NCBI RefSeq assembly: GCF_019688735.1
Contig: NZ_JAIFYA010000002.1
Coordinates: 62,001-126,000, forward strand
DNA from: Thermosulfurimonas sp. F29
GTDB taxonomy: Bacteria > Desulfobacterota > Thermodesulfobacteria > Thermodesulfobacteriales > Thermodesulfobacteriaceae
DNA length: 64,000 nt
Direction: 5' to 3'
Shown here: piece by piece, positions 1 to 64,000 of the stretch
How positions within the stretch are numbered: position 1 is the first letter of the stretch
Layout of the letters: every line of letters starts with the position of its first letter
Program-made: the position numbers and the translations under genes
The notes under the pieces: model-generated
Databases searched by the model: none
Seen by the model: the letters and a program-made list of their open reading frames with translations, nothing else
What the model was told of the DNA's origin: nothing

Positions 1-1
1 T

Positions 2-133
2 TTCCGCCGTGGGGTATCGTCTGAGGAGCGCAGGGAATATTTGGACCTCCTCCGCCGCGACTACGACTGGGACCGCATAGCCGAGCGGACGCTCGGGGTG
101 TATCGGGAGGCCCAAGACTTTCGCACTTCGTAG
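2..133 (+). CDS. Glycosyltransferase, C-terminal fragment (gene runs off the left edge)
   Basis: The frame opening at base 2 reads 43 codons to a TAG at 131-133. It ends in a helical tail containing DWDRIAERTLGVYRE, the pattern seen at the extreme C-terminus of GT4-type (group 1) glycosyltransferases, where a Trp-x-x-Ile-Ala helix packs back on the N-terminal domain. Only this tail is in the window, so donor and acceptor cannot be inferred. A 53-bp piece of this tail is repeated at 971-1023, beyond the following toxin-antitoxin pair. Confidence 0.5.
   Translation, partial: FRRGVSSEERREYLDLLRRDYDWDRIAERTLGVYREAQDFRTS
50..102 (+). repeat. 53-bp direct repeat, copy 1 (inside glycosyltransferase tail)
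   Basis: Bases 50-102 match 971-1023 with a single mismatch (t versus c in the gactgg/gaccgg stretch). The two copies bracket the vapBC-type module, which suggests the module sits in a duplicated end of the glycosyltransferase gene. Confidence 0.85.
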
Positions 134-219
134 GTGCAACAAGGGATCGGGGGATCTTTCCGGGGGTAAGCGGTGCGGCCTCGCGGAGCATGGGAAAAAG
201 GATGGAGTGGATCCATGTA

Positions 220-248
220 TTGATAGGTATGAATTCATGCTTAATAAT
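220..248 (+). promoter_or_regulatory. Candidate promoter and operator of the vapBC pair
   Basis: TTGATA (220-225) is followed after 17 bases by AATAAT (243-248). A perfect 10-bp palindrome, ATGAATTCAT (229-238), lies in the spacer. An AbrB-type antitoxin binding such a site would block its own promoter, the usual autoregulation of these modules. The assignment is by pattern only. Confidence 0.4.
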
Positions 249-289
249 TCATGTAAGTAGAAAGTAATTAGTGAAATGAGGAAAAGTTG

Positions 290-511
290 ATGCGTGCGAA
301 GGTTGCTGAACGGGGACAGGTGACGATACCGAAACCTTTGAGGGATCGGTTGGGAATTCGGCCCGGGACTATTTTGGAATTTAAGGAAGAAGCAGGGCGT
401 TTGGTAGCCGTGAAAGTAGAGACTTTGGATCCTATAGATCAAATTTATGGTCAACTTGGTCGGGGAAGGCATACGGACGAGATCCTCCGTCAGTTAAGAG
501 AAAATAAGTGA
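290..511 (+). CDS. vapB: AbrB/MazE-family antitoxin (VapB-type)
   Basis: A 73-residue protein with the swapped-hairpin AbrB fold signature at its N-terminus: VAERGQVTIPKPLRDRLGI, then RPGTILEF. This domain dimerises and binds operator DNA, and the C-terminal tail normally wraps the toxin. The ATG at 290 follows a GAGG ribosome-binding site at 278-281; the in-frame TTG three bases earlier is less likely. Its stop overlaps the toxin GTG start (508), the usual translational coupling of toxin-antitoxin pairs. The partner is a PIN-domain toxin, now frameshifted. Confidence 0.85.
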   Translation: MRAKVAERGQVTIPKPLRDRLGIRPGTILEFKEEAGRLVAVKVETLDPIDQIYGQLGRGRHTDEILRQLRENK

Positions 512-914
512 TTACAGCCGTTGATACCAATATTCTGATAGATATTTTGGAACCTGATCCCCTTTATGGGCCCGCCTCAAAAGAAGCTCTAAAAAAGTGC
601 CTAAGAGAAGGAAAGATTGTAGCTTGTGAAGTTGTATGGGCCGAGGTGGCTGTGGTTTATGTCGAGGCGCAGGAAGCCCTTATAAATTAGAGAAGATAGG
701 GCTTGAATTTTCACCTATTGCTCGGGAAGCCGCCTTAGTGGCGGCTAAATGCTGGGCTGAATATTTAAAAAGGGGGCCCAAGAAGAGAAGGATTGCGGCT
801 GATTTTCTCATAGGAGCTCATGCCTTGGTTCAGTGTGATCGTTTGTTAACCAGAGATAAGGGATTTTATCGAGAGTATTTCAAAGGGCTTAAGGTTGTAT
901 ATCCTGTTGATTGA
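508..914 (+). pseudogene. vapC: PIN-domain toxin (VapC-type), frameshifted
   Basis: The frame starting at GTG 508 encodes the PIN start (AVDTNILIDIL, first acidic residue) and continues to EVVWAEVAVVYV, then stops at 690. The remainder of the same domain continues in another frame from about 680, with RIAADFLIGAHALVQCDRLL and LTRDKGFY, and ends at 914. Together they would make a normal VapC ribonuclease of about 135 residues. A 1-2 base indel near 665-690 splits it, so the toxin is probably inactive unless this is a sequencing error. Confidence 0.8.
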
Positions 915-970
915 AAGATGCCGTTGAGTTTTCGCGAGTTTCTAATGATAAAGGCCTTCCCGGAATCTGG

Positions 971-1023
971 CTCCGCCGCGACTACGACCGGGACCGCATA
1001 GCCGAGCGGACGCTCGGGGTGTA
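971..1023 (+). repeat. 53-bp direct repeat, copy 2
   Basis: This is the second copy of bases 50-102. Read in the glycosyltransferase frame it gives RRDYDRDRIAERTLGVY and then runs on without the original C-terminus, ending in the 3' end of the oppositely oriented PEP carboxylase gene. It is a remnant of duplicated coding sequence, not a separate gene. Confidence 0.8.
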
Positions 1024-1031
1024 CGGGGATG

Positions 1032-2513
1032 TCATCCCAGAAAACGGCGCAGATAAGCGGCCTCGAGGATTATGTCGGTAAGTCGGCCCGGATCGTTTCG
1101 TTTGAGACGCCTTATGATCCGGGAGGTGGCCTCCTGATGAGCCGTATCGGGTGTGCAGTCCAGGCTGAGAGTGTTCAGGAGATCCAGGGCCCTCAGTAAG
1201 GCCTTTCTGACCTCCTCGGGCAGAAGATCGAGGACCCGGGGGTTAAAGTATTGCATGGCCAGGGAAAAGTCCCTCTCCAGGTTGCGATAGAATCCCTTGA
1301 GCTCCTGAAGCTCCTCCCGGGATAACACATTGAGTCCAAGGAGTTCCGGGGGAAGCCCCATGGAATAACATGCCCCGCAGAAACCTATAGCCCGCGGAAG
1401 GGTCACCCGTCCCAGACTCCGGGAGTATCCGAAAAGACCCACATGGAGTTTTCGCATGCGACGGCGGGGTATATCCCGGGCCACCCGGTTGACCAGCGGA
1501 GCCAGGGGCTCAATCAGTCGCTGGTACTCCCGGGAGGTCTTCTCCACCAACTCCAGGGCCTTCGCCTCATCAAAATCTTCCAGAGGGTAGCGAATAAAGT
1601 TTTTTATCTTTTTGATGGCCTCTATAACATCCTCGATGGGATTATCGTATTTAAAGGCCGACTGAACCGTGAAGGTCTCCACGCAGGGATACTCCTGAAG
1701 GACCAGCTCCACTGTGTAGGGGGTAAGATTTCCCCGAAAGGGAGGGGACCCCACACCCAGGATGGGATGGATCTCGATTTCCAGTCTGGACGCGAGTCTT
1801 TCCAGCCGCTTCAGGGCGATCTTGTTCGCCAGCACCGCACTCACACTCCCGTAATTGAGGGCCGGATCGGAACGGGCCAGGAAGACCCTCTGGTGCACGA
1901 TCTCCTTATCGGCAAGGTACTTTTCCAGGATCTCATCCGCCCGAACCATGGAGGGAATGTCCTCAAAAAGGGGGATTACCTGGATCCTTTCCGGCAAAAA
2001 TTCTCCCACCCATTCGGCGAGCGTTATGTCTCCCTCGTAGATGGGCTGGTATTGTTTGCCGGAAATAAAGTTCCGGTAAAAGTAGTAGACCCGGTTGAGC
2101 TCCCGCGCGGAGGTGGTCATGGGAAGAATAACCTCAAAAATGGGAGGCGAGGGGTCTCCGTAAAAAAGGCGAGCAGCGTCCATGGAACGGGGAATGCTCT
2201 CCAGGGCCTCCACCAGGATCTTGGCCTCCTCCCGTTCCACCGAGGGATTGGGCACCCGCAGAGTGAGGAAACAGTCCCGCCCGAGCCTGCGATTACGGAA
2301 AAAATGGGCATACCGGGTAAGTAACTTCTTGACCACGAAGTCGTCCACCTCTTTGCCCTCGCTATCCCACATCTGTTCATCACATCCGAGATGGGAGAAG
2401 GCGTAATAGGCCTCCTGAATCTCGTCCTCCCCGGACATGTCCGAGGTCTCGGCAAAGAAGGGAAGAGAGACATTGTCGGGATGCTGGGTGGACATAACCC
2501 TGGGGATGCGCAT
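1032..2513 (-). CDS. ppcA: Phosphoenolpyruvate carboxylase, archaeal type
   Basis: A 493-residue protein of the short PEP carboxylase family (PpcA), found in archaea and a few anaerobic bacteria and unlike the roughly 900-residue bacterial Ppc. It fixes bicarbonate onto PEP to give oxaloacetate. The N-terminal family signature MSTQHPDN is at residues 7-14; HLGCDEQMWDSEGKEVDD and the C-terminal SLDCTPDTAHQEATSRIIRR are also family-typical. The ATG at 2513 follows an AGAGG site; a more upstream in-frame start at 2534 would overlap the preceding HDOD gene and add seven non-conserved residues. The gap to HDOD is 5 nt, so the two are probably cotranscribed. Confidence 0.93.
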   Translation of the reverse strand: MRIPRVMSTQHPDNVSLPFFAETSDMSGEDEIQEAYYAFSHLGCDEQMWDSEGKEVDDFVVKKLLTRYAHFFRNRRLGRDCFLTLRVPNPSVEREEAKILVEALESIPRSMDAARLFYGDPSPPIFEVILPMTTSARELNRVYYFYRNFISGKQYQPIYEGDITLAEWVGEFLPERIQVIPLFEDIPSMVRADEILEKYLADKEIVHQRVFLARSDPALNYGSVSAVLANKIALKRLERLASRLEIEIHPILGVGSPPFRGNLTPYTVELVLQEYPCVETFTVQSAFKYDNPIEDVIEAIKKIKNFIRYPLEDFDEAKALELVEKTSREYQRLIEPLAPLVNRVARDIPRRRMRKLHVGLFGYSRSLGRVTLPRAIGFCGACYSMGLPPELLGLNVLSREELQELKGFYRNLERDFSLAMQYFNPRVLDLLPEEVRKALLRALDLLNTLSLDCTPDTAHQEATSRIIRRLKRNDPGRLTDIILEAAYLRRFLG

Positions 2514-2518
2514 GGCCG

Positions 2519-3301
2519 TTACCTCTTTCTGCACCGCAGATTTTCCAGGTATTTCTGAAACATGTCCTGAGTGGCCTTTATAACCCCTTTAAGCTCCTCG
2601 GTCGACAGCCCCAGATAGGCCGCTCCACGGGAAAGATTTTCTTCGGAAATTTCTCTCTGGTTTACGATCTCGTTGGCAAAGTACAGAATGGAGACCAGGG
2701 CCACCTCCGTGCGGGCCTCCCACGGACGGTGGTGATAGGCTATGGCTGTGGAAAGTTCCTCCGGAAAGTCAAAACAATGGGCGATCAGGAACCCCACCTC
2801 TCCGTGATCCTCGGGAAGTTCGGTTTCCGGGCAGAGAAAACGGGGGATCTTACCCACATCGTGAAGAATGCCCGCAGTGGCTAGCGTGGTGGGATCAATG
2901 GCCAGGAGGAGAGGACTCTGACGCATACTGGTCTTTAGTAGCCTTTTGAGCAATTCCTTGGCCAGATAGGAAACCCACTGGGAATGAGCCCAGAGGGGAG
3001 TTAGCCGGGGATGGCTTTTAAAAAAGGAGACCGTAAGCACGATGATGCGTATGTTTACCATTCCCAGGAGCACCACCCCATGGGCCACCGAGGAGATCTT
3101 GCGGGGAAATCCGTAATACGGGGAATTGACCACCTTAAGGATTTCGGCGGTAAGGGCCGGATCCTTCTCTATAACGCGGGCCAGTTCGTCGAAGTTGGTG
3201 TGCTCCGAACGGAAGGCCCTTTCCAGCTCGGCCACCACCTCGTAGCTGGCACTGAGCCGCCGAAAGCATTCCTCATAGCGGGAACAATCCAGCCGCCCCA
3301 T
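2519..3301 (-). CDS. HDOD-domain signalling protein
   Basis: A 260-residue stand-alone HDOD protein. The helical HDOD fold begins at about residue 15 (FDELARVIEKDPALTAEILK, VVNSPYYGFPRKISSV, HGVVLLGMVNIR), the classic HDOD core. AGILHDVGKIP near residue 145 retains an HD pair, and a further YHHRPWE follows. HDOD proteins are usually non-catalytic adaptors linked to c-di-GMP, motility or stress signalling. No output or sensor domain is attached. It lies between copA and ppcA in one leftward unit, and nothing in the sequence tells which it serves. Confidence 0.88.
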   Translation of the reverse strand: MGRLDCSRYEECFRRLSASYEVVAELERAFRSEHTNFDELARVIEKDPALTAEILKVVNSPYYGFPRKISSVAHGVVLLGMVNIRIIVLTVSFFKSHPRLTPLWAHSQWVSYLAKELLKRLLKTSMRQSPLLLAIDPTTLATAGILHDVGKIPRFLCPETELPEDHGEVGFLIAHCFDFPEELSTAIAYHHRPWEARTEVALVSILYFANEIVNQREISEENLSRGAAYLGLSTEELKGVIKATQDMFQKYLENLRCRKR

Positions 3302-3326
3302 ATTTTCATCATACCAGACCGGGACC

Positions 3327-5753
3327 TTAAAGCGATAGCCTTTTCAGACGCAGGGCATTGGTCACCACGGAAACGGACGAGAGGGCCATGGCCGCCGCAG
3401 CGATAGCAGGACTGAGGCGCAGACCCCATAGAGGATAAAGGGCCCCGGCGGCTATCGGAATGGCCAGCACATTGTATCCAAAGGCCCAGAAGAGATTCTC
3501 CTTTATGATCCGCAGCGTGGCCCGCGCGAGTCTGATGGCCAGCGGCACGAGCCTCAGATCGGGGCGCATGAGGGCGGCATCGGCAGACTCAAGGGCAATG
3601 TCTGTCCCGGAGGAAAGCGCGATTCCTAGGTCCGCCTCGGCCAGAGCCGGGGCATCGTTAACTCCATCTCCCACCATGGCCACCCGGAAACCCCGTTCGC
3701 GCAGCTCCCGGACGATGCAGGCCTTGTCTCCGGGAAGAACCTCGGCCCGGTAACCGTCCAGGGAAAGCTCCCGGGCCAGAGCCTCCGCGGTAGCACGGTT
3801 GTCACCGGTGAGCATGAACACGGAAATCCCCATGGCCTTAAGAGTGTTGATCACCTCCCGGGCTTCGGGACGCAAGACATCGGCTATGGCCAGTCCTCCC
3901 ACCACCTCTTTATCCCGGGCTACAAGAATGATCGTCTTTCCCGAGGAGCCCCTTTCCATCCGCTCCCGGAATTCGGAGGAGATGGATGTTTCACCGGCCA
4001 CCCAGGCCGGGTTACCCACCCACACTTCTTTCCCGTCCACCAATCCCCGTAGGCCTTTCCCGGGAACGGCCTGGATCTCCCGGGCCTCGGGGACGGAAAG
4101 ATTCGCGGCGGCCCGCACCACCGCAAGAGATAAAGGGTGTTCCGAATGCTTCTCAATCGCCGCCGCCAGTCGTAATACCTCCTCTTCGGTATAGCCCGGA
4201 GCCGGGATGATCTCCTGCACCCGGGGTTTTCCCAGAGTGAGGGTGCCGGTTTTGTCGAAGACACACGCCGTAATCCGGGCCCCCTCCTCCAGTGCGGAGG
4301 CGTTTTTTATCAGAATGCCCAGCTCGGCAGCCCGTCCCGTTCCCACCATGACCGCCGCCGGAGTAGCAAGTCCCATAGCACACGGACAGGCAATTACCAG
4401 AACCGAAACGAAGGAAAGGAGAGCATTGGGGAGCCTCGGCTCGGGCCCCATGAAATACCAGACTATGAAGGTCAGGCCGGCTACAGTAAGCACCACCGGC
4501 ACAAACACCCCGGCCACCCGATCGGCCAGACGCTGAACGCGAGCCTTGGAGCCCTGGGCCTCCTCCACCAACCGGGCCACCGTGGCCAGTACCGTTTCCC
4601 GTCCGACCTTTTCCACGCGAAACCTGAAGACACCGTAAAGGTTCAGGGTACCCCCTATCACCCGGGACCCGGGTTCCTTCTCCACCGGAAGGCTTTCCCC
4701 GGTAAGCATGGATTCGTCAAGGGCCGTCCGTCCCTCAACGATGATTCCGTCCGCGGGGACCCGCTCTCCGGGACGGACCACCACCAGGTCCCCCGGGAGC
4801 AGGGCTTCGGCTGGTATCTCCCTTTCCTCTCCTTCCCGGATGACCCGGGCCACGGGCGGGGAAAGGGAAAGGAGTTTTCTTACCGCCTCGCCGGCCCGTC
4901 CGCGGGCCTTAACCTCGAGATACCGACCCAGCAGAACAAAGGCAATGATCATGGTCGCGGAATCGTAGTAAACATGAAGGGGAAGCCCGGCCCGGACAAA
5001 GACCTCCGGGAAAAGGGTTATTACCACCGAATAGGAATAGGCCGAAAGTGTGCCCAGGGACACCAGCGTATTCATATCCATGGTGTTATGCCTGAGTCCC
5101 TTCAGGGCGCCGCGCAAAAATTCCCAGCCGGCGTAAAACTCCACCGGCGTGGCCAGGAGAAATAAGAGGAAGTGCCGGGTCTCCCGCGGAATCCGGGAAA
5201 CGAAGGGGAAGAGGTCGGCCATGGAGAGCAGAAAAATAGGGGGCACGAGAGCCCAGGCCGCAAGAAGCCTCCTTTTGAGTTCGTAAAGCCTGGCCTCCTC
5301 CGGACCTCCGGCATAGGATGTTGTTTCCCGGGAAAGGCCCAGGAATTGATAACCCTCGTTCTCGATCACCCGCCGGAAATCGGAAATCCCCGTAAGTTCC
5401 GGATCATAGGTAAGACGGGCCTTACCGGAGGCCAGATTGATCGAAACCTCAAAGACGCCGGGAAGTTTTCCCAGAACTTTTTCCAGACGGGCCACACATG
5501 CGGCACAGCTCATTCCCCCGATGGCCACCACCGTCGTCTCTTGCCTCGCGAGCTCGGGTACGAGCTCGTAGCCCTCCTTCCCGATGGCCTCCACCATTTT
5601 TTGAGGGGAAATCCTTTCGGGATCATAAACCACGCGCGCCCTGGCTGCGGCGAAATTTACGGAAGCCTCAAAAACCCCGGGAAGACGCGAGAGAATCTTT
5701 TCAATGCGGGCCGCACAGGCGGCACAACTCATCCCGGAAATACGAAACCGCAT
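3327..5753 (-). CDS. copA: Copper-exporting P-type ATPase
   Basis: An 808-residue P1B-type ATPase with two N-terminal heavy-metal-associated domains (CxxC at residues 10-13 of the first, [14 protein letters not shown] in the second), membrane segments, the CPC metal-transfer motif in [13 protein letters not shown], the phosphorylation site [10 protein letters not shown], the nucleotide-domain EKHSEHPL His-Pro, and [17 protein letters not shown] with HP marks Cu(I)/Ag(I) export. I place the start at ATG 5753, where the first metal-binding domain begins; the upstream in-frame extension is low-complexity and non-conserved. The gene lies just downstream of copZ, its chaperone. Confidence 0.93.
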
Positions 5754-5859
5754 CACCCGTCCCCCTTCGGGTAGGGACCCTCCGGAAACCCCCCTTCCGA
5801 GAGACTCACCCCGGGGAAGGGGACAGGTGTTTTTGGGGATCTTTTCCCGCATGGGAGGG

Positions 5860-6063
5860 TTATTCCAGCCGGTAGCCGGCCTCCTCTATCGCCCGGGCAA
5901 TATCCTCCCGGGTCACACCTTCGGGTTTCTCAAAAGTAGCGATCCCGCTCTTTAGATCCACCCGCACCTCTCTTACTCCCGGAATACTCTCAAGCGCTCT
6001 GGTTACCCGTTTGACGCAATGCTCGCAGCTCATACCGGAAATTCTAACCCTTATGCGTTCCAT
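5860..6063 (-). CDS. copZ: Copper chaperone, heavy-metal-associated domain
   Basis: A 67-residue single-domain HMA protein with [17 protein letters not shown] near the N-terminus (CxxC metal site) and the ferredoxin-like pattern [16 protein letters not shown]. It would carry Cu(I) to the CopA N-terminal domains encoded directly downstream. It is the first gene of the leftward copZ-copA(-HDOD-ppcA) run. No CueR or CsoR regulator is visible nearby. Confidence 0.9.
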
Positions 6064-6164
6064 GGATTCCTCCTGAAATTAATTGAAGGACAGGAAGCCC
6101 AACCTTTACAAAAAGGAATTTCAGACTCCGGAAGGGAATTTTCACCGGCACCGGGACAGAGACC

Positions 6165-6240
6165 TGGTGGAGCCGGTGGGACTTGAACCCACGACCTCGT
6201 GAATGCCATTCACGCGCTCTCCCATCTGAGCTACGGCCCC
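6165..6240 (-). tRNA. tRNA-Ala (GGC anticodon)
   Basis: The reverse strand folds as a complete cloverleaf of 76 nt. The acceptor strand GGGGCCG pairs with CGGCTCC, the D arm begins TAGCTCAG, the anticodon stem is CGTGA/TCACG with loop ATGGCAT (anticodon GGC), and the T stem GTGGG/CCCAC encloses TTCAAGT. CCA is encoded. Confidence 0.95.
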
Positions 6241-6295
6241 ACCCGTAGCGATTCTACCTTAACCGTCTCCGGGAGGAATGTCAAGGTCCCGCGGT

Positions 6296-6871
6296 TTACC
6301 AGTTTTCGCACAGGGGTTCGAAATAACCCCTGGGATGGGCACAGGAGGGGCACTCTTCCGGGGCCTCGGGACCCACATGAATGTACCCACAGTTCCGGCA
6401 GCGCCAGGCTATTTCTCCCTCACGCTTAAACAGGGTCCCATCTTTTACCTTTTCAGCCAGGGCACGATAACGCTTCTCGTGAAACTTCTCCGCCTCCGCG
6501 ATGGCCTCAAATACGGCGGCAATCTCCGGAAATCCCTCCTCCCGAGCCACCCGGGCGAACTCGGGATACATCCGGGAATGCTCGTAATTCTCTCCTTCGG
6601 CGGCAGCGAGCAGGTTTTCCAGAGTGTTCCCGATTCGGCCCGCCGGGAAAGAGGCCTGAATCTCCACCTCTCCTCCCTCAAGAAACTTGAATAACCTCTT
6701 GGCGTGTTCCTTTTCCTGCTCCGCCGTTTCCAGAAAAATGTCCGCAATCCGCTGATAACCTTCCTTCCTGGCCCTGGAAGCAAAAAAAGTATAACGATTG
6801 CGGGCCTGAGACTCCCCGGCAAAAGCCGTGAGTAAATTCCTCTCCGTCCGTGTTCCCCTGATGCTTTTCAT
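6296..6871 (-). CDS. rbr: Rubrerythrin
   Basis: A 191-residue rubrerythrin, a non-haem di-iron peroxidase protecting anaerobes from hydrogen peroxide. The ferritin-like four-helix domain carries the diiron ligand pattern: [38 protein letters not shown] and [14 protein letters not shown]. The C-terminal rubredoxin-like domain has two CxxC knuckles ([10 protein letters not shown] and CPSC). A good AGGGAGG site precedes the start. The gene is transcribed alone, divergent from tpiA. No PerR-like operator is obvious. Confidence 0.95.
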
Positions 6872-7097
6872 TGATTACCTCCCTGAACTTAAATTTTTTA
6901 CTACCTTAAAGTCAATATAAAGAAAAGTCAAGTCTCCTATCACTGCATCCGGGGCCGAATTCCTGACGAAACTCCATGCAGATCCGGGAGGTTTGCCTTT
7001 CGACTCGAAAGTTTTCGCATTTTCAGGGTAAAGAAAACCCTCGCTGAACGCAGGAAAGATGGTATACTTAACCTCAAACCGAGGAGGGAGAAAGAGA

Positions 7098-7855
<758 letters not shown>

Positions 7856-7859
<4 letters not shown>

Positions 7860-7963
7860 GAGGGCTTGTGCTCCGGCTTTTTCGGTCTAAGCCAAATAAG
7901 GGCTATAATAGAGGCTATTACGGCCGTCCCAATTCCTATCCAGAAACCCTCAAGTCCGTGCAT
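7856..7963 (-). CDS. 35-residue single-span membrane microprotein
   Basis: An ATG at 7963, preceded by GGAGAGGAAC, opens 35 codons: a short N-terminal segment, one hydrophobic helix (WIGIGTAVIASIIALIWL) and a basic tail rich in Lys and Pro. It overlaps the end of the upstream 63-residue membrane protein gene by 14 nt, as in translationally coupled pairs, and its stop overlaps the tpiA stop on the other strand. I do not recognise the family. The ribosome-binding site and clean membrane pattern argue for a real gene. Confidence 0.5.
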
Positions 7964-8141
7964 GTTCCTCTCCTTTTTTTAGACAATAAATACCTACCAC
8001 GAAAAAGTAAAGAGCAGCCATGGCACCGCTTCCCAATATACTCCAGTCGGTCCGGTAATGAGCAATCGGTTGCACCACTAATGTCCCAATCAAAAGAAGG
8101 GCCAGATTTAAGAAAAACTTTCCTACTTCGCGCCAGACCAC
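7950..8141 (-). CDS. Small two-span membrane protein, unknown function
   Basis: A 63-residue protein starting at GTG 8141, with two hydrophobic stretches (FFLNLALLLIGTLVVQPI and SGAMAALYFFVVGIYCL) joined by a short polar loop, and a charged C-terminus KKGEEHART. It resembles the many short two-helix DUF proteins of about 60-75 residues in anaerobic bacteria, but I cannot assign one. The ribosome-binding site is weak. It overlaps the 35-residue microprotein gene downstream, suggesting a small membrane pair. Confidence 0.5.
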   Translation of the reverse strand: MVWREVGKFFLNLALLLIGTLVVQPIAHYRTDWSILGSGAMAALYFFVVGIYCLKKGEEHART

Positions 8142-8174
8142 GATGTTGAAATATTATTACACGAGGCAAAAATC

Positions 8175-8636
8175 ATGAAAAGTTCAAGTTCCGTGGAAAG
8201 TTGCCGCCTTCCGGATTACACCCGGATTGAGCCCGAGGCCCTGGAGGTGGTGAGAAAGTTCCGGCGGGTGGCCGTGGTGGGGGCCAGCCCCAAACCGGAG
8301 CGCCCCAGTCATCAGGTCATGAAGTACCTGCTGGAGAGGGGCTTTGAGGTGATCCCGGTGAACCCCGGTCAGAGGGAGATTCTCGGGGAGCCCTGTTATC
8401 CCGCCCTTTCGGCGATACCCGAAAACCGCCGTCCGGAGGTGGTCATCGTATTTCGCCGGGCGGATCAGGTTCCCCCCGTAGCCGAAGAGGCCATAAAGAT
8501 CGGGGCCCGGGTGCTCTGGCTCCAGGAGGGAATAGTTAACGAGGAGGCCGCCAGAAAGGCCGGGGCCGCCGGGCTTACGGTAATCATGAATCGCTGCTTC
8601 AAGAAGGTGCATCAGATAGCCACGCGGGAGGCCTGA
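8175..8636 (+). CDS. CoA-binding protein (YccU/CoA_binding_2 family)
   Basis: A 153-residue Rossmann-fold protein related to the CoA-binding domain of succinyl-CoA synthetase alpha. The nucleotide loop VAVVGASPKPERPSHQVMKY, then the strand FEVIPVNPGQREILGEPCYP, and LWLQEGIVNEEAARKAGAAG match the COG1832 family. No catalytic role is established for these proteins; some members bind CoA or act in acetylation-related regulation. The exbD start lies 11 nt after its stop, so it is probably cotranscribed with the ExbD and TonB-like genes. Confidence 0.85.
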   Translation: MKSSSSVESCRLPDYTRIEPEALEVVRKFRRVAVVGASPKPERPSHQVMKYLLERGFEVIPVNPGQREILGEPCYPALSAIPENRRPEVVIVFRRADQVPPVAEEAIKIGARVLWLQEGIVNEEAARKAGAAGLTVIMNRCFKKVHQIATREA

Positions 8637-8647
8637 GGAGGGAAACG

Positions 8648-9064
8648 ATGCCCGCCTCTCCGGGACGCAAGGGGTTGCTCGCCGAGATCAATGTTACCCC
8701 CCTGGTGGATGTGATGCTGGTGCTTCTCATAATCTTTATGATCACGGCCCCGCTTTTCACCACCGGCCTCCGGGTGGATCTGCCCAGAACCCGGGCGGGC
8801 AAACTCAAAACCCCGGAAAGGCCCCTGGTGATCACGATAACCCGGGAGGGCAGGATTCTGGTGGGAAAGGAGGCCGTCTCCCTTTCGCGGCTTTCCCGCT
8901 GGCTGGCCGAGGCCAGGGCCGCCGGACTGGTCAGGGAGGTGCAGCTCAGGGCCGACCGTGCGGTGCCCTATGGGATCGTGGCCCGGGTCTTGGGAGAGCT
9001 CTCCGGAGCTGGGCTCACCGACATCGCCCTGGTTACCCAGCCCCTGGAACATGCGCGGCCTTAA
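8648..9064 (+). CDS. exbD: ExbD/TolR-family biopolymer transport protein
   Basis: A 138-residue protein with the ExbD architecture: a short cytoplasmic N-terminus, then the single transmembrane helix with the essential Asp (EINVTPLVDVMLVLLIIFMI, Asp in PLVDV) and a periplasmic domain ending in LGELSGAGLTDIALVTQP. It transduces proton-motive force with ExbB/TolQ. It overlaps the TonB-like gene by 14 nt. No exbB/tolQ is adjacent, so its proton-channel partner must be elsewhere. Confidence 0.9.
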   Translation: MPASPGRKGLLAEINVTPLVDVMLVLLIIFMITAPLFTTGLRVDLPRTRAGKLKTPERPLVITITREGRILVGKEAVSLSRLSRWLAEARAAGLVREVQLRADRAVPYGIVARVLGELSGAGLTDIALVTQPLEHARP

Positions 9065-9797
9065 AAAGTTTTTTCTGTTGAGCCTGATCTTTCACCTGGG
9101 GCTTCTCGGGGTCTTCTCCCGGGAGTTTCCGGCGCAAAAGGCCTACCCCACGGTGAAGGTCCGGCTCACCAGCCTCGCCATCAATCCCTCTTCCCCCGGC
9201 CCCCTGCGGAAGAATCGTTCCTCACCGGTCAAGAAGGCCGTTTCCTCTTCCCCGAAAAGGAAACCCCGCAAAAGAAACCCCAAGAGACCCCTTCGGAGGA
9301 AAAAAGTCCCTTCCCGCAAGCGATTCGCGGGAAAAAGGAAGCCCGCCCTCGAGCGGAGGAAAAAGACGGCCCCGGCCCGGGAAAACGGTGACGAAATCCT
9401 TGAGGAGCGACTGGCCGCCCTCAAAAGGGAGGAGGTTCTCCGTAAGAAACTCAGGGAGCTGGAAAGGAAGTTAAAGGAGGAACGCGGCTCCGCGGGCTCC
9501 GGGGGGACGGCCGGGGGCAACCCTTCCCCGGGATATACCGGAATCTTCAAGACCCACATCGAGAGCTTCTGGGAGGTGCCCCTGGCCCTGGAAAAGAAGA
9601 AAAATCTTTCGGCCACGGTTCGCCTCCGGATTTCGGCCCGGGGAGAACTTCTCTCCTATGAGTTGCTCAGGTCCTCCGGCAACGAGCTCTTTGACCGGGC
9701 GGTGCTTGCCGCGGTAAAGGCCGCGGCTCCCTATCCCGCCCCGGGGACCCCGGTTACCATTAAAGCCATTTTTACCCCCGGGGGACTCCGGCTCTAA
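9051..9797 (+). CDS. TonB/TolA-like energy-transducing protein
   Basis: A 248-residue protein starting at ATG 9051 inside the end of exbD. An N-terminal membrane anchor (FFLLSLIFHLGLLGVF) is followed by a very basic, Lys/Arg/Pro-rich linker (about residues 50-115), an E/K/R-rich coiled-coil-like stretch (EERLAALKREEVLRKKLREL), a Gly-rich hinge and a C-terminal TonB_C/TolA domain (ATVRLRISARGELLSYELL, SSGNELFDRAVLAAVKAAAP). The coiled-coil looks TolA-like, while the context (ExbD, and a TonB receptor elsewhere in the window) fits TonB. Which it is remains open. Confidence 0.82.
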   Translation: MRGLKKFFLLSLIFHLGLLGVFSREFPAQKAYPTVKVRLTSLAINPSSPGPLRKNRSSPVKKAVSSSPKRKPRKRNPKRPLRRKKVPSRKRFAGKRKPALERRKKTAPARENGDEILEERLAALKREEVLRKKLRELERKLKEERGSAGSGGTAGGNPSPGYTGIFKTHIESFWEVPLALEKKKNLSATVRLRISARGELLSYELLRSSGNELFDRAVLAAVKAAAPYPAPGTPVTIKAIFTPGGLRL

Positions 9798-11059
9798 TCG
9801 GAAACCCTTTCCACCCGTTTGGCCTTGCCCTCCCGACGGGGTAGCTCCCCCTCGGCAAGAAGGACCACCCGGGCGTGAAAGCCGAGGAAGTTGTAAATTT
9901 CTTCCTCCAGTCTTTCCCGCAGGGTTTCGTCCCGCCGGCGGCATTCCACCAGGATCTCGATGAAGTCCTTTCCGGCCTTTTTCCCTATACGGATGAGGTA
10001 CTCCGGGGTGGTTTCCGGGTGGCGCATGAGGATTTCCTCGACCTGACGGGGGTAGAAGTTCACCCCCTTCACCTTCAACATGTCGTCGGTGCGTCCCTTG
10101 ATCCGGGCCAGCCGCAGCATGGTGCGCCCGCAGGCGCAGCGCTCCCGGGAAAGGATGCGGGTAATGTCCCGGGTCCGGTAGCGAATCAGGGGAAGCCCCT
10201 CCCGGGTGAGGGTGGTTACGACGAGCTCTCCCTCCTCGCCGTCCGGAAGCACCTCCCCGGTTTCGGGATGAACGATCTCCACCAGGTAGTGATCCTCCCA
10301 CACATGGATGCCCTCGTGGGCCTGACAGTCTATCCCCAGCCCCACGCCTCCGGTCTCGGTCATGCCTATGATGTCGAAGGTCTCAATCCCCATGGCCTCC
10401 TCGATGTAACGGCGGGTCTCGTCGCTCCAGACCTCGGCCCCGAAGATCCCCACCCGCAGACGGGTCTCCCGGAAATCGAACCCCTCCTCCCGGGCCACCT
10501 CAATGAGTCGCAGGGGGTATGAGGATATGGCCGCAAGCGCCGTGGTTCCGAAATCGCGGATGAACTTGAGCTGCATCAGGGTGCGTCCCGGACCGATGGG
10601 CACCACGAAACAGCCGATCCTTTCGGCTCCGTAGTGGAAGCCGAAGCCCCCGTTGAAGAGCCCGAAACCGGGGGTGATCTGAAGCACATCGGCGTGGGTG
10701 AGCCCGGCGGCGGCAAGACAACGGGCCATAATCTCGGCCCACTGTTCCACATCCGCCCGGGTATAGGGATTGATGACCGGGGTGCCGGTGGTGCCGGAGG
10801 ACATGTGGAACCGCACGAAGGCCTCCCTGGGAGCGCAGGCCAGCCCGAAGGGATAGGCCTCGCGCAGTTCCTCCTTGGTTATAAAGGGAAGTTTTCGGAG
10901 ATCGGAGAGGTCGGTAAGGTCCTCGGGAGCGAGGCCCCCGAATCGAGCCGCGTATTCGGGATTGCGGGACCGGATGCGTCTCAGGGTGTTCCGGAGCCGC
11001 TCGAGCTGTAACCTCTCGATTTCTTCCCGGGGCATGGTTTCAAGCCGAGGTTGATACAT
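9794..11059 (-). CDS. paaK: Phenylacetate-CoA ligase family (PaaK-like)
   Basis: A 421-residue member of the ANL adenylate-forming superfamily, close to PaaK. It has the Ser/Thr/Gly-rich AMP-binding loop FHMSSGTTGTPVINPYT, the IIGMTETGG motif, GEEGELVVTTLTREGLPLIR, YRTRDITRI and a C-terminal lid with GRTDDMLKVKGVNFYPRQVE. It would activate an aryl-acetate-type acid to its CoA thioester. The ATG at 11059 lies 20 nt inside the aminotransferase gene, so transamination and CoA activation are probably coupled, for example in aromatic amino-acid breakdown or synthesis. The exact substrate is not visible. Confidence 0.9.
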   Translation of the reverse strand: MYQPRLETMPREEIERLQLERLRNTLRRIRSRNPEYAARFGGLAPEDLTDLSDLRKLPFITKEELREAYPFGLACAPREAFVRFHMSSGTTGTPVINPYTRADVEQWAEIMARCLAAAGLTHADVLQITPGFGLFNGGFGFHYGAERIGCFVVPIGPGRTLMQLKFIRDFGTTALAAISSYPLRLIEVAREEGFDFRETRLRVGIFGAEVWSDETRRYIEEAMGIETFDIIGMTETGGVGLGIDCQAHEGIHVWEDHYLVEIVHPETGEVLPDGEEGELVVTTLTREGLPLIRYRTRDITRILSRERCACGRTMLRLARIKGRTDDMLKVKGVNFYPRQVEEILMRHPETTPEYLIRIGKKAGKDFIEILVECRRRDETLRERLEEEIYNFLGFHARVVLLAEGELPRREGKAKRVERVSD

Positions 11060-12248
11060 CTGACGGACCTCCCTTACGGGCTTTCTCCACGGCCCGCTTG
11101 AAACCCTCGCGGGACCGTTCGATGATCTTTTCGTCAACGCAGAAGGCCAGTCGAATGTGTCCCGGGGCTCCGAAGCCCCTTCCCGGAACCGCCAGAATAA
11201 GCTCCTCCTGGAGGAGCCGGCAAAACTCCACATCATCCACCGGGGTCCGCGGAAACACATAAAAGGCCCCTTCCGGACGCACATATTCCAGCCCGGCCTC
11301 GGAAAGGATCTCGCAGAGGAGATCCCGGCGCCTCTCGTATACCGAGACATCCACCAGGCTTTCGGCGCACCGGGCCGCGATCCGCTGGGCCAGGGCCGGG
11401 GCGTTCACGAAACCCAGGATCCGGTTGGCCAGGATCAGGGCGGAAAGGACCTCCTCCTTCCCCGGCATTTCCGGATGGACCGCCACGAATCCGATGCGCT
11501 CTCCGGGAAGGCTGAGTTCCTTGGAAAAGCTGGAAACCACGAAACTGGCCTCGTAATGGAGGAACACCGAGGGGGTTCTGCGCCCGTCGAAGACGAGATT
11601 GCGATAGGGTTCGTCGGAGATCAGATATACCGGGCGTCCCAGGGTCCGGCTCTTCTCGCGAAGGAGTTCCCCCAGGCGGGCGATATCCTCCTCCGGATAG
11701 AGACGTCCGGTGGGATTGTGCGGGGAGTTTATGAGTACGGCCCTGGTGCGGGGCCCTATGGCCGCGGAAAGGGCCTCCAGATCCAGGGAAAAATCCTCTC
11801 GCGTGGGAACCGGCCGGGGCACTCCGTGATGGTTTTCCACATAAAATCCGTATTCCACGAAGAAGGGGGAGGGGAAGACCACCTCCTCTCCGGGATTGAG
11901 CAGGGCCTTGAAGATGATGTTGAGGCCCCCCGCCGCTCCGCAGGTGAGGATCACCTCCTCCGCGGAGACCTCAAGACCCTGCTCCCGGCTGACCTTTCGG
12001 GCCATGGCCTCCCGGGCAAAGGGGAAGCCGGCGTTGGGCATGTAGGCGTGAAGTTCCGGCCGATCCTCGGAGACGATCTCCCGCAGGGCCTCGCTCACCT
12101 CCGGTGGAGGAGGCACATCCGGGTTGCCCAGACTGAAGTCACAGACCCGATCCGCTCCGTACCGGGCCTTTAGCCGGGCTCCTTCCTCAAACATTTTCCG
12201 GATCCAGGAGGCCCTTTCGAGGTATTCCTTAATCCGCGCGGCGATCAT
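11040..12248 (-). CDS. PLP-dependent aminotransferase, class I/II
   Basis: A 402-residue fold-type I aminotransferase. It has FSLGNPDVPPPPEV near the N-terminus, the PLP-ring Asn in INSPHNPTGRLY, the Asp in YLISDEPYRNLVF, the Schiff-base Lys in SSFSKELSLPGERIGF, and a C-terminal carboxylate-binding Arg in HIRLAFCVDE. The ATG at 12248 follows a strong AAAGGAGGAGAG; an upstream GTG at 12272 has no such site. It overlaps the permease gene upstream and the PaaK-like gene downstream. Probable substrates are aromatic or aspartate-like amino acids, by context only. Confidence 0.9.
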   Translation of the reverse strand: MIAARIKEYLERASWIRKMFEEGARLKARYGADRVCDFSLGNPDVPPPPEVSEALREIVSEDRPELHAYMPNAGFPFAREAMARKVSREQGLEVSAEEVILTCGAAGGLNIIFKALLNPGEEVVFPSPFFVEYGFYVENHHGVPRPVPTREDFSLDLEALSAAIGPRTRAVLINSPHNPTGRLYPEEDIARLGELLREKSRTLGRPVYLISDEPYRNLVFDGRRTPSVFLHYEASFVVSSFSKELSLPGERIGFVAVHPEMPGKEEVLSALILANRILGFVNAPALAQRIAARCAESLVDVSVYERRRDLLCEILSEAGLEYVRPEGAFYVFPRTPVDDVEFCRLLQEELILAVPGRGFGAPGHIRLAFCVDEKIIERSREGFKRAVEKARKGGPSDVSTSA

Positions 12249-12963
12249 CTCTCTCCTCCTTTCGGGACTCACCTTTTACTACAAAAAAGAGAAAAAATAA
12301 AGCGGAGAGGCCGGCGGAGGAGAAGATCATGAGCATGATGAGAATCTGGTACTTTACGGCCACCAGAGGGGAGACCCCCGCCAGGATCTGTCCGGTCATC
12401 ATACCGGGGATGGAGACCAGCCCGGCGGAAAACAGGCTGTTGAGATAAGGAATCAGAGCGGCCCTGTAGGCCTGATTGCGGGCCTCCTCCGGGGAAGCTC
12501 CCATACTCCGGGCGGAAAAGAACCTCTCCGCCGCAAGACTCAGCCCGTTGAGCGCCCCGTAAAAGGTCATCCCCGCAAGGGGTAGGAGGTAACGGGGGTT
12601 CCACCAGGGAGACAGGGACAACACCCCGAAGAGGGCCAGGGCCAGGGTCCCTCCGGCCCCCAGGAAGATGGCGGCCAGGGCCCGGGCGAAAAGATGAAGC
12701 CCTTTCTTTTGGAGGGGATGGAGGGCGATCCAGGCCGAGGCGGAAAGCATTACCCCGAGCGCCGCAAGCACCGGATAGGGATGGCGGGCCGAGAAGAGGT
12801 AGACGAGCACATAACCCAGCAGGGTGAGCTGCAGGACCATGCGGGTGAATCCGTAAAGGACCTTCAGGCCTCCGGAAAACCACCTGGCCCGGAAAAGTAC
12901 GATAACCCCTACGGGAAGGGCGAAAAGAAGCAGGGCCCCGGAGGGAAAGGCCTGAGGAGCCAT
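12229..12963 (-). CDS. FetB-like ABC permease (UPF0014)
   Basis: A 244-residue polytopic membrane protein of the FetB/UPF0014 family, with about seven hydrophobic segments and the family signatures ARSMGASPEEARNQAYRAAL and the motif SIPGMMTGQILAGVSPLVAVKYQ. E. coli FetB with the ATPase FetA exports iron. No ATPase partner is encoded next to it, which is common in this family. It starts 3 nt downstream of the deacetylase-like gene and overlaps the aminotransferase by 20 nt. Confidence 0.87.
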   Translation of the reverse strand: MAPQAFPSGALLLFALPVGVIVLFRARWFSGGLKVLYGFTRMVLQLTLLGYVLVYLFSARHPYPVLAALGVMLSASAWIALHPLQKKGLHLFARALAAIFLGAGGTLALALFGVLSLSPWWNPRYLLPLAGMTFYGALNGLSLAAERFFSARSMGASPEEARNQAYRAALIPYLNSLFSAGLVSIPGMMTGQILAGVSPLVAVKYQILIMLMIFSSAGLSALFFLFFVVKGESRKEERDDRRAD

Positions 12964-12966
12964 TTT

Positions 12967-13995
12967 TCAGAGGGGCCAGTAGCGGGATAAGAAGCTGCGG
13001 GCTTCCCGCACGATCTCCACGGCCCGTGGGTCCGGTTCCTCCGCCGGAGCCGGATAGTCGCCTCCAGCAAGCACCCCGATCACCCGGGCCACGCCCTCCG
13101 CAAGCCCGGTGAGGCTGTAGCCCCCCTCAAGGGTCAGAAGCATGCGCCCCTCGCAGACCTCCTCGGCCACCTCCCGGAGGATTCCGGCCAGAGCCGCAAA
13201 TCCTTCGGCGGAAACCCGCATCCCCCCCAGGGGATCGTCCCGATGGGGATCGAAACCGGCCGAGACCAGGATTATCTCCGGCCGGTATTCCAGGGCCACC
13301 GGACGCAGGATCTCCCGAAAGACGAGGAAGTACTCCGCATCCCCGAAACCGGCCGGAAGGGGTACATTTACGGTAAAACCCTGTCCCTCCCCGTGCCCCA
13401 CCTCCTCGAGGCGACCCGTCCCCGGATAATAGGGAAACTGGTGGGTGGAAAAGTAGAGCACCTCCGGGCTGGAATAAAAGGAACGCTGGGTTCCGTTTCC
13501 GTGATGGAGATCCCAGTCCACGATGAGGATCCGGGAAAAGCGCAGGACCCTCAGGGCATAGTGAGCGGCAAGGGCCACATTGTTAAAGAGACAGAACCCC
13601 ATGGCCCGATCGTATTCGGCGTGATGGCCCGGGGGGCGCACCAGGCAGAAGATCGTGCGGAAGTTTTCCCGGAAGATCTGGTCAAGGGCCACGAACTGGG
13701 CCCCCACCGCGGCAAGGGCGGCCTCGAAGGAACGCTCGGAGGTGGCCGTGTCGGGATCGAGCTGTACATAAGGCTTTCCCGCGGTGGCGGCCACCCGCTC
13801 GTAATGGGCCTCACTGTGGTTCCACAGGATTTCTTCCTTCTCGGCAGCCCGGGGCTGGATGTATTCCACGAGCGGGGCTATGTCTTCGGCCCGCAGACGG
13901 TCCAGGATTTTCGCGAGCCTCTCCGGCCTTTCCGGATGGTAATCCCCGGGCCTGTGCTCCAGAAAAAGGTCGCTGTAAACCAATCCTACCTTCAT
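12967..13995 (-). CDS. Histone deacetylase family protein (AcuC/HDAC-like)
   Basis: A 342-residue arginase/deacetylase-fold metalloenzyme. The N-terminal YHPERPERLAKIL, the Zn-ligand and charge-relay region LIVDWDLHHGNGTQRSFY, the active-site RPPGHHAEYDRAMGFC with its His-His, FNNVALAA, and ILVSAGFDPHRDDPLGGM together cover the full catalytic set. Bacterial members deacetylate small molecules (polyamines, acetoin-related) or acetyl-lysine. The 4-nt overlap with marC and 3-nt gap to the permease mark it as part of the seven-gene run. Confidence 0.92.
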   Translation of the reverse strand: MKVGLVYSDLFLEHRPGDYHPERPERLAKILDRLRAEDIAPLVEYIQPRAAEKEEILWNHSEAHYERVAATAGKPYVQLDPDTATSERSFEAALAAVGAQFVALDQIFRENFRTIFCLVRPPGHHAEYDRAMGFCLFNNVALAAHYALRVLRFSRILIVDWDLHHGNGTQRSFYSSPEVLYFSTHQFPYYPGTGRLEEVGHGEGQGFTVNVPLPAGFGDAEYFLVFREILRPVALEYRPEIILVSAGFDPHRDDPLGGMRVSAEGFAALAGILREVAEEVCEGRMLLTLEGGYSLTGLAEGVARVIGVLAGGDYPAPAEEPDPRAVEIVREARSFLSRYWPL

Positions 13996-14630
13996 GCCCC
14001 ACCTCCCAGAGCAGGGAATACCTCCTTTAATCCTTCTACCATGTATTCCACCGCAATCACAGAGAGAAGTAACCCCATGATACGCACCATCAGGTTGGCC
14101 CCGGTGCGTCCCAGTAAGCGGGAGACCCTGGAGGCCTGAAAAAACAGCAACACGGTGAGGATAAAGGTGGCCGCCGCGGAAGCCAGAACCCCCAGTTTTG
14201 TCGGCCAGGGCTCTCCTCCGGCGAGCACGATGACGGTGGTGATGGCCCCGGGGCCGGCCAGGATGGGCACCCCCAGGGGAACCAGGGCGACATCCTCTCT
14301 TTCCCGGCTCTCGGCCTCCTCCGGAGGGGTACTTTTGGTGCTCCGGGGCTTGGCCTGAAGCATCTCCATGGCGATGAGAAACAGGAGTGCCCCTCCGGCC
14401 ACCCGGAAGGAACCCATGGAAATCTGGAAAAAGGCCAGAATTTTCTCCCCGAAAAGGGTAAAAACCGCGAGCACGAGAAAAGCGGCGAGGGCCCCCTTTA
14501 GCGCGGTCCGGCGCCGTTCCTCCTCGGTTTCGTCTGCGGTGAGGCTCAGAAACAGGGGAAGACCTCCGATGGGGTCCACGATGACGAAAATGGCTACGAA
14601 GGTCTTGAGGAGAAAACTAATCTCCGGCAC
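13992..14630 (-). CDS. MarC-family integral membrane protein
   Basis: A 212-residue protein with six predicted membrane segments typical of MarC/YhcE: FVIVDPIGGLPLFLSLTAD near the N-terminus, then GALAAFLVLAVFTLFGEKIL, the conserved VPLGVPILAGPGAITTVIVL, and TGANLMVRIMGLLLSVIAV. The DPIG and GPGAI motifs are the family hallmarks. The function of MarC proteins is unsettled; the name does not imply multidrug resistance. It is embedded between the flippase-like gene (14-nt overlap) and the deacetylase-like gene (4-nt overlap). Confidence 0.9.
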   Translation of the reverse strand: MPEISFLLKTFVAIFVIVDPIGGLPLFLSLTADETEEERRRTALKGALAAFLVLAVFTLFGEKILAFFQISMGSFRVAGGALLFLIAMEMLQAKPRSTKSTPPEEAESREREDVALVPLGVPILAGPGAITTVIVLAGGEPWPTKLGVLASAAATFILTVLLFFQASRVSRLLGRTGANLMVRIMGLLLSVIAVEYMVEGLKEVFPALGGGA

Positions 14631-15495
14631 CGCGAACCCCTCTCAGATAAAGGATGGCCCCCGGTAACGCCCCCGCCAGCACCGTGGAATAGACCAGCAA
14701 CCCCAGTAGCAATCCCTTCTCCTGGGGGAGCCCGCGAAGCCCCAGAAAATAGACCAGACTGGTTTCCCTTACCCCGAGCCCTCCGAGACTTACGGGAAGA
14801 GAAGCCAGGAAACCGGTCACCGGCACGATCACCAGATAGTCCTTGAAGGGAAGACCCAGGTGCAATCCTCCGGCCAGCACCCAGAATTGCACCACATAGA
14901 GGATCTGCACGGCCAATCCGTAGGCGAACAGCCCCGCGAAGGAGGGCCAGGCCACGGGAGCGAAAAGCCCCTTCCGATGCACGGTGGCCCGGAGGGAAAG
15001 CACAAACCCGCCCCCTAGTACCAGTCCGGCACAGAGGAGGGTTACATGACGCACCCTGGGAGGCAAAAAGTCCCCCCATAGCGGAAGGGCCAGGATCAGT
15101 AAAAAGGATATCCCCAGAAGCCCGGAGGCCCGATCCAGAATTACGCTGAGGGAACTTTCCTTAAGTCCGAATCCGTCCCGGACCAGATAGTACCCCCGCA
15201 CCACATCCCCCCCCATGATTCCCGGAAGAAGGGTATTGAAGTACATGTTTACCAGATAAAGCTTACCGAAGTACCGGTAATCTTTTTCGAAGCCGTATCT
15301 TTTGCAGATGTACCGCCAGCGTTGTACGCTCAGGGCCTGAAATGCGGCGTAGACCAGAAGCCCGGCCACCCACCAGCCCGGCGAGTAGTGAAAAAGGGCC
15401 TCCTTGAGGGCTCCCGGGTCGGCCTCGCGAAGCAGATACACGAGAAGCCCGGCGCTGACCCCGATCCTGAAAAACAGTCCCAGAAATTTTTTCAC
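14617..15495 (-). CDS. Lysylphosphatidylglycerol synthetase TM-region/UPF0104 flippase-like protein
   Basis: A 292-residue integral membrane protein of the UPF0104/AglD-like family, with about eight hydrophobic helices. Family features are RWRYICKRYGFEKDYRYFGK, NTLLPGIMGGDVVRGYYL and SLPVSLGGLGVRETSLVYFL. Stand-alone members lack the MprF synthetase domain and are usually paired with glycosyltransferases. Here the gene overlaps an upstream GT2 gene by 4 nt, suggesting a role in synthesis or translocation of a lipid-linked sugar. The substrate is unknown. Confidence 0.87.
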   Translation of the reverse strand: MKKFLGLFFRIGVSAGLLVYLLREADPGALKEALFHYSPGWWVAGLLVYAAFQALSVQRWRYICKRYGFEKDYRYFGKLYLVNMYFNTLLPGIMGGDVVRGYYLVRDGFGLKESSLSVILDRASGLLGISFLLILALPLWGDFLPPRVRHVTLLCAGLVLGGGFVLSLRATVHRKGLFAPVAWPSFAGLFAYGLAVQILYVVQFWVLAGGLHLGLPFKDYLVIVPVTGFLASLPVSLGGLGVRETSLVYFLGLRGLPQEKGLLLGLLVYSTVLAGALPGAILYLRGVRGAGD

Positions 15496-16436
15496 GGGAG
15501 TCTCTCCCTAACGCTGTAGATCTTTCGGCCACTCCCCTCGTAGTAGGTGCGCACCAGGAGTTCGGCCAGAAGCCCCGTTCCCAGGAGATTTACTCCGGTT
15601 ATTAGCAGAAGGGCTCCCAGGAGGAGGAGGGGGCGCTGACCGATGGACTGATGATAGACCAGTTTGAGAAAGGAAAGATAGAGTTCGATGGAAAAACCCA
15701 GCGCCGAAAGGACGAGACCGACCAGACCGAAAAAGTGAAGGGGTCTGGTGGCGAAACGCTGAAAAAAGAACATGAGGAAAAGATCCAGCAATACCCGATA
15801 AGTTCGCGATATTCCGTACTTACTTTTTCCGAACCGTCGGGGATGATGGCGCACGGGGATCTCGGTGATCATGGCACCGCGGAGGTCGGTGAGCACGGGG
15901 ATGAAACGGTGCAGTTCCCCGTAAATGGGGATCCCCTGGATGACCTCCCGACGGTAGGCCTTAAGCGTACATCCGTAATCGTGGATTTTGACCCCGGTGA
16001 TCCTTCCTATAAGCCAGTTGGCCAGACGGGAGGGGAGTCTGCGGGAAAGAAAGGGGTCCCGACGCTCCCTGCGCCATCCCGAGACCACATCGTAGCCCTC
16101 CTCTATCTTCTCCAGCAGACGGGGGATGTCCTCCGGATCGTTCTGGAGATCGGCATCCAGGGTCACGATCACCTTACCCCGGGCGTTTTCGATGCCGCAG
16201 GTAAGGGCCGCACTCTGTCCGAAATTGCGCCGCAGGATAAAGACCCGGAGCCAGGGATAGCGTTTCACCGCTTCCTTGAGGATCTGCGGCGTGCGGTCCC
16301 TCGAGCCGTCGTCCACCACGACGACCTCGGAGGGGTGAGGAAGAGAGCGGATGACCGAATCCAGCTTTTCGAGAAGAAGGGGCAGGGCCTCCTCCTCGTT
16401 GTAGGCCGGAATGACTATGGACACCGCGGGTTCCAT
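15492..16436 (-). CDS. Family 2 glycosyltransferase, polyprenyl-phosphate type with C-terminal membrane pair
   Basis: A 314-residue GT2 enzyme of the DPM1/ArnC/GtrB type. The GT-A domain has VIPAYNEEEALPLLLEKL, VVVDDGSRDRTPQIL, RNFGQSAALTCGIENA and the metal-binding DXD as VTLDADLQNDPEDIP. KFGKSKYGISRTYRVLLDL is the membrane-proximal family motif, followed by two transmembrane helices. Such enzymes load a sugar on undecaprenyl phosphate. It is the first gene of a seven-gene leftward operon with end-to-start overlaps. Confidence 0.92.
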   Translation of the reverse strand: MEPAVSIVIPAYNEEEALPLLLEKLDSVIRSLPHPSEVVVVDDGSRDRTPQILKEAVKRYPWLRVFILRRNFGQSAALTCGIENARGKVIVTLDADLQNDPEDIPRLLEKIEEGYDVVSGWRRERRDPFLSRRLPSRLANWLIGRITGVKIHDYGCTLKAYRREVIQGIPIYGELHRFIPVLTDLRGAMITEIPVRHHPRRFGKSKYGISRTYRVLLDLFLMFFFQRFATRPLHFFGLVGLVLSALGFSIELYLSFLKLVYHQSIGQRPLLLLGALLLITGVNLLGTGLLAELLVRTYYEGSGRKIYSVRERLP

Positions 16437-16957
16437 GTCCTACTCCTTATAACCGAGAAGCCCGGGACCGACAAGAAAAATTAGGACCGATTTTCCTGCC
16501 AAACTACCGGAAGGTTGTCAAACGCGGTGGTACCCAGGGGGGCAGGGACTCCAGAAGTGGGAAGACTTTGTGCCTCAGGAATTCTTCTTCCGGCTCTTCA
16601 GGTATCCGGGCACGGCTCACCGCACCATTTTGGAATGATTGGCGAGTCCGGAAAACGGAGCCTCCGAAGACCTCACGAACATCCTACAGATATCCCGGAC
16701 AGATTTCGGTATTTGTAAGTCCACAGGAAATCGCAATTTTTTTGGGTGACCGGTGGGATTCGAACCAAATTTTACCACCATCTATGAGTAAGGTTCCGCA
16801 AGAAAATGAGAGAAATTTCGAATTCGTGTGGTGACCCAAAAGCACACCGCGGTGCCTTGAATAGATGTAATAATGTTTATCAATTAAATTTGCCCCTCAT
16901 GAAGAGATGATTTTAAAATTCTCGAAGGTGGCTATTTCGCTGACCAAATGGGCCATA
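16437..16957. other. Gene-free left border of the island, containing attL
   Basis: No open frame here has coding character. Bases 16712-16766 match the tRNA-His 3' region at 34627-34681, with only about the last 20 bases of the tRNA (acceptor and half the T arm) present. The stretch 16515-16700 has fragmentary open frames in the same style as the integrase tail but no recognisable protein. It is best read as chromosomal border plus the left attachment site. Confidence 0.6.
16712..16766. repeat. Island boundary repeat, left copy (attL-like)
   Basis: 55 bp aligning without gaps to 34627-34681, with 50 identical positions (mismatches at 16726, 16732, 16735, 16737 and 16743). It includes TGACCGGTGGGATTCGAACC, the reverse complement of a tRNA-His 3' part. 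At this copy the encoded CCA is lost and the tRNA is incomplete, as expected for the remnant side of a tRNA-targeted insertion. Confidence 0.8.
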
Positions 16958-19900
16958 TCATGAAAATCGACTCAGATAATCGCTTAATATATCCAGGTAA
17001 TCGGTCAGCATGGTTTTGTCGTGAAGAGCCTCGGCAGGGATTTCCAGGATTCTGTAACCCTTGGCCTGGGCCTTGGCCCTGAGGAGTTTATCTTTCTGTC
17101 GCTGAACAGGATTTCCGTGTATACCTTCAGAGAGTCCGTCAATATAGATCAGAATTTTTCGGTCCGGATAGGCAAAATCGGCTATCGTTTTTTGGGAGCC
17201 GCCCAGAACAACCTCAAATTGTGGAACCGGCGCAGGGAATCCGCGTCTTTCCAGAATCTTTAAAAACCGTTCTTCCGCCGGACTTTCAAGTTGCTCTTCA
17301 TCAATATCAACCTCAACATAATTGGGTGGAATGTCATATTCTTTTTGCCAGGGTAAAAGGTCCTCGATCAAAGCGAGGGCTCGTGAACGACTCATAAGGT
17401 TGTGATAGGGCTGATTACGATAGTGTAGAAGGCAGTTATAACAGGCCTCTTCGCAATCACATTGTTCAATAGCAATTTTGGCGCTAAGCACTATGTCCGA
17501 CCAAAACTTTAAGATGAGCGGCAAAAATCCGGTTCCTCCCGGAATCGGATCATAAAATACCAGTTTCGTGCCCCCGGCATCATCTTTAATACTCACATTT
17601 TCAAGTTCCTGATCTCCCATATCAAGAACCAGACGGGCTCCAATACGAATTATTTCGGCTACATGATGGGAATCCAACTCATTTTCAAAAGGCCCGATAA
17701 TTAAAAGATCCGAATGCACCTCGGTGTGTAAACATAGACGTTCGATTTCTCGACCGCATTTTTTACGATGTCCCTCCGCAAAGCTTTTAATTTCGGTCTC
17801 GCCGGCAAAGGGGCTTCTAAGCTCGCCGCAAACAGGACAGATCGGAAAACCATATTCTCCTTTGGCAAGGAGTTGGTAGGGACCTACATTAACCAGCTTT
17901 AATTGCCCCTGGTAATAGTAAACACAGTCTATTTTACCCAGATGTCCTTTAAAGCCTCCGGCATGATAAGGGCTCAAAAGCCCCAGTATGTGATAGGAGG
18001 TGCGCTTAGGATACTCCTGCTGGTCGCCGATGTTCCCACGCGGCTCGAGCTCTACATCCACAAGCTTTACGGAACCGAGAGTTAAGGTTTCCTGCCCCCC
18101 ACCTTCGAATTCTCTTTTCCCTGGAGCTAATCTGGTAAAAGATCCGTCAACATAAAAGGTTTCCATCTGGCTTCGGAAGTTTTTGTCTCGGGCTTGTAAA
18201 ACATAAAAATTGAGTCTTTCGACTCGGAATTCATTCCGGTTGGCGTAAATAAGATTGGCCGGCACGAATTCCCGGAGGGCCACACAGGTGGGGCGCGGAA
18301 GATCGATATAAGGTTCCGCGCACTGGGCCCGAACGGTATCCTTGGTCAGGGCGTACCCGGGCAAAAACCCCCTTTTGGCCAGATAGGTGATGGCGTAGTT
18401 TTCCTGCTCCTCAATCCACAATCGATCAAGCGCCTTTTCGTATCGGTTTCTTTTATTTTTATCCTCTGGAGAAAGGCGTTCCCCTTTCCTTTCGAGTTCC
18501 GCATATTCGTTAAGGATTCTTTTATAAGCCGAAACCCGGGCAAAAAGATCATCTACAATAGTTTGAAGCTCATCTGGCATATCTTTTAGGATTTTTTCAA
18601 GGCTCTCCCGGGAGACGAGGTTTCTTGATTCCTCAGGCCAGGTCTCGGTAAAAATGGTTTCCAGAAAGTTCAATATTTCGTCCCGGTACTTCCTGATAGC
18701 TTCTTCTAGAGGAGTTTTTACCTTTAAAGGTTCGTCGCGGTAATGCTCTCTTCCGTTTTCTTTTTGCCCAAAGTAATGCCATATAAAAGACGGAATAATG
18801 GCGTTTATTATCTCAGCGGTATCTTCTTTCTGTCTCAAAAAGCTCAAAACCGTAGAAAAGATATGTTTGCGAATTAAGGGTTCATTCTGCATGGAAAAAG
18901 CGGGTACCAGAATTCTCCCCGATATCATTTGCTCTGGATGTCGGTAAAAGTACTTGTCATGGGAGCGGTTTCGGCAGTAAGTGAAAACCACTCCTATACG
19001 ATGCCTCCGGCCTGCACGACCACTTCGCTGGACATAACTTGCCGGAGAAGGGGGAACATTTCGCATCAGGACCATTTCCAATTGACCGATATCCACGCCC
19101 AATTCAAGGGTGGGGGTGGCAACCAGGCAGTTAACGGTGTTTTCCTTTTCCTTGAACTCTCTTTCGTACCTCAGGCGATCGTCCTGAGGAACCTGGGCCG
19201 AATGTTCTCTGGGAATCAGGGGGACAAAGTCGAGTTTGGTATACTGGACCACATCGTAATGTTCTTCATCCCAGTGCTGATAAACAAGACGACCTTTGCA
19301 ACGATAGGCCGGACAGACGCCTCCGGGCGTAGGCCGTGAACGGGACAGCCGACAGCTCTGGCAGACATATCGCCCTTCACTATGCGTAATTCCAATTTTC
19401 TTGTAATTGATCTGGTATCCTGAACCGCCTCTAACGGAGACAATTCTTCCGGCCCGTTTCCTTTTTATTTCCGCCGGAATCAGAAGGTCTCTTTCTATAA
19501 GCCATTCCCAGAGTTCTTCGAGAAAGCGGTCTCTCGCGTCTGATTTCAGTGCTGGAAAGACCTTTCTCAAAAAGACCTGGGCCGCGGAACGACCGTTTGG
19601 GGCCATCCACCCTTTTTGATATTTGCTCTCGCCCTCTTTTTGAAAGACGAGAACATGCGGACAGTAATATTCCGTAATGTTTACTATCCCCTTTCGCACC
19701 TCGGCATCCTGTGAAGACCAGTCCCGCTGAAGGAAAGGATCGCTTAAAACACCTTGTATGCGGTAAATATCGAGAAGAGCGTGGATGAGGTTCCCGAGGT
19801 CTTCGGCGCTCATCTCAAACTTTTTCAGCCAGTGGGAAAGGGCCGTCAGATTTTCCGGTTCTAGACCGTCATAAAGAACCGCCGCGAGTCCCAGCTGCTC

Positions 19901-21067
19901 CAGGCTTCCGCGCATCTGACGCCGGGTCAAAGAGGCCAGTTCCTCCACGATGAACCAGCGGAGCCTTTTGTGTTCCTCTTCCTGGCCCCAGCGCACCCGG
20001 GGAAGCAGTCCCTCCTCCGCGGCTTTTTCAATCAGTTTTTCATGTAGCGAATCAATGGAAAAAATTCTTTCCGGCTCACTTCTTAAAATTCGATAGACAA
20101 GATGCCTTAAACGGTGTCTTCGAGACCGGTTTTCCATCCAGCCGGCCTGAAACGCGGCCTCCTGTCTGGAGTCTGCAAAGACGATAAGTTTTCTTAAGCT
20201 GGGCTCCGGCATGGCCGAAAGCATGGTCTGGGCAAGGATCATAACATCGGAAACCTCGGCCGACTTTACCGGAGTGATGACCGGGCTCCGATCCGGGTTG
20301 GCCGCCCCACAGGAAACACAGTGGTGTAAAGGTGCGGGGAAGAAAATAATCGGTATTAACTTAGTCTCTCGGCGACACTTTTCGTTAAGACAGATCGAGA
20401 GATCCCGATCATGGATGGCTCCGCAGTAGGGGCAAAGATAGCCCGACTCCCCGGGCACCTCTTCCTCCACCCCCGGGATGATAGCGTCGGTAAAATAAAG
20501 GCTTTCGGCATCTTCCGAATTCTCAGAGAGAATTCTTACTCCGTATATTTCTCCTTCGTGATCTACCGCAAAGGGAGAAGAATATGTTTCTCTGACATAG
20601 TGTTGACCGCAGGAGCGACAGATCTGCGGTTCAAATGGAACACGATCCGTCTTTATCGCCTGGTCGAAAAAGATATTTGGGACTCCATCTTCCTGCCAGG
20701 CGATGTAAACACCTTGAAGTCCCTGCACGAAATAATGGAGCTTGGGTCTTAGCAGAGGCTCATCATGGAGGCGTGCCAGGGCTCCTAAAGTCAGGTAGCT
20801 CAGGATTTCGGCCTCAAGGGCGGCGTCCGGAAGCCTCTTCCTTTCGGGAAAAGCCTTTTTAAATTCATCTACAATTTCTTTGAGCTGGCGTGGAGTTTCC
20901 GTAATCGTCTCAAGGAAAGAAACTATCTCGCTTTGAGAAAGAAGTTTGTAAAGCACGGCGAGCGTGTCTTCCCCCTCCGGGGCCTTGAGGCTCACCAGTT
21001 TTTCAGCGAGTTTTATGGTCTCCCGGGAGACCTCGGTCACCTCATCCTGCAGTTGCACCTCACGCAC
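16958..21067 (-). CDS. Large DEAD/DEAH helicase, C-terminal part: helicase C, DUF1998 and nuclease-like domains
   Basis: 1369 residues from GTG 21067; in-frame coding sequence actually extends upstream to about 21227, where the heptamer array breaks the frame from the N-terminal part. Zn-type pairs CRSCGQHY, CPYCGAIHD and CVSCGAANP are followed by helicase C motifs (ATPTLELGVDIG, SYVQRSGRAGRRHRIG). A DUF1998/MrfA-like Zn module has CDCEEACYNCLLHYRNQPYH. The final 120 residues (IADFAYPDRKILIYIDG, then a YRILEIPAEAL strand) resemble a Vsr/PD-(D/E)XK fold. Overall this resembles DruE or fused DrmA-DrmB. It is probably not translated unless the array restores the frame. Confidence 0.8.
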   Translation of the reverse strand: MREVQLQDEVTEVSRETIKLAEKLVSLKAPEGEDTLAVLYKLLSQSEIVSFLETITETPRQLKEIVDEFKKAFPERKRLPDAALEAEILSYLTLGALARLHDEPLLRPKLHYFVQGLQGVYIAWQEDGVPNIFFDQAIKTDRVPFEPQICRSCGQHYVRETYSSPFAVDHEGEIYGVRILSENSEDAESLYFTDAIIPGVEEEVPGESGYLCPYCGAIHDRDLSICLNEKCRRETKLIPIIFFPAPLHHCVSCGAANPDRSPVITPVKSAEVSDVMILAQTMLSAMPEPSLRKLIVFADSRQEAAFQAGWMENRSRRHRLRHLVYRILRSEPERIFSIDSLHEKLIEKAAEEGLLPRVRWGQEEEHKRLRWFIVEELASLTRRQMRGSLEQLGLAAVLYDGLEPENLTALSHWLKKFEMSAEDLGNLIHALLDIYRIQGVLSDPFLQRDWSSQDAEVRKGIVNITEYYCPHVLVFQKEGESKYQKGWMAPNGRSAAQVFLRKVFPALKSDARDRFLEELWEWLIERDLLIPAEIKRKRAGRIVSVRGGSGYQINYKKIGITHSEGRYVCQSCRLSRSRPTPGGVCPAYRCKGRLVYQHWDEEHYDVVQYTKLDFVPLIPREHSAQVPQDDRLRYEREFKEKENTVNCLVATPTLELGVDIGQLEMVLMRNVPPSPASYVQRSGRAGRRHRIGVVFTYCRNRSHDKYFYRHPEQMISGRILVPAFSMQNEPLIRKHIFSTVLSFLRQKEDTAEIINAIIPSFIWHYFGQKENGREHYRDEPLKVKTPLEEAIRKYRDEILNFLETIFTETWPEESRNLVSRESLEKILKDMPDELQTIVDDLFARVSAYKRILNEYAELERKGERLSPEDKNKRNRYEKALDRLWIEEQENYAITYLAKRGFLPGYALTKDTVRAQCAEPYIDLPRPTCVALREFVPANLIYANRNEFRVERLNFYVLQARDKNFRSQMETFYVDGSFTRLAPGKREFEGGGQETLTLGSVKLVDVELEPRGNIGDQQEYPKRTSYHILGLLSPYHAGGFKGHLGKIDCVYYYQGQLKLVNVGPYQLLAKGEYGFPICPVCGELRSPFAGETEIKSFAEGHRKKCGREIERLCLHTEVHSDLLIIGPFENELDSHHVAEIIRIGARLVLDMGDQELENVSIKDDAGGTKLVFYDPIPGGTGFLPLILKFWSDIVLSAKIAIEQCDCEEACYNCLLHYRNQPYHNLMSRSRALALIEDLLPWQKEYDIPPNYVEVDIDEEQLESPAEERFLKILERRGFPAPVPQFEVVLGGSQKTIADFAYPDRKILIYIDGLSEGIHGNPVQRQKDKLLRAKAQAKGYRILEIPAEALHDKTMLTDYLDILSDYLSRFS

Positions 21068-21213
21068 GCTTTTGAGGATCTCCTCAAAAAGTCTCTGCGG
21101 ATCTTCGGGTGGCGGGGGTCTGAATGAACCTTTTTCTTTTCTCTCTTGATAGCTTTCCTGAACAAGATAGAGCTTGTCCTCCGGTACACCAAAAATATTG
21201 GCGGCAAAACGTT

Positions 21214-22200
21214 TTAATTCCGCTTCCCATTCCCCATTCCCGACTCCCCACTCCCCATCCCCGACTCCCCACTCCCCATTCCCGACTCACTTTTAAGGGT
21301 GGCAGAGGTTCCTATGCAGATAACTTCATCCCTTGTTTTACCGGCTATGCCTCGCACCCGACGTATGAGACAGGCAATTTCCGATCCTCGTGAGCCCGTG
21401 TGGGTGTGGATTTCGTCTAAGACGATAAATTTCAAAGGGGCCTCCAGGAAAAGCTCAATATCTTTGTGACGCAGGAGGAGATATTCAAGCATACTGTAGT
21501 TGGTGAGAAGAATCTGAGGTCTTCTCGCAAGAATTTCCTTTCGCGAGAAACATTCTTCCCAGGGAAGAGGAAGCATATGTCCAGGCTTTTGCGCCTTTAA
21601 AAGCTCGGCTCTGGTATAAGGCCGGGGTTCGGGAAGCCTTGGAAGGTTTTCTTCGGTTTCGGGGGTTTCTCCGGTATAGCGTCCGAAGGTGATGCGCGTT
21701 CCGGCAAGAAATTTCCTCAGGCGTTCAAGCTGGTCGTTTACCAGGGCGTTCATGGGGTAAACCAGGATGGCAATAGGTCCCCTGCTCTCTCCCCGATCTC
21801 GTGCTTTGAGACATTCATCGATGATGGGAAGGAGAAAACCTTCGGTTTTACCGGAACCCGTGCCGGTAGCGATAATGACATGATTTCCGGCCTTTACGGC
21901 TCGTAAGGCTTCCTCCTGGTGTTTGTAAAGCCTCTCGAAGTTGAAAATTCCGGCCAGAGCGGGATGCAGATCAAGAGAGGGGTCCTCAATTAGTTCTCTT
22001 AGCGTCGGGCCTTCCACAAACGGACGGCTTAAGTATATATATGGTCCCTTAGCCAGCCGCTCCTTTCCACCGAGCCCAAAGGAAAGCCCTTCCTTGAATT
22101 GTTGACGAAGCCTGGGATCAGCCACCGGAAAGGTGGTAAGCAAATAACGCCCAAACTGATCTATAACATCCTTACCAAACTGGACCGGATTCAGGGGCAT
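21214..22200 (-). CDS. Large DEAD/DEAH helicase, N-terminal part (frame ends in heptamer array)
   Basis: 328 residues from ATG 22200 (AGGAG 8 nt upstream). The Q-like FNFERLYKHQEEAL is followed by Walker A in IIATGTGSGKTEGFLLP, motif Ia ILVYPMNALVNDQLERLR, motif II as FIVLDEIHTHTGSRGSE (DEIH) and motif III GTSATL. Directly after GTSATLK the frame enters an array of GGGAATG-like heptamers, encodes Gly/Ser/Glu repeats and stops at 21214. The rest of the same helicase continues in a second frame (AELKRFAANIFGVPEDKLYL). Together they make one protein of about 1745 residues. It lies 9 nt after a PIN toxin gene. Confidence 0.85.
   Translation of the reverse strand: MPLNPVQFGKDVIDQFGRYLLTTFPVADPRLRQQFKEGLSFGLGGKERLAKGPYIYLSRPFVEGPTLRELIEDPSLDLHPALAGIFNFERLYKHQEEALRAVKAGNHVIIATGTGSGKTEGFLLPIIDECLKARDRGESRGPIAILVYPMNALVNDQLERLRKFLAGTRITFGRYTGETPETEENLPRLPEPRPYTRAELLKAQKPGHMLPLPWEECFSRKEILARRPQILLTNYSMLEYLLLRHKDIELFLEAPLKFIVLDEIHTHTGSRGSEIACLIRRVRGIAGKTRDEVICIGTSATLKSESGMGSGESGMGSGESGMGNGKRN
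21228..21283 (-). repeat. G-rich heptanucleotide minisatellite (8 units) in the helicase gene
   Basis: On the coding strand there are eight 7-nt units: GGGAATG, GGGAGTG, GGGAGTC, GGGGATG, GGGAGTG, GGGAGTC, GGGAATG, GGGAATG. A 21-nt higher-order period is visible. Because 7 is not a multiple of 3, each unit gained or lost changes frame. From the frames seen here, adding one unit or losing two would join the two helicase parts. Confidence 0.9.
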
Positions 22201-22209
22201 TGGTTACTC

Positions 22210-22635
22210 CTAACTTAACAACGGAAAACCAATAATTTTAGCCGCCTGATTAAGTTTTTTATCAAAACAACCAAAGATTACCTTTTCGCTTGCCTTTTTT
22301 AATAAGAGATCTGCTGCTGCCAAGTGAACACTATCATAAGCCTTCAGAGCAAAAGCTTTCGCAAAATCACTGGCTCGCTCTAAAAGACTTTGGTTAAGGC
22401 CAATTTTCATATAGTGAGGCCAATCTTTTTCAAAATCTGCCTGGATGTTTTCTAACATTTCTTCGGAAATTACACCTTCACGACACAGCCTGGCAAAGGC
22501 CGCATGAGCCTCTACATAAGCAATTAAATGCGTAGCTACAATTTTGGCTTTAGAAACCGCGTGCTCAACTGTAGAGCTGTTTTCCTCTTCTACATAAAGC
22601 TTTACCAAAGCAGAAGTATCCAAATAGAGAATCAC
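22210..22635 (-). CDS. PIN-domain toxin (VapC-like)
   Basis: 141 residues from GTG 22635, which overlaps the antitoxin stop (GTGA). The PIN motifs are LYLDTSALVKLYVEEE (first Asp), an Glu in YVEAHAAFARL, KAYDSVHLAAADLLL (DxxH-type Asp) and IFGCFDKKLNQAAK (last Asp), all retained. It is a probable ribonuclease toxin cleaving tRNA or rRNA. Its stop is only 9 nt before the large helicase start, so toxin, antitoxin and helicase probably share one transcript. Confidence 0.87.
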   Translation of the reverse strand: MILYLDTSALVKLYVEEENSSTVEHAVSKAKIVATHLIAYVEAHAAFARLCREGVISEEMLENIQADFEKDWPHYMKIGLNQSLLERASDFAKAFALKAYDSVHLAAADLLLKKASEKVIFGCFDKKLNQAAKIIGFPLLS

Positions 22636-22892
22636 CGCCGATCCTCCAGGACACATTCGGCGACACTCTTACCGGATATTTTTGGTCTGACACGTCCACC
22701 TTTGGGCTTACCACCATCCCAGATAACCAATCCATTCGCCATCAGGGCCTCAATACCATTTTTTTGTTCTCCAGCGGGACAAAGTCTGGCTATCAGCCGG
22801 CGGTGGCGCGTGACTTCAATGATTTTCCCCTGTTTGACCTCTCTTAAGTAACGAGAAAGATTGCTTTTAAGTTCTCTTACCGAAACCTGCAT
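22632..22892 (-). CDS. Phd/YefM-family antitoxin
   Basis: 86 residues. MQVSVRELKSNLSRYLREV and QGKIIEVTRHRRLIARL form the YefM/Phd DNA-binding fold, and the C-terminal tail (SGKSVAECVLEDRR) is the expected toxin-binding part. It is the cognate partner of the PIN toxin that starts in its stop codon, and it heads the transcription unit that continues into the large helicase. Confidence 0.88.
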   Translation of the reverse strand: MQVSVRELKSNLSRYLREVKQGKIIEVTRHRRLIARLCPAGEQKNGIEALMANGLVIWDGGKPKGGRVRPKISGKSVAECVLEDRR

Positions 22893-22951
22893 AATACATC
22901 TCCTAATGTGATTGTGGTCTCATTTTAACACATGAGGCTACATTTGACATA

Positions 22952-23085
22952 TTATACACGACTCATCCGAAAGGGGTTTACAATCTTAACGCCTTCGATT
23001 TTCTTAAATCTTCCGTAAAAAGCACTCGACAGCCAGCTTCCAAGGCGGAACTCACGATCAGGGCGTCCCAGAAGGAACACCACAA
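22952..23085 (-). pseudogene. PIN-domain toxin remnant, C-terminal part only
   Basis: Reading leftwards, one frame gives SFWDALIVSSALEAGCRVLF then TEDLRK, and a second frame completes it with KIEGVKIVNPFRMSRV to a stop at 22952. These are the last 40 or so residues of a VapC-type PIN protein (WDALIV..AL..GC...TEDL). The N-terminal two thirds are gone and there is an indel near 22980. It lies in the tail of the RHH antitoxin gene, whose C-terminus appears to have been fused to it by the deletion. Confidence 0.7.
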
Positions 23086-23300
23086 AGTTCTTCCCTGCGC
23101 CATTTGGTCAACGTCCCGAAATGTTCTTGCATGATGGTGAGGATCTCTTCGGTTACTTCTTCTAATTCGTTTTTTTCTTGGGTAAGGGCTTCAAGTTGTT
23201 CCCTGATAAGGGCGCTTAAACTCTTCCTTCTTTTGGCCGCCAGCTCCCGGGCCTTGCGCCACACATGCTCGGGAAGAGCTATAGTTACGTTTTTGTACAT
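23058..23300 (-). CDS. Ribbon-helix-helix (CopG-like) antitoxin, orphaned
   Basis: 80 residues from an ATG with GAGGAAAAG upstream. The N-terminal KNVTIALPEHVWRKARELAA with RRKSLSALIREQLEAL is an RHH DNA-binding pattern. The expected C-terminal toxin-binding helix follows (EVTEEILTIMQEHFGTL). The last residues after TKWRREELC come from the remains of the deleted PIN toxin gene, so the antitoxin survives without an intact partner. Confidence 0.75.
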   Translation of the reverse strand: MYKNVTIALPEHVWRKARELAAKRRKSLSALIREQLEALTQEKNELEEVTEEILTIMQEHFGTLTKWRREELCGVPSGTP

Positions 23301-23494
23301 GGCTTTTCCTCAAGAAAATTAATTCTTTTTCACAGTTTCACAGACCAAAGGAGCTTTGTAAAAGCGTAAATCAGTGCCTATCTCCTAGGAGGTGTTCGGC
23401 TATAAGGCGTTCGGCAGCGCCTTTGCCCGATACCTTGTTTTGTCTCGGTAAAAATATTAAAATTTCTGTAAACCAAGAAGTAAGGAGGCTTGGT

Positions 23495-23722
23495 ATGCTG
23501 GCCAAGTTGTCTTCTAAAAACCAGATCACCATTCCGAAAAAGATCTTAGCTAAACTCCCTCCGGTAGAATATTTCGAGGTTTCTTACGAAAACGGTGCCA
23601 TAATTCTTAGACCAGTCCAGATAGAACCAATAAAATTGGATGCCATCCGACAAAAGATGAAAAAGCTTGGTCTTTCTGAAGATTCGGTAACCGAGGCTAT
23701 TGAACGGGCTCAGAAAAAGTAA
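23495..23722 (+). CDS. AbrB-family antitoxin-like protein, orphan
   Basis: 75 residues from ATG 23495, chosen because AAGGAGG lies just upstream; longer in-frame starts have no such site. LAKLSSKNQITIPKKILAKL is the AbrB swapped-hairpin signature, followed by VEYFEVSYENGAIILRPV, and a helical tail (IRQKMKKLGLSEDSVTEAIE) that would bind a toxin. No toxin gene follows: the next gene is on the opposite strand 12 nt away. It is probably a solitary regulator or an antitoxin left behind. Confidence 0.78.
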   Translation: MLAKLSSKNQITIPKKILAKLPPVEYFEVSYENGAIILRPVQIEPIKLDAIRQKMKKLGLSEDSVTEAIERAQKK

Positions 23723-23734
23723 TATCGAGCAGTC

Positions 23735-24457
23735 TTAGTTTTTGTAATATACAGCTTTATCCAGTTGTCTCAATAAAAATGAGAGAAAACTTAACAGATC
23801 AAGGCAATCTTCTTTTGTTATAGGCCAATCCATGGCTGGTTCGTGGGCAGTTGGATTCCTCACGGCTCGCATCAAACCTGCTGAAAGAAATTTAAGTCCT
23901 TCCTGAACATTTTTATCAGTCTCTGTTTCGCAAGGTGTAACTTTTAAACTTCCCTTGCAATCCCACACCTCCATCATTAGAGAGTATCCATCTTTCGAAC
24001 TCTTCGATTTTTCTTTTACCACTTTGTTATATACTTTGGCAGCTTCAAAAACAGCATGGAAATAGTTTCTTTGCTTATAAAGCGAGAAACAATGTTTATG
24101 AATTAAATAATGAAAATTGCGAGAATAGAACTCTTCTAACGATTTATCTAGATATACATTCACACCAGCTTCTCTTAGAATTTCTTCTACTTTATGAAAA
24201 AGATTTTCCGGAGTAATCAATCTTAAAAATTTTCTAAGCAATTCATTTCTCTCATCATTATTCATTTTTTGCCTGGCCAGAGAGAGGATCCAATCGTGAA
24301 TAAGCTTAGCTCTTTCAGATGTAATAACTTCATTTGGAAATTCTTCTCTCATAAAATTAAAAACCGATCTGGCAGCTCTTTCTATTTTGTTAATTGTTGC
24401 ATCATATTTCAAAAGATCTCCAACTTGAATAGCTATCAACCTATAATTCATGTTCAT
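23735..24457 (-). CDS. Ymh-family (TIGR02391-like) protein with HEPN-type RxxxxH motif
   Basis: 240 residues, A+T-rich. The C-terminal half matches the Ymh/TIGR02391 pattern: YFHAVFEAAKVYNKVV, GLKFLSAGLMRAVRNPTAHE, ITKEDCLDLLSFLSFLLRQL. RNPTAH fits the HEPN ribonuclease motif (R-N-x3-H). Homologues occur beside restriction-modification and phage-defence genes. Its ATG overlaps the methyltransferase stop by one base (TAATG), so it is translationally coupled to it. A nuclease or abortive-infection role is inference. Confidence 0.72.
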   Translation of the reverse strand: MNMNYRLIAIQVGDLLKYDATINKIERAARSVFNFMREEFPNEVITSERAKLIHDWILSLARQKMNNDERNELLRKFLRLITPENLFHKVEEILREAGVNVYLDKSLEEFYSRNFHYLIHKHCFSLYKQRNYFHAVFEAAKVYNKVVKEKSKSSKDGYSLMMEVWDCKGSLKVTPCETETDKNVQEGLKFLSAGLMRAVRNPTAHEPAMDWPITKEDCLDLLSFLSFLLRQLDKAVYYKN

Positions 24458-26553
24458 TACTCCGCTAATGAAAATTTAGCATTAAGATCTTTTACTACCT
24501 CCATTCGAACGAGTTCTGTTAGTGCTTTCTTACATATTGTCAACGAAATTTTCAGTTTTTTGGCTATCTCTTCTGCACTCAAAGCACGGTTTGATTCAAC
24601 TAAAAGGTCGAAAATTTTTTCTTTGATACGCTCCAGGTCTTCGGAAGAAATGTACTCGCTCTTGGGTTCGGCGGCTTTGGGGAGGGAGTATTCCGGGGAA
24701 AGTTTTTCCTGGAGTTCTTCGTAAGTAACGGTTGGTTTTTCTCGCTTTCTTTCTTGGGCCTCTTTGAGAGAAATTACCCTAGTGATCGGTTTTTGGTCCA
24801 GGGGTTTGGGGTGGGGGATCTGGCCGTCGAAGCGGTCGTATTGTTCGAGGCAGAGGCGTTTGGTGCGGTACTCGCCGAAACGTTCTTCGTCCTTTCGGCG
24901 GACGATGGGAAAGGTGTCCAGGATGTAGGCGAATTCGTCATGGGTTAGACCGTAAAGATGGGCGAAAATGGCGTCAAGCTCGGCGCGAATTCGGGCGCGT
25001 CGCCTCTCCCAGGCGGAGACCAGATCCTCGGCCAGCTCCTCCGCGGCGGCCACGAGAAAGGCCCCGGAGCCCATGGCCGGATCAAGGATCTTCAGGCTCA
25101 GGATGTCCTCCGGGGTCTTTCTTTCGGCAAGAAGGGGGCCGAGGGTACGCCTTACGACCTCCGTGGTCAGGACCTTTGGGGTGTAATAGGTGCCGGTGCG
25201 TTTGCGAAGCCCGGAGGGGACAAGGCACCGTTTGTTCTCTCCTTCTTCCCCACTCCCGACTCCCGACTCACTACTCCCGATTTTTACGCTATAACCCAGA
25301 AGGCCCTCGTACATGTGGCCGATGTGCTCGATCTGAAGGGTGCGGTAGCTTACCCGCTGGGCTATCTTTTGCCGGCCTACCCTGGCCTCGGTGTTGGTCA
25401 GGGCCTTGAGGATTTCGTAAACCACTTCGTTTGAGAGCCTAAGGCGCGCTCCGTCAAGAAGGGGAAAGCGTTCGGGATTGAAAAGATCGCCGCCGTAAGG
25501 CCGAAGGTTCAAATCGGGATGAGGACAGCCACGGTAAATCAGACGAAAGAGGGCCTGAAGCCGGGGCCAGGCGTCGTAGCCCTCGCGAAAGGCCTCGGGG
25601 TGTTCTCTTTTTTCCTCTTCCAGGCGAAAAAGGAGCCTGCCGAGACTGTAAGACTCCTCATAAAGAGGCATTCCGTGGGGGAGAAGCTCGCGCTCTTCGG
25701 CAAAGAGAATGAAGACCAGGCGCATCATGAGGGCCAAGCCCGCGGCATGAAGTTCCTGCGGGGAAACCGGGCCGTCTATCTCCGCGCGCTCCACAAATAT
25801 TTGAAGGGCCCGAAGGGCCTGTTCTCCCAGAGTCTCGGTAAGTTCGGCCTGGCGCTTCTCGCTCTCACGGCAAAGCTCAACTAGAAGAAGTTTCCCTTCG
25901 CCGATAAAACGCTCGAGCCTGAGGAAGGTGTAGAAGGCGTCGAGAACCAGCTTGTCTCCCTGCAGGGCCTCCGCCGAAAAGGTAATCCAGGAGGAGGGAA
26001 GCCCCATGGGGGCGTAGAGCAGACGGAAGTGAAGGCCGTTGGTGACCAGGCCTAGAGGGCAATCAAGGCCGCGCAGAAGCCTTTCAAGCTTTACCGTGGG
26101 GGAGGCCCTCCAGGTGTGCCGGCGCCTCTCGTTCCGGTCAAGGGGATGGGCAAAATCGGCTTTGTATACCATAAAGACGGGGGATCCGTTGGAAATAAGG
26201 GCTCCGTAGGGCTTTAAGGTTTCCCGATGCTCTTCAAGGTAAAGGCTGCAGGACTCGGGGACCTCCCTTCCGGTAACCCAGTAAGGGGCACGGTAGCCCA
26301 GAAGATCGCCGAAAATAAAATGGAGCCAGTGGCGCAGGATCGGGACGGCCTTTTCGGGAGTATCTTCCACGCTTCTTATACGCTCCCATTCCCGGAGGTA
26401 ACGCCGAAAAAGCCCCTCGGGGACTTTTTCCGGACCCTGGGGGAAGTGGAGGTTGAGAACGGGCTCGCTTAAAAGCAGGCCGTGGAGATCCACCTGCGAA
26501 AGCCAGAGCCGATGATCTCGCTCTTCTTCCGGCAACCTTTTCTTACGCCTCAT
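24457..26553 (-). CDS. DrmMI/Eco57I-like N6-adenine methyltransferase with internal deletion
   Basis: 698 residues where relatives have roughly 1200-1400. The N-terminal domain (LNLHFPQG, GLVTNGLHFRLLYAP, RLVFILFAEERELLP) and YEGLLGYSVKI then RKRTGTYYTP match type IIG/PglX-like enzymes. SAM motif I is intact (ILDPAMGSGAFLVAAAEEL). The protein then jumps to the C-terminal block RAELDAIFAHLYGLTHDEF and FGEYRTKRLCLEQYD; the NPPY catalytic motif and target-recognition region are missing. The deletion is in frame, near 24990-25030. An HTH-like tail follows. Methylation activity is therefore unlikely. The context is the DISARM-like operon. Confidence 0.8.
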   Translation of the reverse strand: MRRKKRLPEEERDHRLWLSQVDLHGLLLSEPVLNLHFPQGPEKVPEGLFRRYLREWERIRSVEDTPEKAVPILRHWLHFIFGDLLGYRAPYWVTGREVPESCSLYLEEHRETLKPYGALISNGSPVFMVYKADFAHPLDRNERRRHTWRASPTVKLERLLRGLDCPLGLVTNGLHFRLLYAPMGLPSSWITFSAEALQGDKLVLDAFYTFLRLERFIGEGKLLLVELCRESEKRQAELTETLGEQALRALQIFVERAEIDGPVSPQELHAAGLALMMRLVFILFAEERELLPHGMPLYEESYSLGRLLFRLEEEKREHPEAFREGYDAWPRLQALFRLIYRGCPHPDLNLRPYGGDLFNPERFPLLDGARLRLSNEVVYEILKALTNTEARVGRQKIAQRVSYRTLQIEHIGHMYEGLLGYSVKIGSSESGVGSGEEGENKRCLVPSGLRKRTGTYYTPKVLTTEVVRRTLGPLLAERKTPEDILSLKILDPAMGSGAFLVAAAEELAEDLVSAWERRRARIRAELDAIFAHLYGLTHDEFAYILDTFPIVRRKDEERFGEYRTKRLCLEQYDRFDGQIPHPKPLDQKPITRVISLKEAQERKREKPTVTYEELQEKLSPEYSLPKAAEPKSEYISSEDLERIKEKIFDLLVESNRALSAEEIAKKLKISLTICKKALTELVRMEVVKDLNAKFSLAE
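25251..25278 (-). repeat. Heptanucleotide minisatellite (4 units) in the methyltransferase gene
   Basis: On the coding strand: GGGAGTA, GTGAGTC, GGGAGTC, GGGAGTG. It encodes a Gly/Ser-rich insertion (SSESGVGSGEEGE) between two conserved blocks of the methyltransferase. Same family and same orientation as the arrays at 21228 and 27804. Confidence 0.8.
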
Positions 26554-26558
26554 TTAAA

Positions 26559-26903
26559 CTATGAAATGTGCTCAAGTAAGTACCTGATAGCAAGTTCCAG
26601 TTCCGGAAGTTTGTGATTGATTACGTCCCAAATAATTTCTTCGTCAATACCAAAATATTCATGTATTAAAATATCTCTCAATCCAGCTATCTTTCTCCAT
26701 TCGATTGGATAAATTTTTCTTTGTTCTTCTGGAATATGCTTTACAGCTTCGCCTATGTTTTCTAAACACTTCAATACTGCATAAAATGCCATCTCATTTT
26801 CTGTGAACTCATCTAAAGAAGAAATATTTCTCATGAATCTTCTAATACGATCAATCTCATCGAGTATTTCTTCTAAAACGATTCTTAATTCTCTTTTAGA
26901 CAT
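26559..26903 (-). CDS. hepT: HepT-like HEPN toxin
   Basis: 114 residues, all-helical HEPN fold. The catalytic pattern Rx4HxY is present as [13 protein letters not shown], preceded by [13 protein letters not shown] and [10 protein letters not shown], as in HepT of the MNT-HEPN systems. HepT is an RNase neutralised when its partner nucleotidyltransferase AMPylates the Tyr of that motif. It overlaps mntA by 8 nt and ends 5 nt before the methyltransferase start, so the module is embedded in the DISARM-like operon. Confidence 0.9.
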
Positions 26904-27198
26904 AAATAAGTTCCTTCAAGATGTAGGGTTGTAGTCTGCGTTTTATAGATTTTTTAGTGATAAGATCTACTTTGAGTCCAAGAATATCCTCAAGGTAAAA
27001 CTTCAAATCCATATAGTTATCAAAAGTTTTATGGCCGGTTTCAAACTCTATAACAATATCTATATCGCTAGTGGATGTTTGTTCTTTCCGAGCATAAGAT
27101 CCAAATATTCCTATTTCTTTTATTCCGAAACGTTTTTTCAAAAATTCTTTGTGTTCTTTCAAGATTTGTTGAGCTTCTTCTAAATTTCTGACTCGCAT
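26896..27198 (-). CDS. mntA: MntA-like minimal nucleotidyltransferase antitoxin
   Basis: 100 residues of the MNT family. The active-site pattern GSx10DxD is seen in [20 protein letters not shown], followed by [20 protein letters not shown] and LKVDLITKK, with the third acidic residue in VDL. It would AMPylate and silence the HepT toxin encoded immediately downstream. It starts 6 nt after the DrmD-like helicase stop and is clearly A+T-richer than that gene, which suggests the module was acquired separately. Confidence 0.92.
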
Positions 27199-27204
27199 GT
27201 TTAC

Positions 27205-30200
27205 TTAACTTAGCAAGGATTTCGGCAAGACAAAACACACACCCACCGGGAGTATTTTTACCGTTTTAAGTTCATAGCGCGTTCTGATTCTTTCGGGTTC
27301 TTTTGAAAGATCCTCCTCCAGGGTCCTTCGCCGCGCCTCAAGATACTTTATGTCCTCGCGCAGGGTCTCATCTATACGCCGAAGCTCTTCAAGAGAGAAA
27401 AGAAGAGGTATCTCGGTTCTTTTATAAAGCTCTTTCAAACGGCCCTCTATTTCCCGGATGCGTTCTCGAATGACTTCCCTTACCTGCTGAATCTCGTGGT
27501 TGGCCTTTTCCTTGAGAAGCTTCCGAAGCTTGCGGAATTTTTCCTTCTCAAGGGCCTTGATCTTTTCCTCGATAAAATTGAGGCTTTTACGGAAAGAAGA
27601 GCGAATTTCCCGGGCCAATTCCCTGGGGATGGGGCGATGCTCTCCGGTAAGGAGAAATCCGAAATCTCCATCCTCGCCAGAATACACGAGGGGTTCCCCG
27701 GGATTAAAGGAAAAACGAAGAGAAAAAAGTTCCTCATGAAGTTTCAGCCCCTGCACACTTGAGGCCAGGAGTTTCAGAAAGATTACCGCCTGGGCCTGCT
27801 CCCTACTCCCCATTGCCCATTCCCCACTCCCGCAGACCACAAAGGAGGCGCGGTGAAGTTTTTCTCCGGTAAAGCCCAGGGAATAAAAGGCTTTCTTGAA
27901 GGCCGAAAAGGCCTTCTGCATGAGGGGATGATTCAGGTGAAGGAGCACCACATCCCGGCGGTCCCGGGCAAGCTCCGGCCTGAAGACCAGGGTAAGGAGC
28001 CGCCCTTCGGCATCCCTGATGGTCGAAAGTAGATCTTTTCCCCAAGAAGGTGGAAGACTTTCCAGAAGATATCCTTCCTCAAAGCCTTCCCGTTTTTTAA
28101 GACCGGGATGCCCCGAAAGTTTAAGGGCCTGGTCGAGAACAAGGCACAGGGTCTCGGGATAAATTTTCTTCTCGTGGCGGATAGTTTTTATTTGGGCCTT
28201 TATTTTTCGGATGCGCTCCAGGTCGAAAAGTCTTTCTCGAATTTCGTCTTCGAGCTTTCTCCGGGGGGTGAGTCGCTCTATTTCCTGAGGACTCACCTTC
28301 CGGCCGAGCATTCTTTCGTGGAGTTTTTCCTCAAGCACCGCGGCTACAGAACCCAGATCCTCTCGCATCTTTTCCACTTTGTGCACGATGGTGCTCAGAA
28401 ATTCTGAATCTTTGTGATCCTGATAGACGAAGTGAAAAATCCTTACTTCTTCGGCCTTCTGGCCGTGACGGTCAATACGGCCATTTCGTTGCTCAAGACG
28501 GTTGGGGTTCCAGGGGATTTCGTAATGCAGGAGATGGTGACAGTGATTCTGTAGATTAATGCCCTCAGCGGCGGCATCGGTGGCCACCAGGATACGCACC
28601 GGATGTTCGGAGGGCGGAGCCTGGAAAGCCTCTTTGATTTTTTCGCGCTCAGAAAGATTCAGCCCCCCGTAAAGCGCAAGGACCTTCTCCTCCCCATAGC
28701 GGGCGGAAAGCTTTTCGTAAAGGTAATCAAGAGTGTCCTTATATTCTGTGAAGACGATAAGTCGCTTTTGGGCGATCAGATTATCGGCGAGAGAAAATAG
28801 AGTTTTCAACTTGGTGTCGGGAAGTTCGGGGGAAGACACTAAATCCCACATACGGGAAAGTAATTCCTCCTCTTCGGAAGAGATTTCTCCAAGAAGAAGA
28901 CTCCCTTCTTTTAAGGCTTCCAGCTCTAAGGCCTGTTTCTCAAGATCGTCGGCCGTGTCTTCGGCAAGCCTTTCGGCAAGCCGTTCAAAGACCACGGCCC
29001 TGGAAGAAGTTTCTTCGGTCATTGAGATGGTAGGCCTGGTTACATGCTCCAGATGGACTTCAAGGGAATTTCGGAAGGCCGCGTAACTTGAGAGCAGGCG
29101 CTTTTTGAGAATGGTTAGGGCAAAACGCAGGGCGTTTCTTTGAACTTTGTCTTTGGGGGCTCTGAGTCTCTTCTCAATATAAGCTTCAAGGCAGTCAAAG
29201 AGTTCCCTTTCCTTGGGAGAAAGGGTCACCTCCCGGGCCTTGATGGTCCTTTTCGGGAAGGTTCGGTTGGAGACCTCGGGGATGAGGTCCCTTTTAAGGC
29301 GCCGCACCATTACGAGTTTTGCCTGACGGGGGTCCACTCTGGGGCCGCGGGTGAAACGCAGGGGATCAAGCAACTCCAGAAGGGCGGTGAAGGACTCGGT
29401 ATAGCCGTTGTGAGGGGTGGCGGTGAGGAAAAGGCGGTGTTCAAAATGAGGGGTTATCTGGCGAAGGAGCTTCGTGCGATCGGAATCCTGAATATAGTCC
29501 TTGCGGCCCGAAGGGGCACAATTATGGGCCTCGTCCACGATAAGAAGATCCCACTTTGAGATACCGGGCTTCCCACCGTTTTTGTTTTCGGTGGTGCTCA
29601 GGAACTGCTGTAGATAAGGCTCTCGTTTTAAAAAGTCCATGGAGGTGATAAGCCGCGGGAAGGATTCCCAGGGGTTCACATGAAGCCCGTATTCCCTCTG
29701 GAGCCTTAGAATTTCGTCACGGTCTATGATCTTGAAGACCAGATTGAATTTAGTAAGCATTTCGTCCTGCCACTGTCTCTGAAGCGAGGCCGGGCAAAGA
29801 ATCAGGATCCTGCGCACACGGCCGCGAGCAAGAAGTTCCTGGAGGATGAGGCCGGCCTCTACCGTTTTCCCGAGCCCCACATCATCGGCAAGAAGGAGAG
29901 AGACCCGGGGCATGGCCAGCGCCCTTGCCACCGGCTCAAGCTGATAGGGTTCGATCTCTATAGCACCACGGAAGGGCGCAGTAAACGAGTCATTGGCGAA
30001 TACCGAGGCCTCGGTCCACTTGAGAGAAAGAAGAAGTGAGGCCAATCTTTCCGGAGGGTCCCAGGCCGAAAGGTCGGGAAAACCTATCACATCTTCGACC
30101 CGGGGAGAGACTTCAAGCTCCCAGATAACCTCAAGGGGTGTGCCCAAGCGGTGGTCCTCCAGGGATTCAAGGGTAACTTTGTGAAAAGTCGTCTCAGGGG

Positions 30201-30279
30201 TTGAGTAGGGGTGAACATCCTGAACTAAAAAGGTCTGGTTCCTTACCCTTACTATCTGACCGGGTTCTGGGATTATCAT
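27205..30279 (-). CDS. drmD: DrmD-like SNF2-family helicase
   Basis: About 1024 residues from ATG 30279 (an in-frame TTG at 30324 is possible). The N-terminal part (PGQIVRVRNQTFLVQDV) is DrmD-like. The SNF2 motor has Walker A in LLLADDVGLGKTVEAGLIL, LILCPASLQRQWQDEM, the DEAH box in DLLIVDEAHNCAP, motif III LFLTATPHNG, and helicase C motifs ILVATDAAAEGINLQNHCH and NPNRLEQRNGRIDRHGQ. A coiled-coil tail follows. DrmD marks class 1 DISARM, an anti-phage restriction system. A heptamer-encoded insertion (GSGEWAMGSREQ) lies in the C-terminal third without breaking the frame. Confidence 0.88.
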   Translation of the reverse strand: MIIPEPGQIVRVRNQTFLVQDVHPYSTPETTFHKVTLESLEDHRLGTPLEVIWELEVSPRVEDVIGFPDLSAWDPPERLASLLLSLKWTEASVFANDSFTAPFRGAIEIEPYQLEPVARALAMPRVSLLLADDVGLGKTVEAGLILQELLARGRVRRILILCPASLQRQWQDEMLTKFNLVFKIIDRDEILRLQREYGLHVNPWESFPRLITSMDFLKREPYLQQFLSTTENKNGGKPGISKWDLLIVDEAHNCAPSGRKDYIQDSDRTKLLRQITPHFEHRLFLTATPHNGYTESFTALLELLDPLRFTRGPRVDPRQAKLVMVRRLKRDLIPEVSNRTFPKRTIKAREVTLSPKERELFDCLEAYIEKRLRAPKDKVQRNALRFALTILKKRLLSSYAAFRNSLEVHLEHVTRPTISMTEETSSRAVVFERLAERLAEDTADDLEKQALELEALKEGSLLLGEISSEEEELLSRMWDLVSSPELPDTKLKTLFSLADNLIAQKRLIVFTEYKDTLDYLYEKLSARYGEEKVLALYGGLNLSEREKIKEAFQAPPSEHPVRILVATDAAAEGINLQNHCHHLLHYEIPWNPNRLEQRNGRIDRHGQKAEEVRIFHFVYQDHKDSEFLSTIVHKVEKMREDLGSVAAVLEEKLHERMLGRKVSPQEIERLTPRRKLEDEIRERLFDLERIRKIKAQIKTIRHEKKIYPETLCLVLDQALKLSGHPGLKKREGFEEGYLLESLPPSWGKDLLSTIRDAEGRLLTLVFRPELARDRRDVVLLHLNHPLMQKAFSAFKKAFYSLGFTGEKLHRASFVVCGSGEWAMGSREQAQAVIFLKLLASSVQGLKLHEELFSLRFSFNPGEPLVYSGEDGDFGFLLTGEHRPIPRELAREIRSSFRKSLNFIEEKIKALEKEKFRKLRKLLKEKANHEIQQVREVIRERIREIEGRLKELYKRTEIPLLFSLEELRRIDETLREDIKYLEARRRTLEEDLSKEPERIRTRYELKTVKILPVGVCFVLPKSLLS
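27804..27831 (-). repeat. Heptanucleotide minisatellite (4 units) in the DrmD-like gene
   Basis: On the coding strand: GGGAGTG, GGGAATG, GGCAATG, GGGAGTA, within codons for SGEWAMGSRE. It has the same unit family and orientation as the arrays at 21228 and 25251. Confidence 0.8.
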
Positions 30280-30441
30280 TCGCCCTGGACGGCCTTTCTC
30301 CCTTACTTTTTCCAACCATAGCAAAGAAGGACTCCGCAGAAAAGGAGGTTAAATGTTTTTTGGGAAAAACAGGCCCCGGGGAAGGTCTGGAAATTGGCCT
30401 ATTCCCGGGGTTCATTAGTTAGCGGTTATCCTCTATGCTTT

Positions 30442-31515
30442 TTAGGGACGAAGAAACCCGAACCTGGGCTCATTTGCAGACCTCTGCAGTCTCTTCTCGT
30501 AGTTGATTTCCAAACACGGAAACCGTCTCATCAAAAGTCTGCCTTCTACCTGATTAACCAGATACCGGAAGGTCACCTTGACACCATTGTGCGTCGCCGA
30601 AACTTCTTGGGCCACTTCTCGAACAGTAGCAGCAGAATAAGTTTTCAAGATCTCCGAGCGGTGCTCGTAAGGAAGGCTCAGGAGAACCTTCACCTTCTCC
30701 TCCGGGCTGTAAGCCGGAAACCCAATGAACTCCACCCGATCGCAAAGCTCCGGTAGCCCTTCGAACTCCCCGGTCCTATTCCCCGCAAGCATCACAAAAA
30801 CCTTGTACCTCTCATATCATGCCTGTGACCAGGAAACATCCCCGAAACAAAGATGTCCTCAAGCGGCTGGGCCGGATCTAAAAGCTTCACCAGCAAAGGC
30901 AACGCCTCAAGCCCGGCCTTGTCCACTTCATCCAGAAAGACGATCACCACCTTCGGGTTCTTCCGAGAGGCGAGCTTGAAAATCTCCGAAGGCTGGGCGT
31001 TGGAATAGTGAGCTTCGGTCCCGAAAAGTTTCATCTCCATCTGTTCCTTGGCCAGGTTACCCGAGGTGCAGACCACCCTTATGACGTTTGCCGAAACCCC
31101 GATCTTATCAAGCACATACCGAAGCGCCTCGACCGCCTGGCTCTTGCCGGTTCCCGGAGGTCCCACCAGGAAAGGAGCCCGCGCGCACCGAGACCCCACC
31201 AAAAACTTTAAAAGAAACTGCACCAGAATCCTCTTAACCACCTCTTCCCTTAAAGGAAGCTCCCTTTTCATGTGCTCGAAAAGCTCAAGGACCTTTTCAT
31301 CGGAAAGATTTTCTAAGACCGGACGCTGAAGCTGGGGATAGAAAAGCCGAAATTCGTCAAGACCAGCTACCCAAAGCCCTTGCCCTCACCACCACATCGT
31401 CATCTCCTTTAAAAGAGCTCTTTTCAAGCTCCTCTTTGAGACCGTAGAGATGTTTGGCGAGAAGCTCTTCCTTTAGCCTCATAAGTTTTTGCTTCGGACA
31501 ATGACACTTCTTCAT
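30442..31515 (-). pseudogene. AAA+ ATPase (MoxR/McrB-like), two frameshifts
   Basis: Three frame segments form one protein of about 355 residues. The ATG at 31515 has a perfect AAGGAGG five bases upstream and opens MKKCHCPKQKLMRLKEELL, running to about 31375. The frame then shifts to a segment with Walker A (FLVGPPGTGKSQAVEAL) and Walker B (KVVIVFLDEVDKAG). Near 30815 it shifts again to the sensor-1 strand (VFVMLAGNRTGEF), LCDRVEFIGFPAYSPEEKV and the end at 30442. The motif content is complete, so only the indels kill it. The partner and role are unclear. Confidence 0.75.
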
Positions 31516-32209
31516 AGCGCACCTCCTTGTGGGGTTTTCACCCCTTTCTAAAAAGAAGAAAAAAGAGCACCTCCGAAGGAGCGGATGCCGAAGATCCGGA
31601 TATCTGGAAACTCCGCACAAGGAGGAGCGCCACGGAAACCAACGCACCCAAGATCGCCATGAGATCCAGATCCATTTCCTTTCGTCCTCCCCTTCGGTGT
31701 CCTCACCTAAAGAAAGATCCGAGGAAAAGATCTTTCCGGAAGGACTAAGAAAGCTTTCAGAAGGGTCTCAGAGGGGGTCTCGTGGAAGAATATATAGATC
31801 CCCAATAATGATTAGTTCTTCCTGGCGGAGCCGATCTTTCCCACTAAAGGGCAGATCTTTTGCCTTTTCGAATTTTAAGTTCTCCCTCTACCGGGGCGGC
31901 CAGCAGGTTTTCGATAGGTCTAGATCCTAAAAATGCCCAATGGTTGTCAAAAAAAACGCCGCTTGTTCTAACCGTAAAACGATTTTCGAATAGCAGAAAT
32001 TCGTGGAATGGTCGTCATTTTCGATCACCTTTTGATCGTGCAAGACTCCTCCTGTAGGGAAGGGGCTTGGGGAGTCCGCAGAAGAAAAGGGCTCGATCCA
32101 GAGAGGCCTCTGGCAGGCTTTTTTTCGCAATATCCCTCTTTCGGCCCAGCTTTTGAGAAGAAAAGGCCTACATTACTGCAACCTTAAGGCGCCTGAGTCG
32201 GATCATTCC
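31516..32209. other. Gene-free, decayed stretch
   Basis: No convincing intact gene. On the minus strand 31768-31890 reads FEKAKDLPFSGKDRLRQEE then LIIIGDLYILPRDPL to a stop, about 40 residues with coding flavour but no start, probably the end of a degraded gene. The rest has only short chance frames. Confidence 0.4.
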
Positions 32210-33316
32210 TCAGGTAAAGCCTTGATCCCCCACGAAAGGACCGTCTCTCACTCGAAGCCAATTTTTGAAAACGGGTTTGATTAAGGCTGCTAACCCTGCG
32301 GCACCGTGGCATTCCTCAGAAACATACGGCCACCGCCAGACAGCGACCTCCGTCACTATCCGACCTATCCCCTCTCTAGAAGACTCAGAAGGGGAAGTGT
32401 TTTGAAAACCCTCTTTCGAAAAATTGCCCTCTGAGATCGAAAGCGAAACGCAATTCCGAGGAAGATCCTCAAGAGGTAACCCGGGCCTCAGCTCGGCCGA
32501 GATCTCCAGGTTCCCCCAGAAGATGAACTCCCGATACTCCCCTCGCCCTTCCTTTTTAGCAGCCAAACAGCTTACCCTCTCCACCAGGGCCAGGTTCTCC
32601 CCGAAAACCTCCCGGGACATCTCAACGAGTCTTTCGTCAAAAGCGTTCGAACCCAGGATAAGGGCTCCCCGCTCAAGCGCCCGCGATAGAGCCTTGAGGA
32701 GCCTCTCCTGATCCTCCCAGCCGAAGGCCTTGAGCACATAGTCTTTGAACCCTCCTTTTTCGGGAAGCGCATACGGAGGATCTATAAAGAGAAAGTCACC
32801 CTTCCCCGCCACATCCACCAGGGCCTCAAAATCACTCACGCGGAGATCCGCAGCTTGAAGGGCCCAGGAAACCTCCTCCCAGAATTCCGGGGGCGGAAGA
32901 GCCCTGATCCTCTTTCCCATGGGGGGCGTTGAACTCGCCCCGCATGTTGTACCGACAAAGCCCATTGAAACAGGCACTGTTTAGATACAGGAACCATGCG
33001 GCCCGTTCGAAGACCCTTCAGGCTGCTCTCTCCGAATCCGAACGTAATAATCCCTCGAGTGCCTTCCATGGTGGCCCTTGAGAAGCTCGTACACCTGGCA
33101 CCAGTCCTCCCGCAGTGCCTCATAGGTAAGGATCAGATCTTCGTTTATGTCTCCGAGAATGGCCTTTTCGGGAAGAAGAGAGAAAAAGACTGCTCCGGAG
33201 CCCAGAAAGGGCTCGATGTAGCGGTTGAACTCTCTGGGAAACATATCCCCATACCTTACGGTAAGCCACCTCTTGCCTCCCACCCACCGCAGAAAAGGCT
33301 TCAAGCCCCTTCTCAT
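32210..33316 (-). pseudogene. Dam-type DNA adenine methyltransferase, two frameshifts
   Basis: The start at 33316 gives the Dam N-terminus: LKPFLRWVGGKRWLT, SAM motif I YIEPFLGSGAVFFSL and ILGDINEDLI. Near 33010 the frame shifts to AAWFLYLNSACFNGLCRYN and MRGEFNAPHGK, and near 32915 it shifts again to the segment with the catalytic DPPY (GDFLFIDPPYALPEK), ILGSNAFDERLVEM and REFIFWGN. All motifs of a class D12 N6-adenine methylase are present but in three frames. It is inactive as it stands. Confidence 0.8.
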
Positions 33317-33430
33317 AATTCGGGTCTCTGCTTACAGGATGCTTTTGGTCCTTTTAAAGAAAAGAAGCCCTGAGGAAAAATCGTGTGGTGGAAGTATGTG
33401 AAGATGTTGGGCAGGCTTGGGTAAGAGGCT

Positions 33431-33790
33431 TCAGATTTTCAAATGCTCTCTTAAGCTCAAAATCCTGATCCCCTCAAACTGGACAAGATCCAAGATCTCC
33501 CGGTCTCCGGTAACGATGACCTCGGCTCCAGCCTCAACCGCGTACTCCAGAATCCGATTGTCCGTCTCATCTCGAAGGACGGTTATTTTTCTCTTAGGGC
33601 TTACAAATTGTGCTATTTCGGACAGCCATACCACCAGACGAGCGAGCTCTTCCCGGTCTTTGCTGAACTTGGTAGCCAAGACTCTTAATAACTCATCAAG
33701 AATCTCTTTGGAAATGAAAAGCTCGTCTTTCCCTTCAAGGACTCGATAGATGGCCTTTTCCGCAAGACCTCCGGGAAAAATCAGAGTAAA
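33431..33790 (-). pseudogene. COG1569-type PIN toxin, 5'-truncated
   Basis: From about 33785 leftwards: IFPGGLAEKAIYRVLEGKDE, LFISKEILDELLRVLATKF, TVLRDETDNRILEYAVEAGA and VIVTGDREILDL, all family-typical. The N-terminal strand with the first catalytic Asp (normally VLDTN) is missing. Upstream of about 33785 the same DNA instead encodes integrase residues on the other strand. A longer open frame to 33937 exists, but its first 50 residues are antisense to the integrase. The gene was cut at a recombination junction. Confidence 0.7.
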
Positions 33791-34501
33791 AGTGTAAACT
33801 TCTTCCGCTACCTGCATCGCCTCGAGTACATCCCGCAGGTTCCGCGCTTCCCCAAAGTGAAGACCCCTGAGCCGGTCATCAAATATTTGGAGCTTGAGGA
33901 CCAGCAGAGGCTCCTTGAGGCCATACCTGAGGAGCATCGGGACATCTTCCTTTTCATGTTCGTGTTCGGAGTGCGCCCCTCAGAGGCCCGCGCCCTTCAA
34001 TGGGACTGCGTGGACTTCCGGAACAGGCGCATCGTCATCCGGCGAAATTTCTCCGAGCACCAGCTGGTGAACATCCCTAAAGAGGGCGACTGGAAGACCC
34101 TTCCCATGCCGCCGGTCATCGAGGAGATGCTTCTGCGGCGAGCCAGAGACAAGAAAAGCCCTTTTGTCTTCTGCCACAGCGAGGGCACCCAGGGTAAATT
34201 CTGATATCACTACGGGGACAAGCGGTTACGGAAGATCTTCAAGCGGGCCTGTGAAGTGGTGGGCATCCGCGGGATAACTCTCTACCAGGCGGTTCGGCAC
34301 AGCCTGGCCATGCAGGCCCTAAACGATGGCTACTCCTACGAAGCTGTCGCCCGCACCCTGGGACACAAGCATGTCTCCACCCCCCGCCGCTACGGAAAAC
34401 TCCGGACCGAAGCCGTGCGTCCTCTACTTGAGGACCGCGCCGCCAGGATCGTGAGCCTTTCAGACTACCGGGAGAAACGCCGCAAAACCGACTCCGAATA
34501 A
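33785..34501 (+). pseudogene. Tyrosine recombinase (integrase), 5'-truncated with in-frame TGA
   Basis: In-frame sequence from about 33785 reads VNFFRYLHRLEYIPQVPRF then VKTPEPVIKYLELEDQQRLL (end of the core-binding domain and start of the catalytic domain), the first catalytic Arg in FVFGVRPSEARALQWDCVDF, then VRHSLAMQALNDGYSYE and TLGHKHVSTPRRYGKLR with the nucleophile Tyr. A TGA at 34202-34204 interrupts it between CHSEGTQGKF and YHYGDKRLRKIFKRA. The N-terminus is lost at a junction with a PIN gene. It lies about 155 bp from tRNA-His, the presumed target. Confidence 0.82.
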
Positions 34502-34626
34502 TCGCCGAAAATCAGGAACGGAGCTCCCGAAACCCGCCTTGTTGCAATTGAATCTCGATGGGAAAGCTTTGAGTATCAACGGCTTCCGGACGAGTGCCCC
34601 AAAGGTGCCCCAGGTGAATTTTGGTG

Positions 34627-34681
34627 TTTGTAAGTCCACAAGAAATAGCCAATTTTTGGGGTGACCGGTGGGATTCGAACC
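34627..34681. repeat. Island boundary repeat, right copy (attR-like)
   Basis: The right copy of the 55-bp repeat at 16712-16766. It includes the last 25 bases of the intact tRNA-His and about 30 bases beyond its CCA end. Confidence 0.8.
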
Positions 34682-34734
34682 CACGATCCCCGGGGCCACA
34701 GCCCGGTGCTCTGACCAGCTGAGCTACGGTCACC
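34657..34734 (-). tRNA. tRNA-His (GTG anticodon)
   Basis: Cloverleaf on the reverse strand. The acceptor GTGACCG pairs with CGGTCAC, with an extra 5' G (position -1) opposite C73, the tRNA-His hallmark. The anticodon stem CCGGG/CCCGG encloses loop CTGTGGC (anticodon GTG), and the T stem GTGGG/CCCAC encloses TTCGAAT. CCA is encoded. Its 3' end is the insertion target of the island. Confidence 0.95.
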
Positions 34735-34819
34735 GCCACGATTGTATATTTAAAATACCTCCCTTCCCGGGATTTGCAACTCCCCATAAGCGGGCTTATG
34801 GAGGAAGGCTATTCCGGAA

Positions 34820-35041
34820 TCAGACTTTTAACCAGAAATACATCCAGCTGATAAGTAGCCCCAGAATGATCAGGGTCTGAAGAACGAAAGCCGTGGTTCC
34901 GTGAATAACCAGGAACCTGAGGGTCATGTGAAAGTTTCCATCCCGAAATTCCCACCACAGATCCTCCATCCGCCAGCCTAACAGGGGAAAAAAGACAAGG
35001 GAAATAATCAATCTCTTTTTCCAACTATCCGGAGGCCACAA
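34820..35041 (-). CDS. Small membrane protein, unknown function
   Basis: 73 residues from TTG 35041, preceded by GAGGAAGAAAGG. Two hydrophobic stretches (RLIISLVFFPLLGW, and TTAFVLQTLIILGLLISWMYFWL) suggest a two-span inner-membrane protein. I do not recognise the family. An overlapping frame (34809-35024) looks less protein-like. It follows the PEP-CTERM protein gene by about 26 nt and may be cotranscribed. The TTG start lowers confidence. Confidence 0.45.
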   Translation of the reverse strand: MWPPDSWKKRLIISLVFFPLLGWRMEDLWWEFRDGNFHMTLRFLVIHGTTAFVLQTLIILGLLISWMYFWLKV

Positions 35042-35067
35042 TCCTTTCTTCCTCGCAACCCGGTATC

Positions 35068-35601
35068 TTAATTCCGGCCCAATTTCTTTTTAATAATTCC
35101 CACCCCCAGCAATCCCGACCCGAGCAGCCACACCACCCCCGGAAGAGGGACCGGAGAAATGGCAAATTTGTCGGTAAAACTGATCTGATACTGAGAGAAA
35201 TTAAGACCGGACCAGGAAATAAAAAGTTGCTGTCCATCATTCGAAATAGAGTAACCAGCCCCGCCCTCCGAGGTCCACACATAGGTGTCAGGCTCTCCGT
35301 TTCCGTCATTGTCCCAGGCCACAAAAATATCGTAAATTCCTGGCTCCACCGTAGAATTGAGAGAACTCAAGGAATTCGCTGAAACCGAAGCCTCCCATTT
35401 TGTTTCGGAATGATCAGCGGACATTATTCCCGTCCAGTAAGTCTGATTATCCGTATTACCCAGCACAACCTGAAAGGTAACACGGTTATCGTTCCCGGTG
35501 TCGATAAACTTTACCAGGAACGGAGAAGCCCCCACCCCGGATACCAGTAGAAACAGCACAAACAATGGAGCAATGAACCCCACTTCCATCCTTCTTCTCA
35601 T
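35068..35601 (-). CDS. Exported PEP-CTERM (exosortase-sorted) protein
   Basis: 177 residues. An N-terminal signal peptide (FIAPLFVLFLLVSGVGASP) precedes a secreted domain rich in Asn, Thr, Ser and Asp, with no known enzyme motif. The C-terminal sorting signal is PVPLPGVVWLLGSGLLGVG followed by KKKLGRN: the VPLP variant of PEP-CTERM, a transmembrane helix and a basic tail. It should be processed by an exosortase and displayed on, or released from, the envelope. No exosortase is encoded in this window. Confidence 0.85.
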   Translation of the reverse strand: MRRRMEVGFIAPLFVLFLLVSGVGASPFLVKFIDTGNDNRVTFQVVLGNTDNQTYWTGIMSADHSETKWEASVSANSLSSLNSTVEPGIYDIFVAWDNDGNGEPDTYVWTSEGGAGYSISNDGQQLFISWSGLNFSQYQISFTDKFAISPVPLPGVVWLLGSGLLGVGIIKKKLGRN

Positions 35602-35643
35602 TTTTGCTTCCCCCGGTTTTTATTTCCCCGTTTTTGAGCTTAT

Positions 35644-35672
35644 TTAATATTAAAATATGCTCCGAATGTCAA
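35644..35672 (-). promoter_or_regulatory. Candidate sigma70-type promoter of the PEP-CTERM gene
   Basis: On the reverse strand TTGACA (35672-35667) is followed after 17 bases by TATTAA (35649-35644). The gene start is about 43 nt further on. Confidence 0.55.
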
Positions 35673-35749
35673 GGGACCTCAGCGGGAGAGGGTGAAATTC
35701 TGAGCGAATCCGGTTTCAGGGCTCCACTTCACCCGGTCTTTCCGTCCGG

Positions 35750-37489
35750 TCAGCGTTCAATTTCCCGCAAGGTCCGGCCCAGCCGGAGGCCGAGGAGGGA
35801 GCCCATCAGGGTGTAGAGAAAGCCCTTCACCGTTACCGAGAGCCAGAGGTACCACCCGGGGAAGAAGAGGCGGTAGAAGGCCATGTGGAGGACGAGGGAG
35901 GAGAGGGTGTTTGCGGCGTCGGCAAAGGCCAGGGCCACGGCCGTGCGCGTACCGGATGGATTACCATAAGCCCGGAAGAGTAACAGGGCGGTCTCCAGGG
36001 CCAGGAGGCGTGCCCCCAGAAAGAAGGGATCGGTGGCCCGCAGCCCTCCGAAGAGGATCGTGCCCATGAGATAATGGAGGAGCCCCGAAAGGGTGGCAAA
36101 GCCGGGTTTCGGCACCAGGATAAAGACCGCGGTGAAGACCAGGTAATGAACGACCTCGGTGATGAGTCCCCCCACGAGGATGTTGAAGGGGCCCAGGATG
36201 GCGTAAAGCACGGTGGAGGCGAGCCCGCCCAGGAAGTCGAGTCCGAAGGCCACGGCGCCGGAAAGGGCCACCAGCGAGAGCTCCCGCAGACTGAAGGCGG
36301 CCAGCAGGGCCCGCAGACGAAAAATCAGAACGAGGGTAAACGCAAGACCGCTTCCCATAATAAGGAGAAGACCGGCAGCTAGAGCCGTACTTCCCCGGGT
36401 AACCCCGATGCGCCGTTCGCGCACCAGAAAGGGGTGTTTCTCCCCCAGCACGCGCACCTTTACCCGCACCCGGTATTCCCCGGGGGGGACATCGCGCACA
36501 TACACCGGAAGTACCGCCCGGGCGCGTCCCCGGGGCGGAAGGTAAACCAGGGCGAGGGGCTTTTTCACATGCCCCCCTGATCCCCACCGCGGAGGGTAAA
36601 AACCCTTGACCTTCCTTCCGGAGAGATCCGTAAACTCCGTCTCCACCACCAGGTTGAGCGGGATGTCGCTTTCGTTTTGAAGCCATACGGTCTGATAGGC
36701 GAAGGGTTCGTAGCGAGAAAAACCCCGATTTTTCAACCCCAGGAGGTATCCCAGGCGTTCGAAAAGGGGATTGGGCAACGCCAGCAGTCCCTCCCGGCGA
36801 TGACGCACCCTGAGCCCCGACTCCTCGGTGGGTATGTGCCAGGCGAGAAGGTGCACCCTGCGGGCGGGATCAAAGAAACGGCGCTCAAGCCGGAACTCCA
36901 GGGCATGACCGTTTATCTTCAGGATAAGCTTCTGCGGACTCCGGGAGAGATCGGGTCTCAGCCGGAAAAGCCGACGGGCGCACTCCCCGGAAAGCTCGAT
37001 CTTCCTCCCCGAAAGTTCTACGGTGAGGCGGGGAGCGTAACCGGTTATCAGGAGGCCGATTTCCGGATACCGGTTCGGGGAGAAGAGAACCAGACGGGTG
37101 TCGGAGACATTTACGGGAGAGAGGGTCCCGTCTCGATAGAGGATATATCGGCGTCCGGGGCTTCCCAGCGGGGCAAACACCTCCAGCTCCGCCAGCACCC
37201 GGCTTTTCGGAGCCCTGAGGGGAAAGGTCTTCCCGTTAAGGCGCAGGACATAGGTGGCTCCGGGGGTCCAGGGATGGATCAGGAGGAGGTTTTCCGTGGG
37301 GAGCGGGGGATAGCGCAGCAGGATCGTTCCGTTTGCGGAGAGGAGTTCCGCTCTGGTGCCTTCGGGCACGCCGTAAACCTCAAGACCGAGCGGACCGAAA
37401 ATCACCCGGGGCTTCAGGGGAGAACGCTCGCAGCCGGTTATAAAGAGAAGGAATCCCAGGACCAGGAGGCAGGAGAATCGACCCCTCAT
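35750..37489 (-). CDS. Lipoprotein-membrane transporter fusion in the B12 operon
   Basis: 579 residues. A lipoprotein signal peptide ends in LLFITGC (lipidated Cys20). A large extracytoplasmic part of about 360 residues rich in beta-strands follows. One helix near residue 385 leads into a C-terminal block of about six hydrophobic helices (LSLVALSGAVAFGLDFLGGL, YAILGPFNILVGGLITEVV, FATLSGLLHYLMGTILFGGL), which resembles ECF-transporter S components of the YkoE type. It overlaps cbiZ by 4 nt and is the last gene of the riboswitch operon, so a corrinoid or cobalt transport role is plausible. The family assignment is inference. Confidence 0.65.
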   Translation of the reverse strand: MRGRFSCLLVLGFLLFITGCERSPLKPRVIFGPLGLEVYGVPEGTRAELLSANGTILLRYPPLPTENLLLIHPWTPGATYVLRLNGKTFPLRAPKSRVLAELEVFAPLGSPGRRYILYRDGTLSPVNVSDTRLVLFSPNRYPEIGLLITGYAPRLTVELSGRKIELSGECARRLFRLRPDLSRSPQKLILKINGHALEFRLERRFFDPARRVHLLAWHIPTEESGLRVRHRREGLLALPNPLFERLGYLLGLKNRGFSRYEPFAYQTVWLQNESDIPLNLVVETEFTDLSGRKVKGFYPPRWGSGGHVKKPLALVYLPPRGRARAVLPVYVRDVPPGEYRVRVKVRVLGEKHPFLVRERRIGVTRGSTALAAGLLLIMGSGLAFTLVLIFRLRALLAAFSLRELSLVALSGAVAFGLDFLGGLASTVLYAILGPFNILVGGLITEVVHYLVFTAVFILVPKPGFATLSGLLHYLMGTILFGGLRATDPFFLGARLLALETALLLFRAYGNPSGTRTAVALAFADAANTLSSLVLHMAFYRLFFPGWYLWLSVTVKGFLYTLMGSLLGLRLGRTLREIER

Positions 37490-38682
37490 GAGCCGGAGCT
37501 TTCCGGAACCACGCCGGCCTTTTCACCCACCTCGTGGTGCCATTTTTCGTAAAAACCCAGGGCCAGGGCCGATAGGAGCAAACGCTGCGGTTTCCCGGTC
37601 TCGGGGGCCAGCTTTTTACGGAACTCGGGAAAGCTTTCGCGCCTCTGAGAAAGGGCCGTGGCCAGGAGGGCGGCTTCGTCAAGTAGCACCTCGGAGGCCA
37701 CCTCCTCGGGCACTATCTCCCAGCGCGCGTTGTCCCACAGGTGCAGGTAGGACAGGAGGTGCGAAACCAGCACCGCATCTCCCAGGAGGGGATAGCGGTT
37801 TCTCGCGAACCACTCGTGCACCGGGGGAGGAAGAAATTCCCTGAGAGCGACGAGGAGGGTTTCCTCTCCCAGTCCGTAGCGTTCGAGAAGCCTGGGGGCA
37901 TAACGCACCGTCTCCGGGGTGAGCTTGTTCTGGAGGGAGAGGGCGCGGAACAGGGCCCGGCGCGTAGCCCGGGAAAGAAGCTCCCCCAGTTTCACATGTT
38001 TTCCGGCCCCGGAGAGAGGGCGGAGGGAGGGATCCAGTCTTGCGGCCACGGCGATCTGGTCGGTGCCGGTGCCGGTGGCCAGTCCGGAGGAATAGCGGGA
38101 GGCCACATGCAATTCCTCAAGCACGGTAACCTTGGCCTCGGTCACCATCTTCACCGCCCGCACCAGGGCCCCGGGGGTAAGGGGCCGATTCACGAAGACC
38201 ATGAGGACTATGGTTCCCCGTCTGTCGCAGGCCACCGCGCCCCCGCCCTCGATCCTCAAGAAACGGCCTTCCTCCTCGTAAAAGTGGGCGGGGTCCCCGG
38301 CGCGCCCGGCGTTGGTCTCCACTCCCGCGGTGGCGGCGCAGAAGACCGTTAGGTCCCGAAAGGCCTCCGTAGCGAATCCCGCAAGATACATGTTGGCCGC
38401 GGTGCCGAGAAGAGCGGTCTTTTCCGGGGGGAAACCGTAGGTGTTGCAGATGAGTCTATGGTAGCCTTCCGGGTCCCGCGCGGCGAGACACCGACGGTGC
38501 TCACAGTCCGGATGGGGTCTCGGCTCGCAGGCCTGGTGATTCACCACCAGGGAGAGATCCTCCCTGAGACCCCCGTTCACCCGACAGGTGGAGAGCACCG
38601 CGTGCGGGGCCGCAAGCTCCGCCGCAAGCACCCGCTCGCCGCGTTTCACCCTCAATCCTTCATAGGGTTCGAGAATAACCAC
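37486..38682 (-). CDS. cbiZ: Adenosylcobinamide amidohydrolase (CbiZ) with C-terminal extension
   Basis: 398 residues from GTG 38682, 1 nt after the cobN stop. The N-terminal 230 residues match CbiZ: LSTCRVNGGLREDLSLVVNH, ATAGVETNAGRAGDP, TIVLMVFVNRPLTPGALVRA and YSSGLATGTGTDQIAVAARL. CbiZ removes the aminopropanol side chain of (adenosyl)cobinamides, letting the cell remodel scavenged corrinoids. A helical C-terminal extension of about 150 residues (LLGDAVLVSHLLSYLHLW) is beyond the usual domain; I do not recognise it. An open frame further upstream is antisense-like and not used. Confidence 0.87.
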   Translation of the reverse strand: MVILEPYEGLRVKRGERVLAAELAAPHAVLSTCRVNGGLREDLSLVVNHQACEPRPHPDCEHRRCLAARDPEGYHRLICNTYGFPPEKTALLGTAANMYLAGFATEAFRDLTVFCAATAGVETNAGRAGDPAHFYEEEGRFLRIEGGGAVACDRRGTIVLMVFVNRPLTPGALVRAVKMVTEAKVTVLEELHVASRYSSGLATGTGTDQIAVAARLDPSLRPLSGAGKHVKLGELLSRATRRALFRALSLQNKLTPETVRYAPRLLERYGLGEETLLVALREFLPPPVHEWFARNRYPLLGDAVLVSHLLSYLHLWDNARWEIVPEEVASEVLLDEAALLATALSQRRESFPEFRKKLAPETGKPQRLLLSALALGFYEKWHHEVGEKAGVVPESSGS

Positions 38683-38683
38683 T

Positions 38684-41600
38684 TTACTCCACCTCCGCCT
38701 CCAGGGATAGGTAGAGGTCTTCCAGTTTACTCCTGATCTCGGGATCGGGGTTTTCCCAGAGTCCGCGACGGATGGCCTCAAGGAGTCTTTCGGCGATGTT
38801 GAGAAGGGCCGCGGGGTTGTGCCGCCGGAAGAATTCCTGCATGGAAGCGTCGAAGGCGTAAGTTTCGGCCAGGTCTCGCCACATGCGGTCCGAGACCACC
38901 CCGCTGGTGGCGTCCCAGTGGAAGACGAGGTCCACCGTGCGGGAAAGGTCGCCGGCTCCCTTGAACCCGTGGGTCTTCAGGGCCTCTATCCAGCGCGGAT
39001 TCAGCACCTTTATCCTGAAAAGGAAGCGCATCTCCTCGGCGGTGGTGCGCACCCGGGGCTTTTCGGGATCCTCGCCGGAGGCGGAGTAGGAGACCGGGGC
39101 CGTTCCCCGCACGGCCTCCACCGCGGCGTTAAGACCCCCGTGGTAAGCGTTGAAACAGTCGCAGGAGAGGATGTCCACCTCCCGGGTATCCTCGTTTTTG
39201 TAAGTGGCCTCGGTGCGGGAAAGCACCGCACGAAGGGACTCCACGGCCTTTTCCCCGTAAGCTCCCTCTCCGTAAGCGTAGGCCATGGAGGAAAGGTACA
39301 TTCGTCCCAGATCTCCCCGGCTTTGCCAGGCCCCGGCGTCAAGCAGCGTTTCCACCCCGTTTCCGTAGGTGCCCGGGGCCTCGGAGAAGACCCGGAACCG
39401 GGCCTTGAGCCGGGCTTCGTCCCGGGGAAGCCCCTCCGTGAGCAGTCGTTCCAGATCGCGCCGGAAGTTTTCCGCCAGCGGATTCATCTCCGGGGGTTCG
39501 GGGAGGGCGGCCACTTCGGCCACGGCGCGGTCGAAGAGTTCCATGAGGTTGCGAAAGGCATCCCGGAAGAAACCGCTCACGGTAAGGGTTACATCCACCC
39601 GGGGGCGACCGAGCTCGGAAAGGGGTACCACCTCGAGGCCCTTCACCCGTCCGTCCTCGCGCCACCCGGGACGCACTCCGAGAAGCCACAGAGCGCAGGC
39701 GAAGTCCTCACCCCGGGTGCGCATGGTGGGAGACCCCCAGAGCACCATGGCCAGGGTGCGGAGGGGACGCCCGTGATCCCGCCGGTGTCTTTCCATCAGG
39801 GCCTCGGCCTGGCGCACTCCCCGTTCGAAGGCGGTGCGGGTGGGGATCCTGTGCGGATCCACGCTGTGGAAGTTGCGCCCGGTGGGGAGGGCCTCCACCG
39901 CTCCGCGGGTGATGGCCCCGGAGGCCCCCGGCGGGACGAACCCCCCGGAAAGACCGGACAGCAGCGCCTCCACCTCCTCGGTGGCCCGGGAAAGAAGCTC
40001 CTTCAGCCGGGACTCGGACAGATCGGTGTGGCGCCTTATGGCGGAGACGGTCTCCGAAAGGGCCTCTCCCTCAGGGGGGACCCCCAGCACATGAAGTCCA
40101 CGATTCACATAGGTTTCGGCCACCTCCTCAAGGTATTCGTGAAGCCGGCGCAGGAATCCTCCCGCATCCCGGGAGACTTCCTCCGGGGAAAGTCCGACTT
40201 CGGAAAAGAGATCCTCCTTCCGGGAGAGTTCGAGGATCTTCTTCAGGATGGAGTCCGCAAGGGCGGGGTTTTCCGCCGCGCTCTCCCGGTATTCGGCAAG
40301 GAGTTCGGAAAGCCTCTCCAGAGGCCCGTGGAGTCCGGCCTTCTGTCTCGCAGGCGGGAGGTGCGACACGATCACCGCGTGGCTGCGCCGTTTGGCCTGG
40401 GTTCCCTCGCCGGGATTGTTCACGATGTAGGGATAGAGGTTGGGAAGCGGCCCCAGGGCCGCGGCGGGGAAGCACTCCTCCGAAAGCCCCACCGCCTTCC
40501 CGGGAAGCCACTCGAGGGTCCCGTGTTTGCCCACATGGATTACCGCGTGCGCTCGAAATTCCTCGCGAAGCCAGGTGTAGAAGGCCAGATAGTGATAGGG
40601 CGGAGGAAGGGCCGGGTCGTGCACGGCCCCGGCGGAGAGCCGCTCGATCTTGCCCCGTGGAGGCTGCAGGGTAAGGAGGATGTTCCCGTTGCGAAGACCG
40701 GAGAAGAGGAAGGCCCCCTGCTGAACGAGAAAGGTGCCGGGAAAGGGTCCCCAGGCCTCCTCGAGCCGACGCCGAAGCTGCCGGGGAAATCGCCGGAAGT
40801 AAGGGCGAAAGGCCTCAACCGGCCATCGCACCAGGGCCCGCTGCCACATTTCCCCCGGGGAAAGATACCTGGCGTCGTAGATCTGGAGACGACGAAACGC
40901 CTGAGCCAGTTCCTCCCCCGAGGAGTAAGACCTTTCCACCCGATAGCCCTTCCGGGCCAGGATCTCCAGAAGACGCACCACCGAGGCGAAACTGTCCAGC
41001 CCGAAGGCGCAGCCCATTCGATCCTCCCGCGGAGGATAGTGATGGAGGACGATGGCAATCCGGCGGCTTCCCGGGGGGGTTTCCGCAAGACGCACCCAGG
41101 CCGCGGCCTCCTCCACCACCGCCCTGATCCCCTCCTCCACGGGAACGAGCCGGGGGACGGGAACCCCCAGGACCTCCGAGGGCTCGGATAGTCGCCTCCC
41201 GGCCACCACCCGGGAAACGATCACCCCGTCGAATTCCGGCTGAGCCACGCTGACCGAGACCTCGAGCGGGGAAAGCCCCGCCGGAGAGCGTCGCCAGTGA
41301 TCCGGATCGGAAAAGCTTATCACCCCGTGCACCACCGGCACCCCCAGGGAGGGATAAAGATCCCCGGTCTCCGGCCAGAGCAGCCGGTGGGAAAAGGGCT
41401 GAAGGTTTACGAGAACCGAAACGACGGTCCTTCCCCCTTTCCGGAAGAATCCCTCCGCCACCCGATTCGGAGGGAGGCCCTCGCCCTCGGCCACGAAACG
41501 CCGGTGGAACACCGGCAGGGCCCAAAGTCCACGGCTTTCAAGTTCTTCGACGAGGGCCTTCACCGGAGCGAGATCCCCGTTTACGAAGTAACCCTGGTAA

Positions 41601-42151
41601 AACCAGATACCCACGAGGGGACTGGGCCCCGAGGGGCGTTTCCGGAGCCAGGAAAGATAGGCCTCAGGGTCGGGAAAGAACCCTCCCTCCGGATGCCAGA
41701 TTCCCTCGGAGGGGATTTCCTTCGGGGGAGGGGGCGAGGGCACCGCTTCCCCCAGTTCGGCGAGAAGGGCAAGGAGGAAGCCCTTCAAGTTTTCGACGCC
41801 GCCGCGGGAAAGGTATTCTTGCCTTCTTTTCAATAGCTTTCCCCGGGGGCGTGCGTATCTTTCCGCCAGGGAGAGGTCCGCCGGGCTTCCGGAGACCGGC
41901 TGCACATGGACGATCTCTCCGGAAAAGGCCGCGAGGATGGTGGAGAGCCCGGGGAGGCTCTCCTCGCCGCCGTGCGGGACGAGCACCAGGGCCCGGGCCC
42001 GGCGGGCCAGGGAGGCCAGCTCCCCTTCGGACGGAAGGGTCTCGCGAAAGAGGGCCCGGAGGGGTACGGTGAGCCCTCCCCTTCGCAGGTCCCGAACGGC
42101 CTCCTCCAGCGCCCCCAGTTCCGTTCCGGTTGCGGTATAATAGAGAATCAT
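38684..42151 (-). CDS. cobN: CobN/BchH-family chelatase large subunit
   Basis: 1155 residues, the size of CobN. It has YHYLAFYTWLREEFRAHAVI then HVGKHGTLEWLPGKAVGLS, PYIVNNPGEGTQAKRRSHAV, and near the C-terminus CDCFNAYHGGLNAAVEAVRG and VFHWDATSGVVSDRMW, which define the CobN/BchH family. CobN inserts cobalt into hydrogenobyrinate diamide with CobS and CobT; neither gene, nor ChlI/D, is nearby. In operons with a TonB receptor and riboswitch such CobN-like proteins are thought to act in corrinoid or cobalt uptake. Either reading is possible. Confidence 0.9.
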   Translation of the reverse strand: MILYYTATGTELGALEEAVRDLRRGGLTVPLRALFRETLPSEGELASLARRARALVLVPHGGEESLPGLSTILAAFSGEIVHVQPVSGSPADLSLAERYARPRGKLLKRRQEYLSRGGVENLKGFLLALLAELGEAVPSPPPPKEIPSEGIWHPEGGFFPDPEAYLSWLRKRPSGPSPLVGIWFYQGYFVNGDLAPVKALVEELESRGLWALPVFHRRFVAEGEGLPPNRVAEGFFRKGGRTVVSVLVNLQPFSHRLLWPETGDLYPSLGVPVVHGVISFSDPDHWRRSPAGLSPLEVSVSVAQPEFDGVIVSRVVAGRRLSEPSEVLGVPVPRLVPVEEGIRAVVEEAAAWVRLAETPPGSRRIAIVLHHYPPREDRMGCAFGLDSFASVVRLLEILARKGYRVERSYSSGEELAQAFRRLQIYDARYLSPGEMWQRALVRWPVEAFRPYFRRFPRQLRRRLEEAWGPFPGTFLVQQGAFLFSGLRNGNILLTLQPPRGKIERLSAGAVHDPALPPPYHYLAFYTWLREEFRAHAVIHVGKHGTLEWLPGKAVGLSEECFPAAALGPLPNLYPYIVNNPGEGTQAKRRSHAVIVSHLPPARQKAGLHGPLERLSELLAEYRESAAENPALADSILKKILELSRKEDLFSEVGLSPEEVSRDAGGFLRRLHEYLEEVAETYVNRGLHVLGVPPEGEALSETVSAIRRHTDLSESRLKELLSRATEEVEALLSGLSGGFVPPGASGAITRGAVEALPTGRNFHSVDPHRIPTRTAFERGVRQAEALMERHRRDHGRPLRTLAMVLWGSPTMRTRGEDFACALWLLGVRPGWREDGRVKGLEVVPLSELGRPRVDVTLTVSGFFRDAFRNLMELFDRAVAEVAALPEPPEMNPLAENFRRDLERLLTEGLPRDEARLKARFRVFSEAPGTYGNGVETLLDAGAWQSRGDLGRMYLSSMAYAYGEGAYGEKAVESLRAVLSRTEATYKNEDTREVDILSCDCFNAYHGGLNAAVEAVRGTAPVSYSASGEDPEKPRVRTTAEEMRFLFRIKVLNPRWIEALKTHGFKGAGDLSRTVDLVFHWDATSGVVSDRMWRDLAETYAFDASMQEFFRRHNPAALLNIAERLLEAIRRGLWENPDPEIRSKLEDLYLSLEAEVE

Positions 42152-42260
42152 AGAAACCTTCCCGGAGGGAATTGGATGGAGAAACCCATTTTAGTACCTC
42201 GCCACACCGCTAACGCGGTGTTGAAACAGGCCGGTCTTCCCAGGAAATTCTAAAGTAAAC

Positions 42261-42297
42261 CCCCGGGGCGAGGGCGAGTAGGCCCCCCGCCCCGGGG
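42261..42297 (-). terminator. GC-rich hairpin between btuB and cobN
   Basis: CCCCGGGGC (42261-42269) and GCCCCGGGG (42289-42297) form a 9-bp perfect inverted repeat with a 19-nt loop in the 193-nt btuB-cobN gap. There is no U-tract, so it may be a pause or processing hairpin that lowers downstream expression rather than a full terminator. Confidence 0.35.
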
Positions 42298-42344
42298 AGA
42301 GGAAGGTGTGGTGCTTGGTGGGGGAGGAGGTATTGCCCACGGTC

Positions 42345-44261
42345 CTAAAAGATCCTAACCTTTATTCCACCGAACAGAGCAAGACCGGGAGCCCGATACC
42401 CCGCAGCCCATTCGTAATCCACATCGAAGAGGTTCTCGGCGCGCAGGAAGATTCTGGTGTTCCCGTTCAGGGCGTAACTTCCCGTAAGATCCACGCGACT
42501 GTAATCGGGAATGATGTGCCGGTGATCGTAGGCGGTGCGCCTGCCCACATACTTGTAATAGAGGTTTAGGTTCCACCTCTGCCATTGCACCGTGGCGCGG
42601 GCTCCTACCTGATGATGAGGTACCAGGGCCAGATTTTCGAAATCGTCCTCCTGACCCTCGGTATAGGTGTAGTTTATCGAAAGGGAGAGCCATCGGTAGG
42701 GACGGACCTCCACCTCCGTCTCCAGTCCGGTGGCCACCCCGCCGCCTGAATTATAGTAACGCCAGGTGCTGTAGTTGAAGCTTATCCGCTCCTTGTAGTG
42801 GGTGTTGAACCAGGTTACGGACCAGCGCAGTTTACCGTTCCAGAGTTCCTGTTCCAGGCCCACATCTCCTCCGGTACTCCTCTCCGGATCAAGGTCGGGA
42901 TTACCGTAGCGGGGGTCGTAAAGATTGAAGAGCGAGGGGGCCCGGAAACCGGTGGCCAGGGTGGCCCTGAGCTTCAGGGTATCGGTGAGAAAGTAGGCCA
43001 CCCCCAGCTTATAGGTGAAGTGCGTGCCGAACTCCTCGTGGTCGTCGATCCGGGCTCCGAGATCCACGGCCAGGCGATCCTCGAAAAGATTCAGAAATAG
43101 ATTGGCGAAGTAGGAGGTGGTGGACACCTCGTCGTCGTAGTCCTTGGTTCCCCAGGCGGTGGCGCTGTAAAAGTCCGCCTTTTCCCGGTAATATTCCACG
43201 CCGGCGGTGAGAATGCCCCATTCCCGCAGATAAAAGTCGTTCTGAAAGACTACCGGATAGACCCGACCGCGATAGAAACCGTCGAAGTAGCTGTCCGTCA
43301 CCGGGGAGCCATCGGGCCGGTATCCCAGAATGCCGTCGTCCCGATCCAGGTAATCCCGGCGGGTCAGGTGATAACCCACGGTGAGGCGGCTTTTCCACCA
43401 GGGGAAGGGTTTTCCGGAGAGGGTTAGGTGATGGATCTGGATCTGCTCCCGGCGCTCGGCGTGGGGGTCGTTATAGGCCCTGAAGCTCGTCCAGTCCCAC
43501 TGCTGATAATTCAGATACCCGTAAGAGTATCGCATGGTGTAATCCAGCCTGAGAGTCCCCGGAAAGCCTCCCCTTGTCTCGAACGGCTGAGTGTTCAGGT
43601 TGAGATCCACGGTGCTCTGACGGAATTCGTCGTCCCGGTAGAGTCCGTCGGTGTTCACCCCGGACAGTCCCAGGAAGTAGCCCACCGGCCCGGCCGAGCC
43701 CTTTATGTATCCCGAGCCCCGCCAGGTTTCGTATCGCCCGTAGCCGGCCTTCATCCGGACCTCAAGCGGCCCTCCTCCCTTTCGGGGAATGAGATTGACG
43801 GCTCCGCTCATGGCGTTGGAACCGTAAAGGGCGCTCTGAGGGCCCCGGACGATCTCGATGCGTTTAAGATTTTCCGCATCGAACCAGGACCAGAGATCCC
43901 CGAAATCGTTGGCCGTATAAGAAGGATCGTAAAGGCGTACCCCGTCGAAGAGAACCACGGTGTCCTGATTCTTTCCACCTCTCAGACGCAGATACCCCCA
44001 CTGCCCCAGCCAGCCGTTGTGTTTGATGGTGATCGAGGGGTAGCTCTCCAGGGCCTGGTACAGTCCCTGCACCTCCCGGCGATCGATCTCTTCCCCGGTG
44101 ATTACGGTTACCGAGTCCGGAAGGTGCCGGATGTCGGTCTCCACCCGGGTGGCGGTGACCACCACCTCGCCGGTTCGGTCGGGGGTTTCCGCCCGGGATT
44201 TGAAGACCGGCCCCAGGCTGCACACCAGGAGTACCGATAGGAAAACACAAACCTTTCGCAT
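42345..44261 (-). CDS. btuB: TonB-dependent outer-membrane receptor, BtuB-like
   Basis: 638 residues with a signal peptide (VCVFLSVLLVCSLGPVF) and a TonB box-like region near TGEVVVTATRVET. The plug domain has DSVTVITGEEIDRREVQGLY, LFDGVRLYDPSY and IEIVRGPQSALYGSNAMSGA. A 22-strand barrel follows, ending in a terminal aromatic (KVRIF). The riboswitch and the CobN/CbiZ genes downstream identify the ligand as cobalamin or another corrinoid. Energy would come from an ExbB-ExbD-TonB complex; ExbD and a TonB-like protein are encoded at 8648-9797. Confidence 0.92.
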   Translation of the reverse strand: MRKVCVFLSVLLVCSLGPVFKSRAETPDRTGEVVVTATRVETDIRHLPDSVTVITGEEIDRREVQGLYQALESYPSITIKHNGWLGQWGYLRLRGGKNQDTVVLFDGVRLYDPSYTANDFGDLWSWFDAENLKRIEIVRGPQSALYGSNAMSGAVNLIPRKGGGPLEVRMKAGYGRYETWRGSGYIKGSAGPVGYFLGLSGVNTDGLYRDDEFRQSTVDLNLNTQPFETRGGFPGTLRLDYTMRYSYGYLNYQQWDWTSFRAYNDPHAERREQIQIHHLTLSGKPFPWWKSRLTVGYHLTRRDYLDRDDGILGYRPDGSPVTDSYFDGFYRGRVYPVVFQNDFYLREWGILTAGVEYYREKADFYSATAWGTKDYDDEVSTTSYFANLFLNLFEDRLAVDLGARIDDHEEFGTHFTYKLGVAYFLTDTLKLRATLATGFRAPSLFNLYDPRYGNPDLDPERSTGGDVGLEQELWNGKLRWSVTWFNTHYKERISFNYSTWRYYNSGGGVATGLETEVEVRPYRWLSLSINYTYTEGQEDDFENLALVPHHQVGARATVQWQRWNLNLYYKYVGRRTAYDHRHIIPDYSRVDLTGSYALNGNTRIFLRAENLFDVDYEWAAGYRAPGLALFGGIKVRIF

Positions 44262-44265
44262 ACGC

Positions 44266-44391
44266 CTCCCTCCTTCGCAAAAATTTTTCGAAGGAGGGAG
44301 CTTCGAGGGGTTCCCGAGGAGGCAGTGGTCCGGGAGAGACTCCGGAGACCACCTTCCCGCTCGGGAACGGAGCAGTTAGCCTCGAAGCTCC
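44266..44391 (-). promoter_or_regulatory. Riboswitch expression platform: alternative hairpins around the btuB ribosome-binding site
   Basis: A sequester hairpin has CTCCCTCCTTCG (44266-44277 on +) pairing with CGAAGGAGGGAG (44289-44300), a perfect 12-bp stem that buries the btuB Shine-Dalgarno GGAGGGAGG five or so bases from ATG 44261. An alternative stem has GGAGCTTCGAGG (44297-44308) pairing with CCTCGAAGCTCC (44380-44391), also perfect, with an inner GTTCCCGAG/CTCGGGAAC stem. The two stems compete for 44297-44300, which suggests translational ON/OFF switching. Confidence 0.7.
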
Positions 44392-44411
44392 GCTCCCTTC
44401 CTCGGCCTCCG

Positions 44412-44708
44412 GGCCGGTCTCCCGGCTTCCGGATCGTCCTACTCGCCGCGCCTTCCCGGGCGACCTACGGACCCCTCCCGGGCCCGTGGCCCACCCAGTG
44501 GCCTGTCGCCACCGAAGGCTTGCCCTCCGGCGGCCCACCCGGAAACCCTCGGGGCCTTCGCCCCTCGAGCGCCCGGGCGGGGAGACCGGTTAACCGGCCT
44601 CCCAGCGGCTTTCGTCCCCGGTCACGGTTGCGGGCCAGCGCCGGATTTCCACCGGCTTCCCGTTTAACCCCGAACCCCCAAGGCCCGGGGCACCCGGAGA
44701 CCGTTAAA
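44412..44708 (-). promoter_or_regulatory. Cobalamin riboswitch aptamer
   Basis: On the reverse strand the conserved elements occur in order: GGTTAAACGGGAAGCCGGTG with AAATCCGGCGCTGGCCCGCA and ACCGTGA, then GACGAAAGCC, the B12 box GACAGGCCACTG (44507-44496), and the closing GAGTAGGACGATCCGGAAGC and CGGGAGACCGGCC. It lies upstream of the TonB receptor and controls the whole corrinoid operon. Confidence 0.93.
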
Positions 44709-44758
44709 TAATGTGCTACCAGTTTTCTAAACAGTGTCAAGACCGTTCCGGGGAGTAC

Positions 44759-44787
44759 TTGAAAAAGCCTTGAAAAAGGAGTAATTA
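44759..44787 (+). promoter_or_regulatory. Candidate promoter of secG
   Basis: TTGAAA (44759-44764), a 17-bp spacer, then TAATTA (44782-44787), about 30 nt before the secG ATG. It is divergent from the riboswitch transcript. Confidence 0.5.
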
Positions 44788-44817
44788 AATCGGCAAGTTC
44801 GCAGGGAGGAGCGGTAA

Positions 44818-45147
44818 ATGTTTACAGTTTTGGTGGTGGTGCAGGCAATTCTGGCCATATTTCTGGTGGCTATCGTTCTCGTCAATGTAGGCAAAGGTTC
44901 GGAGGTGGGGGCAGTGTTCACCGGCAGTCAGGCCATCTTCGGAGGAGCCGGACCGGGCACCTTTCTCAACAAGGTTACCGCTTTATTGGCCATACTGTTT
45001 TTCGCTAACTCCCTCCTTCTCACCTACCTTTCCGTTCAGAAAAGAAAAGCTTCCCTCATGGAAAGGGCCCCGGTGGCTGTGCATCCCCAGAAGGAAAAAT
45101 CCCTACCTACCCCTCCTCCCCTTCCGGTGCCTCCTCGTTCTCAATGA
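44818..45147 (+). CDS. secG: Preprotein translocase subunit SecG
   Basis: 109 residues. Two membrane helices (VLVVVQAILAIFLVAIVLV and VTALLAILFFANSLLLTYL) flank the conserved cytoplasmic loop with GKGSEVGAVFTGSQAIFGGA and GPGTFLNK, diagnostic of SecG. It assists SecYE in the Sec channel. The C-terminal tail is Pro-rich (PTPPPLPVPPRSQ), and its last 41 nt overlap the convergent MerR-type gene. Confidence 0.93.
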   Translation: MFTVLVVVQAILAIFLVAIVLVNVGKGSEVGAVFTGSQAIFGGAGPGTFLNKVTALLAILFFANSLLLTYLSVQKRKASLMERAPVAVHPQKEKSLPTPPPLPVPPRSQ

Positions 45148-45580
45148 GCTCTTTTTCCTTTTGGAGGAGGTAGTTTTTATCTCTCAGATAAATTTCACAT
45201 TTTTCGCATTGTTGCATCTTTTTGCATGCCGAATTGACCAATTGCCAGCAGGGTTTAGATCGATCCCGGTAGGCGGTACATTCCTGACGCACCTCTTCGG
45301 GACAGTTCTTAATTTCCCAGCAGGGAGTAAACTCTAAAAGCTTTTTGATCCCCGGGATGCTGATACCCTCTTCGTGAATAAAAGAGCGCAGACACTTGAG
45401 CCACTCTATATCATTGTAAGAAAAATATCGTTTGTTTCCTTTTTTTATGGGCTTTACCAGCCCCTCCTGTTCGTAAATTTTAAGGGTTCGAGGATTCACC
45501 CCCAGGATCTTGGCGGCCACACCTATAGGAAATAAAGGTTCATCTTTTTCGGGGATTACCTTTTTCAGCCTCGCAGACAT
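45107..45580 (-). CDS. MerR-family regulator with Cys-rich C-terminal domain
   Basis: 157 residues. The N-terminal winged helix (FPIGVAAKILGVNPRTLKIY, then EQEGLVKPIKKGNKRYFSYN) is a MerR/HspR-type DNA-binding domain. The effector half has seven Cys at 87, 93, 101, 111, 119, 125 and 128, with CEKC and two CW pairs, so it probably binds Zn or an Fe-S cluster; this inference rests on spacing only. The gene overlaps secG convergently and faces away from the cytochrome gene's start, so its targets are not evident. Confidence 0.8.
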   Translation of the reverse strand: MSARLKKVIPEKDEPLFPIGVAAKILGVNPRTLKIYEQEGLVKPIKKGNKRYFSYNDIEWLKCLRSFIHEEGISIPGIKKLLEFTPCWEIKNCPEEVRQECTAYRDRSKPCWQLVNSACKKMQQCEKCEIYLRDKNYLLQKEKELIENEEAPEGEEG

Positions 45581-45666
45581 AAAAACCTCCCGAAAAAGTA
45601 CCGTCCTTTTTACCTAAATTACCACCTTTCACTGAGGGGACAAGGGGGAAGAATTTCTACCACATT

Positions 45667-45694
45667 AGAAAGGGGGGAAGAACCCCCCCTTTCT
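45667..45694 (-). terminator. Hairpin downstream of the cytochrome gene
   Basis: AGAAAGGGGGG (45667-45677) and CCCCCCTTTCT (45684-45694) form an 11-bp perfect stem with a 6-nt loop, beginning 26 nt past the cytochrome stop. No long U-run follows, so termination efficiency is uncertain. Confidence 0.5.
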
Positions 45695-45720
45695 CAAAAG
45701 CTATGAGACCGGAAGGCGAA

Positions 45721-46122
45721 CTATTTCTTGTGACAACCCCTGCACCCTACCGGACCGGTCTTCTCTCCTTTTTTCTTCATGGCCTTGTGGCAGCCCCTAC
45801 AGTTGATGTGCATGGCATTTTTTACCGAGCGCAATTTCGGATTGGGGTGCTGCTTGTTGTGACACACCTTGCACTCCTGGATCTTCATACCCGGCTTGTA
45901 GGGAACCTGCTTCCAGTCCGCCGTGCGGCTGTGATGACACTCTCCGCAGTTACCCTTGAGAATTTCCTGGTGTTTGCGATGAGGGAAGACCACAGTGGAG
46001 TGCATCATCCTGGGAGCCGGAAGTTTGATAACCTCGGGCCCCTTGTCACAACTACCGATCCCTACTCCATACACCCCCAAGATTAAACCCATAGCTCCCA
46101 ACATGGCTAACCATTTACGCAT
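45721..46122 (-). CDS. Small tetraheme c-type cytochrome (class III-like)
   Basis: 133 residues. The N-terminal export signal (MLGAMGLILGVYGVGIGSC) may be lipoprotein-type, with Cys25. Four CxxCH haem sites are present: CGECH at 59-63, CKVCH at 84-88, CRGCH at 108-112 and CRGCH at 127-131; additional His (H48, H51, H64, H92, H105) could be axial ligands. This matches cytochrome c3/c7-type proteins that shuttle electrons in the periplasm of sulfate and sulfur reducers. It has its own terminator-like hairpin and appears monocistronic. Confidence 0.9.
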   Translation of the reverse strand: MRKWLAMLGAMGLILGVYGVGIGSCDKGPEVIKLPAPRMMHSTVVFPHRKHQEILKGNCGECHHSRTADWKQVPYKPGMKIQECKVCHNKQHPNPKLRSVKNAMHINCRGCHKAMKKKGEKTGPVGCRGCHKK

Positions 46123-46254
46123 AACCCTCCTCCTTTGTTAAAAATTTTTTAAACATATATACTCCCGTAACTTTCAAAGGTCAAAAACTTAAAAAGACCA
46201 TTGAGAGAACTTCTGCCATTTTTATCGCCGGAAATACGGACGAATCTAATTTTT

Positions 46255-46980
46255 TCAAATGATTTTGGCCAAAATAAAGCCCAGTTCCATCAGAAGGTAA
46301 AAGCTCATAAAGATGAGCACCTGGGAGAGAAAATCTCCGGGGACGAGGAAAAGAGCCAGGAGGTAGATCCCCCCGAGGATGTACCATCTTTTCCGGGCCA
46401 GGATCTTTCGGGAGATAAGGTTAATTCGGGTTAAAAAGGCGATGGCCAGGGGAATTTCGGCCACCAGTGCGGAGACGAGTACGGTTTTGCCCAGAAAGGC
46501 CAAGTAATTCTGGAGGCGCAGGTTGGCCTCAAAGTGGCTGAAGCCGAAGCCCAGGAGGAATTTCAGGAGAACCGGCAACCACACGAAGTAACCGAGAGAT
46601 ATTCCCAGGACTACGAGGAAAAAGGAGAGGAGGAGCACCCGTCTTCCGAGGCGTCTTTCTTCCGGATAAAGTCCGGGGGAGAGGTAGGCCCAGGCGTGAT
46701 AACTGATCACGGGGAGGGTGAGGGCGAGGGCGAGGAAGAAGGTGGTCTTGAGGGCGGCCATGATGGCCTCGGGAAGGGTGGTGAAGACCAGTTTTAGGTG
46801 GGCCTCGCCCATGGCGCGGGTGTAGGGCCAGAAGAGCAGGGGGGTCAACCGGGGAAAGAGATAGAAAAGGAGACACCAGAAGAAAAACAGTACGGCCAGG
46901 CAAAAAATGAGCCTTTTGCGCAGTTCGGCGAGATGGACTTCAAGAGGAAGTCTGGGAAGTTCCCGACGGTGAGGAAACAT
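46255..46980 (-). CDS. tatC: Sec-independent protein translocase TatC
   Basis: 241 residues with six membrane helices. The N-terminal LEVHLAELRKRLIFCL and the first periplasmic region are TatC hallmarks, with FKTTFFLALALTLPVISYHA-like and YLSPGLYPEERR motifs (the latter is the conserved cytoplasmic FxxPGLxxxE pattern). It forms the receptor core of the twin-arginine pathway. It overlaps the TatB-like gene by 41 nt. Confidence 0.94.
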   Translation of the reverse strand: MFPHRRELPRLPLEVHLAELRKRLIFCLAVLFFFWCLLFYLFPRLTPLLFWPYTRAMGEAHLKLVFTTLPEAIMAALKTTFFLALALTLPVISYHAWAYLSPGLYPEERRLGRRVLLLSFFLVVLGISLGYFVWLPVLLKFLLGFGFSHFEANLRLQNYLAFLGKTVLVSALVAEIPLAIAFLTRINLISRKILARKRWYILGGIYLLALFLVPGDFLSQVLIFMSFYLLMELGFILAKII

Positions 46981-47203
46981 TTTCCAGGGGCTCCTTTAGA
47001 TCCTCTCCTAGAGAGGTTATCTCGTCGCGGGCTTCTTCGATTTCGTCAAGGGCGAGTTCCTTTTTCAATTCCTCGGTGGCCCTGCGGAATTCCACCACCA
47101 GTCGGGCCACGGCCCGCCCCATTTCCGGAAGTTTTTCCGGCCCCACCACTACCAGGGCCACGATGAATATAACCACCAGTTCGGGGAATCCGATGTTAAA
47201 CAT
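46940..47203 (-). CDS. tatB: TatA/TatB-family protein (TatB-like)
   Basis: 87 residues. An N-terminal membrane helix (FPELVVIFIVALVVVGPEKL) is followed by the hinge and an amphipathic helix (PEMGRAVARLVVEFRRATEE), then an acidic tail. The Glu in FPEL and the VVGPEKLPE pattern favour TatB over TatA. It overlaps alr by 8 nt upstream and tatC by 41 nt downstream. A separate 53-residue TatA lies at 61022. Confidence 0.9.
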   Translation of the reverse strand: MFNIGFPELVVIFIVALVVVGPEKLPEMGRAVARLVVEFRRATEELKKELALDEIEEARDEITSLGEDLKEPLENVSSPSGTSQTSS

Positions 47204-48314
47204 CCCGATAGATCCTCACCAGTCGTCTTCCCAGGGCACAGAATATTTCATAACTGATGGTTCCGGCAAGCTCGGCCAGTTCGTCCACCGGGACCCTTTC
47301 CTCCGCACCGCCCAGGAGGATGACCTCCTCTCCCGGTTTGACCTCACCCTCCACTTCGGTGACATCCAGGGTTAAAGAGCGCATGGACACCGCCCCCACC
47401 ACCGGGACCCTTCGGCCCCGCAACCAGGCGAACCCCCGGTTGCTAAGACCGCGGGGATATCCGTCGTCGTAGCCCACCGGCACGATGGCTATCCGGCGGG
47501 GCTCCCGGGCTCGATAAAGGGGACCATAGCCCACCGCTTCTCCGGCCCTGATGTTTTTGACCTCCAGGATACGCGCCTTTAAGGTCATGACCGGTCTAAG
47601 TTTAACACGGGCCCGGGCTCGAAAGGAGGGATATCCTCCGTAAAGGCTTATTCCGGGGCGAACCAGATTGCCTCCGGCTCCGCGCAGGAATATGATCCCC
47701 GCGGAGTTGGCCGCGTGGAAAAAACGGAGGGAGGGGAATTCCCGGGAGAGTGCGTTTTTCAATTGATGGAAAAGGCGGAGCTGTTCCCGGGTTAGGGGGT
47801 CTTCGGGTTTTTCGGCGCAGGCCAGATGCGTCATCAACCCCGAGACCCGGAGTTGCGGATTTTCGCGAAGGAGATTCAGGGCCGCGGGAAGTTCCTCCGG
47901 GGTGAGCCCCAGTCGGTGCATCCCGGTATCCATCTTGAGGTGAACCTCCAGGGCTATTCCCTTGCGCCTGGAAAACTCCGCCGCGGCCTCGATCATGTGT
48001 AGAGAGGCCAGGGCCGGGATGATCCGGAGCCGAAGTATCTCGGGTAACCAATCCGGCTCGAACCCCGAAAGGAGAAAGAGAGGAAGGGCCAGCCCGGCGC
48101 GCCGAAGGCGCAGGGCCTCCTCGGGTTCGGAGAGCCCGAATCCGTACACCCCCTCCTGGGAAAGGACCCGGGCCACCTCGAGGAGCCCGTGTCCGTAGGC
48201 CTCGCTCTTTATGACCGCGAGAACGGCCGTCTCTTCGGGAAGGAGGGCCTTAAGGGCCCGTAGATTGGCCCGTAGGGCGGCCAGATCTATTTCCAGCCAG
48301 CGCGACCAGCGAAT
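47196..48314 (-). CDS. alr: Alanine racemase, apparently initiated at ATT
   Basis: 372 residues if started at ATT 48314. The PLP-binding lysine lies in VIKSEAYGHG (Lys36), and the racemase core follows (EVHLKMDTGMHRLGL, RPGISLYGGYPSF, AVSMRSLTLDVTEVEG with the Cys/Ser-Met region, and Tyr in AVGYGPLYRAREP). No ATG, GTG or TTG exists between the upstream in-frame stop and GTG 48176, and starting there would delete the catalytic Lys. The ATT aligns with the usual Met (x-R-W-S-R-W-L-E-I-D) and has GGGGGAGG five bases before it. It makes D-alanine for peptidoglycan and heads a unit with tatB-tatC. Confidence 0.88.
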   Translation of the reverse strand: MRWSRWLEIDLAALRANLRALKALLPEETAVLAVIKSEAYGHGLLEVARVLSQEGVYGFGLSEPEEALRLRRAGLALPLFLLSGFEPDWLPEILRLRIIPALASLHMIEAAAEFSRRKGIALEVHLKMDTGMHRLGLTPEELPAALNLLRENPQLRVSGLMTHLACAEKPEDPLTREQLRLFHQLKNALSREFPSLRFFHAANSAGIIFLRGAGGNLVRPGISLYGGYPSFRARARVKLRPVMTLKARILEVKNIRAGEAVGYGPLYRAREPRRIAIVPVGYDDGYPRGLSNRGFAWLRGRRVPVVGAVSMRSLTLDVTEVEGEVKPGEEVILLGGAEERVPVDELAELAGTISYEIFCALGRRLVRIYRDV

Positions 48315-48320
48315 GGAAAC

Positions 48321-48327
48321 CTCCCCC
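48321..48327 (-). promoter_or_regulatory. Ribosome-binding site deciding the ATT start of alr
   Basis: On the reverse strand GGGGGAGG ends five bases before ATT (48314-48312). It is the only Shine-Dalgarno-like site upstream of the catalytic lysine codon in this frame. Confidence 0.65.
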
Positions 48328-48408
48328 GGTTCGGGTTCAGTTCTGATTTAACCTCAAAGCCCGGTTCTTGGCAAAAATCTTAAGGGAATATATCTTTGAA
48401 TATCCTCC

Positions 48409-48437
48409 TTGACAGGGAAGAAGAATATTCATATTTT
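48409..48437 (+). promoter_or_regulatory. Candidate promoter of sufC
   Basis: TTGACA (48409-48414), a 17-bp spacer, then TATTTT (48432-48437), about 34 nt upstream of the sufC ATG. AAAGGAGAGGG precedes that ATG. Confidence 0.6.
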
Positions 48438-48470
48438 TGGATAGAGATACTCAACTAAAGGAGAGGGTGT

Positions 48471-49223
48471 ATGGGTAAGGAGGCTTTGCTGGAGGTAAGG
48501 GATCTCTGGGTGGAGGTGGAGGGCAAGGAGGTTTTGAAGGGGGTGAGTCTCACCATTCCCAAGGGGGAGACTCACGCCCTGTTTGGTCGAAACGGTTCCG
48601 GGAAGACCACGCTGCTCATGACCATCATGGGTTTTCCGGCCTATCGGGTCAAGCACGGAAAGATCATTTTCAAGGGAGAGGACATCACCCACCTCCCCCC
48701 TTACGAGCGGGCCAAGCGGGGCATAGGCATCATGTTTCAGCGCCCGCCCACCATTCGCGGGGTAAAGCTCCGGGAGATGCTCAAACTCTGCGCCAGGGAC
48801 AACGGAATCAGGATCGAGGAGCTGGCCCGGGAGTTCGGGTTCGAGAGTTTTCTGGATCGGGATGTGAACCGCGGTTTTTCCGGGGGGGAACTCAAAAAGA
48901 GCGAGCTTTTGCAGCTTCTCATACAGAGTCCGGATCTCTCCCTGATCGACGAGCCGGAGTCCGGGGTGGATGTGGAGAATCTACAGGTCATCGGGCGCAT
49001 GATCCGGAAGCTCCTCCAGAAGGACTCCCATCGTCCCCGCACCCGAAGCGGTCTGGTCATCACCCACACCGGGTTCATCCTGCAGTATGTACCGGCGGAC
49101 CTGGGATATGTGATGATGGACGGCCGCATTTACTGCAGGGGCAACCCCCAGGAGATCTTTGAGGGGATTCAAAAACACGGCTACGAGGAGTGCGTGTCAT
49201 GTCTGAGAAGAATAGAAGAATAG
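48471..49223 (+). CDS. sufC: SufC-type ATPase of Fe-S cluster assembly
   Basis: 250 residues. Walker A is in LFGRNGSGKTTLLMTIMGFP, the Q-loop in GIMFQRPPTIRGVKLREMLK, the signature in FSGGELKKSELLQLL and Walker B in DLSLIDEPESGVDVENL; the last, with ESGVD, is typical of SufC. It powers the SufB-type scaffold encoded by the overlapping next gene. Only two suf genes are present, as in the minimal SUF/SMS systems of anaerobes and archaea, with no SufS or SufU nearby. Confidence 0.93.
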   Translation: MGKEALLEVRDLWVEVEGKEVLKGVSLTIPKGETHALFGRNGSGKTTLLMTIMGFPAYRVKHGKIIFKGEDITHLPPYERAKRGIGIMFQRPPTIRGVKLREMLKLCARDNGIRIEELAREFGFESFLDRDVNRGFSGGELKKSELLQLLIQSPDLSLIDEPESGVDVENLQVIGRMIRKLLQKDSHRPRTRSGLVITHTGFILQYVPADLGYVMMDGRIYCRGNPQEIFEGIQKHGYEECVSCLRRIEE

Positions 49224-50368
49224 AACCCCGGGTGGAGGACTTCAGGCCGGCGAAGGAGGCCGAAACACCGCGGTCTCCGGAGGAGTTGAGCCCCGAAGAG
49301 TGGCAGCGCCTGAAGGAGGCGGGGTTCGACCCCGAAGCCCCCAAGGAGGGGGAATTCCTGCAAACCGATGCCCGCGTGATTCAGTGCCGTAAACTGCCGG
49401 AGGGGCTTGAGCTTCTTCCGGTCACCGAGGCCCTCAAAAAGTACGACTGGATCGAGGAGTACTGGTGGAAGGCGGTCCCCGCGGACAAGGACGACTACAC
49501 CCGGGCCACGGCCGAGGATCTGGACGACGGATACTTCATACGGGTGCTTCCGGGGTATCGTCTGGTCTACCCGGTGACCACCTGTCTTTACATCCGCACC
49601 CCGGAGGTGGTCCAGAAGGTCCACAACCTCATCATCGTGGAGGAGGGCGCCGAACTCAACCTGATCACCTCCTGCACCACCCATCCGGGGGTGCGTTCCG
49701 GATTTCACATCGGGGTTTCGGAGTTCTATGTGAAGCGCAACGGAAAACTCACCTTCACCATGATTCATCAGTGGGGGGAGGAACTCCATGTGCGGCCTCG
49801 CACCGGGATTATCGTGGAGGAAGGGGGGACCTACATCTCCACCTATGTGACCCTTCACCGGGTGGCCACGGTGCAGAGCTTTCCGGTGTGTCGGCTGGTG
49901 GGGCCCGGGGCCCGGGCCGTCTTCGGCTCGGTGGTGGTGGCTCCGGAGGGGAGTATCCTCGATCTGGGGGCCCGGGTGTCCCTTGAGGCCCCAGGAACCC
50001 GGGCGGAAATCATCTCCCGCAGCGTTTCCACCGGTGGGGAGTCCGTAGCCCGGGGGCACCTCATCGGCAAGGCCCCGGAAATTAAGGCCCACCTCGAGTG
50101 CCAGGGGCTTATGCTCTCGGACGAGGGAGCCATCAAGGCCATCCCTCAGCTCGACGCCTACTACGCCAATGTGGACATGTCCCACGAGGCGGCCGTGGGC
50201 AAGATCGCCCAGGAGGAGATCGAGTACCTCATGGCCCGGGGACTTTCCGAGGAAGAGGCCACCTCGCTTATCGTCCAGGGGTTCCTCAATGTGCGGATCG
50301 AAGGGCTTCCCGAGGAGCTTCAGAAACGGATAGATCGGGCCGTGGCCCTGGCCCGTGAGGGGCTATAA
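49199..50368 (+). CDS. sufB: SufB/SufD-family scaffold protein
   Basis: 389 residues from ATG 49199, overlapping sufC by 25 nt. The right-handed beta-helix core appears as NLIIVEEGAELNLITSCTTH, GTYISTYVTLHRVATVQSFP, ISRSVSTGGESVARGHLIGK and ECQGLMLSDEGAIKAIPQLD, and the C-terminal SufC-binding part as MSHEAAVGKIAQEEIEYLMA with RGLSEEEATSLIVQGFL. This pairing with one SufC fits the ancestral two-component SUF scaffold. Cys43-type and other possible cluster ligands (CTTH, ECQG) are present. Confidence 0.92.
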   Translation: MSEKNRRIEPRVEDFRPAKEAETPRSPEELSPEEWQRLKEAGFDPEAPKEGEFLQTDARVIQCRKLPEGLELLPVTEALKKYDWIEEYWWKAVPADKDDYTRATAEDLDDGYFIRVLPGYRLVYPVTTCLYIRTPEVVQKVHNLIIVEEGAELNLITSCTTHPGVRSGFHIGVSEFYVKRNGKLTFTMIHQWGEELHVRPRTGIIVEEGGTYISTYVTLHRVATVQSFPVCRLVGPGARAVFGSVVVAPEGSILDLGARVSLEAPGTRAEIISRSVSTGGESVARGHLIGKAPEIKAHLECQGLMLSDEGAIKAIPQLDAYYANVDMSHEAAVGKIAQEEIEYLMARGLSEEEATSLIVQGFLNVRIEGLPEELQKRIDRAVALAREGL

Positions 50369-50372
50369 GCCC

Positions 50373-51455
50373 ATGCGGATCAAACCCTGGCTGGCCGGGC
50401 TTTCGCCTTATCCTCCGGGAAAGTCCCTGGAGGAGGTAAGAAGGGAGCTCGGCCTCAAAGGGCCCATTTACAAACTGGCCTCCAACGAGAACCCCCTAGG
50501 GCCTTCCCCCCGGGCCCTTGAGGCCGTAAGGGAAAGTCTTACCCGATTGCATCGCTATCCCGAGGCCGCCAACCGGACTCTTTCCGAGGCCCTGGCGCGT
50601 CGTTACGGACTCAGACCGGAAAATGTGGTGTTGGGAAACGGTTCCAACGAGGTGATTGATCTTCTGGTGAAGGCTCTGGTGTCCCCCGGGGACGAGATCC
50701 TGATGAGCGAGCCTTCCTTTCTCATGTACGAAAAGTTCGGGGCCGCGGCCGGAGCTTCCCTGAAAAAGGTTCCCCTGAAGGGCTATCGCCACGACCTGGA
50801 AGGGATACTTTCGGCCGTAAGCCCCCGAACCAGGATCGTCTTCCTGGATCATCCTCACAACCCCACCGGTTCGGTATTTTCCGGGGAGGAATTCGAATCC
50901 TTCCTGCGCGGGGTCCCCGGGGAGGTGGTGGTGGTCCTCGACGAGGCCTACGGGGAGTTCGTCCGGGAGCCCTCTGCGGCCCGCGGGGTGGAATTTCTGA
51001 AAAGGGGCTTTCCGGTGGTGGTCCTCCGGACCTTTTCCAAGGCTTACGGGCTGGCCGGGCTGCGTATCGGCTACGGTCTCATGCCCGAGGAGCTGGCCCG
51101 GGTGCTCAACGCGTTGCGCCAGCCCTTCAATGTGAACCTGCTGGCCCAGGTGGCGGCCCTCGCCGCCCTTTCCGACGAGGAACACCTGCGGCGCACGCAG
51201 GAACTGACCTGGGAGGGCCTGGATTATCTCTCCGCCGAGCTGGAACGGCTCGGCCTCAAGCCTCTTCCATCCCAGGCCAACTTCCTCTTCGTGGAATGCG
51301 GGCGTCCGGCGCGTCCTCTTTACGAGGCCCTCCTGCGCAGAGGGGTGATCGTGCGTTCCATGGAGGCTTACGGTTTTCCCGAGGCCCTGCGGATCTCGGT
51401 GGGGCTTCCCGAGGAGAATCGGGCCCTGATAGAGGCGCTTGCGGAGGTTCTGTGA
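50373..51455 (+). CDS. hisC: Histidinol-phosphate aminotransferase
   Basis: 360 residues from ATG 50373. It is fold-type I with YKLASNENPLGPSPRALEAV, VLGNGSNEVIDLL, DHPHNPTGSVFSG, VVLDEAYGEFV, the PLP Lys in LRTFSKAYGLAGLRIGYGL and an ALRISVGLPEENRAL Arg. SNENPLGPSP and the length are typical of HisC; activity on phenylalanine or tyrosine is also common in the family. Its stop overlaps the cmk start (GTGA). Confidence 0.9.
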   Translation: MRIKPWLAGLSPYPPGKSLEEVRRELGLKGPIYKLASNENPLGPSPRALEAVRESLTRLHRYPEAANRTLSEALARRYGLRPENVVLGNGSNEVIDLLVKALVSPGDEILMSEPSFLMYEKFGAAAGASLKKVPLKGYRHDLEGILSAVSPRTRIVFLDHPHNPTGSVFSGEEFESFLRGVPGEVVVVLDEAYGEFVREPSAARGVEFLKRGFPVVVLRTFSKAYGLAGLRIGYGLMPEELARVLNALRQPFNVNLLAQVAALAALSDEEHLRRTQELTWEGLDYLSAELERLGLKPLPSQANFLFVECGRPARPLYEALLRRGVIVRSMEAYGFPEALRISVGLPEENRALIEALAEVL

Positions 51456-52132
51456 GCGGGGGAGGGACGGTCATCACCATAGACGGCCCGGCCGGAAGCG
51501 GTAAGACCACGGTGGCCAGGATGCTGGCCCGTCGTCTGGGCTGGGGGCTTCTCGAATCCGGGAGCCTTTACCGGGCCTTCACCTGGATTTTGCTCAGGGA
51601 GGCTCCCCGGTTGCTCGAATCTCCGGAGGAGACCGCGGTGGCGAACTTTCTCCGGGGGATTCTTCCGGATCTCCGGTGCGAACTGGGGGAGGAGGGGCTT
51701 CGAATCTACTTCCGGGGGAGGCGCCTTTCGGAGGAATTGCGGGCTCCGGAAACCGAGGCCCGGGTTTCGGAGGTGGCGGCTCTCGGTGCGGTGCGCAGAC
51801 TGGTCAACGAGATCCTGAGGGGTCTGGTTCGCGAAAGAGACGCCGTGGCCGAAGGGCGGGACATGGGTTCGGTGGTGTTCCCGGAGGCCAGGTATAAGTT
51901 TTATCTTACGGCCTCTCCCGAGGTGCGAGCCCGCCGTCGTTACCTGGAGTGGAAGGCCAAAGGCCTTGAGGTCTCCGAAAAAGAGGTGCTCGAAGGGATC
52001 AAGGCCAGGGACCATAAAGATTCCTCCCGAAGGGAAGCCCCCCTCAGTATTCCCGAAGGGGCGGTGGTCATAGACACCTCGGAACTTTCTCCGGAGGAGG
52101 TTCTTCGGAGGGTGCTTGCGTACATTGAGTAA
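51452..52132 (+). CDS. cmk: (d)CMP kinase
   Basis: 226 residues from GTG 51452. P-loop TIDGPAGSGKTTVARMLARR, LLESGSLYRAFTWILL, VAEGRDMGSVVFPEARYKFY (the CMP-binding GRDxGxxVFP) and RARDHKDSSRREAPL-type lid define cytidylate kinase. Note Met in GRDMGSV where Ile is usual. cmk directly upstream of rpsA is a widespread arrangement. Confidence 0.93.
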   Translation: MSGGGTVITIDGPAGSGKTTVARMLARRLGWGLLESGSLYRAFTWILLREAPRLLESPEETAVANFLRGILPDLRCELGEEGLRIYFRGRRLSEELRAPETEARVSEVAALGAVRRLVNEILRGLVRERDAVAEGRDMGSVVFPEARYKFYLTASPEVRARRRYLEWKAKGLEVSEKEVLEGIKARDHKDSSRREAPLSIPEGAVVIDTSELSPEEVLRRVLAYIE

Positions 52133-52141
52133 GGGGTGCCC

Positions 52142-52170
52142 TTGAAGGCTTCCCCTATCTCTGGTATAAG
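52142..52170 (+). promoter_or_regulatory. Candidate promoter of rpsA
   Basis: TTGAAG (52142-52147), a 17-bp spacer, then TATAAG (52165-52170), 40 nt before the rpsA ATG, in the cmk-rpsA gap. Confidence 0.6.
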
Positions 52171-52209
52171 CACACCATCAACCCTTTTTAATCTTTTAGG
52201 GAGGCCGAG

Positions 52210-53892
52210 ATGGTAGAGGTGCAGGATACGGAAAACTTCGAAGAATTATTGAAATCCGAAGCCGAACCCCAGTTCCTGCGGCGGGGGTCCATCATAGAAG
52301 GAACCGTCATCACCATTAATCCGGACTGGACTTTCGTGGACATCGGCTACAAGTCGGAGGGGCTCATCCCCACCGAGGAGTTTCGCCGGCCCGACGGATC
52401 GCTGCGGGTAAAGGAGGGGGATCGCATAGAGGCCCTGGTGGAAAGGGTGCGCGGGGAGGACGGTCTGGTACGGCTTTCCTTTGCGAAACTCATGGAAAAC
52501 CGCGCCTGGGAAAAGATCCTCAAGGCCCAGAAGGACGGCGAGCCTCTCGAGGCCTATGTGGTGGAACCGATCAAGGGGGGCTTTGCCGTGGAAATCGAGG
52601 GCGTGCGGGCCTTTCTGCCCTTTTCCCACGCCTACCTGGAACGCCCCTCGGATCCCAACGAAATCGTGGGAAGCTCCGTTAGGGTAGAGGTGATCTCGGC
52701 CTCCCGAAAGAGAAAAAATGTGGTGGTTTCCCGGAAAAATGTCCTTCAGAAGGAACGCGAGGCCCGGAAAAAGGCCCTCTTTGAGAGCCTGGAGGAGGGT
52801 CAGGTGCGGGAAGGCATGGTCACCCGCATTCTGGACTACGGCGTATTCGTGGATCTGGGCGGAGTGGAGGGTTTCCTGCACATTTCCGATCTTTCCTGGA
52901 GCAAGGTGAAGCATCCGGGAGACCTTCTTAAGGAGGGAGATCGCATCCGGGTGAAGGTTCTTTCCTTAGATCCGGAAAAGGAGAAGATCAAGCTCGGAGT
53001 AAAGCAACTCACTCCGGATCCCTGGGAGAGCGTGGGGGAGAAGTACCGCGAGGGCGATCGGGTGAAGGGGCGGGTGGTGTCCCTCACTTCCTTCGGGGCC
53101 TTCGTGGAGGTGGAGCCCGGAGTGGAAGGGCTCATTCACATTTCCGAACTTTCCTGGACCAAGCGTATAAGACATCCCCGGGAGATCGTTTCCGTGGGGG
53201 ACCAGGTGGAGGCCGTGGTTCTCAAGGTGGATCCGGAAAACAGGAGGCTATCCCTGAGTCTGCGCCGCGTGGAGCCTAATCCCTGGGAGGTGCTGGCCCA
53301 GAACATGCCCCCGGGCACGGTGATCGAGGCCCCCATCAAGACCGTTACGGACTTCGGCATCTTCGTGGAAGTCACCGAGGAGATCGACGGGTTCATCCAC
53401 ATCTCGGATCTTTCCTGGGGCAAGCTGGGGCATCCCTCGGAGAAGTTCAGGGAAGGTGAGGTGGTGCGGGCGGTGGTGCTCAAGATTGATCCGGAAAAGG
53501 AGCGTCTCAATCTGGGGATCAAGCAGCTCACCCCCAATCCCTGGGAGACCGCCCCTCAAAAATACCCCGTGGGATCCACGGTGACCGGAAGGGTTTCCAA
53601 GGTTACCGATTTCGGTGTCTTCGTGGAGGTTGAGGAGGGTCTTGAGGGGCTGGTTCATGTTTCCGAAATAGGTCCGGAGAGGGTCAAGAGTCCGGTGGGG
53701 CTCTTTGAGGTGGGCCAGGAGGTAAAGGCCAAGGTCATCCGGCTCGAGCCGGAGAAGAAGCGCATGGCCCTTTCCATAAGGCGTTACCAGGAAGAGCTGG
53801 AACGGCAGCAGTATCTGGAGGCGGCCTCAGAGGGCCGCAAGGGAACCGGGGTGACTCTGGGGGCCCTCCTCAAGGAAGCAGCCGGTAAATAA
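52210..53892 (+). CDS. rpsA: 30S ribosomal protein S1
   Basis: 560 residues with six S1 OB-fold repeats beginning near residues 28, 115, 198, 283, 370 and 457. Examples are GMVTRILDYGVFVDLGGVEG then FLHISDLSW, GRVVSLTSFGAFVEVEPGVE, and GRVSKVTDFGVFVEVEEGLE. It binds mRNA and aids initiation on structured leaders. Length and domain count are those of full-size bacterial S1. The first gene of a cluster with sppA and the IHF-like fusion. Confidence 0.96.
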   Translation: MVEVQDTENFEELLKSEAEPQFLRRGSIIEGTVITINPDWTFVDIGYKSEGLIPTEEFRRPDGSLRVKEGDRIEALVERVRGEDGLVRLSFAKLMENRAWEKILKAQKDGEPLEAYVVEPIKGGFAVEIEGVRAFLPFSHAYLERPSDPNEIVGSSVRVEVISASRKRKNVVVSRKNVLQKEREARKKALFESLEEGQVREGMVTRILDYGVFVDLGGVEGFLHISDLSWSKVKHPGDLLKEGDRIRVKVLSLDPEKEKIKLGVKQLTPDPWESVGEKYREGDRVKGRVVSLTSFGAFVEVEPGVEGLIHISELSWTKRIRHPREIVSVGDQVEAVVLKVDPENRRLSLSLRRVEPNPWEVLAQNMPPGTVIEAPIKTVTDFGIFVEVTEEIDGFIHISDLSWGKLGHPSEKFREGEVVRAVVLKIDPEKERLNLGIKQLTPNPWETAPQKYPVGSTVTGRVSKVTDFGVFVEVEEGLEGLVHVSEIGPERVKSPVGLFEVGQEVKAKVIRLEPEKKRMALSIRRYQEELERQQYLEAASEGRKGTGVTLGALLKEAAGK

Positions 53893-53915
53893 ATTTCGAA
53901 GCTCGAAATCCTTTC

Positions 53916-54791
53916 ATGAAGAAGGGGGTCCTATACGGTCTGGCCTTTCTGGGAGGGGTCTTTCTTTTCCTCCTCCTGGTGGGTTTTCTTGTCTCTTTTC
54001 TGGTAGGGCTCAGGTCTCACGGGGCCTCTTTTCGAGAGGCCATAGGGGTGGTGGAGATCAAAGGGATCATCACCGAGGCTGACGAAAAGATTCGCATCCT
54101 TGAGGACTTTTTGTACCAGAGGGAGATCAAGGCTGTTGTGGTTCGAATTGATAGCCCGGGGGGCACAGTGGGAGCCTCTCAGGAACTTTACGAGGAACTC
54201 CGCCGGGTGGCGGCCCGAAAGCCGGTGGTGGTTTCCATGGGCTCGGTGGCGGCTTCCGGGGCCTATTATGTAGCCCTGGGGGGGACCAGGATCGTGGCCT
54301 CTCCGGGAACCATTACCGGAAGCATCGGGGTGATCCTGCAGGTCCCCAACCTGAAAAAACTCCTTCAGAAGATCGGCGTGGAGCCGGTGGTTCTCAAAAG
54401 CGGTCGTTTCAAGGATATCCTCTCATATTACCGTTCTCCGAACGCTGAAGAGAGAAAGATCCTGGAGGGGGCCCTTTCCGAGATTCATCGGCAATTCATG
54501 CGGGCGGTGGCGGAAAGTCGCGGTTTAAAGCTGGACAGGGTTCGAGAGATCGCCGACGGCAGGATCTTTACCGGGGAGAAGGCCCGGGAGCTCGGGCTGG
54601 TGGACGAGCTGGGCAATTTTGCCGAGGCGGTGGAGGAGGCCGCAAGACTCGCCCACATTAAAGGGCGTCCCCGTCTGGTCTACGGGCGTCGAAAGAAGCC
54701 CTGGTGGAGGATGTTTTTCGAGGGACGGGAAAGGCTTTCCCTGGAGAATCTTTTGACCAGTCCTCTTTATCTCTGGATGGCCGGAGCATGA
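53916..54791 (+). CDS. sppA: Signal peptide peptidase SppA, short form
   Basis: 291 residues. An N-terminal membrane anchor (LAFLGGVFLFLLLVGFLVSF) precedes the ClpP-like serine protease domain VVVRIDSPGGTVGASQELYE, the nucleophile Ser in MGSVAASGAYYVALGG and the general-base Lys in VLKSGRFKDI, followed by RIFTGEKARELGLVDELG. It cleaves remnant signal peptides in the membrane. It overlaps the next gene by 4 nt (ATGA). Confidence 0.93.
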   Translation: MKKGVLYGLAFLGGVFLFLLLVGFLVSFLVGLRSHGASFREAIGVVEIKGIITEADEKIRILEDFLYQREIKAVVVRIDSPGGTVGASQELYEELRRVAARKPVVVSMGSVAASGAYYVALGGTRIVASPGTITGSIGVILQVPNLKKLLQKIGVEPVVLKSGRFKDILSYYRSPNAEERKILEGALSEIHRQFMRAVAESRGLKLDRVREIADGRIFTGEKARELGLVDELGNFAEAVEEAARLAHIKGRPRLVYGRRKKPWWRMFFEGRERLSLENLLTSPLYLWMAGA

Positions 54792-55942
54792 AGAGGAAGG
54801 ATCTGATCTGCCGATTACTGGCCCACTTTCCCGAACTTAGAAAACGCGATCTTGAAGGGCTCGTAGAGGCCTTTTTCGAGGAAATGACCCGTGCGCTGGT
54901 GAGAGGAGAGCGGATAGAGATTCGGGGTTTCGGAAGGTTTGAGGTGCATCACGGAAAGGAAAGGGTTTTCGTAAATCCCCAAAATAAAGAGACCTATTAC
55001 CTTCGTGGAAATCGGCGTCTGGTGTTTAAGGTGGGCAAGGATCTCTTCGAGAGGGTGAACACTCCTCCGAGGGCGGTTCTGGATCTCGGGACCCAGACCT
55101 TCAGACTGGCTCTGGGTAAACTCGAAGCGGATGGATTGCGGGTCATTGAGAGGCGCAGGGTAAATGTGCGGCTGGGGGAGGGGCTGGAGAAAGGAATTAT
55201 CTCTCCTCCTGCCCTGGAGAGGGGCCTTGCGGCCCTTAAGGAGTTTAGAAATTATCTCTACGACCTCGGGGTGTCGGAGATAAAGGCGGTGGGAACGGCG
55301 GTGTTCCGGGAAGCCGCCAACGCCGGAGAATTTATGGAGGCCTCCCGCAAACTGGGATTTCATATCGAGGTGATTTCTCCGGAGAGGGAATCCGAGCTGG
55401 TTCTGAAAGGGGTGCAGGCGGGTCTTTCCCCGGACGGTCCGTTTCTCTTGGCCGATGTGGGAGGAGGAAGCACGGAGCTCTCGCTGGTAAAGGAGGGCCG
55501 GAAGATCTGGGAGGTGAGTATTCCCCTGGGAGCCGTCCGACTGAAAGAGGGGTTTATTAGGGCCTATCCCTTGACTCCTCAGGAATTCCGTGGGATCAGG
55601 GGGCATGTAGCCCGAATCCTTTCCGAGCTGGAAATCCCTGAAGAGGTTTCTTTACTGGTAGGTTGCGGGGGGAGTGCCAGTCTGCTCGCCGCTCTCGACC
55701 TCCGCCTTACCACCTATCTTCCGGAAAGGATTCACGGCCACCGTGTCTCTCTTTCCCGGATCGAAACCATTACCGAGCATCTCCGGGGATTACCCCTTTC
55801 GAGGATAAGGCGCCTGCGGGGTATGGAGCCGGGGCGCGAGGACATTGCCCTTCCCGGTCTTCTTATCTTTCAGGAACTTTTACGAAAGGCGGGAATCAGT
55901 GAACTGGTGATCAGCGAGTGGGGGCTCCTGGAGGGCCTCCTC

Positions 55943-55954
<12 letters not shown>
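54788..55954 (+). CDS. IHF/HU-like DNA-binding domain fused to Ppx/GppA phosphatase
   Basis: 388 residues in one uninterrupted frame. Residues 1-91 are a complete HU/IHF fold: helical RKDLICRLLAHFPELRKRDL, RIEIRGFGRFEVHHGKERVF with RGFGRF at 46-51, NP at 63-64 (the DNA-kinking proline position), and FKVGKDLFERVN. From residue 95 a Ppx/GppA domain follows: AVLDLGTQTFRLALG, AVGTAVFREAANAGEF, LLADVGGGSTELSLV and VGCGGSASLLAALDL. sppA followed by an IHF-beta gene is a common order, so here ihfB seems fused to ppx. It may hydrolyse polyphosphate or (p)ppGpp while bound to DNA (inference). Confidence 0.88.
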
Positions 55955-57466
<1,512 letters not shown>

Positions 57467-57469
57467 GAC

Positions 57470-58675
57470 ATGCCCGTATATCAGTGGGTGGGCAAGACCC
57501 TTTCCGGTGAGGTGCGCCGGGGAGAGATGGAGGCCCCGGATGCGAGGCTGGTTGAAGCCCGGCTGCGAAGACTCCAGATCATCCCGGTTAAGATCACCGA
57601 ACGCAAGCAGACCTTTCTTTCCCGATTCCAGCGCAAAAAGGTGGGGGGGAAGGAACTGGCCATCTTTACCCGTCAGCTGGCCACCATGCTCGAGTCAGGA
57701 CTTCCTCTCGTTCAGGCCCTGGAGGCCCTGGCCAGCCAGCAGAAAAATCCTTACTTTCAGGAGGTAATCCGCAAGATCAAGACCTCCGTAGAAGAGGGAA
57801 GCAGTTTCACCGATTCTCTTCGCGAATTTCCCGGGGTCTTCGATGAGCTTTACTGTCAGATGGTCAGCGCCGGAGAGGCCGGGGGTAATCTCGACGAAAT
57901 TCTAAAAAGACTGGCCACCTATCAGGAAAAGATCCTGGCCCTCAAGTCCAAGATAAAACACGCCATGATGTATCCGGCGGTAATAGTATTCGTTACCATC
58001 GTGGTGCTTTCCATAATCATGGTCTTCGTGATTCCCAAGTTTGCGCAAATGTTTCAGGAGGCCGGTCAGGCCCTCCCCCTTCCCACCCAGATAGTCATCG
58101 CGGCAAGTAACATCACCAAGAGATTTTTTCCCTTTCTGGTTCTGGGATTCGTGGGCGTAATTTTTTTAATCCGCTGGTATTATCGTACTGAAGGCGGACG
58201 CTATAAATTGGACAAGCTCCTTCTGCGACTCCCGGTGCTGGGAGAGCTGCTGCACAAGTCGGCTATAGCCCGATTTTCCCGAACCCTGAGCAGTCTCATT
58301 GCCAGCGGCGTACCTCTTCTTCAGGGATTGCAGATTGCCGGTCGGGTCTCCGGTAACCTGGTCATCGAAAGGGTGGTGGAGGAGGTGCGCCTCAGCGTCT
58401 CGGAGGGGCAGTCCATCGCCGAGCCCATGGCGGTGAGCGGCTACTTTCCTCACATGGTCACTCAGATGGTTTCCGTGGGAGAATCCACCGGAACCCTGGA
58501 ACAGATGCTTGACAAGGTGGCCGACTTTTATGAGGACGAGGTGGATCGCACCGTGGATACCCTCTCCACCCTCATAGAACCCGTTTTGATCGTGTTTTTG
58601 GGGGGAATTATCGGAAGCATTATCGTTTCTCTCTACCTTCCCATCTTCAAGCTGGCCAGCGTGGTGGGGGGTTAA
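57470..58675 (+). CDS. pilC: Type IV pilus / type II secretion inner-membrane protein PilC (GspF family)
   Basis: 401 residues. The N-terminal [19 protein letters not shown] is followed by two T2SSF domains: [20 protein letters not shown] with [20 protein letters not shown], and [20 protein letters not shown] with [20 protein letters not shown]. Three membrane helices are visible, with the last ending in LYLPIFKL. It is the platform protein for pilin assembly. No other pil/gsp genes are adjacent; it ends in a 4-nt convergent overlap with dnaJ. Confidence 0.93.
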
Positions 58676-59610
58676 AGGCCGGTTTCCCTAAGAGCCTCAA
58701 GGAGTTCACGCTGTTTTCGGGTAAGCCGTTTGGGGACCAGGGGTTCAAGCTTTACATAAAGGTCGCCGGCGTGTCCGTTCTGGTCCGGAAGTCCCAGCCC
58801 TCGAAGCCTGAGTTTGGTCCCCGGAGAGGTCCCCGGAGGAATACGGACCTTCACCCTTTTTCCTGAAGGAGTGGTAACCTCGGTCTCCCCTCCCAGATAA
58901 AAGGTGGAAAGGGGGATCCTTCTGGTGGTGAAGAGATCCTTTCCCTGACATTCAAACTCCGGATGGGGTTCTATTTTAATTTTCAGAAAGAGATCCCGGC
59001 GCCGTCCATCCGGCCCCAGAGGCCCTTTGGCGGAAAGACGCAGTTTCTGTCCGTCCCTCACCCCGGGCGGGATCCTTACTTTTACTTTTTCCGGACGGCC
59101 CAGCGGCGCCACCACTATGACCTTTTCCGTCCCGTGAAGAGCCTCCTCCAGGCTTACGGGAAGCTCCAGAACCATTTCCGGCTCGGGGGAATGAAATTCC
59201 TCCCGAAAGGGTCCGGATTCCGTTCCGAAGAGATGGCTGAAGAGGCCCGAAAGATCCACGGTAAACCCTCTGGCACGCCCTCCCTCGCTGAAGCGGAAAA
59301 ACCTCCCCAAATCGAAATCTATACCCAGGTCGCGAAAGAGATTTTCAAAATTGAATCCCCGGAATATGTCTTCCTGGGTGTAACGGCGTTCGAATTCCGC
59401 GGAACCGAACATGTCGTACTGGCGGCGCTTTTCCGGATCGGAAAGCACCGCGTAGGCCTCGTTTATCTCCTTGAACTTTTCCTCGGCTTCCTTGTTTCCT
59501 TTGTTCCGATCCGGGTGGTACTTGAGGGCCAGACGACGATAGGCCTTCTTAATTTCCTCCTGAGAGGCGTCTCGGGGAACTCCCAGAATCTTGTAGTAAT
59601 CCTTGGGCAT
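58672..59610 (-). CDS. DnaJ-class co-chaperone without zinc finger (CbpA-like)
   Basis: 312 residues. The J domain has [20 protein letters not shown] with the HPD motif at about 32-34. A G/F-type linker with phenylalanine-rich sequence ([15 protein letters not shown]) follows, then two C-terminal substrate-binding domains ([19 protein letters not shown] and [19 protein letters not shown]). The CxxCxGxG zinc repeats of DnaJ are absent, so this is a class II (CbpA-like) Hsp40. It stimulates DnaK ATPase. It is apparently a single-gene unit. Confidence 0.92.
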
Positions 59611-59650
59611 GGCTTAAAGGTAAACCCGACGGGCCCCAAGTCAAGAAATC

Positions 59651-59742
59651 AAAGGTGGCTCCTCGAGGGGTAAGGGGGGTGGAGGTGGGTATCGTCTGAG
59701 GGTAGAGACGATGAGGGGGGCTTCCCTCGAGGAGCCACCTTT
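59651..59742. repeat. Nested inverted repeat between resB and dnaJ
   Basis: Arms AAAGGTGGCTCCTCGAGGG (59651-59669) and CCCTCGAGGAGCCACCTTT (59724-59742) are perfect 19-bp reverse complements. Inside, ATCGTCT (59691-59697) and AGACGAT (59706-59712) make a second hairpin, and the rest of the loop is strongly purine/pyrimidine-biased. The outer right arm begins at the resB stop codon. It lacks a U-tract, so it may be a terminator, an RNA element or a REP-like mobile sequence. Confidence 0.7.
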
Positions 59743-61025
59743 TAAGTTAACGAGCTTTTCAAATTTGTCAAGAGCCGTTCGATTTCCCGACGAAGGTCCT
59801 CCCGGTATCTTTTGCTGTATCCTCCGGCTATGATGCGTGTTTCGTGGCCCCGGGAGACCAGGTACACCCAGATTCTTCGATGAGTGCAGAAAAAGGTGGC
59901 AAATACCCCGAGAATCATCAAAACGCATCCCAGATAGACCAGAAAGGCTCCGGGATCCTTTCTCACCTGCAATCCGGTCATGAAGATGGGCCGGGTTCCC
60001 ACAAGGGTAAGGGAGACTTTCTCCGGGGAAAAGGAGATCGTTTCACGGTGTCCCTCAATGAGCCAGAGCATGCGGGGTTCGCTGCCTCCCTTGGTGATCC
60101 AGACCTGAGCCATACGGAACCCGTGAGCCCGGGCATAGCGGATAAGTCCTATGGTGAGCTGCTCCTCCGGCCACTGACCGTCCTCAAAGGGCTTTACCAG
60201 AATTTCCTTTTCCTTGCCGGTGGAGGTTTTAACCCGAACTCTGATGGTGGCGTATTCCTGATAGGAAGCCTGATAGAACTTTATACCCCGGTACTCCAGG
60301 GGGTGATTTACCCGGATGAGGTATTCGAAACTGTTGGCTCCGTCAAGGATCTTCACATGAGAACGATAATCCTTGGGAGCACCGTTGGGATAGAATTCTA
60401 TCTCGAACTTTTCGAGTTTTATCTGGAAAGGAAGGGTTATGAATCCGTGATGCCGTCTGAAGGGAAAAACCTTGTTGCTGACCTCTCCCTCCAGAATATT
60501 CATGGAACCGCGATAGCCGAAAAGGGCTCCGATAAGGGCACCTATCACGATAACTATGATGGAGCCGTGAACAAAATAGACCGCGAAATAACTCCAGCGA
60601 TATCGATCTTTAACGCCGAGCTCTCCCTCTTTTAGGGATTTAAAGTGAAAATTTTTTAAAAATTTCTTGATTTCTTCCGGAGAGCCCGGAACGGTAATCT
60701 CCCGGGCCAGAGGGATTTTTTCGGGATCCACGGAAAAAGGGTCCTTCCGGAAGAGCCTGAGGGAAACGGGAAACCTTTTTAGGGAGCAGAAGATCAGGTT
60801 GGCCAGGAACAGACTGAGAAGGGCTACATACCACCAGGAGTGATAGGCATCGTAGAGAGAGAGGAAGTTAATGATTTTGCCCCAGAAGGTTCCGTACCTG
60901 GAGAGGTAGAAGCCCGGTTCCCGTCCCTGGGGAATGATGGTCCCCAGGATGGAAGTCCCGGCCAGAGCCAGAAAAAGGAAGATGGCCAGCCTTAAAGAAG
61001 ACAACAAATCAACTAGCTTTTTCAT
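59742..61025 (-). CDS. resB: ResB-like cytochrome c biogenesis protein
   Basis: 427 residues from ATG 61025, which overlaps the tatA stop (ATGA) and follows GAGGAAGGG. The first helix ([20 protein letters not shown], then LGTIIPQG) is the ResB/Ccs1 signature. Two further helices ([39 protein letters not shown]), a large periplasmic domain and a final helix ([19 protein letters not shown]) complete the fold. In system II it works with CcsA/ResC in haem delivery to apocytochromes. No ccsA is adjacent. Confidence 0.92.
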
Positions 61026-61183
61026 TTTTTCCCTTCCTCTTCGGCGTTTTCTTTTAGAGACTTTTTGAAGTTCCGGATACCCTCTCCGAGGCCTCGCCCG
61101 AGTTCCGGCAGCCGGGAGGCCCCGAAAATCAGGACTATAATCAACATAATCAGGAGTAATTCCGGAAGTCCTATACCAAACAT
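61022..61183 (-). CDS. tatA: TatA, twin-arginine translocase pore subunit (short)
   Basis: 53 residues: one membrane helix ([20 protein letters not shown]) flows into [20 protein letters not shown] and a short charged tail. The F-G-A-x-x-L-P-E-L-G hinge is the TatA signature, and the glycine-rich [11 protein letters not shown] amphipathic helix is typical of TatA rather than TatB. The stop overlaps the resB start by 4 nt. Together with tatB and tatC at 46255-47203 it completes a Tat system split over two loci. Confidence 0.92.
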
Positions 61184-61236
61184 TCAATCCTCCCGCGAAC
61201 TTTTACCGGGCATTTTAAACCGTAAAGGGGAGAGCC

Positions 61237-61707
61237 TCAAGGAAGGTGAGAAATAAGCTTTCCGGGAAGATAAAGTGCACAGCCCCAGATTCTCCCCTCG
61301 CATTTAAGGATTACATATCCCGGCTCAAGATCACTCTCGTAGGGAATCTTTTTTTCCAGTCGCAGGCGATCCAGGGTGTAGCGATCAAGTTCCAGGATAT
61401 TTCTGGTGGCCTGATGGCCGAATCGCTGAAGGGCGGCGGTGGTGGGTTTCAGATAACCCGAAACCTTGCGCAGGAAGAGGAGCCCCGCGGTCTGGATGCG
61501 GAGTCGGGTGAGTTCCCGGAGATACGGGGTGCGCACGAAGAGCCAGTAATTCTTGGAGGTGGCCAGAAATTCGTAGGGTTCGAACAAGTCCGGAGGAAAA
61601 CCGAAGCGATCCGAAAGGTAGTTCAGGATGTTCCGTCGTTCCTCCTGGGAGACGGGCACCGGCCACCGGGCCCGGGGATCCATCTTTTTTCGCGCCCGGC
61701 CGCTCAT
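61237..61707 (-). CDS. PUA-like RNA-binding partner of the RsmB-like methyltransferase
   Basis: 156 residues, ATGA-overlapping the upstream methyltransferase gene. The C-terminal part (AALQRFGHQATRNILELDRY and PGYVILKCEGRIWGCALYLP, then GKLISHLP) resembles the C-terminal PUA-like/RsmF domain that follows the catalytic domain in NOL1/NOP2/RsmF proteins. Here that part is a separate gene, so the two products probably act as one rRNA or tRNA m5C methyltransferase. The N-terminal 60 residues are not recognised. Confidence 0.7.
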   Translation of the reverse strand: MSGRARKKMDPRARWPVPVSQEERRNILNYLSDRFGFPPDLFEPYEFLATSKNYWLFVRTPYLRELTRLRIQTAGLLFLRKVSGYLKPTTAALQRFGHQATRNILELDRYTLDRLRLEKKIPYESDLEPGYVILKCEGRIWGCALYLPGKLISHLP

Positions 61708-62630
61708 GTGATCCTCCTGAGTTTGGCCACGAAAAACCCCACCGCCCCTATTTCATGGGCGTAAAATCTTCTGGCCTTTCGGAGATCGGGGTGGAAGGGA
61801 CGCCCTTCCCATTCGGTAAGCCCCGGGTGGGAGGGCAGGGGGGCCTCCCAGGAAAGCACCTCGGCCTGGCGTTTTCTCAACAGATAGTCCACCACGGCCT
61901 CGTTTTCTTCGGGATTAACGGTGCAGGTGGAGTAAACCAGGATTCCCCCCGGTTTGAGCACATCGTAGGCTCGCACGAGAAGCCCCTTCTGGATCCCCGA
62001 GAGGTTGGTGCGTCCCTCCTTTTGATAAAGGAGTTCGCCCTCGTAGCCCCTCCGGTAGCGCCCTTCACCCGAACAGGGCGCGTCCACCAGGACCTTGTCG
62101 AAGGCTACCTCCAGGGGGTACTGTTCGCCCCGGTAAACGGTGGTCACCACGCAGGCCACTCCCAGCCGTCTGAGGTTGGCCACCAGGGCGGTGATGCGGT
62201 CGAGACGCCGGTCGTTGGCCACGATCACGGCCCGATCCTCGGTAAGCTGGGCCATCTGGGTGGTCTTGCTTCCCGGGGCGGCGCAGAGATCCAGGATCAG
62301 TTCCCCCGGCCTGGGGTCCAGGGCGTAGACCGGAAGGGAACTGGAAAGCGTCATGGGATAGATGAGCCCCAGGTAATACTCCTCGGTGTTGCCCAGGGAG
62401 GCCTCCCGCGGTTCCACCCGGAAGAACCAGGGCACTGCCTCCACCGGCTCCGCCTCGAAACCCTGGCGCCGGAGCCCCCGGAGCACCGGTTCCGGGTCTC
62501 TGATCTTCAGGGTGTTTAAGCGAAAATAGAGGGGGAGCGGTTCAGAAAGGGAGGAGAGAAAACCCTCGTAATCCGGTATGATGTCCCGATAACGCTCGAA
62601 GTATTGATCCGCCGTCTCAAATCCGGCCAT
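61704..62630 (-). CDS. RsmB/NOP-family RNA cytosine-C5 methyltransferase
   Basis: 308 residues. SAM motif I lies in LILDLCAAPGSKTTQMAQL, the substrate-binding motif IV in VLVDAPCSGEGRYRRG (Cys that resolves the adduct) and motif VI in GILVYSTCTVNPEENEAVVD (catalytic Cys). Both catalytic Cys are present. The length matches the catalytic domain of the NOL1/NOP2/Sun family; the usual PUA-like tail is encoded by the next gene. The target (rRNA or tRNA) is unknown. Confidence 0.92.
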   Translation of the reverse strand: MAGFETADQYFERYRDIIPDYEGFLSSLSEPLPLYFRLNTLKIRDPEPVLRGLRRQGFEAEPVEAVPWFFRVEPREASLGNTEEYYLGLIYPMTLSSSLPVYALDPRPGELILDLCAAPGSKTTQMAQLTEDRAVIVANDRRLDRITALVANLRRLGVACVVTTVYRGEQYPLEVAFDKVLVDAPCSGEGRYRRGYEGELLYQKEGRTNLSGIQKGLLVRAYDVLKPGGILVYSTCTVNPEENEAVVDYLLRKRQAEVLSWEAPLPSHPGLTEWEGRPFHPDLRKARRFYAHEIGAVGFFVAKLRRIT

Positions 62631-63270
62631 TTCGCAGGATCCCGAAAAGCCTCTCGTGATTCTCCACGATGAGGTCCGCTTCCTTCAGGTGTTCCGGGGG
62701 AAGGGTGGTGGTGATGGCCACGCAGAGAAGACCGGCTCCTTTGGCGGCTCGAATTCCGGCCGGGGCGTTCTCCACGGCCAGGGCCTCCTCCCGGTTCATC
62801 CTCAGTCCGGAAAGTCCGGTTAGGTAGGGATCCGGATGGGGTTTCCGGCGGGATACCTGATCCCCGGTAACCACGAAGTCAAAGAAACCGAGAAACCCTC
62901 CGGGAAGCACCTCCTCGAGGATCTCCCGATGGGAACTGGTGACCAGGGCCAGGCGTCTGCCCTCCCGTTTCAGTTCCCGGAGGGCTTCCTCCACACCGGG
63001 AAAGGGTTTTACCCTTTTGCGGTACTTTTCGGTAAAGATCTTTTTCTGGAGGCGGAAGGCCTCCCGGAAAAACTCCGGCGTGGGGTTTACTCCCTGATCT
63101 TCGAAGAGCTTTCGGGCGGTATCGAGTTCGATGGCCCCCTCGTGGAGATAGATGGCCTCTTCGGGTACCTCGAGCCCCAGGGCCCGAAAGGCCTCCTGCC
63201 AGGCCTTCACATGCCAGGGCATACTGTCCAGCAATACCCCGTCGAGATCGAAAAGTACGCCCGGTTTCAT
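62617..63270 (-). CDS. HAD-superfamily hydrolase, phosphatase or beta-phosphoglucomutase-like
   Basis: 217 residues, subfamily IA. Motif I is GVLFDLDGVLLDSMPWHVKA with the nucleophile Asp, motif II ALVTSSHREI, motif III Lys in VSRRKPHPDPYLTGL and motif IV ALAVENAPAGIRAAKGAGL. VEDAxxG-type motif IV and RKPxPDPY are shared by beta-phosphoglucomutases and phosphoglycolate phosphatases; the substrate cannot be fixed from sequence. It overlaps the methyltransferase by 14 nt and DUF167 by 4 nt. Confidence 0.9.
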   Translation of the reverse strand: MKPGVLFDLDGVLLDSMPWHVKAWQEAFRALGLEVPEEAIYLHEGAIELDTARKLFEDQGVNPTPEFFREAFRLQKKIFTEKYRKRVKPFPGVEEALRELKREGRRLALVTSSHREILEEVLPGGFLGFFDFVVTGDQVSRRKPHPDPYLTGLSGLRMNREEALAVENAPAGIRAAKGAGLLCVAITTTLPPEHLKEADLIVENHERLFGILRNGRI

Positions 63271-63554
63271 AGAAGGGCCCTCCGCACCTCCTCCGGACTC
63301 TTTCCCGTGATGAGTATCCGTTTGTCCCGGGCCTTTTCCCCGGAAAGGATGGTAAGGTCTTTTTTACCGATCTTCAAGCGCTTAGCCAGAAATTCCAGGA
63401 GCACCCGGTTGGCCCGACCTTCCACCGGAGGAGCGGCCACCTTTATCTTCAGAGCTCCTCCGTGTACTCCGACGATTTCAGTCTTCCTGGCCTTCGGTTG
63501 AAGATGGACCGCGAGAATCGTTCCCCTGGGATGTTCCTTCACCACCTCTGACAC
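63267..63554 (-). CDS. DUF167/YggU-family protein
   Basis: 95 residues from GTG 63554 after GGAGGAGA. AVHLQPKARKTEIVGVHGGA, LKIKVAAPPVEGRANRVLLE and SGEKARDKRILI cover the entire small DUF167 alpha/beta fold. The function is unknown, though a position behind yggT-divIVA genes is common in many bacteria. The first 77 nt overlap the divIVA 3' end. Confidence 0.9.
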   Translation of the reverse strand: MSEVVKEHPRGTILAVHLQPKARKTEIVGVHGGALKIKVAAPPVEGRANRVLLEFLAKRLKIGKKDLTILSGEKARDKRILITGKSPEEVRRALL

Positions 63555-63963
63555 GGAGACTCTCCTCCAGATGTTCCAGATAGGATAAGAGAAGCGCCCG
63601 CAGATCCAGACGAAGTTTTTCCCGGAGTTTCCAGAGGCGCTCAATGTCTTCCTCTATGAGGCGGGCCTCCCTTTCCGCCTCCTCCACTATTTTTTTCGCC
63701 TCGGCCTCGGCCTGGGCCTTCACCGTTTCGGAAAATTCGTCCAGACGCCTGAGGGCCTCCCGGAAGGCCCGGGCCTCCTTCCTAAGCTCCTCAATCTCTC
63801 GATCCTTGCGGCTCAATTCGTCCTTCAACTGATGATTCTCCCGGATTACCTCTTTGAGAAAGTCCGCCACCTCCTCCAGAAAGGCCCGCACCGCTCCCCG
63901 GCTGTACCCGATGGGTACCACATTGAAACTCTTTTCCCGGACTTCTTTGGGGGTGAGCTTCAT
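63478..63963 (-). CDS. divIVA: DivIVA-family cell-pole/division protein
   Basis: 161 residues. The N-terminal DivIVA domain is LTPKEVREKSFNVVPIGYSR followed by GAVRAFLEEVADFLKEVIRE. A long coiled coil (about residues 35-135, ELSRKDREIEELRKEARAFR and beyond) and a polar tail complete it. DivIVA proteins sense membrane curvature and recruit division or envelope factors. It overlaps the yggT-like gene start-to-stop (ATGA) and DUF167 downstream. Confidence 0.9.
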   Translation of the reverse strand: MKLTPKEVREKSFNVVPIGYSRGAVRAFLEEVADFLKEVIRENHQLKDELSRKDREIEELRKEARAFREALRRLDEFSETVKAQAEAEAKKIVEEAEREARLIEEDIERLWKLREKLRLDLRALLLSYLEHLEESLRVRGGEGTSQGNDSRGPSSTEGQED

Positions 63964-64000
63964 CTCAACCTCATGGAAAGCTCATAGAGGGTGGGTACCA
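63960..64000 (-). CDS. YggT-family membrane protein, C-terminal end (partial)
   Basis: The last 13 codons of a gene entering from the right edge: VPTLYELSMRLR and a stop at 63960-63962 that overlaps the divIVA ATG. A short helix ending in Met-Arg-Leu-Arg immediately upstream of divIVA and DUF167 fits the end of YggT, but too little is present to be certain. Confidence 0.5.
   Translation of the reverse strand, partial: VPTLYELSMRLR

Follow-up and report, generated by a model that had tools for sequence, protein, structure and literature searches.

Where does translation of a gene begin when no ATG, GTG or TTG lies in frame ahead of the codon for its catalytic lysine? The alanine racemase gene (alr) of Thermosulfurimonas sp. 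F29 raises this question, and we approached it from the window, that is, the whole stretch of 64,000 nucleotides that was analyzed, and from related genomes of the class Thermodesulfobacteria, a group of thermophilic sulfur bacteria.

The alr locus and its reading frame

The features of the locus are as follows.

47196..48314, minus strand: alr, alanine racemase; 372 codons plus stop counted from ATT; matches to TIGR00492 and to PF01168 and PF00842
48312..48314, minus strand: putative ATT initiation codon of alr; aligns with ATT, ATC or ATA in 34/36 class genomes and with ATG in none
48320..48327, minus strand: Shine-Dalgarno (SD) sequence GGGGGAGG of alr; 5-nt spacer to ATT, anti-SD duplex energy -11.7 kcal/mol
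48348..48350, minus strand: in-frame TAA closing the alr frame, 11 codons before ATT
48207..48209, minus strand: PLP lysine codon of alr (residue 36), preceding the first in-frame ATG, GTG or TTG
46940..47203, minus strand: tatB (TIGR01410, 65.3 bits); its ATG overlaps the last alr codons
46255..46980, minus strand: tatC (TIGR00945, 140.5 bits)
48471..49223, plus strand: sufC-like ATPase gene, divergent from alr (TIGR01978, 199.2 bits, slightly below the cut-off of 212.8)

The alr frame runs from the TAA (48350-48348) through codons for IRTEPEPGEVS to the ATT (48314-48312), which is followed by CGC and TGG, and the earliest in-frame ATG, GTG or TTG is a GTG at 48176, 11 codons past the PLP lysine. 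A sequence-only reading of this DNA had placed the PLP lysine upstream of every in-frame ATG, GTG and TTG and had proposed the ATT at 48314 as the start. The former is correct, as there is none between the TAA at 48350-48348 and the lysine codon at 48209-48207, and the latter agrees well with the presence of GGGGGAGG five bases upstream and of ATT, ATC or ATA at the same site in 34/36 class genomes. If begun at ATT, Alr gives a full-length match to TIGR00492 over residues 5-369 (345.9 bits, curated cut-off 168) and retains the VIKSEAYGHG motif with the PLP lysine at residue 36. The gene at 48314-47196 is the sole copy encoding a full-length Alr in the window's genome.

Two further observations concern the surroundings of alr in the window. 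The spacer between alr and the sufC-like gene (48360-48470) is A+T-rich and contains repeats resembling AATATTC (TATTCAAAGATATATTC), which may form an operator for one of the divergent units. Shortly 3' of alr-tatBC there is a gene on the minus strand (45107-45580) for an HspR-like regulator of the MerR family, scoring under the curated HspR cut-off.

The alr start codon across the class

We searched 41 Thermodesulfobacteria genomes, spanning Thermodesulfobacterium, Thermodesulfatator, Caldimicrobium, Thermosulfurimonas and their relatives, and found Alr in 37, with a readable N terminus in 36. Its start was read as ATT in 29 of these genomes (two of which have it one codon 3' of the aligned site), as ATC in four, ATA in one, CTG in one and an ATG two codons upstream in one; ATG at the aligned position itself occurred in 0/36. 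The check proposed with the sequence-only reading, that ATT or another rare codon be kept in relatives, thus came out in its favor, with ATT, ATC or ATA in 34/36 genomes and ATG at the site in none. More than two-thirds of the class alr genes (27/36) have no ATG, GTG or TTG between the upstream stop and codon 5, and 10/36 have no canonical start ahead of the catalytic lysine. In genomes G026 (stop-GTT-ATT-TTC-TGG) and G028 (stop-AGT-ATT-TGG), the stop precedes the ATT with just one codon intervening. The trait is shared by the isolates Thermosulfurimonas dismutans S95, Thermodesulfatator autotrophicus S606 and Thermodesulfobacterium hveragerdense DSM 12571, and also by Caldimicrobium and Thermodesulfobacterium geofontis, and the Alr proteins with ATT, ATC or ATA are ~52 to 82 percent identical to that of the window. 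We reject sequencing error or chance as the source of the codon, given its presence as ATT, ATC or ATA at one site in 34/36 class genomes, isolates included.

Outside the class, mostly in other Desulfobacterota, a canonical start was found within -15 to +4 codons of the corresponding position in 78/78 readable Alr genes. Because of this, the non-canonical alr start, as read from these alignments, is derived within the class Thermodesulfobacteria, where it is near universal.

A few members depart from the common arrangement. A TTG directly precedes the ATT of alr in G008, and in G009 (L017) an ATG lies two codons 5' of the aligned start, directly past the G run of the SD (GGGGGATGGGGATT), such that ATG or ATT could serve; the Alr of these two genomes may use the adjacent TTG or the upstream ATG. 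The CTG at the aligned start of G030 (L041), the sole member of a separate family in its order, has an SD, AAAGGAG, six bases upstream, and the only TTG of that gene is poorly placed, nine codons upstream, the CTG being possibly another near-cognate start. The Alr of G006 (L026) has regained an ATG two codons before the aligned start and has a weaker SD than its relatives, as if compensation had been released.

Gene specificity

Are such starts a general habit of these genomes? We compared stretches of ~400 kb each from six class genomes, giving 451 reciprocal-best ortholog clusters, and flagged a cluster when, in both members of a pair, the conserved alignment was well under way before any canonical start appeared. 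When the 34 flagged clusters were inspected by eye, almost all of them turned out to have an ATG, GTG or TTG where the protein appeared to begin, or to be out-of-frame shadows. Only two real cases without a usable canonical start were found in the 451 clusters, alr and prfB, a count that applies to a genome sample in which genes that happen to have a canonical codon close by would be missed. A second scan, for a conserved near-cognate codon behind a strong SD, found alr as the sole N-terminal start. General use of AUU starts is therefore rejected by the 451-cluster scan of stretches from the six genomes. The prfB gene is well known for its +1 frameshift, and its recovery serves as a positive control; in G004 (L261) and G009 (L228) it has the known frameshift layout, with a stop just before GGVFDPE, and the scan recovered it blind.

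Probable selection on the start codon

If the ATT were an ordinary isoleucine codon, its use should resemble that of other isoleucine codons in the same genes. It does not: ATT makes up 22/26 of the isoleucine codons at the start column versus 44/139 at five other conserved isoleucine columns (Fisher p 9e-7, relatedness ignored), and the common isoleucine codon of the window's G+C-rich genome is ATC. An Alr tree of 29 members has five state changes, three to ATC, one to ATA and one to the upstream ATG; G007, with a sequence of insufficient length to be placed on the tree, adds another ATC. On the tree, the third base of the start has thus changed at least four times and never to G, and that it moves among T, C and A in this way argues for selection against AUG.

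The SD of alr, with a median energy of -10.2 kcal/mol, surpasses the SDs of other genes in strength (p 3e-6, relatedness ignored), and in G006, with its regained ATG, it weakens to -5.0, in line with SD strength making up for a weak codon. No consistent difference from other genes was found in mRNA folding at the alr start. Because the conservation counts include related lineages, the statistics carry less weight than their face value suggests. In a survey of how start codons evolve, a single switch from AUG to AUU was recorded for 61,358 ancestral AUG starts (PMC5622118). Taken from the sequences, the near class-wide retention of the codon suggests that weak initiation of alr is selected, and is not an error.

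Gene neighborhood

The order alr-tatB-tatC is kept in the class, with the end of alr overlapping the start of tatB (47203 in the window). The sequence-only reading had proposed that tatB and tatC are coupled to alr and might share its tie to initiation; the overlap and the conserved order stand, and the tie of the order to AUU does not, for ATG-started outgroups also have alr-tatB-tatC, and the order is for this reason probably older than AUU. The 5' neighbors differ by lineage. In the window and G032 they are divergent sufC and sufB, and in the window no upstream gene therefore runs into alr, while in G010 a gene whose sequence looks like that of a reductase ends two bases before the ATT. That the start is unchanged despite these different upstream arrangements indicates that no single kind of coupling is required for it.

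infC, tRNAs and the leader

The AUU start of E. coli infC lets IF3 autoregulate its own gene, and we asked whether infC shares the alr trait. It is present in the class, and it starts with TTG in the window's genome and with TTG, GTG or ATG in those relatives that were read, all canonical codons. In these genomes we thus found neither autoregulation of the infC type, through an AUU or AUC start of infC, nor an infC that is co-regulated as an AUU gene. An infC match with one in-frame TAG was reported in an outgroup genome (L075, G046). Among the tRNA genes read in two genomes there was no unusual initiator or isoleucine tRNA, and one standard initiator was seen among those of G010. Upstream of alr, the leader showed neither a regulatory partner nor any known RNA element. 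IF3 represses non-canonical starts in both E. coli and Streptomyces (PMC5472188), and it is on this general property that the tie of D-alanine supply to initiation-factor levels, as suggested in the sequence-only reading, would be based.

Discussion

The position of the alr start, its conservation, its restriction to this gene and its strong SD are, as far as comparison of sequences goes, established. Could Alr nevertheless be made in another way, through a programmed frameshift or run-on from an upstream frame, with the ATT an internal isoleucine codon? Strong sequences resembling an SD can promote frameshifting, prfB being an example, and the G010 gene that ends so close to the ATT would suit run-on. 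However, in G000, G003, G014 and others neither of the two other frames has an ATG, GTG or TTG open into the ATT, many genomes have in-frame stops 0-5 codons upstream of the start, the upstream neighbor in the window is divergent, and codon use at the site is unlike that at other isoleucine columns. Since neither other frame of the window's genome has a canonical start open into the ATT, frameshifting is very unlikely there, and with no canonical-start frame leading in there or in several other genomes, we rejected a frameshift of the prfB kind; this entire class of explanation is highly improbable. We give just as little credence to initiation at another near-cognate codon of the window frame. 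Such codons do occur (CTG at codon 7, ATA at codon 9 and the ATC adjoining the stop), but they are not kept among relatives as such codons with SD spacing, and the conserved Trp at codon 3 together with the SD fixes the start at ATT.

What the codon means is a separate question. We consider it likely that Alr translation starts at AUU (48314), that this codon has been kept by selection against AUG with the strong SD compensating, and that it throttles Alr synthesis. The ordinary fMet initiator tRNA would read AUU, pairing with its first two bases and mismatched at the third, the strong SD five bases away would hold the complex on the 30S subunit, and IF3 would keep initiation low. We infer fMet as the first residue, a low output and selection for that low output. 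The AUU would have been inherited by nearly the whole class, occasionally as AUC or AUA, with AUG selected against most likely since weak, fidelity-controlled initiation limits synthesis of an enzyme that may be needed just in catalytic amounts and be costly in excess. Alternatively, AUU could be a frozen accident of the class ancestor, rendered harmless by the strong SD and a low demand for Alr and without regulatory meaning, and the failure to find a regulatory partner or known RNA element upstream, together with the canonical infC of these genomes, would fit such an origin. We hold it to be unlikely, as a single base change would turn ATT into ATG, elsewhere the favored direction (PMC5622118), yet none of the 36 genomes has ATG at the site despite the third-base changes counted above. 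A stronger form of the throttling explanation makes AUU a true IF3-responsive switch of the kind described for E. coli infC or Streptomyces sigR, with Alr output tracking initiation-factor activity and cell-wall D-alanine tied to the state of translation. The repression of non-canonical starts by IF3 (PMC5472188) and the presence of infC in the class speak for it, and against it infC, in the class genomes read, is without the autoregulatory AUU; we regard this form as somewhat doubtful. That Alr output follows IF3 activity is, by analogy, plausible.

To our knowledge, very few genes have conserved non-canonical starts. In E. coli, pcnB has an AUU start thought to keep expression low; alr resembles it in its codon and in a presumed low output, and differs in gene and lineage. 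With prfB, which the same scan found, alr shares the absence of a canonical start opening the main frame, but prfB is read by frameshift, whereas in the window's genome no other frame feeds into alr. The infC start is AUU in E. coli and AUC in Streptomyces, and sigR, which is IF3-repressed, has GTC in 32/34 Streptomyces species, GTT in the other two and an extended ribosome binding site (PMC5472188). Like E. coli infC, alr has AUU in an important gene, although infC encodes IF3 itself and is canonical here. Like sigR, alr has a non-canonical start throughout its lineage, an extended ribosome binding site and coupling to the gene downstream; unlike sigR, which has GTC in one genus, it has AUU, AUC or AUA over a class of several families, encodes a metabolic enzyme and is known from sequence. 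Of the features that mark genes of the infC and sigR kind, alr has no usable ATG, GTG or TTG, an aligned near-cognate codon and a strong SD, and it would join this small group, the further feature predicted for it being expression that IF3 limits and a canonical codon raises. A literature search, mostly of papers outside subscription, found no report of an alr with an AUU or other non-canonical start.

One practical consequence is that gene finders limited to ATG, GTG and TTG will truncate Alr across the class, and in the window's genome the catalytic lysine would be lost in this way. For the biology of these bacteria, the significance of the alr start is that it is kept over several families, is gene-specific and sits in an essential cell-wall enzyme, thereby permitting a direct test of whether, and why, a weak start codon is maintained in a gene by selection. 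It is conceivable, though we think it improbable, that nearly the whole class has kept AUG off one essential metabolic gene such that D-alanine and cell-wall synthesis are metered by the fidelity of initiation, through IF3, in which case alr would be a natural reporter of the state of translation.
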